A DNA stretch of 64,000 nucleotides from Nevskia sp. Its GTDB lineage: Bacteria > Pseudomonadota > Gammaproteobacteria > Nevskiales > Nevskiaceae. The translations under genes were made by a program, and so were the position numbers. This document shows, in pieces, positions 1 to 64,000 of this stretch. Under the pieces are notes generated by a model that did no database searches, was not told the DNA's origin, and saw only the letters and a program-made list of their open reading frames with translations. Each line of letters opens with the position of its first letter. Position 1 is the first letter of the stretch. The DNA lies in contig NZ_JAKFUM010000010.1 of the NCBI RefSeq assembly GCF_021732705.1, positions 438,120 to 502,119 of the forward strand, read 5' to 3'.

Positions 1-1376
1 AACACCGTCGCCACCCGCTGCACGTACGCCGGGCTCGGATTCGCCGTCACCAGCTTGCGGATCAGCTGCTGCGACACGAACGGGCCCACGTTCGGGTGGT
101 TGAACAGCACGTCCAGCGCCTGACGCAGCTCCGGCAACGCCTGCTGCCCCGCTGCAATCGTCGTGTTCCCGATGATCGTCTTCGCGTTCGTGTCGTGATA
201 CTGCTGGTACGGCGCCATCGGCGTGATGCGGTCCGGATCGAGCACCGTGAACGAGAACGAATCGGTGCCGCCGCCGCCCGGGCCGAAGCCGGTGAAGACG
301 CGCGCCAGGTTCTCCACATCGGCCTGGTTGTAGGTCGGGATCGTCGCGCCCTGCGGCGTCAGCTGCGGCGTGCCATCGAGGTTCAGCCGAACCAGACCGA
401 CGGTGAACAGCTGCATGATCTCGCGGGCATAGTTCTCGTCGGATCGGATGCCGTTCGCCGGATCCGGCCGCTGGTTGCGGATCATCGACAGGTACAGCCC
501 CATCTGCGGGGTCAGCGTCACCTGTTCCAGCAGGGTGCGGTAACTGCCGAAGGCGTTGCGGGCGAGGATGTCGTAATAGTTCGCGAGACCCTTGACGTCG
601 AAATTCAGCGCGCCGAAGTTTTCCGAGACCACGAACAGTTCCGACAGCGCGAACGCCACGCGCTGGCGAAGCTGGTCAGGACCGGTGATCGACGACCGGA
701 ACCAGGCATCCATGCGGTCGGCCTGAACCAGCGCCGCCCCCCCTGCCTCCCGCTGCTGCAGGTAGGGCAGTTGCAGCGTGATCGGAGCGTTGCGCTGCTG
801 CGTCAGCCAGGGGTCGAAGCTGGTGGCGGTCGCCAGACTGTTGATCTCCGAGAGCTTCGGTCCGAACGTCGCCTGCGTCAGGAAGCGCGCCGCTTCCGCG
901 GTGCCGATCGGTCCCGCTCCGCCTCCGGTGGTTCCGCCGGTGGTTCCGCCCGTGGTCCCGCCGCCGGTCGTGCCCCCGGTGGTCGATCCCCCGGTCGTCG
1001 TGCCGCCCGTGGTCGTGCCACCCGTCGTCGTGCCGCCGGTGGTGGAGCCGCCGGTGGTGGAACCGCCGGTCGTGCTGCCGCCCGTCGTCGACCCGCCGGT
1101 GGTCGTGCCGCCGCTCGTCGAGCCGCCCGTCGATCCGCCCGTGGTCGAGCTTCCCGTCGTCGTGCCGCCGCCGGTGGATCCGCCCGACGTCGTGCCGCCC
1201 GTCGTGCCGCCCGTCGTGCCGCCACCGGTGGTCGATCCGGTCGTGCCGCCGCCGGTCGTGGTGCCGGTGGTGGAACCGCTGCCGCCGCCGATGTTCGATG
1301 TCGGGCCGCCCCCGCCGCCACACGCGGCAAGTACCGTGACCGACAACGCGACGATCCATGTCGTCCTGAGATTCAT
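1..1376 (-). CDS. DUF1800 domain lipoprotein, 3' end outside window
   Basis: Partial gene running off the left edge; 458 codons are visible. The ATG at 1374-1376 follows an AGAGG about 10 bases upstream. Residues 1-19 form a lipoprotein signal ending LAAC (Cys19 acylated), followed by a Gly run. Residues about 29-152 are an almost pure Gly/Thr/Ser tract built from GGTTT and GGSTT units. From about residue 155 the protein matches the DUF1800 family (AARFLTQATFGP near the start, then ENYAREIMQLFTVG, and near the edge ALDVLFNHPNVGPFV). DUF1800 proteins are secreted or envelope proteins of unknown activity, usually encoded next to a DUF1501 protein, which here would lie beyond the left edge. The family call is firm; function is unknown. 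The tract is probably a flexible stalk holding the domain away from the membrane (inference). Confidence 0.85.
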   Translation of the reverse strand, partial: MNLRTTWIVALSVTVLAACGGGGGPTSNIGGGSGSTTGTTTGGGTTGSTTGGGTTGGTTGGTTSGGSTGGGTTTGSSTTGGSTGGSTSGGTTTGGSTTGGSTTGGSTTGGSTTGGTTTGGTTTGGTTTGGSTTGGTTGGGTTGGTTGGTTGGGAGPIGTAEAARFLTQATFGPKLSEINSLATATSFDPWLTQQRNAPITLQLPYLQQREAGGAALVQADRMDAWFRSSITGPDQLRQRVAFALSELFVVSENFGALNFDVKGLANYYDILARNAFGSYRTLLEQVTLTPQMGLYLSMIRNQRPDPANGIRSDENYAREIMQLFTVGLVRLNLDGTPQLTPQGATIPTYNQADVENLARVFTGFGPGGGGTDSFSFTVLDPDRITPMAPYQQYHDTNAKTIIGNTTIAAGQQALPELRQALDVLFNHPNVGPFVSQQLIRKLVTANPSPAYVQRVATV

Positions 1377-1500
1377 GTACTTGGCCTCTGATGGTTGCTG
1401 GTGACGTAAGGCCAATTAGTACCGGCCGTGAGTCGCTCTCGACTTGACGAGCAGTTCAACGAGCGTTCTGGACCGACAAAGCGCCAAGCAACAGTTTTGC

Positions 1501-1522
1501 CAATGATTGTTAACAACCATTG
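1501..1522. promoter_or_regulatory. 22-bp near-palindrome, possible operator
   Basis: Two 11-base arms centred on GTTAAC, with one mismatched pair, in an AT-rich patch about 125 bp upstream of the DUF1800 start. The symmetry and AT content resemble a dimeric repressor site. The cognate regulator is unknown and no regulator gene is adjacent. Confidence 0.3.
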
Positions 1523-1661
1523 ACAGCAGCGCCGCAGAGGTGGCCGAAAAAACCGCATTTGCTACATTTAACTTTTCAAATTCAGGGGTTTGCAGATCGC
1601 TTGGCGCCTGAATCAGGCTCGCGCTCCTTTCGTCGGCCGGCTTCCTGGCCGCTGGGGAAAC

Positions 1662-1679
1662 GGGGTCCGGTAGGACCCC
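1662..1679. other. Perfect hairpin GGGGTCC-GGTA-GGACCCC
   Basis: Seven-bp perfect stem with a four-base loop, inside the DUF1800 upstream region and about 290 bp from the start codon. There is no T-run, so it is not an obvious terminator. It could be part of a structured leader or a palindromic repeat. Confidence 0.3.
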
Positions 1680-2081
1680 TCCACGTCGATCCGTGACGCC
1701 TCGTGCGGGATTGTTCAACGATAACAACAACATCTGACCGACAGCTTACACAGGACCGAGCCCGCAAATCGACCTAAATTTGACCTCGCCGGCCGCGACG
1801 CGACAAACGGCAGGCTTTTCGCGCGCGGCGCTCTTCCGTCGGCGCGCGAGACGACATGGCCCGTCCGCCTCGTCAGGAAATTTTGAACTTTCGTTATGAA
1901 TCGCCGGGGATGCGGGATTCGCTTGGCGTTTGCGAATATTTTCGCGCAGCGCGTCTCGGCGGCGTCCAACGGCGGTCGAGGCGCACCGAATGGGTGCATT
2001 CAACCCTGGTATTTCCGCTCCGGATCTGGGCCGGCATCGCAATTGATGGCTGCGGCTGACCACGAGCCGCCGCGCGCCCAC

Positions 2082-2106
2082 AAAAAAAGGCACCCGAAGG
2101 TGCCTT
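2082..2106 (-). terminator. Rho-independent terminator of the small membrane protein gene
   Basis: Stem AAGGCACC / GGTGCCTT with loop CGAA, followed on the minus strand by a run of seven T. It lies 20 bases beyond the stop codon at 2126. Confidence 0.85.
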
Positions 2107-2125
2107 CCTGCCCGCCCCAACCCGA

Positions 2126-2443
2126 TCAGTTGACGTCTTCGCCCAGCGGCCGGGTGAAGGTGTACGCCGCCGGTTCCACGACCAGCTTGCGTGCCGGATC
2201 GGCAACATTGCCGGCCAGCAGCTCGAACGGCAGGGCGGCGACGAACACGACGGTGCCGAGCACGGTCGCGACCAGGCCCAGCGGCCGCGCGACCACCAGA
2301 TCGACCGCCATCGCAGCACCGGATGGCGCACCATTGCTGCCGTTCTCGTAGCCCGGCGAGGCCGTTTCGGCGACCGCAGTGGCCGAGGCCAGCGACAATG
2401 CGACGCCGGCGAGCAGCGACAGCGTGCGGGATTGAATCGACAT
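2126..2443 (-). CDS. Small secreted or membrane protein, unknown function
   Basis: A 105-residue protein. Residues 1-25 form a signal peptide ending ATAVA. The middle (about 43-75) is hydrophobic, likely one membrane segment with the pattern DLVVARPLGL, followed by a polar tail containing KLVVEPAAYTF and RPLGED. Similar short proteins in pseudomonads and relatives are often loosely named multidrug transporter, but nothing here supports transport. A GAGGG lies about 8 bases before the ATG, and a strong terminator follows the gene. It is divergent from trmL across a 122-bp gap. Real gene with good confidence; role unknown. Confidence 0.75.
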   Translation of the reverse strand: MSIQSRTLSLLAGVALSLASATAVAETASPGYENGSNGAPSGAAMAVDLVVARPLGLVATVLGTVVFVAALPFELLAGNVADPARKLVVEPAAYTFTRPLGEDVN

Positions 2444-2462
2444 GGCACCCTCGAAATGATTG

Positions 2463-2477
2463 AAAACGCGACGTTTT
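2463..2477. promoter_or_regulatory. AAAACG-CGA-CGTTTT inverted repeat between divergent genes
   Basis: A perfect six-bp inverted repeat in the 122-bp divergent gap between the small membrane protein gene and trmL. Its position suits a shared operator or overlapping promoter elements. No regulator is identified. Confidence 0.25.
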
Positions 2478-2565
2478 GCAGACTAGGCGGGGGCTACTGC
2501 CCTGTCAACCGAGCCGCGCTCGCGGACACTGGCGCCGCGCATCGCCCCGGGCGAGGGCGTCATCG

Positions 2566-3051
2566 ATGATCCAGGTGGCGCTGTATCAGCCGGAGATTCC
2601 GCCGAACACCGGCAACGCCATTCGCCTGTGCGCGAACACCGGCGCCGCCTTGCATCTGGTCAGGCCGCTGGGCTTCGCACTCGATGACGCCAAGCTCCGC
2701 CGCGCCGGGCTCGACTATCACGAGTACACGCGTCTGACCGTGCATGACGATCTCGCCGCCCTGCGCGCGGCGACCGGCAACGCCCGCTGGTTCGCGTTCA
2801 CCACCCGCGCCACGCGGCGCTTCGATGCCGTGGCCTACCAGCCGGGCGACGTGCTGCTGTTCGGCCCGGAAACCCGCGGCTTGCCCGCCGACGTGCTTGA
2901 CACGCTGCCGCCGGAGCAGCGGCTGTATCTGCCGCAGCAGCCCGCCGCGCGCAGCCTGAATCTGTCGAACGCGGTGGCCGTGGCGGTCTACGAGGCATGG
3001 CGGCAACTGGGCTACGCCGGTGCCCGCGAGCAGGGGCCGGTCGCTTCCTGA
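2566..3051 (+). CDS. trmL: tRNA (cytidine(34)-2'-O)-methyltransferase
   Basis: SPOUT-class methyltransferase that 2'-O-methylates the wobble base of tRNA-Leu isoacceptors using SAM, in the cytoplasm. At 161 aa it matches the usual family length. Visible motifs are PEIPPNTGNAIRLCANTG near the N-terminus, the knot motif LFGPETRGLP around residues 103-112, and the C-terminal SLNLSNAVAVAVYEAW. The ATG at 2566 is chosen because the protein then begins MIQVALYQPEIPP, as in homologues, with GAGGG about 10 bases before it; an upstream in-frame ATG would add about 30 unrelated basic residues. It is a stand-alone gene, convergent with the broken methyltransferase downstream. Confidence 0.93.
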   Translation: MIQVALYQPEIPPNTGNAIRLCANTGAALHLVRPLGFALDDAKLRRAGLDYHEYTRLTVHDDLAALRAATGNARWFAFTTRATRRFDAVAYQPGDVLLFGPETRGLPADVLDTLPPEQRLYLPQQPAARSLNLSNAVAVAVYEAWRQLGYAGAREQGPVAS

Positions 3052-3060
3052 GGCAGTGCC

Positions 3061-3078
3061 GAATTCGGGTCCGAATTC
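3061..3078. other. Perfect inverted repeat GAATTCGG-GT-CCGAATTC
   Basis: Eight-bp perfect arms with a two-base centre, placed 10 bp after the trmL stop and 35 bp before the convergent methyltransferase stop. It may act as a bidirectional transcription stop, but there is no clear T-run. Confidence 0.35.
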
Positions 3079-3112
3079 AGAGCCGTGCGACACAGGCGAA
3101 CTGCAGATAGCG

Positions 3113-3718
3113 CTAGTCCTCGCGACGCCCGAACGACAGCGCGTTCAGCACGCGGAAATGGCGGTTGAACGTCGGGTTGATGCCTTCGATGCGCGCGAGC
3201 CGGTAGCCGGTCTCGGCGAACAGTCGCTCGATGCTCTTCTTGGTGAAGAAGCGCAGGTGGGTGCGATCGAAGATGCCGTCGTCCAGCGCCGGAAAATCGC
3301 GATCGCGCAGGATCGTCCGCACCGCCGGGTAATAGCGGATGTTCGGGATCGATGCGACCACCGTCGCAGCCGGTGCGAGCTTCGCTTTCAGTCGACGCAG
3401 GAAGGTCCACGGATCGACCAGATGTTCGAGCACGTCGTTGCAGGTGACGAGATCGAAGTAGTTGTCCGGCACCGTCAGGATCAGCTCGGTGGCGTCGCCG
3501 ACCAGCACCTTGTCCAGCACCCGCGCGGCCCTGGCCGCGGTCTCGACGTTGTATTCGAGGCCTCAGACCTCGGCCCTGAACTGCTGCTTCATCGCGTGAC
3601 CGAAGGCACCGCCGGCACAGCCGCCCTCCAGCACGCGGGACGCCGCTTTCGGCAGGAACGGCATCATGTCCGAGCGCGGATTGCGGTCGTACCACTTCAG
3701 GTCGGCAAGGTCGTTCAT
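3113..3718 (-). pseudogene. SAM-dependent methyltransferase interrupted by one in-frame TGA
   Basis: Reads as one continuous class I methyltransferase of 201 codons starting MNDLADLKWYDRNPRSDM, broken only by a TGA at 3563-3565. The residue expected there is Trp (the context FRAEV-stop-GLEYN resembles the usual AEVWGIE), so a single TGG to TGA change explains the break. Both halves are in the same frame and keep good codon use: SAM motif I VLEGGCAGGAFG upstream, LVTCNDVLEHLVDPWTFLR and FDRTHLRFFTKKS downstream. It lies in a glycan gene cluster, so the substrate was probably a sugar. It could also be a sequencing error, or still be expressed through readthrough or internal initiation. Confidence 0.8.
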
Positions 3719-3761
3719 CGGCGACAGGACTCCGGTGGCGACCGTGGCCGGAACGGCACGG

Positions 3762-4889
3762 TCAGGGCTGCAACGCCCGCTGCGTGGCCTCGAGAAAGCC
3801 ATGGCCGAACTTGCGGCACGGCTCCAGATGCGCGCCTTCCGCCCATTCGTTCCAGGCGTTGATGAAGACCAGGCGCTCGCCCGGCGGCTGCTCGCGGCGC
3901 GCCTGTTCGACGATCCGGCGCAGCCAGTCCTCGTAGGCGGCCGGCGTGTTGTTGATGAAGATCTTGGCGCGACCCTGCGGCCGGCGCGAGCTGTTGTCCC
4001 AGCCCGGCACCACGCCGCGATAGCGTCGATACGCGACCGACGGCCGCTTCATCGCCGCATCGACGAGCGCCGAGTACTCGAACACCGAGTTCTCGGCCTT
4101 GCCGCGCGCCAGCAGCCCGAGCCGCGACATCAGCCGGCGCACGGTGTGGCTGCGCAGCGGGCTGCCCTGCCACCAGGCATCGATCTTCAGATCGCCGCCC
4201 GGTGGAAATTCGATCGCGGCATCGCAGCCGTAATCGGCCGGCACCAGATCGTCCCTGAAGCTCTGCACGCAGGCGAGGTACAGGCCATCGAGCCCGTTGG
4301 CCTTCGCCACCTCGCGCCAGCGCTGCGTCGCGGCGCGGGCATCCGGCAGATGCTCGATGCGGTAGACGAGGAACAGCGGCCGGTTGTCGATGCGGATGTA
4401 GCGCGGATCGTGAAACGCCGGCAGCAGTTCCTCGAGCATGCGCTGCGGGTCTTCCGGCGCGTACTTCTGCTCCATCAGCAGATCGTGATGCTTGCCGTCC
4501 CAATTGCGGCCCCAGCTTTCATTGGCCCAGGCGAGGCAGAACGGGAAGTCCGGCTTGCCGCTGGCCAGCACTTCGTTGAACGGCCGTTCGAGGATGCGGC
4601 GGCCGGAAAACCAGTAGTGGTAGTAGCAGAAGCCGTGAATGCCGTAGCGCCGCGCGAGTGCGGCCTGTTCCTCGCGCACCTCCGGCAGCCGCAGATCGTA
4701 GAAGCCGAGGTCGGTCGGCAGCTGCGGCTGGTAATGGCCGGGAAACTGCGACCGCGCCTTGGTGACGTTGGTCCACTCGGTGAAACCCTTGCCCCACCAG
4801 GCATCGTTCTCCGGCACCGGATGGAACTGCGGCAGATAGAACGCGATGGCGCGCACGGCGTCGGCAGCATCGGACGGCAAGGACGACAT
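3762..4889 (-). CDS. WbsX-like glycan biosynthesis protein (GH99-like domain)
   Basis: A 375-aa protein of the Glyco_tran_WbsX family, found in O-antigen and capsule clusters and related in fold to family 99 glycoside hydrolases. Motifs visible: IAFYLPQFHPVPENDAWWG at residues 14-32, GFTEWTNV, GIHGFCYYHYWFSGRRIL, LAWANESWGRNWDG and, near the C-terminus, FINAWNEWAEGAHLEP. There is no signal peptide, so it acts in the cytoplasm. It sits 43 bp upstream of the broken methyltransferase on the same strand and 90 bp downstream of a GT9 gene, probably one transcription unit. Whether it transfers or trims sugars is not established. Confidence 0.85.
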   Translation of the reverse strand: MSSLPSDAADAVRAIAFYLPQFHPVPENDAWWGKGFTEWTNVTKARSQFPGHYQPQLPTDLGFYDLRLPEVREEQAALARRYGIHGFCYYHYWFSGRRILERPFNEVLASGKPDFPFCLAWANESWGRNWDGKHHDLLMEQKYAPEDPQRMLEELLPAFHDPRYIRIDNRPLFLVYRIEHLPDARAATQRWREVAKANGLDGLYLACVQSFRDDLVPADYGCDAAIEFPPGGDLKIDAWWQGSPLRSHTVRRLMSRLGLLARGKAENSVFEYSALVDAAMKRPSVAYRRYRGVVPGWDNSSRRPQGRAKIFINNTPAAYEDWLRRIVEQARREQPPGERLVFINAWNEWAEGAHLEPCRKFGHGFLEATQRALQP

Positions 4890-4979
4890 GGGTGCAGGCG
4901 ACTCCGGTACGAACCGCAGGCTCAGGCGGCAGGCATCAGAGTGTCACGCGGCACCGAGCAGCGGCAACGCGCCGTCGGG

Positions 4980-6113
4980 TCATCCGTGCGCGTGCACCGC
5001 CGCCAGCACCCGCGCCGGCGGCAGCGCATCGAGGCAGTCCGAGCCGCTGTCCAGCCGCCGCTCGCAGCCTTCCTGCAAGCACGGAATGCAGTCCGGGTAG
5101 CGCCCCGCCGTGCCCTGCAGCAGCGTGACATTGCCGAGCGACTGCCGTGCCGCCGTGCGCTGCCACGGGCTGGCGGCATCGCTGGCACAACCCTGCGGCC
5201 ACGGCCCCCAGACCACCGGATCGGATGGCCCGAACAGTGCCACGGTCGGCGTGCCGCAGGCGGCGGCGAGATGCGTCACCGAGGTATCCGGTCCGATGAA
5301 CACCTGTGCGGCTTCGAGCAGCGGCGTCAGTTCGGCCAGGCTCAGACGGCCGGCCAGATCGATCACGTCCGCATCGGCCGCAAACGGCGACAGCAGCTCC
5401 GCGACGAAGGCGCGTTCCGCCGCCGCCGGACCGCCGGTGACGCAGACACGCAGGTCGCGCGCGCGCAAGCCGGCGATCAGCGCGCGCCAGCCGGCCTGCG
5501 TCCAGCCCTTGTAGCGGAACATCGCCATCGGATGCACCACGGCATAGCGACGCGCGTCCCAGCCACTGCCGAGCGCGGCATCGAGGCGATCCAGCAGCGC
5601 CGGACGCGGCGGCACCAGCACCGGCACCCGCGGTATGCCGAGCGCATCGGCCAGCGCCAGATAGCGCACCACCGCATGCTGCGCGGCCTCGGGCGTCGCG
5701 GTGCGGCCGATCAGCAGCCGCTTCCACGTACGGCCGGGCTCGTTCGACGGCGGCAGCAGGCCGGCCGTACGACGCCCGCACCAGCGCGCGACGCCATGTG
5801 CGCGGTCGCTGGTCTGGGTCGCGATCGCGAGGTCGTAGGCACGAAACAGCGGCAGCAGCGTGCGCCGCCATTCCGGGCCGCGTGCCGGCAAGGCCATGAC
5901 CCGGGCCAGATCGGGATTGCCAGCGAGCACGGCGGCGGTCTCGGCAAACACCAGCGCCTCGATCTGGGCCTGCGGCCACGCAGTCTTCAGGCTGCGGATC
6001 AAGGCCGTTGCCAGCAGCACGTCGCCGATGCGGCGCAGGCAGACCACGAGCACGCGCCGCGGCGGGGCGACGGCAGGGCGGGCGGCGGGACGGACAGCAG
6101 CAGGCAGGGACAT
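4980..6113 (-). CDS. Glycosyltransferase family 9 (heptosyltransferase-like)
   Basis: A 377-aa GT-B fold enzyme of the ADP-heptose:LPS heptosyltransferase family. The N-terminus has RRVLVVCLRRIGDVLLATAL (residues about 19-38), the usual first-strand motif; the C-terminal half has VVHPMAMFRYKGW, VCVTGGPA, LAGRLSLAELTPLLEAA and VFIGPDTSVTHLAAACGTPT, which form the donor site. It likely transfers a heptose or related sugar in LPS core assembly at the inner membrane. It is divergently transcribed from the GT2 gene at 6166 and is the first gene of a minus-strand unit with the WbsX-like gene. Exact donor and acceptor cannot be read from sequence. Confidence 0.88.
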   Translation of the reverse strand: MSLPAAVRPAARPAVAPPRRVLVVCLRRIGDVLLATALIRSLKTAWPQAQIEALVFAETAAVLAGNPDLARVMALPARGPEWRRTLLPLFRAYDLAIATQTSDRAHGVARWCGRRTAGLLPPSNEPGRTWKRLLIGRTATPEAAQHAVVRYLALADALGIPRVPVLVPPRPALLDRLDAALGSGWDARRYAVVHPMAMFRYKGWTQAGWRALIAGLRARDLRVCVTGGPAAAERAFVAELLSPFAADADVIDLAGRLSLAELTPLLEAAQVFIGPDTSVTHLAAACGTPTVALFGPSDPVVWGPWPQGCASDAASPWQRTAARQSLGNVTLLQGTAGRYPDCIPCLQEGCERRLDSGSDCLDALPPARVLAAVHAHG

Positions 6114-6128
6114 CGCGAAGGGGCACGT

Positions 6129-6134
6129 TATGAT
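6129..6134 (+). promoter_or_regulatory. Candidate -10 box (TATGAT) for the GT2 gene
   Basis: TATGAT lies 32 bp before the ATG at 6166, inside the 52-bp divergent gap. The alternative start at 6130 would overlap it. No convincing -35 element is visible. Confidence 0.35.
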
Positions 6135-6165
6135 CGCGACCAGAATAACGTCCTCCCGAGCAGCG

Positions 6166-7101
6166 ATGGCCAGCCCCGCTTCGAACGTCCCGTCGAAGGT
6201 CTCGTCGACTGACCCGACGTCGTGCGCGCCGCGCTTCGAGACGCTGACCGTGATCCTGGTCAGCTACAACAGCCGCGACATCCTCAGGCAGACGGCGCCG
6301 CCGCTGCGCGACCTCGCGCACGTCGTCATCGTCGACAACGCCAGTGACGATGACACCGTGGCGGTGGCGCAAGCGCTGCTGCCGAATTCGACGGTCCATG
6401 CCTCGCCGGTCAATCTCGGCTTCGGCCGCGCCAACAATGTCGCGCTCGAACAGGCAACCACGCCGTTCGCGCTGCTGCTGAATCCCGATTGCCGCTTCGA
6501 CCCGGCCATGGTCCAGCGCCTGCTCGATGCCGCCGCGCGCTACCCGAACGCCGCGATCCTGGCCCCATGCCTGCACGATGCCCGCGGCAAGGCGCAGGTC
6601 GCGTACGACGGGCCGTTCTGGCAGCGCGGCGGGCCGCCGTACCTCGAGCCAAGCGGTGACCTGTGCGCCGATTTCCTGCCCGGTGCGGCCCTGCTGCTGC
6701 GGCTGGAACGGTTCCGCGACGTCGGCTACTTCGATCCGGCGATCTTCATGTACTACGAGGACGACGACCTGTGCCTGCGCCTGCGCCGCGCGGGCCACGC
6801 ACTGGTGCTGGTGCAAGACGCCACCCTCGAGCACCTCGTCGGCCAGTCGTCGCGCCGCACCCTGCGCCTGCTGCACCGCAAGTACTTCCACGAGATGGCG
6901 TCGCGCCTGTATGTCTGGAGCAAGTACCGTGGCCGGGCGCCGGCGCTGAAACTGGCGGCGAAGCTCGCGCTGACCAACCTGCTCAAGCTGCCGCTGTTCG
7001 CGCTGACCTTCAACGGCCACATGACCGTGCGCTCGCTCGGCCGCGTGCAGGCGGCACTCAAGGCATTCGTACAGATCAAGCCGCGGGGCGATGCGGCATG
7101 A
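6166..7101 (+). CDS. Glycosyltransferase family 2
   Basis: A 311-aa GT-A enzyme. The N-terminal donor-binding region reads TVILVSYNSRDIL, then VDNASDDDT and NLGFGRANNVAL; NPDCRFDP carries the metal-binding DxD-like site, and DFLPGAALLLR and YYEDDDLCLRLRRAGH match rhamnosyl- or galactosyl-type GT2 enzymes of O-antigen and core pathways. The start is placed at 6166, after which the protein is family-like; an in-frame ATG at 6130 with AAGGGG upstream would add 12 residues. Its stop overlaps the next start by ATGA, showing coupling to the GT4 gene. The sugar specificity is unknown. Confidence 0.88.
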   Translation: MASPASNVPSKVSSTDPTSCAPRFETLTVILVSYNSRDILRQTAPPLRDLAHVVIVDNASDDDTVAVAQALLPNSTVHASPVNLGFGRANNVALEQATTPFALLLNPDCRFDPAMVQRLLDAAARYPNAAILAPCLHDARGKAQVAYDGPFWQRGGPPYLEPSGDLCADFLPGAALLLRLERFRDVGYFDPAIFMYYEDDDLCLRLRRAGHALVLVQDATLEHLVGQSSRRTLRLLHRKYFHEMASRLYVWSKYRGRAPALKLAAKLALTNLLKLPLFALTFNGHMTVRSLGRVQAALKAFVQIKPRGDAA

Positions 7102-8162
7102 AGGTCGCCATCGTCCACTACCAGTTCAAGCGCGGTGGCGGCATGGAGTCCTACCTCGCCGATCTGGTTCGCGGCTTTCGCGCGGCGGGCGATGCGGTGG
7201 ATGTCTGGGCGCGCGAGGTCGATGCCGATTTCGCGCGCGAACTCGGCGCCAGCGCTTTCCGCCTGCTGCCGATCCCGCTGCCGCGCGCATTCCGCAACCG
7301 CGTGTTCGCGTCGCGCATCGAGAAACTCGAACTGACCGATCGCTATGATCTGGTGATTGCCCTGTCGCGCACGCGCGGCCACCACGTGGCGATCAACGGC
7401 GGCACGCATCCGGGTTTTGCCGAAGCGACGAACCGGCCGGACAGCGCCCATGACCGGCGCGAGACCCGGCTGGAACGCAGCATGCTCGGCTGCGCGCAGG
7501 CGGTCGTCGCCCATTCCGGCACCCTCGCCGCGCAGATCCGCCGTTTCTATCCGGACGCGGCGGCGCGCGTGAACGTGCTGTATCCGCCGATCGACACCAC
7601 CCGCTTCCATCCGCTGGATGAAGCTGCCCGCAGCCGCGCGCGGCAGGCGCTCGGACTGGCGCGCGACGACCTCGCGTTCGTGTTTCCATCGATGGATCAC
7701 GCGCGCAAGGGGCTTTCGCCGCTGCTGGAAGCATTTCGCGAACTGGACGACCCCCGCGCCCGCCTGCTGGTGGCCGGACGCAGCGCCCGCGCCGCGTTGC
7801 CGCCGCGGGTCACCGTGCTCGGCTACGTGCAGGACATGCCGGCGCTGTATGCCGCGGCAGACTGGACGGTGCTGCCGTCGCGCTACGAGCCGTTCGGCCT
7901 GGTCATCGCCGAATCGCTGGCCTGCGGCACGCCGGCGATCATCAGCCGCGAGGCTGGCGTGGCCGAGCTGATGGCGCCCGACGACGGCCTGCTGCTTGAT
8001 GCGATCACGCCGGACGCGATCCTCGCCGCGCTGCGCCAGGCCTGCGCCGCGCCGCGCCAGCCCGTGGCGGATTTCGCCGAGCGTCACGGGCTGACGCTGG
8101 CTGCGCACATCGATGGCTTGAAGCGCTGCGTCAGTGCGGTGCGGCGAGCAGTTTCAGGCTGA
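7098..8162 (+). CDS. Glycosyltransferase family 4 (WaaG-like)
   Basis: A 354-aa GT-B enzyme. It begins MKVAIVHYQFKRGGGMESY, with the glycine-rich acceptor loop of retaining GT4 transferases, and has the C-terminal donor motif SRYEPFGLVIAESLACGTP with the conserved E-x7-E. The arrangement resembles the LPS core glucosyltransferase WaaG. It overlaps the GT2 gene by four bases (ATGA), so the pair is translationally coupled. Its 3' end overlaps the convergent GT9 gene by 32 bp. It probably adds a hexose to LPS core heptose on the cytoplasmic face of the inner membrane (inference). Confidence 0.88.
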   Translation: MKVAIVHYQFKRGGGMESYLADLVRGFRAAGDAVDVWAREVDADFARELGASAFRLLPIPLPRAFRNRVFASRIEKLELTDRYDLVIALSRTRGHHVAINGGTHPGFAEATNRPDSAHDRRETRLERSMLGCAQAVVAHSGTLAAQIRRFYPDAAARVNVLYPPIDTTRFHPLDEAARSRARQALGLARDDLAFVFPSMDHARKGLSPLLEAFRELDDPRARLLVAGRSARAALPPRVTVLGYVQDMPALYAAADWTVLPSRYEPFGLVIAESLACGTPAIISREAGVAELMAPDDGLLLDAITPDAILAALRQACAAPRQPVADFAERHGLTLAAHIDGLKRCVSAVRRAVSG

Positions 8163-9156
8163 GCGCCGCCACTTCCGCGACATCGATGTTGGCCATGCCG
8201 GATTCCGGCGGCGTGGCGTAGACCGGCTTCAGATGCTCGCAGAACGCCGACAGGCTGCGGAAGCCGAACAGCCCGATCGTCGGGATGCCGATCGCCGCCG
8301 CGAGATTCATTCCCGAACTGTCATTGCCGACATACAGGCTCGATTCCGCAAGCAGCGCGAGGCTCAGCCGCAGGTCCGGGCCGATCGCCGGCAGGTTGAC
8401 GACGACCGTGTCCGCCGGCATCTGCGACAGGAATTCGGTGGCCACCGCGGCCACGTCGCGATGGCCGAACAGGATGAAGCCGATGTCCGGGTGATGGCTC
8501 TGAATCGCTCGCGCCACGGTCGCGAACCGCGTGCCGCCCCACTGCCGCACGGCGACCGACGAACTCATGCCGAGCGTCACCCAGCGCGGGCGCCCGGCGG
8601 TCAAGGCGCGGGCGTCGGCGACGAAGGCCGGGCTCGGTTCGAGATTCGGCCAGACCGGCGCGTAGTCGAAGCCGTGGCGTTCCAGCACCGTCTGCATCCA
8701 GTACAGGCTGCGCGGATGCGGCGTGCGGTCCGGCACGAAGGCGTGATGCGAAAACATCGGCAGCCGGATGAACGCGCGCCGCGGCAGATAGGCGTAGCGG
8801 TTCGGGATGCCGGCGCGCCACGCGGCCAGCGCGAAGAAGGTCTCGAAATTGACGTGGTAGACGTGCTGCAGCGCGAGGCTTTCGAGCAGTTCCCGCGTCA
8901 GTGCGGTGCGCCGCGGCCGGTCCGGTCCCAGTGTCGAGCGAATGCTGATGACCCGCGCCAGGCACGGCTGTTCGGCAAACATCGCGTTAACATCGTCGGC
9001 GAGATAATTGATCAGCACCAGCGGCCCGTGGCGCAGTGCCAGCCGCTTGATCAGGCCCATGTGCACCGCGTTGTCGCCGATGGCGCCGCTGATGAAGACG
9101 GCCGCCGTGGCCGCGGACACGGGCGCCGCCGTCGAGGCGGCTGCCGTCGTCGTCAT
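8131..9156 (-). CDS. Glycosyltransferase family 9
   Basis: A 341-aa GT9 protein. It opens with a low-complexity Ala/Thr stretch, then AVFISGAIGDNAVHMGLIKR replaces the usual GDxLL motif. The C-terminal half has WVTLGMSSSVAVRQWGG, IGFILFGHRD and SLYVGNDSSGMNLAAAIGIPT, the conserved donor-site block. It likely acts in LPS core or a related glycan. It converges on the GT4 gene with a 32-bp coding overlap and is separated by 190 bp from the next, divergent GT9 gene. It is diverged from the gene at 4980, so specificity is probably different. Confidence 0.85.
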   Translation of the reverse strand: MTTTAAASTAAPVSAATAAVFISGAIGDNAVHMGLIKRLALRHGPLVLINYLADDVNAMFAEQPCLARVISIRSTLGPDRPRRTALTRELLESLALQHVYHVNFETFFALAAWRAGIPNRYAYLPRRAFIRLPMFSHHAFVPDRTPHPRSLYWMQTVLERHGFDYAPVWPNLEPSPAFVADARALTAGRPRWVTLGMSSSVAVRQWGGTRFATVARAIQSHHPDIGFILFGHRDVAAVATEFLSQMPADTVVVNLPAIGPDLRLSLALLAESSLYVGNDSSGMNLAAAIGIPTIGLFGFRSLSAFCEHLKPVYATPPESGMANIDVAEVAALSLKLLAAPH

Positions 9157-9346
9157 CGAAATGCGAAGCGAAGCCTCGGCCGCCTGGCCGCTGCCTCACC
9201 CGCGTCGCGCAAATCCAGATTCGTGATCAGCATGTCGAGATGAACGTACCGGTTTCGGATACAGCCACGGCTGCACAGCGTCCCGCCGCCGGAAGGCTGC
9301 GCTGCGCGCCGATCGTACGCTGCCCTACCATCAGCGTCGACGGCGC

Positions 9347-10438
9347 GTGCCGATGAGCCGGCCGACGCTGCCACAGGCTGCCGATCGACACGCGGCCCGT
9401 TCCGGATCGTCGGACCTTGCCCGCCGCCTGCAGAGCGCGCGCAAGCTGCTGGTGATCGACTCCGGCGGGCTCGGCGATCACATCCACAGCCTGCCGGCGC
9501 TGTGGCTGCTGCGGCAGAACAATGCCGACGCCGCGCTGCACGTCTTGGGCGGTCACGGCCTGTTCGGCGCGATGACGCCGTGGATCGATCATGTCTGGCC
9601 GTACGCCCGGCGCGGGCTGCAGGCGGACCTGCGCTGGATCGCGCGTCTGCGCGCCGAGCGCTACGACGCCGCCCTCGTGCTGACCAGCAGCAATCACGCG
9701 GCGGCGATCGGCGGCCTGTGCGGCGCGCCGCTGCGGCTTGCGCGCCGGGCCGATGCCAACAAGCGCTGGTGGTGGCAGCCGTGGCTGCACACGCGGATCG
9801 TCGAGCAGCCGTTCCACCGGATGCCGATGTATCGGCAGCGCTGGCAGATGCTGAAGGACCTCGGCCTGCAGGGCAGCGCACCGGAATTCCGGGTCGAGAT
9901 CGCTGCCACCGCGCGCCGCGCGGCCGGCATCGATGCCGACGACGACGGACGCTATCTGCACCTCAGCGCCAACGCCACCGACGACCGCCGCGACCTGCCC
10001 ATCGCCCAGCAGGCCGGGCTGTGGAACGCGCTGCATGCCCGCTTTCCGACGTATCGCATCGCGGTGTCGGCCGACGCCACGGCGCGTGGCCGCAGCAAGC
10101 TGCAGGCGCTGCTGCAGCAGATCGAGTTCGTGCCGTGGCGGGTGTTCGACGGCACGCTCGACATCGCCGGCTTCGCCTCGGTGGTGCAAGGTGCGGCGGC
10201 CCATGTCGGGCCGGATTCCGGCGGGCTGCACATCGCCCGCGTCGCCGGCACGCGGTCGGTGTCGTGGTTCCGGCAGAACCATCATCTGCCGAACTGGTTT
10301 CCGGATGATCCCGAGCGCCATCAGGCGTTCATCGCGCCGGAATCGCGCGATGACGGCCTTCACGGGCTGGACAACGAGACGCTGATCGAGGCCGTCGCAC
10401 GGGCACTGGCGTCACGCGCATCGGCAAGCGAGGCGTGA
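9347..10438 (+). CDS. Glycosyltransferase family 9
   Basis: A 363-aa GT9 enzyme, the third in this region. KLLVIDSGGLGDHIHSLPAL (residues about 33-52) is the N-terminal GT9 motif, and HVGPDSGGLHIARVAGTRSV is the C-terminal donor block. The reading starts with GTG at 9347; an ATG two codons downstream at 9353 is equally possible and neither has a strong Shine-Dalgarno. It ends 7 bp from the convergent DUF3291 gene. It belongs functionally with the preceding glycan genes; donor and acceptor are unknown. Confidence 0.83.
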   Translation: MPMSRPTLPQAADRHAARSGSSDLARRLQSARKLLVIDSGGLGDHIHSLPALWLLRQNNADAALHVLGGHGLFGAMTPWIDHVWPYARRGLQADLRWIARLRAERYDAALVLTSSNHAAAIGGLCGAPLRLARRADANKRWWWQPWLHTRIVEQPFHRMPMYRQRWQMLKDLGLQGSAPEFRVEIAATARRAAGIDADDDGRYLHLSANATDDRRDLPIAQQAGLWNALHARFPTYRIAVSADATARGRSKLQALLQQIEFVPWRVFDGTLDIAGFASVVQGAAAHVGPDSGGLHIARVAGTRSVSWFRQNHHLPNWFPDDPERHQAFIAPESRDDGLHGLDNETLIEAVARALASRASASEA

Positions 10439-10445
10439 GCGGCGT

Positions 10446-10955
10446 CTAGCCAGCCGGGCACTCGTCGACGAAGCGCTCGGCGGTTTGCCCAGCGGCGTGC
10501 CCGGCCCCGGCATCGGGCGGCGGGAACGCTGCGCGGAAGGTGAAGGCGCGCGGCGTCGGGCCATGGGCCCGCAGATGGTCGAGCGCGGCCTTCGCATCCT
10601 CGACCGTCGGCGCCACGCCCGCCGGCACCCACCACAACACCATGTAGGCCTGCGGCATCTTCTCGAACCACTGGCGGCGCTGCTGCATGATCGCCAGATG
10701 CTCCGGGCCGAAAACGAAGTCGCGCAGCGCCTGCACATCGCGCCAGACCGACAGGTTCACCAGCATCTCGTCGCCGAACGGCCGCAGCGCGGTGGCATTG
10801 CCGTCATCGGTCTTGAGCCGCCAGCGATAGCCTGCGCTGGCCTCGGCCAGGGCGTTGATCCGGTCGAGATTGGCGACGAAATCCGCCATCAGCGCCGAGT
10901 CGATCGGCCCCTTCATCAGCGCGATATTGAGCTGGGCCAGTTCGTACTGCGCCAT
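10446..10955 (-). CDS. DUF3291 domain protein
   Basis: A 169-aa cytoplasmic protein matching DUF3291, a ferredoxin-like fold family of unknown role related in shape to antibiotic biosynthesis monooxygenases. Family features are YELAQLNIALMKGPIDSALM at the N-terminus, the central ALRPFGDEMLVNLSVWRDV, and FVFGPEHLAIMQQRRQWFEK with MPQAYMVLWWVPAG. It is 61 bp downstream of gpsA on the same strand, so it is probably the last gene of the rhodanese-grxC-secB-gpsA unit. The C-terminal 20 residues are not conserved in character. Confidence 0.8.
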   Translation of the reverse strand: MAQYELAQLNIALMKGPIDSALMADFVANLDRINALAEASAGYRWRLKTDDGNATALRPFGDEMLVNLSVWRDVQALRDFVFGPEHLAIMQQRRQWFEKMPQAYMVLWWVPAGVAPTVEDAKAALDHLRAHGPTPRAFTFRAAFPPPDAGAGHAAGQTAERFVDECPAG

Positions 10956-11016
10956 CGAAAGTCTCCGCGAATGCCTTTGCGACCAGCGTGCCGCAGTTCG
11001 CGCGTCGGCCGCTACC

Positions 11017-12024
11017 TCAGCCGGCTTCCGCGCGCAGCGGCCGCTCGGCCAGCCGCTTGACCGCCTCGACCGCCGTCACCTGCCCGGCGATCACCGCACC
11101 GGCCATCTCGTGCAGCGGCATGTCCACACCCAGCCGATGCGCCAGCCGCAGCACTTCCGGTGCCGCGCGCACACCTTCGACCACGCCTTCGAGCGAGGCC
11201 TTGGCCTGCTCCGGCGTCTTGCCCTCGCCGAGCTGGATGCCGTAACGGCGATTGCGCGACTGGTTGTCGGTGCAGGTCAGCACCAGATCGCCGAGGCCGG
11301 CCATGCCCATCAGCGTTTCCGGCTGCGCGCCGAGCGCCGTGGCCAGCCGCGTGATCTCGTTCAGACCGCGCGTGATCATCGCTGCGCGGGTGTTGGCGCC
11401 CAGGCCCAGACCATCGGCGATGCCGACGGCGATCGCCAGCACGTTCTTGGCCGCACCGCCGATCTCGACCCCGATCAGGTCTTCCGAGGTGTAGGCGCGG
11501 AAGCCATCGCCATGCAGCCGCGCCGCCATCCGCTCGGCGAACGCCGGATCGTTCGCGGCCACCGTCACCGCCGTCGGCAGGCCGATGCCGAGTTCCTTGG
11601 CGAACGTCGGCCCGGAAATCACCGCGATGCTGCGCGACTCGCCGAGCAACTCGGCAATCACCTCGTGCGCCAGCCGCCCGCTGCCCGGCTCCAGCCCCTT
11701 CGAGGCACAGGCAATGCCCTGCTCCGGCCGCAGCAGCGGCAGCAGCCGCTCGCAGGTCTCGCGCAGGGTCGGGCTCGGCGTCGAAATCAGGATGTCGCCG
11801 GATTCCGCGACCACCCGCGCCAGATCGCTCGTCGCCGTTAGCTGCGCCGGCAGCGCGCAACCCTTCAGGTAGCGCGTGTTCTCCCGGCTTTCCTCCATCG
11901 TCGCCATCACTGTGGCATCGCGTCCCCACAGGAACGCCGGCGCGCCACGGCGGGACAGCTGGATGGCCAGCGCCGTCCCAAACGCGCCGGCACCCAGAAC
12001 ACCGATCGGACGCCCGTCAGACAT
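11017..12024 (-). CDS. gpsA: NAD(P)-dependent glycerol-3-phosphate dehydrogenase
   Basis: A 335-aa enzyme that reduces dihydroxyacetone phosphate to sn-glycerol-3-phosphate, the backbone for phospholipids. IGVLGAGAFGTALA near residue 8 is the dinucleotide fold GxGxxG, FLWGRD follows, ISGPTFAKE is the conserved central motif, and EIGGAAKNVLAIAVGIADGL holds the catalytic Lys. NTRAAMITRGL and MAGLGDLVLTC complete the set. The start at 12024 gives the family length and has GGGGAAC about 8 bases upstream. An open frame continues upstream because the gene start is tandemly duplicated (see 11971-12284): two short ORFs, each repeating MSDGRPIGVLGAGAFG, precede it, and the last overlaps this start as ATGTCTGA. 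Translation is therefore probably coupled. Confidence 0.93.
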   Translation of the reverse strand: MSDGRPIGVLGAGAFGTALAIQLSRRGAPAFLWGRDATVMATMEESRENTRYLKGCALPAQLTATSDLARVVAESGDILISTPSPTLRETCERLLPLLRPEQGIACASKGLEPGSGRLAHEVIAELLGESRSIAVISGPTFAKELGIGLPTAVTVAANDPAFAERMAARLHGDGFRAYTSEDLIGVEIGGAAKNVLAIAVGIADGLGLGANTRAAMITRGLNEITRLATALGAQPETLMGMAGLGDLVLTCTDNQSRNRRYGIQLGEGKTPEQAKASLEGVVEGVRAAPEVLRLAHRLGVDMPLHEMAGAVIAGQVTAVEAVKRLAERPLRAEAG

Positions 12025-12154
12025 GCCGTTCCCCTGCGCTGGCCCGAACGCCACTCGCCTTGGCGGCTGGCTGCGCCGGCCGCAGGGCTCGGACGTTCCT
12101 CGCCGTCCCAAACGCGCCGGCACCCAGAACACCGATCGGACGCCCGTCAGACAT
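12017..12154 (-). CDS. gpsA leader ORF 2 (repeats GpsA N-terminus)
   Basis: A 45-codon ORF. Its first 17 residues are identical to GpsA (through GAGAFGT), then it leaves the GpsA sequence as ARNVRALRPAQPAAKASG and ends GERHV. Its stop overlaps the true gpsA start in the eight bases ATGTCTGA, and the GGGGAAC serving gpsA lies inside its last codons. This is the geometry of termination-reinitiation coupling. Whether the peptide itself does anything is unknown; it may be only a by-product of the duplication. Confidence 0.55.
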   Translation of the reverse strand: MSDGRPIGVLGAGAFGTARNVRALRPAQPAAKASGVRASAGERHV

Positions 12155-12284
12155 GCCGTTCCCCTGCGCTGGCCCGAACGCCACTCGCCTTGGCGGCTGG
12201 CTGCGCCGGCCGCAGGGCTCGGACGTTCCTCGCCGCCCCAAACGCGCCGGCACCCAGAACACCGATCGGACGCCCGTCAGACAT
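12147..12284 (-). CDS. gpsA leader ORF 1 (repeats GpsA N-terminus)
   Basis: A 45-codon ORF that is the upstream twin of leader ORF 2, differing at residue 17 (Ala for Thr). It is preceded by GGAAA rather than GGGGAAC because the upstream flank is the secB-gpsA spacer, not the repeat; this is probably the ancestral gpsA ribosome-binding site. Its stop overlaps the start of leader ORF 2 in ATGTCTGA. Ribosomes reaching gpsA by coupling would have to reinitiate twice. Confidence 0.5.
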   Translation of the reverse strand: MSDGRPIGVLGAGAFGAARNVRALRPAQPAAKASGVRASAGERHV

Positions 12285-12319
12285 TCGGATTTCCGGCCGA
12301 CGACCGACCGAAGAACGAT

Positions 12320-12826
12320 TTACTGAACCGTGGCCGGCGCTGCCGCCGCCTGCGCCTGCGCCTGCGCGAGGTGCTGGGCGTACAGGGCGTCGAAGTTGAT
12401 CGGCTGCAGCATGACCGGCGGGTAGCCGGTGCGGCCGACGATGTTGGCGATGGCTTCGCGGGCGAACGGCAGGATCACGCCCGGGCAGTACGCGGCGAGC
12501 ACGTGCTGCACTTCCGCGTTGTCCGGGAAGTTGGCGAGCTGGAAGATGCCGGCCTGATGCACTTCGCACAGGAACGCGACTTCTTCCTTGATCTTCGCGG
12601 TGACCGTGACCTGCAGGGTGACCTGGAACACGCCGACGTCGAGCATGTCGATGCCGGTGCCGACCTGCACGTCGATCTGCGGCGCGCCTTCGACGATGAG
12701 GATGCGCGGGGCGTTCGGCATTTCCAGCGACGCGTCCTTCAGGAACAGGCGCTGCAGGTAGACCTGACGCTCCGGGGCGTTCTCGATGGTCGGGACGTTC
12801 GGCGTAACGGGATTCGGGGTGCTCAT
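12320..12826 (-). CDS. secB: Protein-export chaperone SecB
   Basis: A 168-aa cytoplasmic chaperone that keeps preproteins unfolded and hands them to SecA. Conserved strings are QVYLQRLFLKDASLEMPNAP, VTVTAKIKEEVAFLCEVHQA, GIFQL, and the C-terminal block CPGVILPFAREAIANIVGRT with GGYPP-type ending GYPPVMLQPINFDALY. The C-terminal tail is Ala/Gln rich. It is preceded by grxC and followed after 35 bp by the duplicated gpsA start, the gammaproteobacterial order rhodanese-grxC-secB-gpsA. Confidence 0.95.
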   Translation of the reverse strand: MSTPNPVTPNVPTIENAPERQVYLQRLFLKDASLEMPNAPRILIVEGAPQIDVQVGTGIDMLDVGVFQVTLQVTVTAKIKEEVAFLCEVHQAGIFQLANFPDNAEVQHVLAAYCPGVILPFAREAIANIVGRTGYPPVMLQPINFDALYAQHLAQAQAQAAAAPATVQ

Positions 12827-12876
12827 GATCGGTTCGTGGTCTTGGGTCGATGCTGCGGGGTGTTGAAGCTGCGCGC

Positions 12877-13134
12877 TCAGGCGTCGCGCAGCAAGGGATC
12901 CAGCTTGCCGGCGCGGTCGAGCGCGGCGAGGTCGTCGAAGCCGCCGACGTGCGTGTCGCCGACGAAGATCTGCGGTACGGTGCGGCGGCCGGAGCGCTCC
13001 ATCATCTCGGCGCGCAGGTTGTCGTCGCGGTCGACCATGACTTCATCAAAGGCCACGCCCTTGCCGGTCAGCAGGCGCTTGGCGAGCATGCAGTACGGGC
13101 AGATGCGGGTCGAATAGACGAGTACCGGTTTCAT
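12877..13134 (-). CDS. grxC: Glutaredoxin 3
   Basis: An 85-aa dithiol glutaredoxin beginning MKPVLVYSTRICPYCMLAKR, with the CPYC active site at residues 12-15. TVPQIFVGDTHVGGFDDL carries the cis-Pro and the glutathione-binding GG-D motif. It uses glutathione to reduce protein and ribonucleotide reductase disulfides. The ATG at 13134 is preferred over one five codons upstream because homologues start at this point. It lies between the membrane rhodanese and secB. Confidence 0.93.
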   Translation of the reverse strand: MKPVLVYSTRICPYCMLAKRLLTGKGVAFDEVMVDRDDNLRAEMMERSGRRTVPQIFVGDTHVGGFDDLAALDRAGKLDPLLRDA

Positions 13135-13166
13135 CGGGTTTCCTCGCAAAGCGTGACGCGCCGAGA

Positions 13167-13616
13167 TTACTTGGCGGTGACGGGAAGGTTGGCGCCGAGC
13201 CAGCCGTTGAGGCCGCCGCGCAGGGCGTAGACCTCGGTATGGCCCAGCTTGCGCAGGCGAATCGCGGCTTCGACGGCCGTCGGGCCGATCGCGCAGTAGA
13301 CGATGACCGGACGCGACTTGTCCTTGCCGATCTCGCTGGCACGGTCGGTCAGTTTCGGCAGCGGCAGGTTGACGGCGTTGAGCAGGTGGCCCTTCTTGAA
13401 GTCGGCGGCCGGGCGCACGTCCAGCACCAGCGCATCGCGATCGTTGATCAGGCGAACGGCTTCCGACGGGGCCAGCCGCTTGCCGCCCTGCACGGAACCG
13501 TGGACTTCGTTGGCAATCAACGCGACCGTGACGACGATCAGCGCAGCGAACAGGACGAGATGGGCCTGGACAAAGGTCAGCAGTTGGTCGGTCAAGGGGA
13601 GGTCAGCGTTGAACAA
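13167..13616 (-). CDS. Membrane-anchored rhodanese-like protein (YibN type)
   Basis: A 149-aa protein with an N-terminal membrane helix (about residues 17-37) followed by one rhodanese domain. The active-site loop reads VYCAIGPTA, so the Cys is present but the usual Arg of the sulfurtransferase loop is replaced, as is common in YibN relatives. It heads the grxC-secB-gpsA unit, the same order as in E. coli. Role in the cell is not settled; a sulfur or redox function near the membrane is the usual guess. Confidence 0.85.
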   Translation of the reverse strand: MFNADLPLTDQLLTFVQAHLVLFAALIVVTVALIANEVHGSVQGGKRLAPSEAVRLINDRDALVLDVRPAADFKKGHLLNAVNLPLPKLTDRASEIGKDKSRPVIVYCAIGPTAVEAAIRLRKLGHTEVYALRGGLNGWLGANLPVTAK

Positions 13617-13673
13617 GGCGATAATGCTCGTGGATTATCGCATTCGTCGCCACCCCCGGAAAGAAACCGCGCT

Positions 13674-14885
13674 TTGAAGGCTCAGAACCGCACGAATCGA
13701 CTCGCCGCTGCCGTGCTGGCCGCTTGCGTCTGCCTGACGGTTTCCGTGGCGGCATCGTGGCTGCCGGTGCACGCGGCAAGCACCGCCGACAAGCTGAAAG
13801 CCGGTACCGAGGACCTCGGCCGGGTGCGGGCGAAGATCGAGGCGGCGAATCAGAGGATCGACCGCGCCCGCGAAGCGCAGAACGCGCAGCGGGCTGCGGT
13901 GGAAGCGGCCGAGCGCAGGATCGCCGAATCGCAGAAGGCGCTGCGCCGGATCGAGGCGGACGCCGACGCGCAGGACGCGAAGGTCAAGGCGGCGATGGCC
14001 AGCCGCGCCGCGGCCGAAGCCCGTCTGGTCAAGAGCCGCGAGCAGCTGGCGACCCAGGTGCGCTCGGCCTACGTCGCCGGTCAGGGCGGGCAGACGGCGC
14101 TGCTCTTGAGTCAGGACGAGCCGGACCGGATCGGTCGCCTGCTGACCTACTTCGATTACCTGAACCGCGCCAGCGCCCGGCAACTCGATGAAATCAACGC
14201 TGAAATCGCAGCCGTGGCGGCCGAGCAGCAGAAGGTCGAGGCGGAACTGGCGGCGCTGAAGCAACTCGAAGCGAGCCAGAAGCGCGCGCTGGCGGCACTG
14301 GAGGCCGACCGCCTGAGCCGGCGCAAGGCCGTGGCCGAACTCGATGCGAAGATCGCCAGCGACGCCGAACAGGTGAAGACGCTGAAGTCGAGCGAGCAGG
14401 AAATCCAGGCGCTGCTCAAGCAGTTGAAGGAGGCGCTGGCCGAGGTGCCGGCCGTGCGCCCGCCGACGCGCGGCAATGCGCCGTCGAAGCCGTTCGCGAA
14501 ATCGCGCGGCACCCTCGCCTGGCCGCTGCGCGGCAACATTCTGGCGAACTATGGCGACGCGAAGAACGATAGCCGTCTGCAATGGAAAGGCCTGTGGATC
14601 GCCGGGGCCGAAGGCACGCCGGTGCGGGCCGCGGCACCGGGGCGCGTGGCCTATGTCGGCTGGTTGTCGAGCTTCGGGCTGATCGTCGTCGTCGAGCACG
14701 ACAAGGGCTTCTTCACCCTGTATGGCCACAACGCCAGCGTCGCGAAGGCGGCAGGCGACGAAGTCGATACCGGCGATGTGCTGGCCAGCGTCGGCAATAC
14801 CGGCGGCTACGAGCGCAGCGGCCTGTATTTCGAGGTGCGGCGTGGCACCGATCCGCTCGACCCGCGCGAGTGGCTGGTGCCCTGA
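13674..14885 (+). CDS. envC: Murein hydrolase activator EnvC
   Basis: A 403-aa periplasmic protein. Residues 1-37 form a signal peptide, about 40-275 is a long Ala/Glu/Lys/Arg-rich coiled coil, and about 300-400 is a LytM (peptidase M23) domain. The zinc ligands are degenerate (LQWKGLWIAG and GLYFEVRR instead of the HxxxD and HxH motifs), as expected for an activator of AmiA/AmiB amidases rather than an enzyme. The start is TTG at 13674, because no ATG or GTG gives a signal peptide at the right place; GGAAAG precedes it. It is divergent from the rhodanese, mirroring the E. coli yibN/envC region but without gpmM, and is followed by the S41 peptidase. Confidence 0.88.
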   Translation: MKAQNRTNRLAAAVLAACVCLTVSVAASWLPVHAASTADKLKAGTEDLGRVRAKIEAANQRIDRAREAQNAQRAAVEAAERRIAESQKALRRIEADADAQDAKVKAAMASRAAAEARLVKSREQLATQVRSAYVAGQGGQTALLLSQDEPDRIGRLLTYFDYLNRASARQLDEINAEIAAVAAEQQKVEAELAALKQLEASQKRALAALEADRLSRRKAVAELDAKIASDAEQVKTLKSSEQEIQALLKQLKEALAEVPAVRPPTRGNAPSKPFAKSRGTLAWPLRGNILANYGDAKNDSRLQWKGLWIAGAEGTPVRAAAPGRVAYVGWLSSFGLIVVVEHDKGFFTLYGHNASVAKAAGDEVDTGDVLASVGNTGGYERSGLYFEVRRGTDPLDPREWLVP

Positions 14886-15058
14886 CCGTCTTCCGCAGCC
14901 GCCCGCCGCTACCGCGCAACGACACCTCCGGTCGCACCGGCGCGGGCCCTGCATGAACGTTGCCGCCATGCTGCGGTCTGCACAATGCGCTGTGCTACAT
15001 TCAAATCAGCCTTCGATGCCGTCCGGCAACGCTCTCCCACTCATCTAAAAGCACGTCC

Positions 15059-16417
15059 ATGTCCTCATCGACTCGCGTTTCCCTGGCCCTGCTGGCCGGC
15101 GTCGTTTTCGGGGTCAGCGCCACGCTGACGCACAGTGTCTTCGCCGAAAAGCAGCCACCGGTCGAAACCCTGCCGCTGAAGGACCTGCAGACCTTCGTCG
15201 AAATCCTCAATCGCGTGAAAAGCGATTATGTCGAGCCGGTGAAGGATGAAACCCTGCTCGAAAATGCCGTGCGCGGCATGCTGTCCGGCCTCGACCCGCA
15301 TTCCTCGTATCTCGACAAGGCCGAGTACAAGGATCTGAATGCCTCGACCACCGGCAAGTTCGGCGGTCTGGGCATCGAAGTGCAGCTGAAGGACGGCCTG
15401 GTCAAGGTGGTGTCGCCGATCGACGACACGCCGGCCTCGAAGGCGGGTGTGAAGGCCGGCGACCTGATCGTGAAGATCGACGAAACGCCGGTGAAGGGCC
15501 TGACCCTGCAGGATGCCGTCAACAAGATGCGCGGCGATCCGGGCACCAAGATCGTGCTGACCCTGGTTCGCGAAAACGCGCCGGCACCGCTGGTGCTGGA
15601 ACTGAAGCGTGATTTCATCAAGGTGGCCTCGGTCCGCGGCCGCTCGATCGAGCCGGGCTTCGGCTACATCCGCATCTCGCAGTTCACGTCGACCACGAGC
15701 AAGGGCCTGTCGGACGAGCTGGCGAAGCTGAAGAAGGAAGGCCCGATCAAGGGCCTCGTGCTGGACCTCCGCAACAACCCGGGCGGCCTGCTGACGGCGG
15801 CCGTCGATGTTTCGGACGAATTCCTGAACAAGGGCGGCATCGTCAGCATCAAGGGCCGTGACGCCGATTCGACCCGTGCCTTCGATGCCTCGGTCGGCGA
15901 TGCGCTCGACGGCAAGCCGCTGGTCGTGCTGGTCAACGGCGGCTCGGCCTCGGCGGCGGAAATCGTCGCCGGCGCGCTGCAGGATCAGCATCGCGCGGTG
16001 CTGGTCGGCAGCAAAACCTTCGGCAAGGGTTCGGTGCAGACCATCCTGCCGCTGAACAACGACTCCGCGATCAAGATCACCACGGCGCGCTACTACACCC
16101 CGAGCGGCCGCTCGATCCAGGCCGAAGGCATCGTGCCGGACGTGACGATCCAGCCGGTCAAGGTGTCGAAGCTCGATCCGTCGGAAATCGGCGAAGGCGT
16201 GCACGAGGCCGACCTCAAGGGCCGTCTCGACAATCCGAACGCCAAGCCGGCCGACGACAAGGCGAAGGACGCCAAGCCGGCGGACGACAAGGACAAGGAC
16301 GCGAAGAAGGACGGCGCACAGGAGCCGATCAACATCGCCGACCTCGCGGTCAACGACTACGAGCTGTACGAAGCGCTGAACCTGCTGAAGGGCCTGACGA
16401 TCGCGCAGGCACGATAA
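15059..16417 (+). CDS. ctpA: Carboxy-terminal processing protease, S41 family
   Basis: A 452-aa envelope serine protease. Residues 1-29 are a signal or anchor segment; a PDZ domain with [20 protein letters not shown] follows (about 100-170), then the S41 catalytic core. [13 protein letters not shown] places the nucleophile at Ser298, and [10 protein letters not shown] gives Lys323, the usual 25-residue spacing of the Ser/Lys dyad. The C-terminal region (about 390-430) has an Asp/Lys/Ala-rich linker with repeated KPADDK units. Such proteases trim periplasmic proteins, including murein hydrolase regulators, which fits its position behind envC. A strong terminator follows. Confidence 0.92.
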
Positions 16418-16468
16418 GCGGCTTGTTGATTGCGCCGATGCCGCGCTGATCGTTCAGCGCAGCACCGA

Positions 16469-16494
16469 AACGCCGGCCTCGCGCCGGCGTTTTT
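16469..16494 (+). terminator. Rho-independent terminator after the S41 peptidase gene
   Basis: Nine-bp perfect stem AACGCCGGC / GCCGGCGTT with loop CTCGC, followed by five T, starting about 50 bases after the stop codon. Confidence 0.88.
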
Positions 16495-16568
16495 GTTGGT
16501 GCCAGCCGTCGTTGCCGATGCGCTTCAGCCCGGCAAGCGCATGGTGTCGCTTCAGCCGGACAACCCGC

Positions 16569-17063
16569 TCACGCCCCGAGCCAGCGCCACAAGCCGTAAC
16601 CGAGCGCCACGATCGCCACCGCGCCAAGCACCCGCACCAGCAGCGGTGCACGCTTGCGCGCCGGGTATTGCGGCAGCATCGGCGCGTACTCCTTGCGCAG
16701 CAGTTCGAAGTTGCGGCGATGCGACTTGAACACCGCATCGAAGACATCGCCGATGCCGGGAATCAGGCCGCCGGCGAAATCGACCGCGATGTTGCGGCCC
16801 ATCTTCGCCAGCACCGGCTTCGGCACGCCGACCTTCACCGCACGGCCGAACGTCAGCACCGACACGCCAAGGGCCAGCACGTCACCGGCGACCGGAATCA
16901 GGCCGGCGATGGCATCAAGGCCGAAGCGGAAGCGCGTGCCGGGGATCGTCAGACAGTCGTCGAGCCACCACGCGGCCTTGTCGCAGAATGCGACCAGCTC
17001 GCGCACCTGCTCGGGCGACGGCGCGCCGCCGCGGCGATCAGGCGAGGGATTGGGGGCGTCCAT
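16569..17063 (-). CDS. DUF4112 membrane protein
   Basis: A 164-aa protein of the DUF4112 family. Family features are LDDCLTIPGTRFRFGLDAI, GLIPVAGDVLALGVS and AGGLIPGIGDVFDAVFKSHRRN, a duplicated GLIP-G-GD motif; the C-terminus (about 143-160) is a hydrophobic membrane segment. Function is unknown. It is 12 bp downstream of ubiB and is probably the last gene of the ubiE-ubiJ-ubiB unit, which suggests but does not prove a membrane or quinone-related role. Confidence 0.85.
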   Translation of the reverse strand: MDAPNPSPDRRGGAPSPEQVRELVAFCDKAAWWLDDCLTIPGTRFRFGLDAIAGLIPVAGDVLALGVSVLTFGRAVKVGVPKPVLAKMGRNIAVDFAGGLIPGIGDVFDAVFKSHRRNFELLRKEYAPMLPQYPARKRAPLLVRVLGAVAIVALGYGLWRWLGA

Positions 17064-17075
17064 GCCGGGCTCCGG

Positions 17076-18695
17076 TCAGCGAAAGGCCTTGAACCAGCCC
17101 CAGCAGCCGACCAGCACGAACACCGACGACAGCGCGACCACCGCGGTCGACGGGGCGGCGCCGTTCAGCGAGGCCAGCCCGTACAGCAGCGCGCCGACGA
17201 CCCAGGCCGTGCCGCCGATCGCGGCATGCAGGCTCTTGCGCGTGGCACTGCGCAGTTCCCCGCGCAGCGCTTCCACGCCGCCGGAGTCCATCGAATTGCT
17301 GGGCAGCGCGCCGCCCTTGGCGAGGAACTTCATCGCGTTCTGCGCCAGCTCCGGCAGCGCCTCGGCGATCTGCGGGCCCTGCTTGCGCAGCCGCGCGAAC
17401 GTGGCCGACGGATTGATCCGGTTCCACATCCACTGCTCCATGATCGGCTTGGCGGTCTTCCAGAGATCCAGATCGGGATACAGCTGACGGCCAAGCCCTT
17501 CGGTGGTCAGCAGCGTCTTCTGCAGCAAGACCAGTTGCGGCTGCACCTGATAGTTGAAGCGCCGGGCGATCTCGAACAGGCGCAGCAGGAACACGCCGAA
17601 CGAGATGTCCTTGATCGGTTTGCCGAAAATCGGCTCCGACACCGTCCGGATTGCGCTTTCGAAGTCTTCGGCCCGGACATCGGCCGGAATCCAGCCGGAT
17701 TCCAGATGCAGCTCGGCGATGCGCCGGTAGTCGCGGTTGAAGAAGGCGAGGAAGTTTTCGGCCAGGTAGCGCAGATCGGCCGGCGTCAGCTGCCCGACGA
17801 TGCCGAAATCCACCGCCAGATAGCTCGGCTTCTTGACGTCGGACACGTCGACGAAGATGTTGCCGGGGTGCATGTCGGCATGAAAGAAATTGTCGCGGAA
17901 CACCTGCTTGAAGAAGATCTCCACGCCGCGCTCGGCAAGCACCTGGAAGTTCACGCCCATCTCGCGCAGGCGATCGATCTCGCGCAAGCTCACACCGTGG
18001 ATGCGCTCCATCACCAGCACGTCGGCGCGCGTGTAATCCCAGAACACGATCGGGTGATAGATCAGCTCCGAGCCGAGCCAGTTGCGGCGCAGCAGCGAGC
18101 AGTTGGCCCCTTCGCGCATCAGGTCCAGCTCGTCGAAGATCACCCGCTCGTATTCGGCAACCACTTCGCGCGGGCGCAGCCGCTTGCCGAGCGGATGCCA
18201 GCGCTCGGCGAATTCGGCCAGCGCGCGCAGCAACGCCACGTCCTTCTCGACCCGCTCGTGCACGCCCGGCCGCAACACCTTGATCACGACCTCGAAGCCG
18301 GGGTCGCCATCGTCCTGCGGCTTCAGCCGCGCCGTGTGCACCTGCGCCACCGAGGCCGCGGCCAGCGGCTTTTCATCGAACTCGATGAACATCTCCTCGA
18401 TGCTGCGACCGAGGGATTTCTCAATGATCGCGCGCGCTTCGGCGCCGCCGAACGGCTCGACCTTGTCCTGCAACTGCGCCAGCTCGGCGGCGACGTCATG
18501 CGGCAGGATGTCCGGCCGGGTCGACAGCGCCTGCCCGAACTTGATGAACACCGGCCCCAGTTCCTGCAGCGCCAGCCGCAGCCGCTCGCCGCGCGAACGC
18601 GGGTCGTTGGCCGGTTTGCCGCCCCAGAATTCCGACAGGCCATAGCGCCGCGTGACCTGCCAGATCGCCCACAGCCGTGGCGTGGCGCGGATCAT
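17076..18695 (-). CDS. ubiB: Ubiquinone biosynthesis protein UbiB
   Basis: A 539-aa atypical kinase-like ATPase of the ABC1/ADCK family needed for ubiquinone biosynthesis, probably helping lipid intermediates leave the membrane. Motifs: [16 protein letters not shown] with the family Kx[17 protein letters not shown] (Ala-rich nucleotide loop), [23 protein letters not shown] (catalytic-loop equivalent) and VDFGIVGQL (DFG). Two hydrophobic helices lie at the C-terminus. The start at 18695 (MIRATPRLW) overlaps the ubiJ stop by ATGA, so the two are coupled; an earlier in-frame ATG would add 28 Ala/Arg-rich residues and is rejected. Confidence 0.93.
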
Positions 18696-19306
18696 GGCCG
18701 CTCCAGCCGCGCAAGCCGCGCAAGCCGCGCTTCGAGCCGGTCCACGCCTTCCCGCAATCGATCGACGCCGTCCATCCATTCCTCGATGTCGGCCGCACGG
18801 GCCAGGTCTTCGGTTTCTTCGGTCAGATATTCAGCGGTGTCGCGGCTCAAGCGATCGGCCGCCGAGCGGCCAAAGCCGAACAGGCCCTTGAGCCCGCCGA
18901 CGATGCGATGCGCCGCGCCATCGCCCACCACCTTGGCGATCAGCTCCTCCGGATCGAAGCCGACGCGTGTCAGCAAGCCGCTGAACCGGTTGAGCAGTTC
19001 GGTATCGCCGACGATCTCGATGCCGCTCGGCAGCCCTTCGCGCCGCGCCAGCGTGTTCAGTCCCAGCCGTGCCAGTCGCAGGCTCGGCGCCGACACCCGC
19101 ACGTCCGGCGCGCTGTACGCGACATTGCCGACGCGGACGCCGGTCGCGATCGGTTCGATCACGAACAGCCAGCCGAGATCGGCCGCTTCCAGCGCGATCG
19201 ACTTGCCTTCGAGGGCCGCGCAATCGGCAATCACGCCGCGTTCGAGGCGCAGATAGCGATTCAGCGCGACCTCGACGGCCGCGCAGACCAGTGCGGGAGC
19301 GGCCAT
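18692..19306 (-). CDS. ubiJ: Ubiquinone biosynthesis accessory factor UbiJ
   Basis: A 204-aa protein with an N-terminal SCP2 (sterol carrier) domain (about residues 10-105) and a C-terminal amphipathic helical region ending in a Leu/Ala/Arg coiled-coil. SCP2 proteins bind polyprenyl lipids; UbiJ scaffolds the soluble Ubi complex that builds coenzyme Q8. It lies one base after ubiE and overlaps ubiB, the standard ubiE-ubiJ-ubiB order. Sequence conservation is low in this family; the call rests on the SCP2 fold pattern and context. Confidence 0.85.
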
Positions 19307-19307
19307 G

Positions 19308-20126
19308 TCAGTCCAGCCGATAGCCGCGATGCACGGCGACGATGCCGCCGGTCAGGTTGTAGACCTGCACGCGGGCGAGGCCGGCGTCTTCCATCATGCC
19401 CTTCAGCGTGGCCTGATCCGGATGCATGCGGATCGACTCGGCGAGGTAGCGGTAGCTGTCGGCATCGTTCGCGACGAGCTTGCCCATCAGCGGCAGCAGC
19501 TTGAACGAGTACTGGTCGTAGACCTTGTTCAGCAGCGCGGTCTGCGGCTTGGAGAATTCGAGCACCAGCAGCCGCCCGCCCGGCTTCAGCACGCGCCGCA
19601 TCGAGGCCAGGGCCTTGTCCTTGTCGGTGACGTTGCGCAGGCCGAAGGCGATGGTGATGCAGTCGAACGTCCCGTCCTCGAACGGCAGGCATTCGGCGTT
19701 GGCCTGCACGAATGGCACGTCGACCACGCCCTTGTCGGCGAGGCTGATGCGCCCCTGCCCGAGCATTTCGGCGTTGATGTCGGCCAGCGTGACCAGCCCG
19801 CGCGGGCCCGCCAGCTTGCGGAATTCGCGTGCCAGATCGCCGGTGCCGCCGGCCAGATCGAGCACCTTCTCGCCGGCGCGGACACCCGCCAGATCGATCA
19901 CGAAACGCTTCCACAACCGATGGATCCCGAACGACATCAGGTCGTTCATCACGTCGTACTTCTGCGCCACCGACGAGAACACTTCGCGCACGCGCTTCTG
20001 CTTCTCGCCGACCGGCACCTGCTCGAACCCGAAGTGCGTGGTGCCGCCGGAACCCGGGCCTCGGCCCGCGCCGCTCGCATTGGCGCGCGAGTTGCCGCGC
20101 GGATTGTCAGAGTCGTGCTGGGCCAT
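19308..20126 (-). CDS. ubiE: Ubiquinone/menaquinone C-methyltransferase UbiE
   Basis: A 272-aa class I SAM methyltransferase for C-methylation in ubiquinone and menaquinone biosynthesis. Visible motifs are [42 protein letters not shown] motif [26 protein letters not shown] and [10 protein letters not shown], all diagnostic of UbiE/COQ5. The first 30 residues are a Gly/Ser/Arg-rich extension not typical of the family. It begins the ubiE-ubiJ-ubiB-DUF4112 unit, downstream of DUF971. Confidence 0.95.
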
Positions 20127-20182
20127 GGGCGCCGGAGGAAGTCAGGGAACCGGCATTATCGCAGCTTGCCGGCGTCCGGCGT

Positions 20183-20587
20183 TCACGGCACCGGCTTGAA
20201 CTTGCCGACACCGAGCGCCGACAGCTTCACCACGGCGCTGTCACGCGACATGCCGTGCTCGGCCAGGCGCTGCTCGTAGCGCGGCCACCATTCGCCGTGG
20301 TGATCGGCCAGCTCGCGCAGCACCGGCCACGAGTACAGGCCGCTGTCGTGACCATCGTCGAAACGCAGCCGCAGCGCGTAGCGGCCGACCGGGTCGATGC
20401 CGGTGACATTCACGTCGCGCTTGCCGCCGACCAGCATCGGCTCGCCGCCGCCATGGCCGCGCACCTCGGCGCTCGGGCTGAACACCCGCAGGTATTCGAG
20501 CGGCAGCGAATCGGTGCGGTCCGCCCACACCACTTCCAGCAGGCGGGACTTGCGGTGCAGCTTGATGTCGGTGGGGACGGCGGTCAT
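20183..20587 (-). CDS. DUF971 domain protein
   Basis: A 134-aa protein matching DUF971, the small domain also found at the N-terminus of gamma-butyrobetaine hydroxylase-like proteins. Family features: LEVVWADRTDSLPLEYLRVF, YALRLRFDDGHDSGLYSW and LRELADHHGEWWPRY. It follows hslU by 15 bp. Related proteins have been linked to iron-sulfur assembly, but nothing here proves it. The gene is common next to hslVU and ubiE in beta- and gammaproteobacteria. Confidence 0.88.
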   Translation of the reverse strand: MTAVPTDIKLHRKSRLLEVVWADRTDSLPLEYLRVFSPSAEVRGHGGGEPMLVGGKRDVNVTGIDPVGRYALRLRFDDGHDSGLYSWPVLRELADHHGEWWPRYEQRLAEHGMSRDSAVVKLSALGVGKFKPVP

Positions 20588-20602
20588 GGTCTTGACGCGG
20601 GC

Positions 20603-21985
20603 TTACAGGATGAACCGGCTCAGGTCCTCGTTGCCGGCGAGCTTTTCGAGCTTGGCGTCGACATACGCGGCGTCGACGGTCAAGGTCGTGCCGGCCTGAT
20701 CCGGCGCGGTGAACGCAGCTTCCTCCATCAGCCGTTCGAGCACCGTGTGCAGGCGGCGCGCGCCGATGTTCTCGGTGCGCTCGTTGACCTGCCACGCGAA
20801 CTCGGCGAGGCGCTTGAGGCCTTCCGGCGTGAATTCCAGTGCCACGCCTTCGGTGGCAAGCAGGGCCTTGTACTGGTCGGTCAGCGAATGGGTCGGCTCG
20901 GACAGGATTCGGACGAAATCGTCGGTCTTCAGCGCTTCGAGTTCCACGCGGATCGGCAGGCGGCCCTGCAGTTCCGGAATCATGTCGCTCGGCTTGGACA
21001 TGTGGAACGCGCCGCTGGCGATGAACAGGATGTGGTCGGTCTTGATCGAGCCGTGCTTGGTCGACACCGTGCAGCCTTCGACCAGCGGCAGCAGGTCGCG
21101 CTGCACGCCTTCGCGCGAGACATCGGCGCCGCCGTACTCGCCGCGCTTGCAGACCTTGTCGATCTCGTCGATGAAGATGATGCCGTTGTCCTCGGCGTTC
21201 TTCAGCGCCTCGATCTTGATCGCTTCCTCGTCGATCAGCTTCGCCGCTTCCTCGTCGATCAGCAGCCGCATCGCTTCCTTGATCTTGAGCTTGCGCGTCT
21301 TCTGCTGGCCCGCGCCCATGCTCTTGAACATGTTCTGCAGCTGGCTGGTCATTTCCTCCATGCCCGGCGGGCCCATGACCTGCATCGACGGCGGCGTGGC
21401 TGCGAGCTTCAGCTCGATTTCGGTGTCGTCGAGCTTGCCTTCGCGCAGCTTCTTGCGGAACACCTGACGCGCCGCGCCGTTCTCGGTTTCGCGATGCGTG
21501 CTGGCCTCGCCGAAATTGCTCGGCGGCGGCAGCAGCGCGTCGAGCACGCGCTCTTCGGCGGCGTCCTCGGCCTTGGTGCGCATCTTCGCGATGGCCTGCT
21601 CGCGGGTCAGCTTGACGGCGACATCGGCCAGTTCGCGGATGATCGAATCGACATCGCGGCCGACGTAGCCGACCTCGGTGAACTTGGTGGCCTCGACCTT
21701 CACGAACGGCGCGTTTGCGAGCTTGGCCAGCCGGCGCGCGATCTCGGTCTTGCCGACGCCGGTCGGGCCGATCATCAGGATGTTCTTCGGCGTGATCTCG
21801 CCGCGAATCGCTTCCGGCGTCTGCTGGCGGCGCCAGCGGTTGCGTAGCGCGATCGCGACCGCCTTCTTGGCGGCGGTCTGGCCGACGATGTGGCGATCGA
21901 GTTCGGTGACGATCTCGCGCGGGGTCATCGCGGCGGCGCCGCTCAGAGTCGACTTCAGGGCTTCTGGAGACAGGGCATCGTTCAT
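20603..21985 (-). CDS. hslU: ATP-dependent protease ATPase subunit HslU
   Basis: A 460-aa AAA+ unfoldase that feeds substrates to HslV. Walker [10 protein letters not shown] is at residues 73-81, Walker B is [11 protein letters not shown], the pore-loop GYVGRD is present, and the C-terminus ends SRFIL, inserting into HslV as in E. coli. The start at 21985 lies 7 bp after the hslV stop, with GAG upstream; a second ATG at 21928 would give 441 aa, close to the usual 443, so the N-terminal 19 residues are uncertain. Confidence 0.94.
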
Positions 21986-21992
21986 CGCGGCA

Positions 21993-22577
21993 TCACTCGG
22001 GCAGGCGCGGCACATCGATCGTCAGCGCCGGCGGGTGCTTGTCGATGGTCTCGATCGTGAGGTTGTGGTTCGTGTAAATGCAGATATCGGCGGCGATATG
22101 CAGCGAACGTTCGGCAATTTCGCGCGCCGACAGCTCGGTGCTGGCCACCAGCGCGCGCGCCGCGGCGGTCGCGAACGCGCCGCCGGAGCCGATCGCCATC
22201 ACGCCGTGGGCTTCCGGCTCCATGACGTCGCCATTGCCGGAAATCATCAGCGTGGTGTCGGCATCGGCGACCAGCAGCAGTGCTTCGAGCCGGCGCAGGT
22301 AGCGGTCCGAGCGCCAGTCCTTGGCCATCTCCACCGCGGCGCGGGTCAGGTGGCCGGAGTGCTTTTCGAGCTTGCCTTCGAAGCGCTCGAACAGGGTGAA
22401 GGCGTCGGCCGTGCCGCCAGCGAACCCGGCGATGACCTTGTCCTGAAACAGGCGCCGCACCTTGCGCGCGTTGCCCTTGACCATCGTGTTGCCCATCGAC
22501 ACCTGACCGTCGCCGCAGACGCAGACCTGCGTGCCGCGGCGCACGGCGAGGATGGTGGTGCCATCGAACTGTTGCAC
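21993..22577 (-). CDS. hslV: ATP-dependent protease peptidase subunit HslV
   Basis: A 194-aa threonine peptidase forming the double hexamer of the HslVU (ClpQY) protease. The GTG start gives a six-residue propeptide MQQFDG before the catalytic TTILAVRRG, so Thr7 becomes the nucleophile after processing. [40 protein letters not shown] and [14 protein letters not shown] are diagnostic. A nested stem-loop lies just upstream (22587-22623). Expression in relatives is heat-shock controlled; I see no clear sigma-32 promoter. Confidence 0.95.
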
Positions 22578-22586
22578 GTTGCTTCT

Positions 22587-22623
22587 CCATCAGGCCCGGC
22601 CAATGCCGGGCGTCTCTTGATGG
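22587..22623 (-). promoter_or_regulatory. Nested stem-loop in the hslV 5' leader
   Basis: Outer arms CCATCA / TGATGG enclose an inner perfect stem GCCCGGC / GCCGGGC with a four-base loop. On the minus strand the outer 3' arm runs into the Shine-Dalgarno region GGAGAAG, about 10 bases before the GTG. In E. coli a 5'-leader stem-loop stabilises the clpQY message; this may be its counterpart. Confidence 0.5.
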
Positions 22624-22732
22624 GAAGTGATTGGGGACCGGCGGTGGCGGATTCAAGCGGGCCGCCGGTCCCGCGATGGTCCGCGGATGGACGGCCGCAG
22701 GTCCGGAATCATCCGGATCTGCGACACCGGCC

Positions 22733-24247
22733 TCAGTCGTCGATGCCGAGTTCCTTGATCTTGCGGGTCAGCGTATTGCGGCCCCAGCCCAGACGGCGCG
22801 CCGCTTCCTGCCGCTGGCCCTTGCAGGCGCCGAGCGCGACTTCGATCAGCGTGCGTTCGAACAGCGGCGCGGCATGGCCGAGGAGGTCTTCGTCGCCGCT
22901 GGCAAAGCGGGACTCGGCCCAGTGGCGCAGCGCTTCGTGCCATTCGACCGGAATCGGCATCGCCGCGCCTGGCGCCGCGAGCGGCGCCGGGACGACGCCA
23001 TCCGAAGCGACCTCAGCGGCGGGCGCCTCGGCGACGCTGGTGGACTTGCCGCGCAGCTCCGGCGGCAGGTCTTCCAGGTGCACGTCCTGACCCGGCGCCA
23101 TCACGGTCAGCCAGCGGCAGGTGTTCTCGAGCTGACGGACGTTGCCGTGCCACTCGTAGCGCTTCAGCACGTCGAGCACTTCCGGCAGCAGCTGTTTCGG
23201 TTCGGTCTTCAGCTCGCGGGCGGCGGCATCGAGGAAATGCCGCAGCAGCAGCGGCACGTCCTCGCTGCGCTCGCGCAGCGGCGGAATGCGGATGCGGATG
23301 ACGTTCAGGCGGTGGTAAAGGTCTTCGCGGAAGCGGCCTTCGGCGACGGCGCGATCCAGGTCCTGATGGGTTGCCGCGATGATGCGGACATCGACGCTGA
23401 TCGGCGCCACGCCGCCGACGCGATAGAACTGGCCGTCCTGCAGCACGCGCAGCAGGCGGGTCTGCAGATCGGCCGGCATGTCGCCGATTTCATCGAGGAA
23501 CAGCGAGCCGCCGTCGGCCTGCTCGAAGCGGCCCTTGCGCTGCATCGCGGCACCGGTGAACGAACCGCGCTCGTGGCCGAAGAATTCGGATTCGAGCAGG
23601 TCTTTCGGGATGGCCGCGGTGTTGATCGCGAGGAACGGCTTCGACGCGCGCGGCGAGTTCACGTGCAGCGCGCGGGCGATCAGTTCCTTGCCGGTGCCGG
23701 ATTCGCCGGTGATCAGCACGGTGATCTGCGACTGGCTCAGGCGGCCAATCGCGCGAAACACGTCCTGCATCGCCGGCGCCTCGCCGATGATCGCGGCACG
23801 CGGCTCCAGCGGCTTCAGTTCCGGCGTGCTGGTCACGCGCTTCTGCGCGGCCCGGCGAACCAGAGACGCGACGCTGTCGACATCGAACGGTTTGGGCAGG
23901 TACTCGAACGCGCCGCCCTTGAACGAGGCGACGGCGGCGTCGAGATCGGAATGCGCGGTGACGATGATGACCGGCAGATCCGGCTTCGACGCGCGCACCC
24001 GTTCCATCAGCTCCAGACCGTCGAGGCCGGGCATGCGGATATCGGAAATCATCACATCCGGCATCGTCGCCGGCGTGGCTTCCTGCAGCGCGTCGAGCAG
24101 TTCGGCAGCGCCGGGAAAGCTTTCCACGCTCATGCCTTCGCGGGTCAGCGATTTCTCGAGAACCCAGCGGATCGATTCGTCATCGTCGACGATCCAGACG
24201 CGGATCGCCGCTCCATCGTGCAGCTTCATCACATTCATGTGGCCCAT
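22733..24247 (-). CDS. ntrC: Nitrogen regulation response regulator NtrC
   Basis: A 504-aa sigma-54 activator. Receiver domain with phosphoacceptor Asp69 (VMISDIRMPG) and Lys119; AAA+ domain with Walker A GESGTGKE at 181-188 and Walker B GGSLFLDEIGDMP; C-terminal Fis-type helix-turn-helix (RQEAARRLGWGRNTLTRKI). The sigma-54 contact loop reads GSFTGA at 228-233 instead of GAFTGA. It activates nitrogen-assimilation genes such as glnA when phosphorylated by NtrB, whose gene lies 52 bp upstream. Possible starts are at 24247 and 24229; neither has a strong Shine-Dalgarno. Confidence 0.93.
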   Translation of the reverse strand: MGHMNVMKLHDGAAIRVWIVDDDESIRWVLEKSLTREGMSVESFPGAAELLDALQEATPATMPDVMISDIRMPGLDGLELMERVRASKPDLPVIIVTAHSDLDAAVASFKGGAFEYLPKPFDVDSVASLVRRAAQKRVTSTPELKPLEPRAAIIGEAPAMQDVFRAIGRLSQSQITVLITGESGTGKELIARALHVNSPRASKPFLAINTAAIPKDLLESEFFGHERGSFTGAAMQRKGRFEQADGGSLFLDEIGDMPADLQTRLLRVLQDGQFYRVGGVAPISVDVRIIAATHQDLDRAVAEGRFREDLYHRLNVIRIRIPPLRERSEDVPLLLRHFLDAAARELKTEPKQLLPEVLDVLKRYEWHGNVRQLENTCRWLTVMAPGQDVHLEDLPPELRGKSTSVAEAPAAEVASDGVVPAPLAAPGAAMPIPVEWHEALRHWAESRFASGDEDLLGHAAPLFERTLIEVALGACKGQRQEAARRLGWGRNTLTRKIKELGIDD

Positions 24248-24299
24248 GCTTCGGGTGGTGCCCTGTGGGCTCGACCCCGTACCGCCACTATGCGGCCCC

Positions 24300-25394
24300 T
24301 CACGCGGGCTGATCCAGCGGCAGGAAGATCGAGAAAACGGTGGTGCCGGGGCGTGACTGACACTCGATCAATCCGCCGTGGCCATGGATCAGATACTGAG
24401 CAATCGGCAGGCCAAGTCCCGTGCCTTCCGCGCGCGTGGTCACCATCGGATAGAAGATTTTCTCGATCAACTGCGGCGAGATGCCCGCGCCGTTGTCCTC
24501 GATGTCGATCTGGATCGCGAGGCGATGACGGACGCCGCCGATGGTGAATTGGCGCCGCATGCGCGTGCGCAAAGTGATCATCGGCCGTTCCGGTTTCGGC
24601 GCCATCGACAGCGCCTGCAGCGCGTTGCGGGCGATGTTCAGCGCGGCCTGAATCAGCTGCTCGCGGTCGGCGCGGATTTCCGGAATCGACGGGTCGTAGT
24701 CGCGCTGCACGCTGAACGTGCCGCGACCTTCGGCCTCGATCAGCTGGCGCACGTGCTCCAGCACTTCGTGGACGTTGACCATCTCCTTCTGCGGCAGCCG
24801 GTTCGGGCCGAGCAGGCGGTTGACGAGGTTCTGCAGCCGGTCCGCCTCGCGAATGATCACGCGCGTGTATTCGAGGTGCTCGGAATCCGGGAACTCGCGC
24901 TCCAGCAATTGCGCTGCGCCGCGGATGCCGCCGAGCGGGTTCTTGATCTCGTGCGCGAGCCCGCGGATCAGCTCGCGGCTGGCGCGATGCTGCGCCAGCA
25001 GCTGCTCGTCACGCGAGATGCGCAGATGACGATCGAGCGGCAGCAGTTCCAGCACCAGGGCCGGGCCGCCGAACTGCGCCGGCGTCACGGTCAGATCGAC
25101 CGTCAGCAGTTCGTGGTTCGATTCCTCGCCGGGGCGGCGCAGTTTCAGTTCACGCTCGATGAAGCCAGTGCCGGTGTCGATCGCGCGGCGCAGGCGCGGC
25201 GCCTGCTCCAGCAGATGCGGGATCGCGGCGGTCAGTGCCTGACCTTGGGCATGCCTGCGGCTGACACTGAACAGTGTCTCCGTCGCCGAGTTCAGGTAGG
25301 TGACGCGCAGAGCCTGGTCCAGCGTGATGATGGCGGTGGTCAGGCCATCGAGAATGCCGGCCGGCTGAACGCGGTTCAGCACGGGTAATTTCAT
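24300..25394 (-). CDS. ntrB: Nitrogen regulation sensor kinase NtrB
   Basis: A 364-aa cytoplasmic histidine kinase/phosphatase: N-terminal PAS-like sensor (about 10-120), then the phosphorylation motif GLAHEIKNPLGG with His148, N box and G boxes (IDIEDNGAGIS and GTGLGLPIAQYLIHGHGG) in the C-terminal ATPase domain. It phosphorylates NtrC when nitrogen is scarce, under control of PII. No membrane segments. It is directly upstream of ntrC and downstream of the DUF4124 gene and glnA on the same strand. Confidence 0.93.
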   Translation of the reverse strand: MKLPVLNRVQPAGILDGLTTAIITLDQALRVTYLNSATETLFSVSRRHAQGQALTAAIPHLLEQAPRLRRAIDTGTGFIERELKLRRPGEESNHELLTVDLTVTPAQFGGPALVLELLPLDRHLRISRDEQLLAQHRASRELIRGLAHEIKNPLGGIRGAAQLLEREFPDSEHLEYTRVIIREADRLQNLVNRLLGPNRLPQKEMVNVHEVLEHVRQLIEAEGRGTFSVQRDYDPSIPEIRADREQLIQAALNIARNALQALSMAPKPERPMITLRTRMRRQFTIGGVRHRLAIQIDIEDNGAGISPQLIEKIFYPMVTTRAEGTGLGLPIAQYLIHGHGGLIECQSRPGTTVFSIFLPLDQPA

Positions 25395-25461
25395 TCTGAT
25401 GTGTCAGCAAAATGTGAGCCACGGTGGTCGTGGCGAGCGGCCGCGCGGATTCGCGACGCGG

Positions 25462-26007
25462 TCAGCGCCGGACGATCGGCTGCTTCAGGTGGATGGTAAC
25501 CGGCGGCGTGCGGCTGATCTCGCGGCCATCGGCACCGACCAGTGCGGCGCTGATCGTGTGCTCGCCGCGTTCCAGACCTTCGATCAGCCAGCCGGTCGAC
25601 GGCGTGCCGGCCTTGTTCTGGGCCTGACCGTCGACGTAGTAGATCAGCCCTTCGCCGGGACCCAGGCTGGCTTCGACCGCCACGCTGATCTTGCTGTCGA
25701 CCTCGCGAAAGGTTTCATCCGGCGCCGGTGACGCGATGCGGATGGCCTGCGGCTTCTGGCGCGTCGCGCGTTCGGCTTCGGCGGCGGCCTTGCCGGATCC
25801 GGCCCCCTCCGCCGCCGATGGCGTGACCGCGGCCGGGTTGTAGGTCTGCAACTGCGGCAGTTCGACTGGCTTCGCGTCCTTGGTCGGCGGCTTGTCGGTG
25901 AAATGGACGACGTTCTTGTCGTCGACCCAGCGATAGATCTCTGCCCGTGCCGGCAGCAGGGCCGACAGCAGCGTCAGTGACAGGACCACGGCAAGGGAGG
26001 CGCGCAT
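25462..26007 (-). CDS. DUF4124 domain periplasmic protein
   Basis: A 181-aa protein with a signal peptide (residues 1-22, ending PARA) followed directly by a DUF4124 motif, EIYRWVDDKNVVHFTDKPP, then an Ala/Glu-rich linker and a C-terminal beta-rich region that looks like an Ig-type fold (SKISVAVEASLGPGEGLIYY onward). Function unknown. Genes of this type often sit between glnA and ntrBC in gammaproteobacteria, which is the position here. Confidence 0.85.
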   Translation of the reverse strand: MRASLAVVLSLTLLSALLPARAEIYRWVDDKNVVHFTDKPPTKDAKPVELPQLQTYNPAAVTPSAAEGAGSGKAAAEAERATRQKPQAIRIASPAPDETFREVDSKISVAVEASLGPGEGLIYYVDGQAQNKAGTPSTGWLIEGLERGEHTISAALVGADGREISRTPPVTIHLKQPIVRR

Positions 26008-26092
26008 GGCCGGACGATAGCGCCGCGGACCGAACGCGGCAAACGCGCGCCGGTCGCGTGCCGACCAACGGAGTCTTCAGCCCGCTCCAACG

Positions 26093-26119
26093 AAAATGCC
26101 CCCGTTTCCGGGGGCATTT
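26093..26119 (-). terminator. Rho-independent terminator downstream of glnA
   Basis: Eleven-bp perfect stem AAATGCCCCCG / CGGGGGCATTT with a four-base loop; read on the minus strand it ends in TTTT. It lies about 90 bp after the glnA stop and before the DUF4124 gene, so glnA is probably transcribed alone most of the time. Confidence 0.85.
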
Positions 26120-26144
26120 CCGTGATCACCTCGACCGGGGGAAA

Positions 26145-26170
26145 CCACGGAATCCCTCGGGATTCCGTGG
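26145..26170. other. Long perfect hairpin between glnA and its terminator
   Basis: Eleven-bp perfect stem CCACGGAATCC / GGATTCCGTGG with loop CTCG, 36 bp after the glnA stop and 26 bp before the terminator hairpin. There is no T-run. It may protect the glnA 3' end or give a processing site. Confidence 0.45.
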
Positions 26171-26205
26171 CAGACCAGCCGGGAACTGCTCGTGCCGAGC
26201 GTGGC

Positions 26206-27615
<1,410 letters not shown>

Positions 27616-27671
27616 GGGGGTCTCCTGGGGTGAATTTCGCGGTAACGCGGCCAAAGGCTTAGCAGCAAATA

Positions 27672-27687
27672 TGCCATCCATGCGCCA
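27672..27687 (-). promoter_or_regulatory. Candidate sigma-54 promoter of glnA
   Basis: On the minus strand this reads TGGCGCATGGATGGCA: GG and GC are separated by exactly ten bases and most of the TGGCAC-N5-TTGCA consensus is kept (TGGCGC, TGGCA). Transcription would begin about 45 bp before the glnA ATG. NtrC is the obvious activator, but I could not find clear NtrC sites upstream. Confidence 0.45.
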
Positions 27688-27728
27688 AAACGGAGCAGGG
27701 CGGCGTAGCTTAGTCGATCCTTTTGGTC

Positions 27729-28049
27729 TTACGAACCCTTGCAGCCTTTCAGAAACGTGGCCTTCTGCTCGCCCTGGAAGCCCTCGCGCTCGGCAATCGA
27801 ATCGCAGACCTTGCTGCGCTGATCGGCGCTGACTGTCGACTTCGCCGGCGCCGCATTCGGCCCGAGGCAGGTCTTCAGGAACGCTTCCTGACGATCGCCC
27901 GGCAGGGCCTTGGCCTGCTCGAAGCACTGTTCCGGGGTTTCGCCGGCGGCTTGCGCCGGCATCGACAGCACCGCTGCGCCCAGCACCGTCAGGACCCGCG
28001 CCGATGCCGGAATCGCGGCCTGCAGGCCGGCCATCAACTGCTTGCTCAT
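27729..28049 (-). CDS. Small secreted PsiF-repeat-like protein
   Basis: A 106-aa protein with a signal peptide (residues 1-34, ending MPAQA). The mature part holds two Cys-pair repeats, [20 protein letters not shown] and [20 protein letters not shown], that resemble PsiF repeats of phosphate-starvation proteins. The ATG at 28049 has GAGGAAC upstream; an earlier in-frame start lacks one. It lies upstream of glnA on the same strand with about 110 bp between. Function unknown; the four Cys probably form two disulfides in the periplasm. Confidence 0.7.
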
Positions 28050-28209
28050 GTTCAGTTCCTCGCTCGCACGGGCGGCCGATACGCGCCGGTCGCCGTTGTT
28101 TTCAATGGATTTCCGGTCGAGACGAGCGCGTAGTTCCGAACGCCGCCCGGCCGCTGCAAAAGTCGCCGGGGAGCCTAGCACGCAGTCGGGGACCGGCAGC
28201 GGCATTGGC

Positions 28210-28215
28210 TATACT
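28210..28215 (+). promoter_or_regulatory. Candidate -10 box (TATACT) for glyQ
   Basis: TATACT about 134 bp before the glyQ ATG, in the 299-bp divergent gap. It implies a leader of roughly 125 nt. I see no convincing -35 element and no T-box-like structure in this gap. Confidence 0.4.
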
Positions 28216-28348
28216 CGCGTGCTGTCGCCGATTTGAACGTCCGCGCACCGATTTTTCGTGCCGCAGACGGCAAAAAGCCGGCATTTCGACCCGAAACGAC
28301 GTCCAACGGCGTTCAACCCCGCTCAAAGTCGCCCACACGACCGCCTCC

Positions 28349-29260
28349 ATGACCTTCCAGGATTTGATCTTCACCTTGCAGACCTTCTGGGCCCGGCAAG
28401 GCTGCGTCATCGTCCAGCCGCTGGACATGGAGGTCGGCGCCGGCACGTTCCATCCGGCGACCTTCCTGCGCGCGATCGGCCCGGAGCCGTGGAACGCCGC
28501 GTACGTGCAGCCGAGCCGCCGTCCGACCGACGGCCGCTACGGCGAGAACCCGAACCGTCTGCAGCACTACTACCAGTTCCAGGTGCTGATGAAGCCGAGC
28601 CCGGCGAACATTCAGGATCTCTACCTGCAATCGCTGCAAGTGCTCGGATTCGACCTGCTGACCAACGATATCCGCTTCGTCGAAGACAACTGGGAAAGCC
28701 CGACCCTGGGTGCCTGGGGCCTCGGCTGGGAAGTCTGGCTGAACGGCATGGAAGTCACGCAATTCACGTATTTTCAACAGGTTGGCGGGCTCGAATGCAA
28801 GCCGGTCGCCGGCGAGATCACCTACGGTCTCGAACGTCTGGCGATGTACATCCAGAAAGTGGAATCGGTCTATGACCTGGTGTGGTCGAAGCACGTCGAT
28901 GCCGCGGGCCGCGAGCACGTCGTCACCTATGGCGATGTCTACCACCAGAACGAAGTCGAACAGAGCGCCTACAACTTCGAGCACGCCGATACCGACGCCC
29001 TGTTCCGTCGCTTCGATGTCGCCGAAATCGAATGCAAGTCGCTGATCGAAAAGGGCTTGCCGCTGCCGGCGTATGAGCGCGTGCTCGCCGCCAGCCACAG
29101 CTTCAACCTGCTCGATGCGCGCTCGGCGATCAGCGTCACCGAACGCCAGGGCTACATTCTGAGAGTACGCACCCTCGCCCGCCTGTGTGCCGAAACCTAC
29201 TACGCCGCCCGCGAAAAGCTGGGATTTCCGATGGTGACAGCGGTTTCGCGCGCTGCCTGA
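28349..29260 (+). CDS. glyQ: Glycyl-tRNA synthetase alpha subunit
   Basis: A 303-aa class II catalytic subunit of the alpha2beta2 glycyl-tRNA synthetase, the same length as in E. coli. [20 protein letters not shown] opens the protein; [40 protein letters not shown] (motif 2), [20 protein letters not shown] (motif 3 region) and [13 protein letters not shown] are all standard. Partner GlyS is encoded downstream, but a GST gene lies between them. Confidence 0.97.
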
Positions 29261-29318
29261 CCCGAAAACCCAATCTGTGGCGGCCGGATGCTGCCGTTCG
29301 ACCCGAGTAGCCTGAACC

Positions 29319-29966
29319 ATGGCCCTGATCATCGGAATGTTCGATTCGCCGTTCGTGCGCCGCGTGGCGGTGTCCGCGCGCCTGCTGGGGGTCGAGTTCG
29401 AGCACCGGAACTGGTCGGTCGGCCGCGATTTCGACCGCATCCGCGAATACAACCCGCTCGGCCGGGTGCCGACCGTCGTGCTCGATGACGGCGAAGTGCT
29501 GACCGAATCGGCCGCGATTCTCGATTACCTCGACCAGCAGGCCGGCCCGGAGCGGGCTCTGCTGCCGCCGAGTGGCCCGGCGCGGCGACAGGCGCTGCAG
29601 CTGATGGCGCTGGCGACCGGCGCCGCCGAAAAAGGCGTGCTGCAGGTCTACGAGCAGGTGTTCCGGCCGGAAGAGAAGCGCCACCAGCCGTGGCTCGATC
29701 GCCTGAACACGCAGATGCGCGAGTCGCTGCGGGCGCTCGATCAGGCCTGTGCGCAGCGCGGCAACGCCGAGGCGTTGGTCGGCAGTCGGTTCGGCCAGGC
29801 CGACATCACCGTCGCCATCATCCACACCTTCCTCTGCGATACCCAGGGCCTGACGCCGGAGGAGTACCCGGCGCTGCACGCCCGCACCGCGCGCTGCGAG
29901 GCGCGGCCTGAATTCGCCGCCTTCCGCGTTCCGTTTTTCGTCCCCGGTTCCTCGAACAAGTCCTGA
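29319..29966 (+). CDS. Glutathione S-transferase family protein
   Basis: A 215-aa protein with an N-terminal thioredoxin-like GST domain (MFDSPFVRRVAVSARLLG, with VPTVVLDDG giving the cis-Pro and LTESAAILDYLD the glutathione gamma-glutamyl contact) and a C-terminal helical domain (GSRFGQADITVAIIHTFL, the conserved N-capping box region). Ser10 or a nearby residue likely activates glutathione. Its TGA shares one base with the glyS ATG, so it is embedded in the glyQ-glyS operon. Substrate unknown. Confidence 0.88.
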   Translation: MALIIGMFDSPFVRRVAVSARLLGVEFEHRNWSVGRDFDRIREYNPLGRVPTVVLDDGEVLTESAAILDYLDQQAGPERALLPPSGPARRQALQLMALATGAAEKGVLQVYEQVFRPEEKRHQPWLDRLNTQMRESLRALDQACAQRGNAEALVGSRFGQADITVAIIHTFLCDTQGLTPEEYPALHARTARCEARPEFAAFRVPFFVPGSSNKS

Positions 29967-32056
29967 TGGCCACTCCCGTGTCTCTGCTGATAGAAATGGG
30001 CTGCGAAGACCTGCCCGCGCGCTATGTCGTGCCGCTGGCGGACGCCCTGTCCGCCGGCATCGTCAACGGCCTCGGCCGACGCGGCGTGGCGCTCGGTGCC
30101 GCGCGCACGCTGGCCACGCCGCGCCGCATCGCCGTGCTGGTCGATGCGGTTGCCGTGCAGCAGCCGGATCAGGCGATCGAACTGGTCGGCCCGGCCATTG
30201 CCGCTGCACGGAAGGACGGCCAGCCCACGCCGGCCGCGCTCGGCTTCGCCAAGAAGTGCGGCGTCGACTTCAGCCAGATCGGCGAGAAGAACGGCAAGCT
30301 GCATTTCGCCAAACTCGAAAAAGGCAAGCCAACCGCTGCGTTGCTGGCCGAGATCTTCGAGGAAACGCTGAAATCGATGGACGAACTGGTGCCGAAGCGC
30401 ATGCGCTGGGGCTCCGGTGAAGAAACCTTCGTGCGCCCGGTGCAGTGGCTGACCGCGCTGCTCGGCACCGACGTCGTGCCGCTGCGCCGTTTCGGACTGG
30501 AATCCGGCCGCGTCACCTATGGCCACCGCTTCCACGCGCCGGCGGCGATCACGCTGGCCGATCCGTCGGCCTATGTCGAAAGTCTGAAGAACGCCAAGGT
30601 CTGGGCCGAGGTTGCGACGAGAAAAGCCGAAATCGAACGCCAGATCAAGGCCGAGGCCGCAAAACTGGGCGGAAACGCCAGAATCGATGCCGGCCTGCTC
30701 GATGAAGTCACCGCGCTGGTCGAGTGGCCGGTGGTGATTTCCGGCCGCATCGAGGACCGCTTCCTCGAACTGCCGCCGGAAGTCATCGTGGCGACGGTCG
30801 AGACCAACCAGCGCTATTTCACCGTGTTCGACGCGTCCGGCAAGCTGCTGCCGGCATTCATCACGATCGCCAACATCGAGTCGAAGGACGTGGCGCAGGT
30901 CATCCAGGGCAACGAGCGCGTGGTCCGCCCGCGACTTTCCGATGCGCTGTTCTTCTGGCAGCAGGATTTGAAGCTGCCGTTTTCGGAGGCCGCGCCGTAT
31001 CGCGAGAAGTTGGCCTCGGCCACGTTCCAGAAAGACCTCGGAACGGTCGCCGACAAGGTCGACCGGATTCGTCTGCTGGCCGTCAGGATCGCGGATCGAC
31101 TGGCGGAAGCCGGCGCCATCACGACCGAGCAGGCGGCCGGCGCCGCTGCCGCCGCCGCGGTCTGCAAGTTCGACCTCGTGACGAAGATGGTCTACGAGTT
31201 CCCAGAACTGCAAGGGGTTATGGGCGGGTATTACGCCGTCAAGGCAGGTGATCCCGCTGCCGTGGGGGTCGCTATCCGCGAACACTACCTGCCGACTCAG
31301 GCGGGCACGGCTATTCCTTCGACGATCGAGGGCCAAATCGTCGCGCTTGCCGACAAGCTCGATACGCTTACTGGCATTTTCGCTATCGGCCAGAAGCCGA
31401 CCGCCAGCAAGGACCCGTATGCGCTGCGACGTGCCGCGCTCGGGATTCTTCGCATCCTGATCGAGGGCAAGCTGCCGCTCGACGTGCAGCAGCTTCTGCA
31501 GCAGGCGTTGCAGCAACAGCCTGCCGGCAAGCGCGACGAATCCACCCTGAAGGACCTGCTGACCTTCGTGCAGGAACGCCATCGCGCGTGGCGCGTCGGC
31601 AGCGACATCGACGGCCGTCCGGTGACGGTCGAGATGTTCGAGGCCGTTGCCGCGCTTGGCATCACGCAACCGCTTGATTTTGAAGCCCGCCTGCGCGCCA
31701 TCCACAGCTTCTGGGCGCTGCCGGAAGCGGCCAGCCTTGCCGCCGCCCACAAGCGCGTGCGCAATGTCCTGAAGCAGGCCGGCGACGGTGCTTCGGACAT
31801 CGATGCCGCCAAGTTCGAAAACGACGCGGAATCAGCGCTTTACGCCGCGCTGAACGCCGTCAGCGCGGCGCCGGCGGCCGATTACGCCGAGCGTCTGAAA
31901 CAGCTCGCCACGCTCAAGGCGCCGGTCGATGCCTTCTTCACCGGGGTGATGGTGATGGCCGATGACGCGGCGGTGCGCGCGAACCGGCTGGCGCTGCTGC
32001 GGCAGCTCGACCGGGTCTGCCGCGAAGTCGCCGACATCTCGTGCCTGCCGGGCTGA
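29966..32056 (+). CDS. glyS: Glycyl-tRNA synthetase beta subunit
   Basis: A 696-aa tRNA-binding subunit of glycyl-tRNA synthetase, close to the usual 690. SLLIEMGCEDLPARYV starts the protein; MRWGSGEETFVRPVQWLTAL, VEWPVVISGRIEDRFLELP and ETNQRYFTVFDASGKLLPAF are conserved, as is the HD-like region (YYAVKAGDP, EHYLPTQAG) and the C-terminal anticodon-binding domain ending DVMVMADD-type FTGVMVMADDAAVRANRLAL. A stretch near 31200-31400 uses noticeably different synonymous codons from the rest. The gene starts on the last base of the GST stop. Confidence 0.96.
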   Translation: MATPVSLLIEMGCEDLPARYVVPLADALSAGIVNGLGRRGVALGAARTLATPRRIAVLVDAVAVQQPDQAIELVGPAIAAARKDGQPTPAALGFAKKCGVDFSQIGEKNGKLHFAKLEKGKPTAALLAEIFEETLKSMDELVPKRMRWGSGEETFVRPVQWLTALLGTDVVPLRRFGLESGRVTYGHRFHAPAAITLADPSAYVESLKNAKVWAEVATRKAEIERQIKAEAAKLGGNARIDAGLLDEVTALVEWPVVISGRIEDRFLELPPEVIVATVETNQRYFTVFDASGKLLPAFITIANIESKDVAQVIQGNERVVRPRLSDALFFWQQDLKLPFSEAAPYREKLASATFQKDLGTVADKVDRIRLLAVRIADRLAEAGAITTEQAAGAAAAAAVCKFDLVTKMVYEFPELQGVMGGYYAVKAGDPAAVGVAIREHYLPTQAGTAIPSTIEGQIVALADKLDTLTGIFAIGQKPTASKDPYALRRAALGILRILIEGKLPLDVQQLLQQALQQQPAGKRDESTLKDLLTFVQERHRAWRVGSDIDGRPVTVEMFEAVAALGITQPLDFEARLRAIHSFWALPEAASLAAAHKRVRNVLKQAGDGASDIDAAKFENDAESALYAALNAVSAAPAADYAERLKQLATLKAPVDAFFTGVMVMADDAAVRANRLALLRQLDRVCREVADISCLPG

Positions 32057-32131
32057 GCACTCGCGGCGTTGGCGATGCGTTGAATCGCATCGCCAGCGAG
32101 TGCGAACGCCCGACCGTTCCGGTCGGGCCGG
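32057..32131. repeat. Paired hairpin element between glyS and gmhB
   Basis: Hairpin 1 has an outer stem GCACTCGC / GCGAGTGC and an inner stem GGCGATGCG / CGCATCGCC. Then GAACGCC leads into hairpin 2, CCCGACC / GGTCGGG, closing with GGGCCGG. The first base follows the glyS stop directly. There is no T-run. The GAACGCC-stem-GGGCCGG layout recurs in the ABC permease leader at 41496-41524, with different stem bases. Confidence 0.6.
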
Positions 32132-32209
32132 GCGGCTGCCGGTCGGCGGCGCACATCGATTCCGACGGCACTCCGCGCGCGGCGCAGACCCCAACTTGAG
32201 CAACGCGAC

Positions 32210-32755
32210 ATGAAACTGGTGATTCTCGATCGGGACGGCGTCATCAACGAAGACTCGCCGGACTTCATCAAGTCGGTCGCGGAATGGCAGCCGGTGCCCG
32301 GCAGTCTGGAGGCGATCGCGATGCTGTGTCAGGCCGGATACCGCGTGTTCGTGGCGTCGAACCAGTCCGGCATCGGCCGCGGGCTGCTCGATTTCGATGC
32401 GCTGTTCGCGATTCACGACCGGATGCAGCGGGCGCTGGCCGAACTCGGCGGCCGGATCGACGGCATCTTCTTCGCCCCGGAACACCCGGACCGCGCCAGC
32501 GAGATGCGCAAACCGGCGCCCGGCATGCTGAAGGACCTCGCGAAGCGCCTGAACCAGAGTCTGGACGGCGTTCCGTTCGTCGGCGATTCCGGTTCAGACC
32601 TCGAAGCCGCCCGCGCAGCCGGTGCACGCCCTGTTTTGGTGCTTTCCGGCAACGGTGAACGCACCAAAACAAAGCAGAATCTGGCCGATGTCGAAGTCTT
32701 CGACAACCTGATGGCGTTTGCACGCACCCATATCGAGCGCGGCGCGGCGGCCTGA
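32210..32755 (+). CDS. gmhB: D-glycero-D-manno-heptose 1,7-bisphosphate 7-phosphatase
   Basis: A 181-aa HAD-family phosphatase in ADP-heptose synthesis for LPS core. Motif I is ILDRDGVINED (Asp nucleophile and acid), motif II ASNQSGIGRGL, motif III Lys in RKPAPGM, motif IV VGDSGSDLEAA. The overall layout matches GmhB, but the zinc-binding loop that normally has CxH...CxC before RKP reads FFAPEHPDRASEM with no Cys. The protein may have lost structural zinc or may act on another substrate. Its product would serve the heptosyltransferase genes at 4980-10438. Confidence 0.82.
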   Translation: MKLVILDRDGVINEDSPDFIKSVAEWQPVPGSLEAIAMLCQAGYRVFVASNQSGIGRGLLDFDALFAIHDRMQRALAELGGRIDGIFFAPEHPDRASEMRKPAPGMLKDLAKRLNQSLDGVPFVGDSGSDLEAARAAGARPVLVLSGNGERTKTKQNLADVEVFDNLMAFARTHIERGAAA

Positions 32756-32761
32756 TCGCGA

Positions 32762-33688
32762 TCAGCGCGCGGCGCTGGCCCGTCGGCGGCGCAGCCCGTC
32801 GGGCCGGAAGCGCCAGGCCAGCAGCAGCAGCGCCAGCCCGCCCGGAATCCAGCGCAGATCGGTTTCCACCTTGGCCGGATGGGCCAGCGCGCGGTCGTGG
32901 AACGCGGCGTCGAGCGAGGCCGGGCTGACCAGCCGGGTGTAGCCGAAGCCGACGGTCTTCGCGAGCAGCTTCAGGTGATCCTCACGCAGCTCGGACAGGT
33001 GCTCGTGGCTGGTGCCGTCGATCGCGCCGCCGTACTGCAGCACCTCGGTGGCGCGCCAGAAGCCGATGCGCTTGCCGTCCGGATCGGTCTTCGGAATCGG
33101 CCGCGGCTCCAGCGTGCCGACCCCGACCACCCAGCCGCGCACCTCGCCGAGCTGGCCGTCGTAGCCGCGCACGCGCTGCGGCGGCAGCGGCGGCGCCTCG
33201 TGGCCATCGGTCATGAAGACCACCGACGGCGTCGGCTTCAGGTCCCGCACGTTCAGCAGCGTCCAGAACAGACCTTCCTGGATTTCGCTGGAGCGCTCGA
33301 ACGCCATGCGGCCGTCGATGTTGTCGAGCGCGGCGAGCAGCGCGCTGTAGTTGCGGCAGACCTCGACCGGTGCCAGCAGCATCACGATCTTGCGGCCGGC
33401 GAACACGCCCCAGCCGATGCGGGTGTCGCAGCGCGGATTCTTCAACGCCTCGGCGACCGCGTGCTTGGCGAAGGCCAGACGGCTCACGGGCGCGCCATCC
33501 AATTGATAATCCTCGACATTCATGCTCTGCGACACGTCGAAGATGACGACGTGATCGTACGCGTCGCGGGTGACCGGCAGCTTCGGCACCGCCAGCGCGA
33601 AGGCCAGCAGCACCAGCGCCGGCAGCAGCAGCCAGCCGCCGCCGGACAGCGCGTTGGCCGCATAGGCGCGCCATGCGGTGCCGTTCAC
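32762..33688 (-). CDS. VWA domain membrane protein, MxaL-like
   Basis: A 308-aa protein with a membrane helix at about 18-36, a von Willebrand A domain, and a second helix near 283-297. The metal-ion site reads IFDVSQSMN (DxSxS) with later Thr and Asp positions in VVFMTDGHE. It begins at GTG. It resembles MxaL, the second VWA protein of methanol dehydrogenase maturation operons. It is the last gene of the six-gene unit starting at 38512 and lies 38 bp after the TPR gene. Function inferred from cluster similarity only. Confidence 0.75.
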   Translation of the reverse strand: MNGTAWRAYAANALSGGGWLLLPALVLLAFALAVPKLPVTRDAYDHVVIFDVSQSMNVEDYQLDGAPVSRLAFAKHAVAEALKNPRCDTRIGWGVFAGRKIVMLLAPVEVCRNYSALLAALDNIDGRMAFERSSEIQEGLFWTLLNVRDLKPTPSVVFMTDGHEAPPLPPQRVRGYDGQLGEVRGWVVGVGTLEPRPIPKTDPDGKRIGFWRATEVLQYGGAIDGTSHEHLSELREDHLKLLAKTVGFGYTRLVSPASLDAAFHDRALAHPAKVETDLRWIPGGLALLLLAWRFRPDGLRRRRASAAR

Positions 33689-33726
33689 GCGGCGCGGCTC
33701 ACGGGGACGGGCTCATGCGAGCGAGC

Positions 33727-34311
33727 TCACGGCAGTTCCGGCTTGTCGCCGTTCGGGCGCTCGACCGCCGGCGGCGGCGTGACTTCGACATTGCCGTCGT
33801 CGGCTTCCGGTTCCAGCCACAGCGCGCGTTCGAGGTTGTAGCGCGCTTCCCAGTGCTGCGGGTCTTCGTCGAGCACGCGGCGATAGGCCTGCTTGCCGAG
33901 TTCGACCAGGGTGCGCGCCTTGGCCACCTGCTCGTCGCCGATCCGCTTGGCCTGCCGCATGTGCAGGTTGCCGAGGTCGTAGCGGGCGATCAGGCGGATA
34001 TCGGCGCGATCGGACAGGGCCAGCGGCTCGTAGGCACGCAGCGCCCGGTCGTAGTCCTCACCCTGCGCGAGCGCGATGGCGAACGCGAGCGCCGCTTCCG
34101 GCGTATCCAGCCGCGGCGCGGCGACCGGCGGCTGATCGGGCGCGGCCCCGCCGTCGGCAGCCGCGACGGCCTGTCGCGCGACCGCGGTGGCTTCGGCGAT
34201 CACGGCGTTGGCGCGCGCCGCCGTCTGCAGCTTGAGGCCATAGGCGACCGACGCACCGGCGAAGCCGAGCGCGATGACGCCGAACGCGAGATGGACCGGG
34301 GAACGTTTCAA
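33727..34311 (-). CDS. TPR-like membrane-anchored protein, MxaK-like
   Basis: A 194-aa protein with one N-terminal membrane helix (about 8-27) and helical repeats with TPR character, such as LAFAIALAQGEDYDRALRAY and DPQHWEARYNLERALWLEPE. The C-terminus is Pro/Glu rich. Position and architecture match MxaK of methanol dehydrogenase maturation clusters. It overlaps the upstream VWA gene by four bases (ATGA). Probably a periplasmic assembly factor working with the two VWA proteins (inference). Confidence 0.72.
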   Translation of the reverse strand: MKRSPVHLAFGVIALGFAGASVAYGLKLQTAARANAVIAEATAVARQAVAAADGGAAPDQPPVAAPRLDTPEAALAFAIALAQGEDYDRALRAYEPLALSDRADIRLIARYDLGNLHMRQAKRIGDEQVAKARTLVELGKQAYRRVLDEDPQHWEARYNLERALWLEPEADDGNVEVTPPPAVERPNGDKPELP

Positions 34312-35342
34312 GCGGCGAAACTCCTGACAGTCAGCGCGCGATGGCCGAGCAGCACGGTGCAGGCGACGATCGCGAGCCAGTAGAAGACATGGGTGAAATC
34401 GCGCCGCGGCACCCGTTCGAGATATTCCAGCGGCAGGTTCTGCTGGCGCTCGATTTCGGCCACGGCCTGATTGACGCCGTCCGGGCTTTCGGCCTCGAAC
34501 ACCTTGTAGGTCGTCGGCAGCGTCTTGAAGAAGCGGTGCATCGCGACATCCTTGATCAGGCCGACCGCTTCCGGCTCTTTCTCCGAATCCAGCCGCGGCC
34601 AGTTGACCGAGCGCAGGTAGATCCAGTCCAGCGCGATCCGGTTGCGGGCCATGCCGTCGCGGATGATCGCGCGCGTCGTGTCGTCGATTTCGGCGGCGCC
34701 GTCGGACACCAGCAGGATCACGCGGCTGCCGGAATACGCGCGCCCATCGAACTGGCTGATCGCAGCCACCAGCCCGCGGCCGAGATCGGTGCCGGGCAGG
34801 CCGTTCGAGATGCCGGCGGCGGCGATGCCGGCCTGGATCACTTCCGGCGACTGCGAAAACGGCGTCACCCGGAACGGTGCCGCGCCGAACATCAGCAGCG
34901 AATAGCGATCCGCCGGCCGCCGCTCGACCAGCCGCGACAAGGCTTCCCGCGCGATGTTGCGCTTGCGCAGCGGGCTGTCGCGGCGGCGCTTCGGGTGCTG
35001 GCCCTTGGCCACCATCTCGTCATCCATGCTCAAGCTGGAGTCGAACAGCACGACGATTTCCGCGCCGCGGCCGATCCGCGGCACATCCCATTCCGGCCGA
35101 CCCGGTTCGGCCAGCGCCAGGACGATCGACGCGATCGCCAGCACCGCCGCCGCGCGCCCCACCCGTTCGACCCAGCGGCCGACGCGATCCTGCGGCAGCC
35201 ATGGCAGCGACGAGAAGGTCAGTTCCTCGGCGCGATGGCGCAACAGCGGCAGCAGGGCCAGCGGCAACAGCAGCAGGGCCCAGGGTTGAGCGAAGTCGAG
35301 GGCCAGATCGAGGGCCGGGGCGCTGCCGCCGAACAGGCTCAT
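34308..35342 (-). CDS. VWA domain membrane protein, MxaC-like (BatA-type)
   Basis: A 344-aa protein: hydrophobic N-terminal segments (about 18-38 and 62-82), a VWA domain with a complete metal site (VVLFDSSLSMDDEM, then LPGTDLGRGLVAA and LLVSDGAAE), and a C-terminal helix. DUF58, MoxR and VWA proteins form chaperone-like systems that insert metals or assemble complexes. It overlaps both neighbours by ATGA, so translation of the operon is coupled. MxaC of methylotrophs is the closest match in layout. Confidence 0.78.
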   Translation of the reverse strand: MSLFGGSAPALDLALDFAQPWALLLLPLALLPLLRHRAEELTFSSLPWLPQDRVGRWVERVGRAAAVLAIASIVLALAEPGRPEWDVPRIGRGAEIVVLFDSSLSMDDEMVAKGQHPKRRRDSPLRKRNIAREALSRLVERRPADRYSLLMFGAAPFRVTPFSQSPEVIQAGIAAAGISNGLPGTDLGRGLVAAISQFDGRAYSGSRVILLVSDGAAEIDDTTRAIIRDGMARNRIALDWIYLRSVNWPRLDSEKEPEAVGLIKDVAMHRFFKTLPTTYKVFEAESPDGVNQAVAEIERQQNLPLEYLERVPRRDFTHVFYWLAIVACTVLLGHRALTVRSFAA

Positions 35343-36607
35343 CGTTCGTGCTGGCGCTCGATGCGGCGCAGTTCCGCCGCCAGTTCGGGAATCGACACGC
35401 CGGCCGGTGCCGCCTCGTGGCCGCCGAAGAAACGCTCGGCCGATGCCGCGTAGAAGCGTTCGATCCGGTCACGCGCCGCTTCCAGTTGCGGCGCGGCGCG
35501 GAACAGCAACGACAGGCTCGCCGGCTGGATCACGCGGCCGGCGGTGGCATCGAAGGCCTGATGCAGCGCCTTCCATGCCGCTTCCGACTGGCCATCGACG
35601 CTGCGCAAGACCTTCGCGGCCCGGGCGAACGGCAGCCGTTCGGAGGCCTGCCACTCGCGCCAGCGCCACCAGCCGAGCCACAGCGCCACGGTCAGCGCGA
35701 GACCGGCGAGGCTCGCCATCAGCGCGCGGCGGATCGCGTCGGTGGCGATCGTCGGCGCCGGGCGATCCGGCTGCAGCGGGATCAGCCCGCCCTGGTTGCG
35801 GACCAGGCTCGCGGTGATCGCGCCGACGGTGATCGGCCAGTCGGCGACGTCGATGAACACGTCCGGCGTCGTCGTGCGCAGGTGCAGCTTCGGCAGCGTG
35901 ATGACGTCGACATCCTTCGAGGCATTGACGATCTGGTAATCGAGCACCAGCCAGCGAGTGCCGTCCGGGCGTCGTTCGACGCGGGCGCCGCGCCGCGAAA
36001 TCCAGCTGCCGAAGCGATCCTTGCGCGGAATCTCGACCAGATCGACCGACTGGCCATCGACGCTGAGCTGGACTTTCTGCACCAGCAGATCGCCGACCAG
36101 ATAGCCGTACGGCCGCGGGTTTTCGACCGGCGTCTGGATGACTTCGGTGACGACGGCGACCGCATCGCTGCTGGCCACGTGGCCTTCGGCTGTCGGCAGC
36201 GCAGTGGCGGCGGCCGACGGCACGGCGACGTCGACGTCGACGTCGACGTCGACGGGCGCGCTCGCGGGCTCGGCGGCAGGTTCGGCGGCGGTTTCCGAGA
36301 GGGCTTGCGGTGCGGCTTCCGGCGCCGGCACCGCCGGCTCGGCCGCCGACCGTCGCGCGGGATCGGCCGAGGCGTCGACCTTGACCTGCACCGCTTCGCG
36401 CGCGGCCTGCTCCTCGGCCGCCTTGCGCGCCGCTTCGGCCTCGGCCTCGGCGCGCTTGGCCGGGCGCGGATCGAACAGCGCCTGACCCTTGACCGGCGGC
36501 TGGTAGTTCTCGTTCGGCGGCCGCTGCGCCGTGGCCGTCAGCGACGCGACGACGGCCGCAAGCGCCGCGAGGCCCGCGGCCGCGCGAAAGCCGGTCGCGG
36601 CGCTCAT
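35339..36607 (-). CDS. MxaA-like membrane protein with Ala/Glu-rich linker
   Basis: A 422-aa protein. Residues 1-27 are a signal peptide; about 28-125 is an Ala/Glu/Arg/Pro-rich linker that includes a VD dipeptide run encoded by a six-base DNA repeat; a beta-rich domain follows (YGYLVGDLLVQKVQLSVDGQ onward), then a membrane helix near residue 300 (MASLAGLALTVALWLGWW) and a cytoplasmic helical tail. The layout matches MxaA, implicated in calcium insertion into methanol dehydrogenase. The ATG at 36607 overlaps the DUF58 stop (ATGA). Confidence 0.72.
   Translation of the reverse strand: MSAATGFRAAAGLAALAAVVASLTATAQRPPNENYQPPVKGQALFDPRPAKRAEAEAEAARKAAEEQAAREAVQVKVDASADPARRSAAEPAVPAPEAAPQALSETAAEPAAEPASAPVDVDVDVDVAVPSAAATALPTAEGHVASSDAVAVVTEVIQTPVENPRPYGYLVGDLLVQKVQLSVDGQSVDLVEIPRKDRFGSWISRRGARVERRPDGTRWLVLDYQIVNASKDVDVITLPKLHLRTTTPDVFIDVADWPITVGAITASLVRNQGGLIPLQPDRPAPTIATDAIRRALMASLAGLALTVALWLGWWRWREWQASERLPFARAAKVLRSVDGQSEAAWKALHQAFDATAGRVIQPASLSLLFRAAPQLEAARDRIERFYAASAERFFGGHEAAPAGVSIPELAAELRRIERQHER
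36227..36254. repeat. GACGTC hexanucleotide repeat inside the MxaA-like gene
   Basis: About four and a half copies of a six-base self-complementary unit. Because the unit is two codons, copy number changes would lengthen or shorten a VDVDVD stretch in the linker without breaking the frame. Confidence 0.7.
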
Positions 36608-37491
36608 GCGTTGGCCTCGAAGAAGTATTCGGACATCGCGTCGGCATCGAACGTGCCGTGAACCCAGAACGGCCGCAGGCCGCGATTCGAGAAGAACGCC
36701 TTGAGCGTGGCGCGGCGGGTTTCGACCGCCTCGCGCCACTCGCTGCGCAGCTTCGGGCGCAGCCAGATCGCGCTGCGTGCGGCGGATTCGGCATCGCGCA
36801 GCGACACCAGACCGTTGGTCACCGGCGGCTCGGTTTCCGCCGGATCCCAGATGATCACCGGCACGACATAGGCGCGGGACAGCGCATCGAGCGTCTCGTC
36901 GAGCCGGGCCAGCGGCCAGTGGAAGTCCGACGCGAGGAACACCAGGCCCTGCTTGCCGGCCAGCCGCTGCAGCGTGTCGCGCAGGCCGTCGACCGGGTCG
37001 CCGCGATGGCGCTCGCCGGCATCGGCCTGCGCCGCCAGCGCCGGATCGGCGAGCTGCGCCGCCATGACATGGCCGACGCCGCGGCTCAACGACGCCGGCA
37101 CGTACAGGTCTTCGCGTTCGCTGGTGTCGAACGCGACCATGCCGGCAGCATCACCGACTCTGAAGGCGCTGGCGCCGATGGCGCGGGCCAGATCGCTCAG
37201 CACTTCGAGCTTGCTGCGCCGGGCGCCGAACACCATCGAGGCCGAGACATCGGCCACCAGCCACACCGGCACGCCGACGCGCTGGCGCATGACGCGCACC
37301 AGCCAGTCGCCACGCACGTCGCGCAGGGACGCGCGCACGTCGAGCCGGCGCGGATCCGGCCGGCTGAACAGCGTGGCGTGGGTGATGAACTCCTGACCGT
37401 TGCCCTGGCTCGTGCCCGGATGCGAGCCCGGCCGCTGGCCGCCGGCGCGCATCGGCAGGCGATAGAAGAAGTCGGTTGCGGCGGCCACCAT
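36604..37491 (-). CDS. DUF58 domain protein, MxaS-like
   Basis: A 295-aa soluble DUF58 protein. GSHPGTSQGNGQEF and RPYDPRRLD-type SRPDPRRLDVRASLRD are typical of the family, and the VWA-like core WLVADVSASMVFG carries a DxSxS metal site. DUF58 proteins partner with MoxR ATPases. It begins a few bases after the moxR stop and overlaps the MxaA-like gene by ATGA. It corresponds to MxaS in methylotroph operons. Confidence 0.8.
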   Translation of the reverse strand: MVAAATDFFYRLPMRAGGQRPGSHPGTSQGNGQEFITHATLFSRPDPRRLDVRASLRDVRGDWLVRVMRQRVGVPVWLVADVSASMVFGARRSKLEVLSDLARAIGASAFRVGDAAGMVAFDTSEREDLYVPASLSRGVGHVMAAQLADPALAAQADAGERHRGDPVDGLRDTLQRLAGKQGLVFLASDFHWPLARLDETLDALSRAYVVPVIIWDPAETEPPVTNGLVSLRDAESAARSAIWLRPKLRSEWREAVETRRATLKAFFSNRGLRPFWVHGTFDADAMSEYFFEANA

Positions 37492-37492
37492 G

Positions 37493-38512
37493 TCAGGGCG
37501 CCGGCACGCGCTCGAGCAGCCGGGCGATCAGGGCATCGGCCAGTTCCGCGCGGCGCAGCTCGTACACCGGCGTGAAGAACACGCGATGAACCATGGTCGA
37601 CGGGAACACCGCCTGGATGTCGTCCGGCGTCAGGTAGTCGCGCCCGGCCAGCCAGGCGACGACACGCGCGGCGCGCACCAGTGCCGACACGCCGCGCGGG
37701 CTGGCGCCGGCGAGGATCAGGCGATTCATGTCGACACCGTCGATCTGGATGCCCGCGGCAGCCGGGTTGCGCGTGGCTTCCCACAGCGCCAGCACGTAGC
37801 GTTCGAGCGCGTCGGTGGCGCGCACGGAAGACTGGATCGCCGCACCGATCTCGTTCAGACGCTCCCACGGCAGCAGGCCGGCCGGCACGGTGTCGATCAG
37901 GCGATCGGAATCATGGAAGCTCGGGTTGAACGCGAGCTGGCGACGGATCTCGGTGTCCGATGGCGTGGCCATGCGCAGTTCGAACATGAAGCGGTCGCGC
38001 GCGGCGGACGCCAGCTCGAAGGTTTCCTCGCGCTCGATCTTGTTGCGATCGGCGAACACGGTCATGTGCGGGAACCGGTATTCGCGGTTGAACGCGGACA
38101 CCGTGCGCTCCGCCATCGCACGCAGCAGCAGCGACTGCACCTGCGGCCGCGCGCGGTTGATCTCGTTGAAGAAGAACGTCACCAGCCGCTCGCCATGGCG
38201 CAGCAGCGGGCCGGGATCGATCCGCGGCTTGCCGTGCTCGTCGACATAGGTGTGGTAGATCAGGTCGCCCGGCAACAGGTCGACCGTGCCTTCGACGCGC
38301 TCGAAATCGCCGCCGATGGCTCGCGAGAACGCCCGGAGCACCGTGGTCTTGCCGACGCCGACATCGCCTTCGAGCAGCACATGGCCGCGGGCGAACAGCG
38401 CGATGTTGATCAGCCGCACCGTGCCGGGCTGGCCGATCACGGCGCGGTTCACTTCGGATTCGATCTTCAGCGCCTGGGAGCGCCAGTCCTGCAGCTGGGA
38501 GTCGGTGGTCAT
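37493..38512 (-). CDS. MoxR family AAA+ ATPase
   Basis: A 339-aa AAA+ ATPase, first gene of the six-gene operon. Walker A GDVGVGKTTVLRAF, Walker B VTFFFNEINRARP, and the MoxR signature LLRAMAERTVSAFNREYRFP are clear; the C-terminal lid has GASPRGVSALVRAARVVAWL. MoxR proteins work with VWA proteins as metal- or cofactor-insertion chaperones. A 346-bp gap with no gene lies upstream and should hold the operon promoter. Confidence 0.88.
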   Translation of the reverse strand: MTTDSQLQDWRSQALKIESEVNRAVIGQPGTVRLINIALFARGHVLLEGDVGVGKTTVLRAFSRAIGGDFERVEGTVDLLPGDLIYHTYVDEHGKPRIDPGPLLRHGERLVTFFFNEINRARPQVQSLLLRAMAERTVSAFNREYRFPHMTVFADRNKIEREETFELASAARDRFMFELRMATPSDTEIRRQLAFNPSFHDSDRLIDTVPAGLLPWERLNEIGAAIQSSVRATDALERYVLALWEATRNPAAAGIQIDGVDMNRLILAGASPRGVSALVRAARVVAWLAGRDYLTPDDIQAVFPSTMVHRVFFTPVYELRRAELADALIARLLERVPAP

Positions 38513-38858
38513 CGCAACGGTTCGGGCTCACGTCCTGACCGGGCAGCGCGCGCTGCACGGCGTGTTCGGGTCATCACGCCGGACGGCCGCCGCCGCGCAG
38601 CATCGTCGGTCGGGATCGGCTCGGACCGACCCCACCACCGGATGCCGCACGCGCTTGCTCCGCCAGCTCGCCTGTCGGGGTCTTCCGGTCGGACTCGGCC
38701 CCGCTGGGGCCCAGTCGACCGTGGCCACGATCTTTCTTGCTGACGCGAACTTAGCGCAGTTCCGCGCTCCGGTGCGACGCGGGGTTCGGTTGTGTCGACA
38801 GGCGTCGACTGTGTCCTCGCTGACCCGCTGCCGAGATGCGCGACTTTGACCCGTCCGA
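38513..38858. other. 346-bp gene-free stretch upstream of the MoxR operon
   Basis: No credible gene. Near its upstream end two GTCGAC hexamers lie about 10 bp apart (around 38794-38809) in an inverted-repeat setting. I cannot place a promoter with confidence, although the MoxR operon must start in or before this gap. Confidence 0.35.
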
Positions 38859-40328
38859 TCAGCCTTCGCTGGCGCCGTCGCCGCTGCCCTTGATCCGGCC
38901 GTACGCGGCCAGCGCGCGGTCGCGCGATTCGCTCAACGACACCACCGGCTTCGGATAGTCCTGCCCCGGCGAGAACTTCGCCGCCAGCCACACCGCCGGC
39001 TTCGCTTCCCACGGCGCGTGCAGGCTGGCATCCGGAAGCTTCGCGATTTCCGGCACCCAGCGCCGCAGGTAGACGCCGTCGCCATCGAACTTCGCCGACT
39101 GCAGCACCGGGTTGAAGATGCGGAAGTACGGCGCGGCATCGGCGCCGCAGCCGGCGCTCCACTGCCAGCCGAGCGTGTTCGCGGCGAGGCTGGCATCGAC
39201 CAGCGTGTCCCAGAACCAGGCGGCGCCTTCCTGCCACGGAATCAGCAGGTTCTTGGTCAGGAAGCTGGCGACGATCATGCGCACGCGGTTGTGCATCCAG
39301 CCGGTGGTCCACAGCTGACGCATGCCGGCATCGACGATCGGCACGCCGGTGCGGCCGCGCTGCCAGGCGCGCAGGCTGTCGGCGTAGTCGGCCTTCGGCA
39401 GCCACGGGAACGCCGCGAACTTCGGATACAGCGGCGTGTCCGGCGTGGTCGGATAGTGGAACAGCAGGTGGTGCGCGAACTCGCGCCAGCCCAGCTCGCG
39501 GACGAAATGTTCGACATTGCCGACCAGCCCCGGCGCATGGCGCTCGGCCAGCAGCCGCTGCGTGCGATGCACCAGTTGCACAGGGCCGATCTCGCCGAAA
39601 TGCAGGTGCGGCGACAGGCTCGACGTCGACGCCTTCGCCGGCAGGTCGCGCTGATCGTGATAGCGCGCGGCGCCGTCGGCGCAGAACGCTTCCGCCTGCG
39701 CCCAGGCGCCGGCCTCGCCCGGGGTCCAGTGGCTGTAGAACGCGTCATCCCAACGGATCGACGGCAACAGCTTCAGTGCGTCGATCGCCAGTGATTGAAG
39801 CGGCTTGGCCGGCGGCTTCAAGGCTTCCGGCGCCGGCAAAGCTGCACGCGCCGCGCGGGCACCGGCGTTGCGCCAGAACGGCGTGAACACGCGATACGGC
39901 TCGCCGCCGCCGGTCTTGACCTCCCACGGCTCGACCAGCAGGGCCGAGTTGTAGCTCTCGGCCACCAGCCCGGCCTTGCGCAGCACGGTCTTGATCCGCT
40001 TGTCGCGGGCGATGATCGCCGGCTCGTACAACCGGTTCCAGTAGACGGCGACGGCACCGGATTCGCGCACCAGCGCCTGCAGCTCGGCCAGCGAATCCCC
40101 GGCGCGGATCACCAGCGGCGAGCCGAGTGCGGCCAGCGACGCCGACAGCGCGGTCAGCGAGTGGTGCTGCCACCAGCGGCTGGCCGCACCGGGCTGCCAC
40201 GGCGCTTCCTCGTCCGGCGCATGCACGTAGACCGGAATGACGGTGTCGTGCGCGGCCAGTGCGGCAGCGAGCGCGGGATTGTCGGCCACGCGGAAGTCGC
40301 GGCGGTACCACAGCAGGGCGGTGGACAT
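38859..40328 (-). CDS. phrB: Deoxyribodipyrimidine photolyase (class I CPD type)
   Basis: A 489-aa flavoprotein that splits cyclobutane pyrimidine dimers with blue light. N-terminal antenna domain starts MSTALLWYRRDFRVADNPAL; the C-terminal FAD domain has STSSLSPHLHFGEIGP, REFAHHLL, GRTGVPIVDAGMRQLW, GWMHNRVRMIVASFL and LVDASLAANTLGWQWSAGCG, the FAD and electron-transfer Trp region of CPD photolyases. The start at 40328 fits homologues; the earlier ATG adds 17 unrelated residues. It is divergent from the ABC transporter. Confidence 0.93.
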   Translation of the reverse strand: MSTALLWYRRDFRVADNPALAAALAAHDTVIPVYVHAPDEEAPWQPGAASRWWQHHSLTALSASLAALGSPLVIRAGDSLAELQALVRESGAVAVYWNRLYEPAIIARDKRIKTVLRKAGLVAESYNSALLVEPWEVKTGGGEPYRVFTPFWRNAGARAARAALPAPEALKPPAKPLQSLAIDALKLLPSIRWDDAFYSHWTPGEAGAWAQAEAFCADGAARYHDQRDLPAKASTSSLSPHLHFGEIGPVQLVHRTQRLLAERHAPGLVGNVEHFVRELGWREFAHHLLFHYPTTPDTPLYPKFAAFPWLPKADYADSLRAWQRGRTGVPIVDAGMRQLWTTGWMHNRVRMIVASFLTKNLLIPWQEGAAWFWDTLVDASLAANTLGWQWSAGCGADAAPYFRIFNPVLQSAKFDGDGVYLRRWVPEIAKLPDASLHAPWEAKPAVWLAAKFSPGQDYPKPVVSLSESRDRALAAYGRIKGSGDGASEG

Positions 40329-40429
40329 GGGAATGAGCGGGTTCGAATGGGGTGCGCCATCGTAGCCCGGCGCGGCCATCCGCCGGGATCATCCGGTGCC
40401 GCGGCGGCGGGCACGGCGGGTGCGCGGCG

Positions 40430-40435
40430 TATAAT
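40430..40435 (+). promoter_or_regulatory. Perfect -10 box TATAAT directly before the ABC ATPase start
   Basis: TATAAT ends only nine bases before the ATG at 40445, so transcription would begin about two or three bases upstream of the start codon, giving an almost leaderless message. No Shine-Dalgarno is visible before the ATG. There is no good -35 element. Confidence 0.55.
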
Positions 40436-40444
40436 CGCGTCCCC

Positions 40445-41395
40445 ATGAACACCCCTCCTCTCGGCGCCGGCCCGCCTGCGCTCGAAATCCGCGATGTCCG
40501 CAAGACTTACGGCACCGTCCGTGCCCTGAACGGCCTCAGCTTCCAGATCCAGCAAGGCGAATTCTTCGGTCTGCTCGGCCCGAACGGCGCCGGCAAGTCG
40601 ACGCTGATCAGCATCATTTCCGGCCTGATCCGCGCCGACGAAGGCCGGGTCGCCGTGCTCGGCCACGATACCGTCAGCGACTGGCGCGCTGCCCGCCGCA
40701 AGCTCGGCGTGGTGCCGCAGGAACTGGTGTTCGATCCGTTCTTCAAGGTCGTCGACCTACTGCGCATCCAGGCCGGCTACTACGGCTGCGGCAAGGAAGT
40801 CTGGCCGTGGATCGACGAGATGCTGGAGCGCCTCGAACTGGGCAACAAGCGCACGGCGATGATGCGCACGCTGTCCGGCGGCATGAAGCGCCGCGTGCTG
40901 ATCGCCCAGGCGCTGGTCCACAAGCCGCCGGTCGTGATCCTCGACGAGCCGACCGCCGGCGTCGACGTCGAACTACGCCGCACCTTGTGGCGCTTCATGC
41001 GCGACCTGCACGCGAAAGGCACGACCGTGGTGCTGACCACGCACTATCTGGAAGAAGCGCAGGAAATGTGCGACCGCATCGCCATCGTCGACAAGGGCGT
41101 GCTGCGCGTGGTTGAAACCACCGAAGGCCTGCTGAACCGCCACCCATTCCGCTTCCTGACCCTGAAGCTGGCCGATGGCGCGACGATGCCGCCGAACCTC
41201 GCGGAACTGGTCACCAGCGAGAAGGCCGGCGCAATCGAGCTCAAGCTGGATCGCGAGCGCCACCCGATCGCCAGCGTCTTCGCCGGCCTGAAGGCAGCCG
41301 GCATCGAGATCGCCGATGTCTCCACGCGCGAGCCGGACCTCGAGGACATCTTCGTCGAACTGACCGCCAAGCCGGCCGCGGGAGCGCTGTCATGA
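40445..41395 (+). CDS. ABC-2 type transporter ATP-binding protein
   Basis: A 316-aa ABC ATPase. Walker A GLLGPNGAGKSTL, Q-loop VVPQELVFD, signature TLSGGMKRRVLIAQAL, Walker B VVILDEPTAGVDVELRR and H-loop LTTHYLEEAQEM are all intact, with the C-terminal regulatory extension found in DrrA/CcmA-type exporters. It drives the permease encoded downstream. Its stop overlaps, by ATGA, the start of a 55-codon leader ORF that repeats the permease N-terminus. The substrate is unknown; position before bolA and murA is common in proteobacteria, where it is usually an uncharacterised exporter. Confidence 0.92.
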   Translation: MNTPPLGAGPPALEIRDVRKTYGTVRALNGLSFQIQQGEFFGLLGPNGAGKSTLISIISGLIRADEGRVAVLGHDTVSDWRAARRKLGVVPQELVFDPFFKVVDLLRIQAGYYGCGKEVWPWIDEMLERLELGNKRTAMMRTLSGGMKRRVLIAQALVHKPPVVILDEPTAGVDVELRRTLWRFMRDLHAKGTTVVLTTHYLEEAQEMCDRIAIVDKGVLRVVETTEGLLNRHPFRFLTLKLADGATMPPNLAELVTSEKAGAIELKLDRERHPIASVFAGLKAAGIEIADVSTREPDLEDIFVELTAKPAAGALS

Positions 41396-41559
41396 GCCCG
41401 AACCAGCTGGGGTTCTACACGCTGCTGAAGAAAGAGGTGATGCGGTTCTGGGTGAGGCGGGGTTTGTTCGATGGCCTCATGCCATCGAACCCGCCGAACG
41501 CCCATCCGCTTGCGGATGGGCCGGCCCGAACAGAACCGCAGGCGGAGGCCAGCCGATGA
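41392..41559 (+). CDS. Leader ORF repeating the ABC permease N-terminus
   Basis: A 55-codon ORF. Residues 1-20 are identical to the first 20 of the permease at 41556, but 12 of those codons differ, every change at the third position and synonymous. After the Trp it becomes VRRGLFDGLMPSNPPNAHPL and ends QAEASR. Its start overlaps the ATPase stop and its stop overlaps the permease start, both as ATGA, so translation could pass from ATPase to leader to permease. It may be a relic of a duplicated gene start or a coupling device; a peptide function is unproven. Confidence 0.55.
   Translation: MSPNQLGFYTLLKKEVMRFWVRRGLFDGLMPSNPPNAHPLADGPARTEPQAEASR
41454..41524. repeat. Paired hairpin element in the permease leader
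   Basis: Hairpin 1 is GTTCGATGGC / GCCATCGAAC with loop CTCAT, extended by a bulged GGCGGG / CCGCC. Hairpin 2 is GCCCATCCG / CGGATGGGC with loop CTTG, introduced by GAACGCCC and closed by GGGCCGG. The same flanks surround a different stem at 32104-32131, and GAACGCC also opens an imperfect hairpin in each gpsA repeat (12046, 12176). Confidence 0.6.
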
Positions 41560-42326
41560 GTCCCAATCAACTCGGCTTTTACACCCTCCTCAAGAAGGAA
41601 GTGATGCGGTTCTGGTCGGTGCTGGCCCAGACCGTCACGGCACCGGTGCTGACCGCGCTGCTGTACCTGCTCGTGTTCGCGCAGGCGCTGCAGGGCCGCG
41701 TGGTGTCGGGCTACGACGGCATCACCTACACGCAGTTCCTGCTGCCGGGTCTGGTGATGATGACGGTGCTGCAGAACGCGTTCGCCAACACCTCGTCGTC
41801 GCTGGCGCAGTCGAAGGTCAATGGCAACCTCGTGTTCCTGCTGATGGCGCCGATCGGGCCGTTCGAGATGTTCCTCGCCTATGTCGGTGCCGCGCTGGTG
41901 CGCGCACTGCTCGTGGCGCTGGCGATGCTTGCGGTGGCCGGGCCGATGGTTGGCCTGCCGCTGGCGAATCCGTTCGCGCTGCTGGCGATGTTCGTGCTGG
42001 CCGGCGGTGCGCTCGCGGTGCTCGGCATCATCGCCGGCATCGTCTCGACCAAGTTCGATCACCTGGCCGCGTTCTCGAACTTCATCATCACGCCGCTCTC
42101 GTTCCTGTCGGGCGTGTTCTATTCGGTGCATTCGCTGCCGGAACCCTGGTTCACGGCCTCGCACCTGAACCCGTTCTTCTACATGATCGACGGCTTCCGC
42201 TACGGCTTCTTCGGCCACGGCGACGTCTCGTACTGGCTCAGCCTCAGCTGGACCGCCGGTTTCTTCGTGCTGGTGTCGGCCATCTGCCTGTGGATGCTGG
42301 TCACCGGCTACAAGCTCAGAAAGTAA
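41556..42326 (+). CDS. ABC-2 type transporter permease
   Basis: A 256-aa integral membrane protein with about six hydrophobic segments, matching the ABC-2 permease family (QFLLPGLVMMTVLQNAFAN, KVNGNLVFLLMAPIGPFEMF, PLSFLSGVFYSVHSLPEPW). It partners the ATPase at 40445. The first 14 codons are enriched in codons rare in this window (AGT, AAT, CAA, TTT, CTC, GAA), unlike the rest of the gene and unlike the upstream copy of the same 20 residues. The ATG overlaps the leader stop by ATGA. Confidence 0.92.
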   Translation: MSPNQLGFYTLLKKEVMRFWSVLAQTVTAPVLTALLYLLVFAQALQGRVVSGYDGITYTQFLLPGLVMMTVLQNAFANTSSSLAQSKVNGNLVFLLMAPIGPFEMFLAYVGAALVRALLVALAMLAVAGPMVGLPLANPFALLAMFVLAGGALAVLGIIAGIVSTKFDHLAAFSNFIITPLSFLSGVFYSVHSLPEPWFTASHLNPFFYMIDGFRYGFFGHGDVSYWLSLSWTAGFFVLVSAICLWMLVTGYKLRK

Positions 42327-42342
42327 TTCAGGAATCACCCCG

Positions 42343-42564
42343 ATGATGACCAAGGAAAAGATCAAGGCCCTGCTCGATGCCGGCCTGCCCGGCGCCACGA
42401 TCGAGGTCCGCGGCGACGACGGGCAGCATTTCGAGGCCGATGTCAGCTGGAGCGGCTTCGCTGGTCTGAGCATGGTCAAGCAGCATCAGGCCGTCTACGC
42501 CGCGCTCGGCGACAAGATGGGCCGCGAGATTCATGCGCTGGCGCTGAAGACGCGCATCGGCTGA
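42343..42564 (+). CDS. BolA/IbaG family iron-sulfur metabolism protein
   Basis: A 73-aa BolA-type protein with the conserved VRGDDGQHFEADVSW and MVKQHQAVYAALGDKMGREI, in which the His of the helix-turn-helix-like region is kept. BolA/IbaG proteins bind monothiol glutaredoxins through an iron-sulfur cluster. It sits between the ABC permease (17 bp) and murA (44 bp), the same order as the ibaG-murA pair in E. coli. Confidence 0.9.
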   Translation: MMTKEKIKALLDAGLPGATIEVRGDDGQHFEADVSWSGFAGLSMVKQHQAVYAALGDKMGREIHALALKTRIG

Positions 42565-42608
42565 ACCGGAACGTGCGCGCCCGCGCAGTTCGTCCTCACG
42601 AGAGTTGA

Positions 42609-43868
<1,260 letters not shown>

Positions 43869-44012
43869 TCGCGCCGCCCGGTCGCCGATCGGCCGGGCCG
43901 CATCCCGCATTCGGCAGGCTCGGTCGCATCGCAGGTTCGACGCGACTACCCTGCCGTCATCCGTTGTTTCGGCACCGCCTCGGTGCCCTGAAGTCATGCC
44001 CCGGAACCGGCC

Positions 44013-45608
44013 ATGGAAACCTCCCCCCAAGCCCAGCTCGCCGTCCTGATCGACGCCGACAACGCCAACGCCAAGCGCATCGACGGCCTGCTGGCGGAAG
44101 TCGCCAAGTACGGCCGCGCCACGACCAAGCGCGCCTATGGCGACTGGACCACGCAGAACCTCGGCAGCTGGAAGCAGACCCTGGCGCGACACGCGATCCA
44201 GCCGATGCAGCAGTTCAGCAACACCAAGGGCAAGAACTCGACCGACAGCGCGCTGATCATCGACGCGATGGATCTGCTGTACACCGAGCGCTTCGACGGT
44301 TTCTGCATCGTTTCCAGCGACAGCGACTTCACCCGTCTGGCCTCGCGCATCCGCGAATCCGGCCTGACCGTCTACGGCTTCGGCGAGCGCAAGACGCCGC
44401 AACCGTTCGTGCGCGCCTGCGACCGCTTCATCTATGTCGAAGTGCTGCGTGACGGCGAGCCGGACACGGTCGACGAGCCGACGCCGCGCGCCGCCGATCG
44501 CAATCGTCAGCCGACGCCGAAGCCCGCGGCGCCAAGCCCGGCCGCGTCCAATCCGTCGGCCGCACCGGCACCGAAGCCGGCACAGAAACCGGCCGAGGCC
44601 AGCGCCGACGAGCGCCCGGCGCGCGGCGCGCCGATCGACGATCCGGCGCTGCTCGGCCCGCTGTGCGCGGCCGTGGCCGATGCCGGCGACGAGGATGGCT
44701 GGGCCGGTCTCGGCGCGGTCGGCAGCCTGCTCGGCAAGCGCATGCCGGAGTTCGATCCGCGCAACTACGGCCGCAAGAAGCTCAGCGATCTGGTTGCCGC
44801 GATCGCGCTGTTCGAGGTCGAGGAGCGCGGCGAACCGGGTCGCTCGCGGGCACTGTACGTGCGCGAGAAGCGCGTGCGCGACGGCGAGCGCAAGGCCGAG
44901 CCGCGCCATGATGTGAAGCCGGACGCGCGGCCGGCAGCAAAGCATGAGCCGCGTCCCGAGGCTCGCCCGGCCGTCGCGCCGACAGCGACGGCGGCCAGCG
45001 CCGACGCCAGCGAGGCGCGACCGGCCGCGCCCGCACCGGTCGCATCGCCCGTGGTGGCCAGCACATCGACACCGGCGGCAGCGCCCGCACCGGCCGCGCG
45101 GCCGACGCCGATTCCGCCGTCGCGTCATGACCCGCGTCCGCCGCAGATGCCGCGCGCCGCGCCGACCGCAGCCCAGCAGCAGGCACCGGACTGGGCGCCA
45201 CGACGCGATGTCCGCCTGCCGGCCTGGGCCGAGCCCAAGCTGCCTGCCGCATCGGCCCCGTCGCCGGCCGCCGCAGCACCCGCGCAAACGGCATCGGCTC
45301 CGGTCCCGGCGCCCATGCCAACGCCGGCGGCGCCCGCCGGTCTTCCGCCAGCACCGGCGGTCGCGCCGCCAGCGCCGGCCCCGGTGCCTGCCGCAACCGC
45401 TGCGGAAAAGCCCGCCGCGCGCCCGCCGCGCAAGGCCGCGGCGAAGAAGGCGGCACCGGTGGCAGCGGATGCACAACCGGTGTCGACGCCCGAAGCATCG
45501 GCAGCCGTCAGGCCCAAGGCCCGCCCGCGCAAGCCGAGCGACGCCGGTGCCGCCGCGCCCGCAGCGGGCAAGGCGGTGAAGTCGACCGCCGCGAAACCGA
45601 AAGCCTGA
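44013..45608 (+). CDS. NYN domain protein with OST-HTH/LOTUS-like region
   Basis: A 531-aa protein. Residues 8-150 are a NYN (PIN-like, LabA/DUF88) domain with the acidic residues of a nuclease: LIDADNANA, DSALIIDAMDLLY and CIVSSDSDFTRLA. Residues about 205-285 look like an OST-HTH/LOTUS RNA-binding domain (LLGPLCAAVADAGDEDGWAG, FDPRNYGRKKLSDLVAAIAL). The remainder (about 290-531) is an Ala/Pro-rich disordered tail ending in Lys/Ala blocks resembling histone H1 tails. Probably an RNA-processing or RNA-decay enzyme. Stand-alone gene. Confidence 0.85.
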   Translation: METSPQAQLAVLIDADNANAKRIDGLLAEVAKYGRATTKRAYGDWTTQNLGSWKQTLARHAIQPMQQFSNTKGKNSTDSALIIDAMDLLYTERFDGFCIVSSDSDFTRLASRIRESGLTVYGFGERKTPQPFVRACDRFIYVEVLRDGEPDTVDEPTPRAADRNRQPTPKPAAPSPAASNPSAAPAPKPAQKPAEASADERPARGAPIDDPALLGPLCAAVADAGDEDGWAGLGAVGSLLGKRMPEFDPRNYGRKKLSDLVAAIALFEVEERGEPGRSRALYVREKRVRDGERKAEPRHDVKPDARPAAKHEPRPEARPAVAPTATAASADASEARPAAPAPVASPVVASTSTPAAAPAPAARPTPIPPSRHDPRPPQMPRAAPTAAQQQAPDWAPRRDVRLPAWAEPKLPAASAPSPAAAAPAQTASAPVPAPMPTPAAPAGLPPAPAVAPPAPAPVPAATAAEKPAARPPRKAAAKKAAPVAADAQPVSTPEASAAVRPKARPRKPSDAGAAAPAAGKAVKSTAAKPKA

Positions 45609-45617
45609 TCGGCAGCG

Positions 45618-45645
45618 CGCGCCGGCCATCGACGGTCGGCGCGCA
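45618..45645. terminator. GC-rich hairpin after the NYN gene
   Basis: Eleven-bp stem GCGCGCCGGCC / GGTCGGCGCGC with one G-T pair and a six-base loop, starting 10 bp after the stop. It lacks a T-run, so factor-dependent termination or mRNA protection is as likely. Confidence 0.4.
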
Positions 45646-45873
45646 CGCGGCCCGCGGGCGACGCCGCCGCATCTGCAGCGGTGCCTTTCACACAGCGCTG
45701 ATCATTGTCAACGAAACATGAATGCGTCGCGCGTACGATCGACGGCACGCGAGGCACAAAACCCGCCCGCGCATCCGTAGACCGGGCGCGAGTCACTGTC
45801 CTTCCAGCCGCGCCGGTCCCCACGCGAACCCGCAGTGCGCGGGCTTGCTCATGCAGCACAGGGAGTGGCAGCG

Positions 45874-46716
45874 ATGACGCAACGAAAAGGGCGAATCTCG
45901 AAGACAAGGGCGCTGGCGATGGCCGCGACGGCGGCGGCATTGGCCGTGCTGCCGGCACAGGCCGATCTGGCTCGGCTGCTCGACTACCTGCAGGTCGGCG
46001 ATCATGCGATGGGCTCGCAGATCCGGAAGCACGAAGGCATCGGCAAGTACGAGGAGTCGGACCTGCTGGTGCTGAATGCGACCTCGTCGGTACCGGGCAT
46101 GGATGTCAGCCGCTATCAGGGTAACGTCAACTGGCAGGCGGCGTACAACAACGGTGCGCGCTTCGCGTACATCAAGGCGACCGAGCGCAACAACTACGTC
46201 AACCCGTACTTCGCGCAGCAGTACAACGGCTCGTACAACGTCGGCATGATTCGCGGCGCGTATCACTTCGCCATTCCGAGCGCGACCTCGGGCACGGTGC
46301 AGGCGAACTACTTCGTCGATCACGGCGGCGGCTGGTCGGCCGATGGCAAGACGCTGCCGGGTGCGCTGGACATCGAATACAACCCATACAGCGGCGGCAC
46401 CTGCTACGGCCTGAGCCAGCAGGCAATGGTCAACTGGATCAACGCGTTCTCGACCCGCTACTACCAGCGCACCGGCCGCTATCCGACGATCTACACCAGC
46501 ACCAGCTGGTGGTCGCAGTGCACCGGCAATCTCGGCAACTTCTCCAGCACCAACCCGCTGTGGGTCGCCCGCTATTCGTCGAGCGTCGGCACCTTGCCGT
46601 ATCCGTGGGGCATCTACACGTTCTGGCAGTTCTCGGATTCCGGCACCTTCCCCGGCGATCAGAACCGCTTCAACGGCGCCTATTCGCGGCTGCAGGTGCT
46701 GGCCCGCGGCGGCTGA
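45874..46716 (+). CDS. Secreted glycoside hydrolase family 25 lysozyme
   Basis: A 280-aa secreted N-acetylmuramidase. Residues 1-30 are a signal peptide ending PAQA; the GH25 domain runs from about 73 to the end: GMDVSRYQGNVNW with Asp77, YIKATERNNYVNPYF, GAYHFAIPS, and LDIEYNP with Asp166 and Glu168 as the catalytic pair. It cuts glycan strands of peptidoglycan. The ATG at 45874 has AGGGAG upstream. No membrane anchor or export clue beyond the signal peptide. GH25 enzymes are far commoner in Gram-positives and phages. Confidence 0.9.
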   Translation: MTQRKGRISKTRALAMAATAAALAVLPAQADLARLLDYLQVGDHAMGSQIRKHEGIGKYEESDLLVLNATSSVPGMDVSRYQGNVNWQAAYNNGARFAYIKATERNNYVNPYFAQQYNGSYNVGMIRGAYHFAIPSATSGTVQANYFVDHGGGWSADGKTLPGALDIEYNPYSGGTCYGLSQQAMVNWINAFSTRYYQRTGRYPTIYTSTSWWSQCTGNLGNFSSTNPLWVARYSSSVGTLPYPWGIYTFWQFSDSGTFPGDQNRFNGAYSRLQVLARGG

Positions 46717-46740
46717 TCCCCAGGCTCGATTTCTGGGCTT

Positions 46741-46771
46741 GGCGCGCGGTTCCCGGCCGGAACCGCGCGCC
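46741..46771. terminator. Bidirectional hairpin between GH25 and eutC genes
   Basis: Thirteen-bp perfect stem GGCGCGCGGTTCC / GGAACCGCGCGCC with loop CGGCC, centred between two convergent genes (stops at 46716 and 46777). T content after the stem is modest on both strands. Confidence 0.6.
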
Positions 46772-46776
46772 ATTCT

Positions 46777-47568
46777 TCATCGGCTGCCGGGCATCGCGGG
46801 AACCGTCGCGGCTGGATCGATCCGCAGCGTCACGCCGCTGATCCGATTGGCGAACGCGGCCGCGAGCAGCGCGGCCAGCTGCCGTGCCGCCTCGGCCGCC
46901 GGGAGGCCTTCGGGCCGGATGTTCGACAGGCAGTTGCGCTCGGCATCGGTGCGGCCGACCTTCGGCGCGAACGTGACATAGGCCCCGAGACTGTCGGCCG
47001 ACGACAGGCCCGGCCGCTCGCCGATCAGGCAGACCACCAGCCGTGCCGACAGCGTCTCGGCGATCTCGTCGGCCAGCGCCACGCGCGCCTGAGTTGCGAT
47101 CACCAGCGGGCCGATGCGCAGGCCCGCGAGCATCGGCAACAGTGCCGCGAGCAAGGCGGCGGCATGACGCTGCGGCGCCAGCGCCGACAGGCCGTCACCG
47201 ATGACGAACAGCACGTCCGGCGCGCTCGCGCGAGCCGCGGCTTCGGCGGCCAGCGCAGCGCGCGACACGGCATCGAGCCGGCGTCCCCAGTCCGGCCGCG
47301 CCAGATAGGCGCTGCGGCTGGCCGCGGCACTGGCGACGGTGAGCAGCGGCAGACCGAGCGAGGCCAGATCGCTCGCGAGCTGTGCGACATCGAGCGCGGC
47401 ATGCACGGCATCGCGTGCCTGGGCATGCGCCACGCCGAACGCCAGCACCTCGCGCGTCGGCAGGCTGGCACCGCTGCGGCCGAGCGCGATGCGCGCAACG
47501 GTGTGGGACTGCAGCTCGGCCCACGGATCGCGTGGAATGCCGTTGCGCGCGCGGTCGAGATCGCTCAT
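46777..47568 (-). CDS. eutC: Ethanolamine ammonia-lyase small subunit
   Basis: A 263-aa subunit of the adenosylcobalamin-dependent lyase converting ethanolamine to acetaldehyde and ammonia. The B12-binding C-terminal part shows VLFVIGDGLSALA, CLIGERPGLSSADSLGAYV and ERNCLSNIRPEGL, all diagnostic. It overlaps eutB by ATGA. Confidence 0.95.
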   Translation of the reverse strand: MSDLDRARNGIPRDPWAELQSHTVARIALGRSGASLPTREVLAFGVAHAQARDAVHAALDVAQLASDLASLGLPLLTVASAAASRSAYLARPDWGRRLDAVSRAALAAEAAARASAPDVLFVIGDGLSALAPQRHAAALLAALLPMLAGLRIGPLVIATQARVALADEIAETLSARLVVCLIGERPGLSSADSLGAYVTFAPKVGRTDAERNCLSNIRPEGLPAAEAARQLAALLAAAFANRISGVTLRIDPAATVPAMPGSR

Positions 47569-48959
47569 CGCGGGGCGTCGTCGATCGCCGACAGCAGCGG
47601 CAGCGCCAGCGATTCGCGCGCATCGCGCAGCCGGCCTCGATCATCGATCAGCCGCATCCGCTGCAGCCACTGCTCGAACTCCGGCGCGTGGCGCAGGCCG
47701 AGCGTTTCGCGCAGGTACAGGCCATCGTGAAAGCTCGTGCTCTGGTAGCCGAGCATGATGTCGTCGGCACCCGGCACGCCCATCACGTAGTTGACGCCGG
47801 CCGCGCCCAGCAGGGTCAGCAGCGTGTCCATGTCGTCCTGATCGGCCTCGGCATGGTTGGTGTAGCAGACGTCCACGCCCATCGGCAGGCCGAGCAGCTT
47901 GCCGCAGAAGTGATCCTCCAGCCCGGCGCGGATGATCTGCTTGGCATCGAACAGATACTCCGGCCCGATGAAGCCGACCACGCTGTTGACCAACAGCGGC
48001 GCATGCGCGCGGCAGACGGCATAGGCGCGGGCTTCGCAGGTCTGCTGATCGAGACCGTGGTGGGCGTTGGCCGAGAGTGCCGCGCCCTGCCCGGTCTCGA
48101 AGTACATGACGTTGTCGCCCACCGTGCCGCGCTTCAGGCTCCGCGCGGCATCCTGCGCTTCGCGCAGCAGGGCCAGCGAGATGCCGAAGCTCGTGTTCAG
48201 CGCTTCGCTGCCGCCGACCGACTGGAACACCAGATCGACCGGCGCGCCATGCTCGATCGCGTCGATCTGCCGCGTGACGTGGGCCAGCACGCAGCTCTGC
48301 GTCGGAATGCCGTGGCGGCTGATCAGCGCGTCGAGCAGGTCCCACAGCGCGCGCAGCTTGCGCGGCTCGTCGCTCGCCGGGTTGATGCCGATGCAGGCGT
48401 CGCCGGCGCCGTACAGCAGACCGTCGAGCGTCGACGCGAGGATGCCGCGGGCATCGTCGGACGGATGGTTCGGCTGCAGCCGGATCGCCAGCCGGCCGGG
48501 CAGGCCGATGGTCGAGCGGAAGGCGGTCACCACGCGGCACTTGCGGGCCGCGAGAATCAGATCCTGATTGCGCATCAGCTTGGAAACCGCCGCGGCCATT
48601 TCCGGCGTGATGCCGGGTGCGGCGGCGGTCAGCGCCTCGGTCGTCGCGGCATCGGACAGCAGCCAGTCGCGAAAAGCCCCGACGGTCAGGCTGCGCAGCG
48701 GCGCGAACGCGGCGGCATCGTGCGAATCGACGATCAGGCGCGTGACCTCGTCGCGCTCGTAAGGAATCAGCGGCTCGTCGAGAAACGCGGTGAGCGGGAC
48801 ATCGGCCAGGGCGATGCGCGCCGCCATCCGCTCCTCGGCGCTGGCGGCGGCAACCCCGGCCAGCGCATCGCCCGACCGCATCGGCGATGCCTTGGCCAGC
48901 AATTCGGCGAGGCCCTCGAAGGCATGGCTGCGAACGCCGATGGCAACGCGATGGCGCAT
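47565..48959 (-). CDS. eutB: Ethanolamine ammonia-lyase large subunit
   Basis: A 464-aa catalytic TIM-barrel subunit, normal length. Conserved strings: CRVVTAFRSTIGLPGRLAIR, RLQPNHPSDDARGI, GDACIGINPASDEP, IGPEYLFDAKQIIRAGLEDH and GLPMGVDVCYTNHAEADQDD. The ATG at 48959 lies only 4 bp after the GST stop, so GST-eutB-eutC is one operon. No eutA reactivase, microcompartment shell or EutR regulator gene is in the window; the enzyme is therefore probably used for nitrogen supply outside a compartment (inference). Confidence 0.95.
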   Translation of the reverse strand: MRHRVAIGVRSHAFEGLAELLAKASPMRSGDALAGVAAASAEERMAARIALADVPLTAFLDEPLIPYERDEVTRLIVDSHDAAAFAPLRSLTVGAFRDWLLSDAATTEALTAAAPGITPEMAAAVSKLMRNQDLILAARKCRVVTAFRSTIGLPGRLAIRLQPNHPSDDARGILASTLDGLLYGAGDACIGINPASDEPRKLRALWDLLDALISRHGIPTQSCVLAHVTRQIDAIEHGAPVDLVFQSVGGSEALNTSFGISLALLREAQDAARSLKRGTVGDNVMYFETGQGAALSANAHHGLDQQTCEARAYAVCRAHAPLLVNSVVGFIGPEYLFDAKQIIRAGLEDHFCGKLLGLPMGVDVCYTNHAEADQDDMDTLLTLLGAAGVNYVMGVPGADDIMLGYQSTSFHDGLYLRETLGLRHAPEFEQWLQRMRLIDDRGRLRDARESLALPLLSAIDDAPR

Positions 48960-48963
48960 GGAA

Positions 48964-49638
48964 TCAGAGCGCGCCGGGTGGCTCTGCCCGTCTGTCGGCA
49001 TAGGGCTCGTCGGCCGCGATCCATTCCCGCTCGCTGGCCGCGGCGGCGTTCCATGCGACCATCGCCGGCAGCGCCTGCACCGCCTCGACATAGCGCTGGC
49101 ACGGCGGCGGCAGCGGCACGGCGTAGGTGACGAAGCGCGAGGTGACCGGCGCGTAGAAGGCATCGGCGATCGAGAACGCGCCGAACAGGAACGGGCCGCC
49201 GCTGGCCAGCAGCGCTTCGTTCCACAGTTCGACGATGCGGGCGACATCGGCCATCGCCGCCGGCGTCTGGCCCTTGCCCGGCAGCCGGCTGCGGCAGTTC
49301 ATCGGCATGGTCCGGCGCAGCGCGGTGAAGCCGCTGTGCATCTCGCTGACGATCGACCGCGCGCGGGCGCGCAGCGCCGGATGCTGCGGCCACAGCGCGC
49401 GCTCCGGGAAGCGCTCGGCGGTGTATTCGCAGATCGCCAGCGAATCCCAGATCGTCAGGTCGCCATCGATCAGCACCGGCACGCGGGCCGTCGGCGAGAC
49501 CGCCAGCAGCCGCGCGCGCGTCTCCGGCTCGTCGAGCGGAATGCGGATTTCGTCGAACGGAATGTCGGCCACGCGCAGCGCCAGCCATGGCCGCAGCGAC
49601 CACGACGAATAGTTCTTGTTGCCGATCACCAGTTTCAT
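48964..49638 (-). CDS. Glutathione S-transferase family protein
   Basis: A 224-aa GST. It begins MKLVIGNKNYSSWSLRPWLA, typical of maleylacetoacetate isomerase/zeta-like or YfcF-type GSTs with Ser12/Ser13 near the glutathione thiol; VSPTARVPVLIDGDLTIWDS carries the cis-Pro and Asp-Ser contact. The C-terminal helical domain has GAFSIADAFYAPV. It precedes eutB by 4 bp and is likely co-transcribed with it, an odd pairing whose logic is unclear; acetaldehyde stress is one possibility. Confidence 0.88.
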   Translation of the reverse strand: MKLVIGNKNYSSWSLRPWLALRVADIPFDEIRIPLDEPETRARLLAVSPTARVPVLIDGDLTIWDSLAICEYTAERFPERALWPQHPALRARARSIVSEMHSGFTALRRTMPMNCRSRLPGKGQTPAAMADVARIVELWNEALLASGGPFLFGAFSIADAFYAPVTSRFVTYAVPLPPPCQRYVEAVQALPAMVAWNAAAASEREWIAADEPYADRRAEPPGAL

Positions 49639-49999
49639 CACGAGAGGCTGTCCATGCTGGCGCTCAGCCCGCGCCGGGCTTGAGGATCTGCACGCGCGGT
49701 GCCAATCCGTTCGCGCCGTCACGATAGACCCTTTGTTCTGTACCTGCAAGGCGCGGGAGCCGCTGCGGCACGACGGCGGCCGATGCTGCCCGCGGGATCC
49801 CAGCGTCGGCAGAAGGCCAGATGGCACGCGAGCGCTCCGGAACGGCGTGCCGCGACGCGCGGAGGCTGGATCGATGCAGCAATCGTGTCGGCGCCATGGT
49901 CGGCTCGCCATGCGGCGCCATGCCGGACCGGGCCTGAGCGGCGGCTCGAAAAGGTAGAATTGCGCCCGCTCATCCCAGCCCACACCTGTCGCGTCGCTC
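49639..49999. other. Gene-free stretch between GST and hisG
   Basis: About 360 bp between divergent genes, with no credible coding sequence. It must carry the promoter of the GST-eutBC operon and that of hisG; only the latter has a recognisable element (49955-49960). Confidence 0.4.
49955..49960 (+). promoter_or_regulatory. Candidate -10 box (TAGAAT) for hisGD
   Basis: TAGAAT 39 bp before the hisG ATG, preceded by AAAAGG. No His-rich leader peptide or attenuator is visible between it and hisG. Confidence 0.45.
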
Positions 50000-50647
50000 A
50001 TGACCGCCTTGACCTTGGCCCTGTCCAAGGGCCGCATCCTCGATGACTGCCTGCCGCTGCTGACTGCGGTGGGCATTGCTCCGGCGGTGGATGCCGGCCG
50101 CCTGCTGCGCATCCCGACGCAGGACCCGGGCGTGGAACTGCTCGAGATCCGCCCGACCGACGTGCCGACCTATGTCGAATACGGCGCGGCCGATCTCGGC
50201 ATCGTCGGCAAGGACATCCTGCTCGAACACGGCGGCGGTGCGCTGTACGAGCCGCTGGACCTCGGCATCGCCATCTGCCGCCTCAGTGTCGCCACCAAGA
50301 ACGATTCGCCGCTGGTCGCCAATCCGCGTCATGGCTTCGGCCGCCGTCTGCGCGTGGCGACCAAGTATCCGGAAGTCACGCGGCGCTACTACGCCTCGCT
50401 GGGCGAGCAGGTCGAAGTGATCAAGCTGTACGGCTCGATGGAGCTGGCACCGCTGGTGGGTCTGGCCGATGTCATCGTCGATCTCGTCGCCACCGGCGGC
50501 ACCCTGCGCGCCAACGGGCTGGTCGAGATCGAAACCATTTTCACGTCGAGCGCGCGCCTCGTGGTCAACAAGGCGGCGATGAAGATGAAGCACGCCGCGA
50601 TCCGTTCGCTGCTCGACCGTTTCAGCGGAGCCGTCGCGAATGTCTGA
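50000..50647 (+). CDS. hisG: ATP phosphoribosyltransferase, short form
   Basis: A 215-aa enzyme of the first step of histidine synthesis. [65 protein letters not shown] and the [16 protein letters not shown] phosphate loop are present. It lacks the C-terminal ACT-like domain of long HisG, so it needs the HisZ regulatory subunit, which is not in this window. The hisD start overlaps its last eight bases (ATGTCTGA). Confidence 0.95.
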
Positions 50648-51941
50648 CCTCACGATCAACCGGCTCGATTCGCGGACTGCCGACTTCGAAGCCCGCCTGG
50701 CCGAACTGCTGGACCGCGCGCCGGAGGCCGACCCGACCGTCACCGCCGTGGTCGCCGACATCATCGCGGCGATCCGCAGTCGCGGTGATGACGCGCTGGT
50801 CGAGTACACCAATCGCTTCGACCGCCGCAGCGTCGCCTCCGCAGCCGAACTGGAGATTCCGAAGGCCGCCCGCGAAGCCGCATGGCAATCGCTGGCACCG
50901 CAACTGCGTGCCGCGCTGGAGGCCGCCGCCGAACGCATCCGCGCTTACGCGCTGCATCAGCGACTCGACAGCTGGGAGTTCACCGATGCCCACGGCAATC
51001 GTCTGGGCCAGAAGGTGACGCCGATGGACCGCGCCGGCCTGTACGTGCCGGGCGGCAAAGCCGCGTATCCGTCCAGCGTGCTGATGAACGCGATTCCGGC
51101 GAAGGTGGCCGGCGTCGGCGAACTGGTGATGGTGGTGCCGGCCAGCGGTGGCGAGGTCAACCCGGTGGTGCTCGGTGCCGCGCATCTCGCCGGTGTCGAC
51201 CGCGTGTTCACGATTGGTGGTGCGCAGGCCGTGGCCGCGCTTGCCTACGGCACGCGGACGATTCCGGCCGTCGACAAGATCGTCGGCCCCGGCAACTCGT
51301 ACGTTGCCGCGGCGAAGCGGCTGGTGTTCGGCAAGGTCGGAATCGATTCGATCGCCGGCCCGAGCGAGATCGCCATCGTCAGCGACGGCAAGACCGATCC
51401 GCGCTGGATCGCGATGGACCTGTTCTCGCAGGCCGAGCACGACGAAGTGGCGCAGAGCATCCTGATCTCGCCGGACGCCGCGCACCTCGATGCGGTGCTC
51501 GCCGCGATGAACGCGCGCCTGGCCGAACTGCCGCGCGCCGACATCGTCCGGCAGTCGATCGCCGGCCGCGGCGCGCTGATCCTCGTGCGCGATCTCGACG
51601 AAGCCGCCGACGTCGCCAACCGCATCGCCGCCGAGCATCTGGAACTGTCGGTCGAAGACCCGCGTGCGCTGCTCGACAAGATCCGCCACGCCGGTGCCGT
51701 GTTCCTCGGCCGCCACGCGCCGGAAGCCTTCGGCGACTACTGCGCCGGCCCGAACCACGTGCTGCCGACCAGCCGCGCCGCGCGCTTCAGCAACCCGCTC
51801 GGCGTCTACGAATTCCAGAAGCGGTCGAGCCTGATCGAGGTCACGCCGGCCGGCGCCAAGGTGCTGGCTGGCATCGCCGGCACCATCGCCGACGCCGAAG
51901 GCCTGCAGGCGCATGCGGCCAGTGCGCGGGATCGCGGGTAG
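50640..51941 (+). CDS. hisD: Histidinol dehydrogenase
   Basis: A 433-aa zinc enzyme oxidising histidinol to histidine in two NAD-dependent steps. [71 protein letters not shown] (zinc-binding Gln and His) and [19 protein letters not shown] are conserved. It is coupled to hisG by overlap. The rest of the his pathway is not adjacent: a 322-bp gap and an unrelated gene follow. Confidence 0.95.
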
Positions 51942-52263
51942 CGAGACCACCCACAGCGGTCCGAAGGGCCGCGGGCGACAACCGCCTCGTGACACCGTGC
52001 CTGAGCGCCGATCGCGACCGGTGACGCCGCAAAGGGCGCGTGGCACTCTCTGCGCGCATGCATCGCAGGGATCGCCGAATCATGATTGCTTCACGTCCTC
52101 TCCATCGGGTGCCCCCCGTGCCCCGCCGCGCTCGCTCTGATCGCCACGGCGACGTCGGCCACCGACTGGAAACGGGTTCGCCGAAGTCTCGGGTGACGGG
52201 TCGTGGCCTTCGCAACATGATCCCTGGCCGTCCGGATTCGGCCGTGATCGCGGCGCGGCGGCC
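51942..52263. other. Gene-free stretch after hisD
   Basis: About 320 bp with no credible coding sequence and no strong hairpin followed by T. It separates hisGD from an unknown membrane protein gene on the same strand. Confidence 0.4.
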
Positions 52264-52866
52264 ATGAGTCTGCCGCCCGACCTGCCGCTGCCGCGCAGGA
52301 GTCGGCGGCGCGGGATCGATGGCATGCTCGCGTTCAGCGTCATCGTGATCTCGTTGAGCTCGATGTTCATTGCCCTGCGGCAGAGCCGCGTGATGGAGCA
52401 GCAGCTCGAGGCGAGCGTCTGGCCCTACGTCGAGTTCGACAACAGCAACTACGACGGCCAGCGCAAGGAACAGGCGATCTCCCTGTCGATTGGTAATGTC
52501 GGCGTGGGGCCCGCGCGGATCGTGGCGCTGGCGATGCGCTACGAGAACACCCCAGTCACCGGCTGGAAAAGCCTGTTCGATGCCTGCTGCAATCCGGAAC
52601 AGCGGCCGGTCAGCAATATCCTGAGCAGCGGCGCGATCGGCCGCGTGCTGCCGGCCGGCGGCACCATTTCTCTGTTCCGGCTGACGCGCTCGCCGGACGA
52701 CGAAGCCGTGTGGTCGAAGCTGAACACGGCCCGTTTCCGCATCACCGGCACCATCTGCTACTGCTCGGTATTCGACTCGTGCTGGACCCGCGATCTGCGA
52801 AGCGACGCCGCGGCGCCGGTCGCGAACTGCCAGACCATCGCCGCCCTGCCGCAGTACCGCGAGTGA
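52264..52866 (+). CDS. Unknown single-pass membrane protein
   Basis: A 200-aa protein I do not recognise. A basic N-terminus (RRSRRRG) precedes one membrane helix (about 22-39); the rest should lie outside the cytoplasm. It has MEQQLEASVWPYVEFDNSNY near residue 45, then a beta-rich region with paired Cys (DACCNPEQ; CYCSVFDSCW). Similar short proteins with the WPYV pattern occur as hypotheticals in many proteobacteria. No strong Shine-Dalgarno is seen; codon use is normal, supporting a real gene. Stand-alone. Confidence 0.65.
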   Translation: MSLPPDLPLPRRSRRRGIDGMLAFSVIVISLSSMFIALRQSRVMEQQLEASVWPYVEFDNSNYDGQRKEQAISLSIGNVGVGPARIVALAMRYENTPVTGWKSLFDACCNPEQRPVSNILSSGAIGRVLPAGGTISLFRLTRSPDDEAVWSKLNTARFRITGTICYCSVFDSCWTRDLRSDAAAPVANCQTIAALPQYRE

Positions 52867-53056
52867 CCGGCACGGCTGCAGCGTGACGGCAGTCACACAC
52901 GCTTTCGGATCGGCCGAACCCTGTGATTTAACGCACGGAATCTTGGGGTGGACATCGCGATAGTGTTGTTGCGGCGCAAGGATGCGACCCCGCGGCAAGA
53001 ACGCTCGATGCGACGCAATCCCTCTTGCTTGATCTCACCTACATGGAGTTCGTGAC

Positions 53057-53383
53057 ATGAACATGCTCAAAGCCCTGCTGGCTGGCTTCGCCCTGACCTT
53101 TGCCTCCGCCACCTGGGCGGCCTCGGTCGACATCAACACCGCCGATGCCAAGGCGCTCGAATCGCTTGATGGTGTCGGCCCGTCGAAGGCGCAGGCCATC
53201 GTCAAGTTCCGCGCCAAGAACGGCGCGTTCAAGTCGGTCGACGATCTGGAAAAGGTGCCGGGCATCGGCGCGGCGACGATCGCGAAGAACCGCGATAATC
53301 TGACCGTCAGCGGCGGCAAGGCGTCGAAGGCCGACAAGGCTGCCGCGAAGAAGGATGGCAAGAAGGACGCTGCCAAGGATTGA
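53057..53383 (+). CDS. ComEA-like helix-hairpin-helix protein
   Basis: A 108-aa protein with a signal peptide (residues 1-21, ending TWA) and one helix-hairpin-helix DNA-binding unit: SVDINTADAKALESLDGVGP and FKSVDDLEKVPGIGAATIAK. The C-terminus is Lys/Asp/Ala rich. ComEA homologues bind DNA in the periplasm during natural transformation. GGAG precedes the ATG. It is followed at once by a gene of unrelated type. Confidence 0.9.
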   Translation: MNMLKALLAGFALTFASATWAASVDINTADAKALESLDGVGPSKAQAIVKFRAKNGAFKSVDDLEKVPGIGAATIAKNRDNLTVSGGKASKADKAAAKKDGKKDAAKD

Positions 53384-53484
53384 TCGAACCGACCCGCGGC
53401 AGGTTCGTGATCTCCGAGACCGACACGCGCCTGCCGCTGATCCGGCAGGCGCCCGATCCACCGCCCTGCCACGCTCCGACCACC

Positions 53485-54258
53485 ATGACGGCATCGACTT
53501 CCGCTGCACCCGGTGATCCGGATGCCGACGGCGACCTCACCCGCGCTGGAACCGACACGCTGACGGTCGGCGACCTCAGCGATGCCGCGGCCTGCTGGAT
53601 GACGCGGATGCTGCAGAACCCGCTGTTCCAGCGGCTGTCGCCCGCCCACTTGCAGGCGCTGTTCCGGCGCATGACCGGCATCGATTTCGCAGCCGGCGAG
53701 GTCGTGGTGCGTCAGGGCGAACCGGGCGACTACTGCTATTTCATCGTCGATGGCCGCTGCGAGATCGTCCATGAAGGACGCCGCGCGCCGCCGCTGCTGC
53801 TGGCGGAACTGTCGTCCGGCGACTGCTTCGGCGAAGACGCCCTGATCTCCGATCTGCCGCGCAGCGCCACCGTCACCATGCGCACCGCGGGCCGCCTGAT
53901 GCGGCTGTCGCGTGCCGATTTCATCGACCTGATCAGCGGGCCGATGATGCTGCGACTGAACCACGCCGATGCCGCGGCCCGCATCGGTGATGACACCGCC
54001 GACTGGCTCGACGTGCGTCCGAAGCGCGAGTTCGACCTTGGCCATCTGCCCGGCAGCGTCAACCTGCCGCTGATACTGCTGCGCCTGAAATGCGCGGTGC
54101 TCGATCACCGTCGCTTGCAGATCTGCGTCTGCGATACCGGCCAGCGCAGCGCGGTGGCCGCCTTCGTGCTCAGTCAGCGCGGCTTCGATACCGCCGTGCT
54201 CGATGGCGGGCTGGATCGGCTTGATCCCGCGCTGCTCAAGCGCTCGTCCGGCTACTGA
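53485..54258 (+). CDS. Cyclic nucleotide-binding / rhodanese fusion protein
   Basis: A 257-aa protein. A cNMP-binding domain (about residues 45-150) reads FAAGEVVVRQGEPGDYCYFI, then GDCFGEDALISDLPRSATVT, the phosphate-binding cassette, with the Arg present. A rhodanese domain follows (about 165-250) with LDVRPKREFDLGHLPGSVNL and active loop VCDTGQRSAV, so the Cys and Arg are intact. This cNMP-rhodanese layout recurs in proteobacteria with unknown role. The ATG at 53485 is used; a TTG at 53380, overlapping the ComEA stop and with AAGGA upstream, would add 35 residues and may be the real start. Confidence 0.8.
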   Translation: MTASTSAAPGDPDADGDLTRAGTDTLTVGDLSDAAACWMTRMLQNPLFQRLSPAHLQALFRRMTGIDFAAGEVVVRQGEPGDYCYFIVDGRCEIVHEGRRAPPLLLAELSSGDCFGEDALISDLPRSATVTMRTAGRLMRLSRADFIDLISGPMMLRLNHADAAARIGDDTADWLDVRPKREFDLGHLPGSVNLPLILLRLKCAVLDHRRLQICVCDTGQRSAVAAFVLSQRGFDTAVLDGGLDRLDPALLKRSSGY

Positions 54259-54300
54259 GCGACCGACGCCGCATTGCCGATCGGCCGCGCGCAGCCCGCG

Positions 54301-54768
54301 TCAGGCCCGGTGATACGGGTGATTGTTCAGCAGGCTCCAGGCCCGATACAGCTGCTCGGCCACGATCACGCGGACCAGCGCGTGCGGAAACGTGATCTTC
54401 GCCAGCGACCACTTGGCTTCCGCCTTCGCCAGCACGGCCGGCGCATGGCCGTCGGGTCCGCCGATCAGCAGCGCGATGTCACGGCCGTCCTGCATCCAGC
54501 CCTTGAGCGCCTTCGACCAGCCCGTGGTGTCCGGCTGCACGCCGTGCTCGTCGAACGCGATGATCCGGGACTCGCCGGCCGCCTTCAGCAGGCGCTCGCC
54601 TTCGGCCTCACGCAGACGCGGGATGTCGGCGTTCTTGCCGCGATGCTCGACCGGCAGCTCGACCAGTTCCAGCTTCAGTTCGCGCGGCAGGCGCGCGGCG
54701 TAGTCCTCGTAGCCGGCCGTGACCCAGTCCGGCATGCGGGTGCCGATCGCGATCAGACGGATGCGCAT
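54301..54768 (-). CDS. rlmH: 23S rRNA (pseudouridine(1915)-N(3))-methyltransferase
   Basis: A 155-aa SPOUT methyltransferase, the family length. MRIRLIAIGTRMPDWV starts it; LIGGPDGHAPAV is the knot SAM site; the C-terminal ITFPHALVRVIVAEQLYRAW and NNHPYHRA are diagnostic. It modifies helix 69 of 23S rRNA. It follows rsfS by about 64 bp, the standard nadD-rsfS-rlmH order. Confidence 0.96.
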   Translation of the reverse strand: MRIRLIAIGTRMPDWVTAGYEDYAARLPRELKLELVELPVEHRGKNADIPRLREAEGERLLKAAGESRIIAFDEHGVQPDTTGWSKALKGWMQDGRDIALLIGGPDGHAPAVLAKAEAKWSLAKITFPHALVRVIVAEQLYRAWSLLNNHPYHRA

Positions 54769-54832
54769 GTCAGCGTCCCGGATCGATGGCCGCTGCCACC
54801 CGGTCCGGCTGGTGCCCGTACGTCAGGCGGCT

Positions 54833-55222
54833 TCAGGCGCTGCGCGCCATCGGCTCGCGCTGCTGGAAATCCCACAGCTTCTCGAGCTGATAGAACGCCC
54901 GCGACTGCGCCTGCATCACGTGAACGATGACGCCGCCGAGGTTGACCAGCACCCACTCGCCCTCGTTCAGGCCTTCGACGCCGATCGGGCGGTAGCCGCC
55001 TTCCTTGGCCTTGTCGATGACGTTGTGGGCGAGCGACGCCGCATGCCGGTTCGACGTGCCGGTGGCGATCACCATGATGTCGGTGATCGTGGTCAGCTTG
55101 GAAACATCGAGCACCTTGATATCGACTGCTTTGAGGTCTTCGAGGGCTGAGACAGCCAGGGCACCGAGGTCTGCGGAGGGAGCGGCAGACCGGGCGGCGG
55201 TTTCGTTCGAGCGTTCAGTCAT
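54833..55222 (-). CDS. rsfS: Ribosomal silencing factor RsfS
   Basis: A 129-aa DUF143 protein that binds uL14 of the large subunit and blocks subunit joining when nutrients are low. Conserved DIKVLDVSKLTTITDIMVIA, GTSNRHAASLAHNVID and EGEWVLVNLGGVIVHVMQ are present. The start at 55222 overlaps the nadD stop (ATGACTGA), the usual coupling; ATGs at 55237 and 55258 are alternatives. Confidence 0.92.
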   Translation of the reverse strand: MTERSNETAARSAAPSADLGALAVSALEDLKAVDIKVLDVSKLTTITDIMVIATGTSNRHAASLAHNVIDKAKEGGYRPIGVEGLNEGEWVLVNLGGVIVHVMQAQSRAFYQLEKLWDFQQREPMARSA

Positions 55223-55889
55223 GGGCAGGGTCTTCATCAAGTGTGAGTAGGCGAACATCCTCTGGGGTCAGGGAACGGATCACGGCGTCAGGCACCAGAC
55301 CGCGAACACTGCGGCCGGCTTGCAGCAATTGTCGGACTCGGGTAGACGAGATCGCCAGCGGCGGCACGCTGACCGGCAGCCACCACCCGGCGGCGCGCTG
55401 GTGCAACGCGTCGATCGATGGCGCCTTCCGGCCGCGCAGGAACGCGGCCAGCTCGGCCGACGGCGCCGGCGGCTCGTACGGGCGCTCGACGAACACGAGG
55501 TTGGCGAGCTCGAACAGCTCGCGCCAGCGATGCCAGGTGTGCAACTGGTTCGCGGCATCGTCGCCGAGCAGCAGCATCAGCGGCGTGTCCGGATGCTCGG
55601 CCTTCAGCTCCGCGAGCGTGTCGTAGGTGTACGACGGCACGCCGCTGGCGGCGAGTCGGCGCACTTCGCGCGCGTCGACGGTCAGGCCGGGCTCGTCGCC
55701 CACGCCCAGGCGCACCCACTCCAGCCGCCGCTCGGCACTGACGCCGGGCGCGGCGCGATGCGGCGGCCGGGCGCTCGGAATGACGAGGACTTCGGACAGG
55801 CCGAGCTTCTCGCGCAGTTCGATCGCGAGCCGCAGATGGCCGTTGTGAATCGGTGCGAAGGTGCCGCCGAAGACGCCGGTGGCGCTCAT
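55215..55889 (-). CDS. nadD: Nicotinate-nucleotide adenylyltransferase
   Basis: A 224-aa enzyme adding AMP to nicotinate mononucleotide in NAD synthesis. The nucleotide site reads GVFGGTFAPIHNGHLRLA; the usual FDP is FAP here, an uncommon substitution. VLVIPSARPPHR, LLLGDDAANQLHTWHRW and the C-terminal AISSTRVRQLL (ISSTxxR) are intact. It is followed by coupled rsfS and preceded by a 152-bp gap from proA. Confidence 0.93.
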   Translation of the reverse strand: MSATGVFGGTFAPIHNGHLRLAIELREKLGLSEVLVIPSARPPHRAAPGVSAERRLEWVRLGVGDEPGLTVDAREVRRLAASGVPSYTYDTLAELKAEHPDTPLMLLLGDDAANQLHTWHRWRELFELANLVFVERPYEPPAPSAELAAFLRGRKAPSIDALHQRAAGWWLPVSVPPLAISSTRVRQLLQAGRSVRGLVPDAVIRSLTPEDVRLLTLDEDPAHD

Positions 55890-56041
55890 TCGTCAGGCGT
55901 CAGCGGTGCGGCGCGAGGTAGAACGACGACGGCACGCACGCTCGGCTTGTGGCGCTTCGCGTCGGCACGTCGGACAACTGTCATGGAGCGATCGCTGCGG
56001 CAATACGCCTCAAGCCTCACGCCGGACGCCTCACGATCGCG

Positions 56042-57346
56042 TTACCGGACATTGCCATCGCCGAGCACGACCCACTTCACCGAAGTCAGGCCTTCGAGAC
56101 CGACCGGGCCACGAGCGTGGAACTTGTCGGTCGAGATGCCGATCTCGGCACCGAGGCCGTACTCGTAGCCATCGGCGAAGCGCGTGGAGGCATTGACCAT
56201 CACCGAGCTCGAATCGACTTCGCGCAGGAAGCGGCGCGCCTTCGTGTAGTTCTCGGTGACGATGGCATCGGTGTGCGCCGAGCCATGGCGGGCGATGTGA
56301 TCCATCGCGTCGTCGAGGCCGTCGACGATCTTCACGGCGAGGATGGGTGCCAGGAATTCGGTATCCCAGTCGGCGGCCGTCGCCGGCTTCGCCTGCGGCA
56401 GGATCTGGCGCGTGCGCTCGCAGCCGCGCAGCTCGACGCCATGGCCGCTGTAGATGGGTGCCAGCTCCGGCAGCACGCGCGCGGCGATCGGCGCATCGAC
56501 CAGCAGCGTTTCCATCGTGTTGCAGGTGCCGTAGCGCTGGGTCTTGGCGTTGACGGCGATCGCGATGGCCTTTTCCAGATCGGCTTCGGCATCGACGAAC
56601 ACGTGGCAGTTGCCGTCCAGATGCTTGATCACCGGCACCCGGGCATGTTCGGAAATGAACGCGACGAGACCCTTGCCGCCGCGCGGAATGATCACGTCGA
56701 TCGCATCCGGCATCGCCAGCATCGCCGCGACGGCGGCACGGTCGGTGGTGTCGACCACCTGCACGGCGTCCGGCGGCAGGCCGGCGGACTTCAGCGCGCG
56801 GGCGATGCAGCGGGCGATCGCCTGATTGCTGTGCAGCGCTTCGGAGCCGCCGCGCAGCACGCAGGCGTTGCCGGACTTCAGGCACAGCGACGCGGCATCG
56901 GCCGTCACGTTCGGACGCGATTCATAGATGATGCCGACCACGCCGAGCGGCACGCGCATCTTGCCGACCTGGATGCCGGACGGGCGCAGCTTCAGGTCGA
57001 ACATCTCGCCGACCGGATCCGGCAGCGCGGCGACCTGACGCACACCGTCAGCCATCGCCGAAATGCGGGCCGGGGTCAGTTCCAGGCGCTCGACCATCGC
57101 TTCGTCGAGCCTGGCTTCGCGCGCGGCGCGCAGGTCGAGCTGATTGGCGTCGAGGATCGCGGCGGCATCGGCTTCGATGACATCGGCCAGTGCGAACAGC
57201 GCGGCGTTCTTCTCGCCGGTGCTGGCCTTGGCGATGGCGCGCGCAGCGCTGCGGGCGCGCTTGCCGACTTCGTGCATGTACCGCGTGATCGCGTCGACGC
57301 TGTCGCCGGCGCCGCGCTTGAATTCCTTGTGGGTTGCCGCCGTCAT
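56042..57346 (-). CDS. proA: Gamma-glutamyl phosphate reductase
   Basis: A 434-aa enzyme of proline synthesis, reducing glutamyl phosphate to glutamate semialdehyde with [60 protein letters not shown], catalytic Cys in [12 protein letters not shown] and the C-terminal [19 protein letters not shown] are all standard. The ATG at 57346 overlaps the holA stop (ATGA). No proB is adjacent. Confidence 0.96.
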
Positions 57347-58380
57347 CGCCTTGCTGGTGCCGCCTTTCGCTTCGCTGCACCGCTTGCAGCCAAGGTCAAT
57401 GTTAACAACTCTTCCCAGGCTTGCGGCTGGGCCTGGCTGCGCTTGGCCAGCACGTCGATCTGGCCGCACTTGCGCAGCCAGCCGAGCACCTGATTCGGCG
57501 ATGCGCGCTCCACCGCCTTCGTGTACGCCGGCTGATTGGCCTTGTGGATGCGCGCCGCCTCGACCGCCGCCGCCGCAGTGCCGGTGCGGGCCTTCAGCGC
57601 CGTGGCAGCCGCGAGCTGCCGCAGGCCGAGCGCCAGCATCAGCGTGATCGGCACGATGTCCAGCCCCTCGCCGCGCAGCAGTTCGAGGCCGCGCACCGCC
57701 CCGCGGGCATCGCCGGCCATGATCCGGTTGATCCAGCCGAAGACGTCGAGATGCGCCGAATCGGCCACCGCGGCCTCGATCGCGTCGACGTCGAGACGGC
57801 TGCCCTTGCCCTGCAACAGCAGCAGCTTCTGCACTTCCTGCTGGGCAGCGAGCAGATTGCCTTCGGTGCGGTCCGCGAGCAGGCGGATCGCGTCGGCATC
57901 GGCCTCCAGCCCCGCGGCCTTCAGCCGCGCGCCGATCCACGCCGGCAGCTCGGCCGGCTTGACCGGCTCGAAATATAGGCTGGCGCCGGCGGCTTCGAGT
58001 GCGGCGAACCAGCCGCCGCTGCGCGTGCGCCATTCGAGCTTGTTGACGTGGACCAGCAGCAGCACGTCGCGCGGCGGCGACGCGGCGAGCTGCTGCAGGA
58101 TCTTGCCGCCGGCGACGTCGGGGGCGGCGTGCAGGCGCAGCTCGACGATGCGCAGGCTTGCGAACAGCGACATCGCGTTGCAGGCGTCATGCAGGCGATT
58201 CCACTCGAAGCCCTTTTCGGCATCGAGCACTTCACGCTCGGAATAGCCTTTCGCGCGCGCGCTGACACGGATCGCGTCGAGCGCTTCCTGCGCCAGCAGC
58301 GGCTCCTCGCCGCCGACGACGTACAGCGGCGCCAGCCCTTTCTGCAGCGCGCCGGGCAGCTGCGACAGGCTCAGGCGCAC
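57343..58380 (-). CDS. holA: DNA polymerase III delta subunit
   Basis: A 345-aa clamp-loader subunit that opens the beta clamp. Starts [23 protein letters not shown] then [16 protein letters not shown], the delta N-terminal motif; [31 protein letters not shown] and [17 protein letters not shown] follow. An ATG-started longer frame adds 34 unrelated residues and is rejected. It normally follows lptE; here it lies 22 bp after an alpha/beta hydrolase gene and overlaps proA. Confidence 0.93.
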
Positions 58381-58402
58381 GCGCGGACTCGGCCGGGGTC
58401 GA

Positions 58403-59305
58403 TCACGACGCGAGAAACGCCGCGATGCGCGCGGCGGTTTCGGCCGGCGCGTCGAAGTGCAGCATGTGGCCGGCGTCGGCAATCACCTCGACCCGATGGC
58501 GACGGAAGCACTCGGCCCGCGCGGCGCGCTGTTCCGGCGGAATGGTGAGCTGCGAGCGGCCGGCATCGATGAAGATCGTGTCGGCGGTGATCTCGCGCCA
58601 GACCGCATTGGAATCGGCCGCGTGATACAGCCCGGGGCCATGGCGGCGATGCTTCGGATCGGCACACAGCGTGATCCGGCCGCGGCCGTCCTCGCGCGAC
58701 CAGCAGCGGGCGACGAAGCGGGCGTGCTCGGGATTCAGCTGCGGATGCTGCAGGCGCACGCGCTCGGCGAGGAATTCGAGCGACGGATAGCTGCGCTCGG
58801 ACAGCGGTTCGCGCAGCTGGTCCAGCCAGTGGCGGAAGCGCTTCGGCGCCCGTTCGGACGGCATGTCCGGCAGCGTCACGGCATCGAGCAGCAGCAGCTT
58901 CTCGACCCGCGCCGGACGCAGGCCGGCATACAGGCTGACGATCTGGGCGCCCATGCTGTGGCCGATCAGGGTCAGCGGCGCGGTCGCCGAGTAATGGTCG
59001 ACGATCGCTTCGAGATCGGCCACGTAGTCCTGAAACCAGTAGCCATCCTGCGGCCATTCGGTGTGGCCGAAGCCGCGCCAGTCCTGCGCGATGACCTGCC
59101 AGCGACCATCGGTCTGCGCCATCAGCGCAGCCACCAGCGGCTCGAAAGTCGCGGAGACATCGAGGTAGCCGTGGCCGAGGAACAGGATCGGCCGATCCGG
59201 CGCGCCCCAGCGGCGCAGGTGGTGGCGCAGGCCGCGCGCGTGCAGGAACTCGGACCGGCTGGTCGAGCGGAAATTCGAGTGGGAATTGGGGATCGGCAAG
59301 CTCAT
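58403..59305 (-). CDS. Alpha/beta hydrolase
   Basis: A 300-aa cytoplasmic hydrolase. HLRRWGAPDRPILFLGHGYL gives the oxyanion-hole region, LTLIGHSMGAQIVSLYAG holds the nucleophile Ser in GHSMG, FIDAGRSQ-type strand the Asp region and DAGHMLHFDAP the catalytic His. Substrate cannot be read; relatives include haloalkane dehalogenase- and epoxide hydrolase-like esterases. It is followed by holA. Confidence 0.85.
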   Translation of the reverse strand: MSLPIPNSHSNFRSTSRSEFLHARGLRHHLRRWGAPDRPILFLGHGYLDVSATFEPLVAALMAQTDGRWQVIAQDWRGFGHTEWPQDGYWFQDYVADLEAIVDHYSATAPLTLIGHSMGAQIVSLYAGLRPARVEKLLLLDAVTLPDMPSERAPKRFRHWLDQLREPLSERSYPSLEFLAERVRLQHPQLNPEHARFVARCWSREDGRGRITLCADPKHRRHGPGLYHAADSNAVWREITADTIFIDAGRSQLTIPPEQRAARAECFRRHRVEVIADAGHMLHFDAPAETAARIAAFLAS

Positions 59306-59339
59306 GCGGCCATTATCGCAGCGCCGCCGCCGGCAACGC

Positions 59340-59939
59340 TCAGTGGCTGCGCGCCTTCAGATGATTTTCAAGCAGCACCAGACGGTCGTTGCCCCAGAAC
59401 ATCTGGCCATCGACGAACATCGTCGGCGCACCGAAGGCGCCGCGCTTCACCGCTTCCTCGGTGTTCGTGCGCAGCCGGTCCTTGATCTCGGCCTCCGCAG
59501 TCCTCGCCAGCAGTGCTTCGCCATCGAGACCGAGGGCGGCGGCAACGGCCGCGATCGCGTCCGGCTTGGCGATGTCGGCGCCATCGGCCCAGTACGCCTT
59601 CATGATCGCCTGCGCGAACGCGCTGCCGTGACCGGCATCGTCCGCCGCGCACGCTGCCCGCATCGCGCTGATGCCGTTGATCGGGAAGATCGTCGGGAAG
59701 CGGAATGGCACCGCGTACAACGTGGCCCAGCGCTGAACGTCCTGGAACAGGTGCTTGGCCTTCGCCGCGACCGTGGCCGGCGCGCGGTTGCCGGTGGCTT
59801 CGAACACCTTGCCGAGCACGAACGGCCGCCAGACGACGGTCGCGCCGTGGCGCGCGGCCAGCGACTCGATCTGCGTGGCCGCCAGATAGGTGTACGGGCT
59901 GGCGGGGTCCCAGAAGAACTCGATGACGGCAGCGGACAT
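59340..59939 (-). CDS. 2-hydroxychromene-2-carboxylate isomerase family (DsbA-like)
   Basis: A 199-aa DsbA/GST-kappa fold protein. IEFFWDPASPYTYLAATQIE near the start places Ser at the glutathione-activating position; FRFPTIFPINGISAMRAACA and GAFGAPTMFVDGQMFWGNDR are typical of HCCA isomerases, glutathione-dependent enzymes of aromatic degradation. No aromatic pathway is nearby, so the true substrate is uncertain. The ATG at 59939 is chosen over one 19 codons upstream. Confidence 0.87.
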   Translation of the reverse strand: MSAAVIEFFWDPASPYTYLAATQIESLAARHGATVVWRPFVLGKVFEATGNRAPATVAAKAKHLFQDVQRWATLYAVPFRFPTIFPINGISAMRAACAADDAGHGSAFAQAIMKAYWADGADIAKPDAIAAVAAALGLDGEALLARTAEAEIKDRLRTNTEEAVKRGAFGAPTMFVDGQMFWGNDRLVLLENHLKARSH

Positions 59940-60077
59940 GCGATAACACCCGGTGGGGAAAGGCAAATCAGTCTGACTGCCGCCCCGGCGCGGCACAAGT
60001 TATGCTTCCCCCTGCGGGCGGCCATGCCAGCAGAACGCCAAAATCCGACAACAAGCCCGCAGGCGCCCCCGAGACCC

Positions 60078-60983
60078 ATGACTTATTGCGTTGCGATCAA
60101 GGTCAACGACGGCATCGTCTTCGCTGCCGATACCCGTACGGCGGCCGGCGTCGACGATGTGCGGACCTACAACAAGCTGCACGTGCTCGAAGTGCCGGGC
60201 GAACGGGTCTTCGTGATCCTGTCCGCCGGCAATCTGGCGACCACGCAGTACGTGCTGGCCTATGCCCGGCGCGAGATGAACGATCCGAGCGTCAAGGTTT
60301 CGTTACGCACGGTGCGCCACATGTTCGATGCCGCCGACTACCTCGGCCAACTGTCGGTGCGGGCGCAGAAGCAGAGCGCGGAATCCGGCATGAACGTCAA
60401 CGTCGAGACCACGCTGATCCTCGGCGGCCAGATCATGGGCGAGGATCCGGCGATCTACCTGATCTACCCGCTCGGCAACTGCATCGCGGCAAGCCAGGAA
60501 ATGCCGTTCCTGCAGATCGGCGAGATCAAGTACGGCAAGCCGATTCTCGATCGCTTCGTCCGCGGCAACGTCAAGCTCGAGGATGCGGCGCGCTGCGCGC
60601 TGGTGTCGCTCGATTCGACGATGCGCTCGAACATCTCGGTCGGCCCGCCGGTCGACATGGCGATCATGAACCGCAACGAGTTCTCGATCGCGCACTCGTT
60701 CCGGCTTGACTACGACACGCCGTACTACGCCGCCCTCAAGGAAACCTGGGCGCGGCAGCTCGAGAACGCCGTGCGCTCGCTGCCGAAGTTCGACTGGGAG
60801 ATGCAGCAATCGCTGCCGCTGCAGCACCAGCAGGCGGCGCAGGTGCCGCCGACCCAGCAGTCCCAGTCGCAGGCGCCGTGGGGCTCGCAGCAGGGTCAGA
60901 ACGGCGCCTATCTGATGTCCACCGCGCTGCAGCCGCAATACGACGGCGGTGGCGATTCCGGGGATGGGTACAGCGGCGGTTGA
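60078..60983 (+). CDS. Anbu (proteasome-type) protease
   Basis: A 301-aa protein of the Anbu/proteasome beta-like family. It starts MTYCVAIKVNDGIVFAADTR, so Thr2 becomes the N-terminal nucleophile after Met removal; the FAADTRTAAGVDDV and VFVILSAGNLATTQYVLA blocks and LTLRTVRHM-like KVSLRTVRHM region are conserved. The core ends near residue 245; a Gln/Gly-rich tail follows. In many bacteria Anbu is encoded with an alpha-E protein, a circularly permuted ATP-grasp and a transglutaminase; the first two converge on it here. Cellular role not settled. Confidence 0.9.
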   Translation: MTYCVAIKVNDGIVFAADTRTAAGVDDVRTYNKLHVLEVPGERVFVILSAGNLATTQYVLAYARREMNDPSVKVSLRTVRHMFDAADYLGQLSVRAQKQSAESGMNVNVETTLILGGQIMGEDPAIYLIYPLGNCIAASQEMPFLQIGEIKYGKPILDRFVRGNVKLEDAARCALVSLDSTMRSNISVGPPVDMAIMNRNEFSIAHSFRLDYDTPYYAALKETWARQLENAVRSLPKFDWEMQQSLPLQHQQAAQVPPTQQSQSQAPWGSQQGQNGAYLMSTALQPQYDGGGDSGDGYSGG

Positions 60984-61076
60984 GGCCGTCGAACCCGGTG
61001 CGATCCGGCAGGCCCCATCACGCGGTCTGCATGCAGCAGATCACCGCCGATGCGTTCTGCGGTGGTGCCAAGACCG

Positions 61077-62012
61077 TCAAGCGCTGAAGTAGGCCGCGCT
61101 GACGGCCGTGTGCATGTCGGCCAGGCCGATCTGGATCTCGTCCATCAGCCCCGGCAGGCCATCGGCCGACTTCAGCAGCGCTTCGATGTTGGCGTCGCGC
61201 ACCAGCGCCCGCGTGCGGTCGATGGTCCGTTCGATCGTGCGGTTGTTCGGCAGCTGCGGCAGCGTCGACGCGATGTTGCCGAGGCAGAACATCACGCTGC
61301 GCGGGAAGTCGCGGTTCTGCAGCAGGAAGCGCAGCACGCCGGCGCCGTTGACGCGCGTGCGCATGTGGCGACGGTACATCTGGTACGCCGTCAGCGAGCG
61401 CAGCACGCTCATCCAGACGATGTTCTCGAACGGCGTGAGGTCGAGCTTGTCGTCCGGTTTCAGCAGCTTGGCCGTGCGCACGTCGAGGATGCGCGTGGTC
61501 ATGTCGGCCTGTTCGATGTTGGTTCCGATGCGCAGCATCTGGAAGCCGACATCGCGGCTCATGTTGCTGGTCAGCACGCTGTAGACCAGCAGCGCGCCGC
61601 TGATCACCTGCTGCACGAAGGCCTGACGACCGGCGCGCTGCACGGCGGAGTCGCCACGCTCCTGCACGTAGAAGTAGATGTCGTTCAGCCGCTCCCAGGT
61701 GTCGCGCGGCATGGTGTCGCGCGAGACGCGGAGAATCTCGCGGGCGTTGTGCAGCGAGGTCTGGATCGACCCCGGATTGCGCGGATCGACCATCAGGAAG
61801 CGCACGACGTTGTCTTCCGTCGCTTCCGGGTACAGCTCGCGGAATTTCGGCACGGCGCCGACGATCTCGATCAGCGGCGACCAGCCGAGCGGCATGCGGC
61901 GCGGCAGATCGAGCATCAGGTTGGCGTTGACGTTGATCAGGCGCGCGGTGTTTTCCGCGCGCTGCACATAGCGTCCGAACCAGTACAGGTTTTCGGCGAC
62001 GCGGGACAGCAT
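61077..62012 (-). CDS. Alpha-E domain protein
   Basis: A 311-aa all-alpha protein of the alpha-E (DUF403) family. MLSRVAENLYWFGRYVQRAE opens with the signature, and TARLINVNANLMLDLPR follows. It starts on the last base of the ATP-grasp stop (TGATG), so the pair is translationally coupled. Function unknown; it always accompanies the circularly permuted ATP-grasp and is thought to help it make an isopeptide or modify a peptide. Confidence 0.92.
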   Translation of the reverse strand: MLSRVAENLYWFGRYVQRAENTARLINVNANLMLDLPRRMPLGWSPLIEIVGAVPKFRELYPEATEDNVVRFLMVDPRNPGSIQTSLHNAREILRVSRDTMPRDTWERLNDIYFYVQERGDSAVQRAGRQAFVQQVISGALLVYSVLTSNMSRDVGFQMLRIGTNIEQADMTTRILDVRTAKLLKPDDKLDLTPFENIVWMSVLRSLTAYQMYRRHMRTRVNGAGVLRFLLQNRDFPRSVMFCLGNIASTLPQLPNNRTIERTIDRTRALVRDANIEALLKSADGLPGLMDEIQIGLADMHTAVSAAYFSA

Positions 62013-63523
62013 CAGAGGCTCCCCTTCTGCGATTGCGATTGCGCGGCCGGCGAGGTCACGATCGCCGGGCTGTCTTCGTCGATGTCGACGATCCAGGTGT
62101 CCTTCGATCCGCCGCCCTGCGAGGAATTGACCACCAGCGAGCCCTTCACCAGCGCCACGCGGGTCAGGCCGCCGGTGGTGACGTAGGTGCTTTCGCCGCG
62201 GCTCAGGATGAACGGACGAAGATCGAGATGGCGCGGCTCGATGCCTTCGTCGCAGATCGTCGGCGCGGTCGACAGGCTCAATGTCGGCTGGGCCATGTAG
62301 TTGCGCGGGTTCTTCTCGATCAGCGCGCGGAACTTCTCGTGCTCGTCCTTCGACACGCGCGGGCCGATCATCATGCCGTAGCCGCCGGACTCGTTGGCCG
62401 GCTTGACCACCAGCTTGTCGAGATTGGCGAGCACATGCTTGCGCTGCTTCTCGTCGAAGCACAGGAAGCTCGGCACGTTCGGCAGGATCGCGTCCTCGCC
62501 GAGGTAGTACTTGATCATCTGCGGCACGTAGGCGTAGACGACCTTGTCGTCGGCGACACCGGCGCCGGGCGCGTTGGCCAGGCCGACCTTGCCCTTGATC
62601 CACGAGCGCATCAGGCCCTTGGCGCCGAGGATCGAATCCGGATTGAACGCTTCCGGATCGAGGAACAGATCGTCGATGCGGCGGTAGATGACGTCGACGC
62701 GCTTCAGCCCGTCGATCGTCCGCATGTAAGTGCAGTCGTCGTCGCCGACGACGAGGTCGGTGCCTTCGACCAGTTCCACGCCCATCTGCTGCGCGAGGTA
62801 GGCGTGCTCGAAATAGGCCGAGTTGTAGATGCCGGGTGTCAGCAGCACGACGTTCGGCGCGTCGCCCGGGCGCGGGCTCAGCGCCACCAGCGTGTCGTAG
62901 AGCTGGGCGGCGTAGTCGTCGACCGGCAGGATGTTCGTGGTGTGGAACAGCTCCGGCCAGATGCGCTTGATCACCGCGCGGTTTTCCAGCATGTACGACA
63001 CGCCGGACGGTACCCGCAGGTTGTCCTCGAGCACGTACAGCGTGCCATCGCCGTCACGCACGAGATCCGAACCGCAGATGTGCGCCCAGATGCCGTGCTT
63101 CGGCTTCACGCCGACGCACTGCTTCCGGAAATTGACCGACTCCGCGAGGATTTCGGCCGGGAAGATGCCGTCCTTGATGATCTGCTGCTTGCCGTACAGG
63201 TCCTGGATGAAGTGGTTCAGCGCAGTCACGCGCTGCTTCAGGCCACGCTCGGTCTTCTCCCACTCCTTCTTCGGAATGACGCGCGGGATGATGTCGAACG
63301 GCCACGCGCGGTCGACGTTCTTGCCTTCGGAATAGACCGTGAACGTGATGCCCATGACCTTGATCGCGAGGTCCGCGGCGAGACGGCGGTCGGCGAGGTC
63401 CTTGGCGCCGAGGCTTTGAAGATAGGCAACGAGGCTGCGCGCCGCGGGTCTGGCGGCGCCAGTGGCATCAAACAGTTCGTCGTAGGCATCGTCGCAACGA
63501 TAGTTGCGCCAGTCGAAAGCCAT
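62012..63523 (-). CDS. Circularly permuted ATP-grasp type 2 protein
   Basis: A 503-aa protein of the CP_ATPgrasp_2 (DUF404/DUF407) family. MAFDWRNYRCDDAYDELFDA starts it. Key blocks: IPRVIPKKEWEKTERGLKQR, RPDVHWK-type LYVLEDNLRVPSGVSYMLEN, NAPGAGVADDKVVYAYVPQM, KPANESGGYGMMIGP (ATP-binding Lys) and SRGESTYVTTGGLTRVALVKG. It probably ligates an amine to a carboxylate, a peptide-bond-forming role by fold (inference). The start at 63523 fits homologues; an upstream ATG adds 20 residues. Confidence 0.92.
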   Translation of the reverse strand: MAFDWRNYRCDDAYDELFDATGAARPAARSLVAYLQSLGAKDLADRRLAADLAIKVMGITFTVYSEGKNVDRAWPFDIIPRVIPKKEWEKTERGLKQRVTALNHFIQDLYGKQQIIKDGIFPAEILAESVNFRKQCVGVKPKHGIWAHICGSDLVRDGDGTLYVLEDNLRVPSGVSYMLENRAVIKRIWPELFHTTNILPVDDYAAQLYDTLVALSPRPGDAPNVVLLTPGIYNSAYFEHAYLAQQMGVELVEGTDLVVGDDDCTYMRTIDGLKRVDVIYRRIDDLFLDPEAFNPDSILGAKGLMRSWIKGKVGLANAPGAGVADDKVVYAYVPQMIKYYLGEDAILPNVPSFLCFDEKQRKHVLANLDKLVVKPANESGGYGMMIGPRVSKDEHEKFRALIEKNPRNYMAQPTLSLSTAPTICDEGIEPRHLDLRPFILSRGESTYVTTGGLTRVALVKGSLVVNSSQGGGSKDTWIVDIDEDSPAIVTSPAAQSQSQKGSL

Positions 63524-63686
63524 GCAGGTGTCCAGAGAACTTGGTTTTGGAGGGCCAGATTCCGTCCGTGGCGGCCGGAACATTGATCTTGAAAGGTTTG
63601 GTCTCTAACCTAGCATCACGATTAAGCAAAACATAGGCCACGGCCCCCTGCTTTCGTTCCCCACAGAAGGTTTTAATCCCCCGTAA

Positions 63687-64000
63687 ATGACTCGCTCCCG
63701 CCCCGCCCTTGAACTGAAGGGCCGCATGCTGCCGATCACGCGCGTGCGGGTGCTCGAATCGGACCCCGCCGGGGTTCGGCCGCAACTTGCCGAAATGGTC
63801 CGCCAGATGCCGCAGGCGGTGAAAGGCATGTCGGTGGTGATCGACAGCGACGTCGACACCGATCTCGCCGCGCTGCTCGCCGCGTTGCGTGAAGTCGGCA
63901 TTCAGCCGCTCGCGGTGTCCGAAGGTCCGCTGGCCGAGGCTGCCCGCGCCGCCGGCCTGCCGGTGGTGTCGCGGGATTCGGGCAAATCGTCCGCCGCGCC
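63687..64000 (+). CDS. minC: Septum site-determining protein MinC, N-terminal part
   Basis: The first 104 codons run off the right edge. The N-terminal MinC domain that inhibits FtsZ polymerisation is visible: RPALELKGRMLPITRVRVLE, then VVIDSDVDTDLAALLAALRE and GIQPLAVSEGPLAEAARAAG. After that begins the Ala/Ser linker towards the MinD-binding beta-helical domain, which lies outside the window together with presumable minD and minE. It is divergent from the ATP-grasp gene over 163 bp. AGAAGG lies about 20 bases before the ATG. Confidence 0.88.
   Translation, partial: MTRSRPALELKGRMLPITRVRVLESDPAGVRPQLAEMVRQMPQAVKGMSVVIDSDVDTDLAALLAALREVGIQPLAVSEGPLAEAARAAGLPVVSRDSGKSSAA

Follow-up and report, generated by a model that had tools for sequence, protein, structure and literature searches.

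A doubled permease gene start in Nevskia brackets a short hairpin element that recurs at the ends of unrelated genes

Results

A hairpin element separates two copies of a permease gene start

The window, that is, the whole 64,000-nucleotide stretch of Nevskia sp. DNA that was analyzed, carries an ABC transporter ATPase gene followed by a complete ABC-2 type permease gene (Table 1). Both encode ordinary ABC transporter parts. The 5′ end of the permease gene is present twice. The two copies encode an identical 20 residues with 12 of the 20 codons differing, every one of them synonymously, and as DNA they form a 60-nt direct repeat of 80% identity, mismatched at 12 of 60 positions. The 104 nt that separate them are a two-hairpin element, which reads GTGAGGCGG...CGAACGCCC directly after a GG and is a member of a dispersed repeat family. 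An earlier note on this DNA had described a leader ORF that shares its first 20 residues with the permease, with 12 codon differences that are all synonymous, and that overlaps a neighbor as ATGA both at its start and at its stop. These observations were confirmed, and the coordinates of the shared residues are exact; the two ATGA overlaps lie at 41392–41395 (with the ATPase stop) and at 41556–41559 (with the permease start). The note missed the hairpin element, whose insertion is the reason that two copies of the permease start exist. The "leader" is mainly the footprint of this insertion. The arrangement exceeds chance, as judged from a 60-nt repeat of 80% identity and from the interruption of the same codon in two other species.

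Table 1. Features of the permease locus and of a second element copy in the window
Feature	Position	Strand	Evidence and remarks
ABC transporter ATPase	40448..41395	+	Pfam ABC_tran 3e-35; stop overlaps first permease-start copy (ATGA)
Upstream (first) copy of permease 5′ end, 20 codons, ending ...TTCTGG	41392..41451	+	sequence comparison
Leader ORF across the element, 55 aa	41392..41559	+	stop overlaps permease ATG (ATGA)
Hairpin element insert, 104 bp, starting GTGAGGCGG after GG	41452..41555	+	72.4 bits with a 37-sequence covariance model that includes this element itself; fold z -4.08, 0/200 shuffles equally stable; also in G010 and G002
Hairpin 1: foot GTGAGGCGGG / CCCGCCGAAC, GA opposite GA, 5′ bulge	41452..41499	+	
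Hairpin 2: GCCCATCCGC / GCGGATGGGC	41500..41521	+	inverted-repeat pair and consensus; RNA fold of the whole 104 nt gives this region other pairing
GGAGG, Shine-Dalgarno-like, 7 nt ahead of second start	41544..41548	+	sequence; putative function; also in G010 and G002
Downstream (second) copy of permease 5′ end, now the working gene start	41556..41615	+	
ABC-2 type permease, complete	41556..42326	+	Pfam ABC2_membrane 1.1e-32
Second, weaker element copy	32053..32135	+	34.9 bits; no flanking duplication detected

One further property of the locus is a complementarity, at 14 of 15 positions, between the element (41526–41540) and the second gene start (41605–41619), spanning the insertion point; its core, CAGAACCGCA, is present in G010 and G002 too. 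The idea that the element acts as a guide complementary to its target was rejected, since a by-eye comparison at a few other loci revealed no counterpart.

The insertion in relatives

The permease was found in 61 of 61 genomes searched, and the 30 loci returned were read together with 15 named ones. The start is doubled in the window genome (G000), in G010, and in G002, whose permease is just 78% identical, and all three are interrupted at the same codon. The doubled start of G010 lies at the same contig positions as in PNMW01000011, a record that carries the title Lysobacteraceae; genome grouping places G010 in the genus of the window. Both copies begin MSPNQ in G000 and G010, and both begin MNANQ in G002, as do its own unoccupied relatives. 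Among nine close relatives compared, six (G005, G014, G016, G009, G013, and G015) are unoccupied and have no leader. The unit measures 164 bp in G000, 164 bp in G010, and 161 bp in G002, an in-frame indel of 3 nt. In Solimonas marina a weaker element (40.2 bits) sits 20 nt into the same permease gene, at a different codon. Of the 20 nt ahead of it, 13 agree with the gene start, a degree of matching reached by 3 of the 3740 other 20-mers in the locus, and this insertion is probably separate and older.

In all four permease insertions (G000, G010, G002, and S. marina) the stop of the leader frame lies in the ATGA with which the permease begins; the left ATGA was checked against the ATPase stop in the window. 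This regularity is what one would expect of a leader peptide or attenuator under selection, the doubled start being kept since translation of the leader controls the permease, and it holds even in S. marina, where the element occupies another codon. However, the same six of nine close relatives do without a leader, the residues encoded by the element part vary freely while the frame is kept, and the same arrangement recurs at tRNA genes and at antisense 3′ gene ends, where a leader is impossible. Even with the substitution pattern described next, which speaks in its favor, we regard this explanation as quite improbable.

Synonymous differences between the copies

Across the three species, 32 of the changes between the two permease copies are synonymous and 2 are nonsynonymous. 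Elsewhere, 19 sense loci give a raw ratio of 44:31, or about 40:16 after codons ahead of the start were removed by hand. Comparison of 32:2 with 40:16 gives a Fisher p of 0.013, with the proviso that the three permease loci may share history. Because of this ratio relative to elsewhere, the upstream permease copy looks constrained, a constraint that could be explained by its role as the start of a coupled leader. The selection on the peptide in both copies that the earlier note had invoked is thus supported in part, by the 32:2 ratio at the permease, but upstream copies are not constrained in general. The start-copy peptide of the leader is conserved in G000 and G002, carries two residue changes in G010, and has drifted in S. 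marina (MTRDPLR vs MSPDQLG). Likewise, upstream copies at mtnC have gained a stop in G068 and several residue changes in G061. Free decay of the leader in relatives, named in the note as evidence against its view, is therefore seen in part: upstream copies drift, but the leader frame is retained at all four permease insertions found.

The codon choice itself is less polarized than had been described. Measured against 2648 codons from seven window ORFs, the downstream copy does use rare members of their synonymous sets, namely AGT (share 0.00), TTT (0.01), CAA (0.10), CCC (0.12), AAT (0.16), and CTC (0.22). However, three of the changed codons (GGC, ACC, and AAG) are the commoner choice in the downstream copy, and the upstream copy contains the rare codons GGG (0.04) and AAA (0.08). 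The suggestion that codons were scrambled to protect the repeat from recombination finds no support, since several copy pairs are identical, among them that at mtnC of the window genome (39/39), and tandem arrays hold near-identical units.

The copies differ from each other by 12 nt in G000 and by 11 nt in both G010 and G002. By comparison, differences between native 60-nt permease starts span 5–11 nt in the unoccupied relatives of G002 and 5–8 nt in those of G000. The 12 nt of the window thus lie at the top end of ordinary variation. These values bear on the possibility that a foreign permease allele was imported by homologous recombination, with the element as a passenger. Indeed, in G002 the first copy and the native G015 start are separated by 2 nt, and the second copy differs from the native starts of G009 and G013 by 7 nt and from that of G015 by 11 nt; in G000, the first copy differs from the G016 start by 3 nt and the second by 11 nt. 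Nevertheless, both copies lie inside the synonymous diversity of unoccupied relatives, and a sliding comparison that extended about 1.1 kb upstream of the element and up to 1.9 kb on its downstream side found no change of affinity and no breakpoint in the flanks. Allele replacement, as the earlier note had entertained it, is not borne out. Import would also leave the recurrence of the arrangement at many genes unexplained, and we consider it highly improbable. The codon differences probably reflect two alleles of the same gene start that have diverged synonymously, for which no special cause is needed.

A widespread element family

A search with the linker of G010 returned fragments in other genomes. 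One of them, at nirB of a Solimonas (L152), follows the same plan of start copy, element, altered start copy, and ATGA. A pattern search then gave 47 matches, distributed over 20 genomes among the 58 of the window's family, and a covariance model was built from 37 element copies. The consensus has a stem foot, GTGAGSCGG / CCGSCGAAC, with GA opposite GA, a loop that often reads CCRGTGG, and then a second hairpin; GTGAG pairs with CGAAC in the consensus fold. Of 26 consensus pairs, 18 vary at both positions in one or more sequences, a count that leans towards the structure because RNAalifold derived that structure from this very alignment.

The model finds matches in 54 of the 58 family genomes (E ≤ 0.001), with up to 40 per genome, and 25 in the window genome at E ≤ 0.01. 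More broadly, 23 of 184 sampled Gammaproteobacteria carry the element (E ≤ 1e-5), the window genome included. GG precedes the core in 107 of 120 copies, and in 33 of the 38 with a flanking duplication. Rfam searches of 18 loci at the gathering score reported tRNA genes and no family over the element. A plasmid search gave one partial match (47% of the query), and a viral contig search gave one exact pattern match, adjoining a tRNA-Pro. Variants also occur. Four copies (L201, L165, L171, and L179) have a longer second hairpin with an additional conserved GTTTG...CAAAC stem, and the copies of G162 (L403–L409) share an extra left-flank segment that terminates in ACAGGATTAAGCAGG and are paired with an inversely oriented copy some 70 nt away, in the manner of a composite repeat.

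Flanking copies end where genes end

To score flanking duplications, the sequence ending at the first base of the core was aligned to the 260 nt behind the core, and a score of at least 12 was taken as positive; the number expected came from mismatched pairs of non-duplicated copies. Of 120 element copies, 38 were positive vs 0.4 expected, and 82 were without duplication. This set comprised 112 family copies and 8 from elsewhere, with the three permease loci known beforehand. Excluded were the near-identical L164, L180, and L181 as well as L153, which was unclear; the inner copies of the arrays L273 and L277 were counted once. In the window genome, 6 of 18 tested copies were positive. In other families, 96 model matches were cut by hand to 61 by removing overlapping loci and copies already counted, and 60 of these were scorable (L373 repeats L206 and is negative); 25 of the 60 were positive vs 0.6 expected. 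All but one of these 25 are tRNA genes by sequence, the exception being L413, which is weak and non-tRNA. The attL/attR-like feature of a gene reconstituted beside a flanking partial copy is thus present in 38/120 and 25/60 copies. Recently multiplied intergenic copies in G018 and G162 are without duplication. These, together with the 82 unduplicated copies, imply that insertion without a gene-end copy also occurs, or that the mechanism differs.

The duplicated stretch is usually a gene end, and it leaves a complete gene downstream of the element. Protein targets, named from motifs, include mtnC (between DIEG and TT), a HAD phosphatase (between FDWDG and T), nirB (VGNGM), cca, aroC, a metallo-beta-lactamase-like gene, and tatD; antisense targets at 3′ ends are lysS, a response regulator, and a small ribosomal-protein-like gene. 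tRNA genes are entered in sense after G18G19 of the D-loop or antisense in the T-arm. Complete tRNAs for Arg, Phe, Trp, Thr, Lys, Ser, Pro, Met, and others follow the element, and ARAGORN predicts a complete tRNA at 19 of 21 such loci (none in L189 and L380). At three places (L394/L205, L385, and L418), single tRNA genes are flanked by units on both the D-loop and T-arm sides.

The position at which the copy stops is tied to the gene. Among 26 hand-curated cases with clear gene ends, where those of L189, L380, and L243 rest on our judgement, the copy ends between -1 and 9 nt from the gene end in 25; in L204, a 52-nt duplication runs 36 nt beyond the tRNA end. The length of the duplication, from 16 to 60 nt, tracks the distance to the gene end with r = 0.976 in these 25 cases, and with r = 0.955 when one permease locus is retained. 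Whole units measure 131–151 bp in 39 of 54 hand-listed cases, and the window unit measures 164 bp. A fixed or freely varying target duplication is disfavored because the length scales with the gene end, and a random duplication would often overshoot. Selection for an intact gene could remove duplications that are too short, yet it would not trim those that are too long.

mtnC insertions, tandem arrays, and candidate movers

At mtnC, the insertion occupies one site in nine genomes, six of them among 29 loci from an mtnC search and three from the element search; a tenth genome, G067, in which element and gene are adjacent, is a probable further case. The identical mtnC copies of the window genome, where the relatives examined have other codons, read at face value as a true target duplication rather than as a carried allele. 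Elements also occur in tandem. The tRNA-Met of G100 is preceded by seven units of about 145 bp. In the window genome, three tandem elements precede a tatD-like gene start (L277, G000:C2:197660-197964), the first start copy reading MAGWIDIGA and the later ones MALVDIGA, and three antisense tandem elements lie at what was read as the 3′ end of lysS (L275/L273, G000:C4:138481-138803), each with the last codons. The mtnC gene of G066 (L337/L163) bears two tandem units in which the middle start copy is synonymously different while the first and last are nearly identical, a pattern that simple unit duplication does not explain.

One could suppose that the element transposes or is retroposed and thereby generates a target-site duplication that is long and variable, 16–60 bp, with two copies that are identical at first and then diverge, the downstream one being constrained as protein. 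The identical or nearly identical copies at L294 (39/39), L235 (35/35), L238 (38/39), and L204 (51/52) agree with this proposal, as do the conservation of one element end where the other is variable and the decay of upstream mtnC copies. However, the tie between duplication length and gene end, and the tRNA series, set it back as the main cause, and recent intergenic copies have no duplications. Nor do the expected enzymes accompany the element. A Y1 transposase was rejected as the mover since its presence does not track the element: the element was found in none of 20 Y1 neighborhoods searched (E ≤ 0.05), and G062, G066, G069, and G072 hold element copies with no Y1 match. In a contrary case, G023, the element lies about 1.1 kb from a Y1 pair, which consists of two near-identical RAYT-like genes (L296, 2144–2674 and 3329–3859). 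Retroposition was rejected since RVT_1, which is present in 23 of 58 genomes, is absent from G000, G069, G072, G025, and G077, all of which have insertions. Indeed, G069 and G072 match neither Y1 nor RVT_1, yet their mtnC genes carry insertions with copies of 30/32 and 38/39. Overall, a target-site duplication seems to us an unlikely source of the flanking copies.

Discussion

We propose that the doubled permease start is probably the integrated copy of a very small, gene-less element, with a unit of about 140 bp. Such a unit would consist of the hairpin core, beginning GTGAG, with the end of the target gene copied behind it. In the target, the core would lie directly after the stretch that matches, usually next to a GG, and the gene-end copy beyond it would rebuild the gene. 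Its left end would be attL-like and its right end attR-like, as in integrative elements that target tRNA genes, with hairpins alone between them. From these structures we infer that the element moves with its own gene-end copy in a Campbell-like event, the recombinase being supplied in trans from elsewhere. A unit that carries a gene end joined to a flank unrelated to that of its host would give copies that end at gene ends. The inserts are about 100 bp long, have no integrase of their own, and carry no cargo in the units read. In the window, ribosomes would pass from the ATPase to the leader and on to the permease via the two ATGA overlaps, so that the operon would stay expressed and the upstream copy would persist as the start of the leader.

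In its broader form, the proposal is more tentative. The family may represent an undescribed class of micro-integrative elements across Gammaproteobacteria, gene-less and about 140 bp long, which carry the ends of their target genes such that insertion repairs the break, gain new targets through the capture of new gene ends, and are moved by a recombinase, host or foreign, that recognizes the hairpins. If the units move, their size is far below that of the integrative elements compared with them, and they would be selfish DNA inside essential genes (tRNAs, lysS, aroC, and cca), held at low cost by the spare gene end. Their movement would account for incomplete tRNA copies and for unusual short leader ORFs in annotations, and would provide natural side-by-side pairs of synonymous gene starts. 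The question would then be what recombinase recognizes a hairpin core of 100 bp and locates the matching gene end. If the units do not move, the tie between duplication and gene end still needs explaining.

It is useful to contrast the element with known systems. In the literature searched, which covered few subscription journals, we recognised no paper describing this hairpin element. MITEs are small, non-autonomous, and palindromic, with terminal inverted repeats and short target duplications of fixed length. The element resembles them in its first three properties, but the GTGAG end alone is conserved, and the flanking copy of about 15–60 nt follows the gene end. Rickettsia palindromic elements are palindromic repeats that lie inside protein genes and are read in frame. 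In contrast, the element described here leaves no insert to be tolerated within the protein, since the second gene-end copy rebuilds the gene, and tRNA genes are hit as well. Integron cassettes have attC sites, which are folded, single-strand-like, and marked by an unpaired bulge, and they form arrays. A folded site with an unpaired bulge and an arrangement in arrays are shared with them, whereas the ends have no attC-type GTT/AAC core sites and insertion takes place at gene ends.

Two systems come nearer. PYG1 of Pyrococcus yayanosii is bordered by one partial and one complete tRNA-Gln, with direct repeats of 44 bp, and the tRNA-targeting islands that this source describes measure about 9–23 kb and have an integrase (PMC9897764). 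As in the islands so described, a partial gene copy stands on one side and a complete one on the other, the direct repeat ends at the crossover, and the gene is rebuilt; here, however, the insert is about 100 bp of hairpins, and one core family is found at many unrelated genes. REPs that go with REP-associated tyrosine transposases start with GTAG or GT(A/G)G and are described as extragenic, and IS200/IS605 elements are described in the same account as being without larger target duplications (PMC2817692). Like the REPs of that account, the element is short, dispersed, palindromic, and non-coding, has a short 5′ head before the hairpin, and occurs in clusters. Unlike them, it holds GTGAG inside the stem, with no GTAG-type head outside the palindrome, and is absent from the 20 Y1 neighborhoods. 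We file it under neither tRNA-integrated islands nor REPs, because it lacks the defining feature tested for each. Its closest anatomy is that of the tRNA-integrated islands, and its closest look is that of the REPs.
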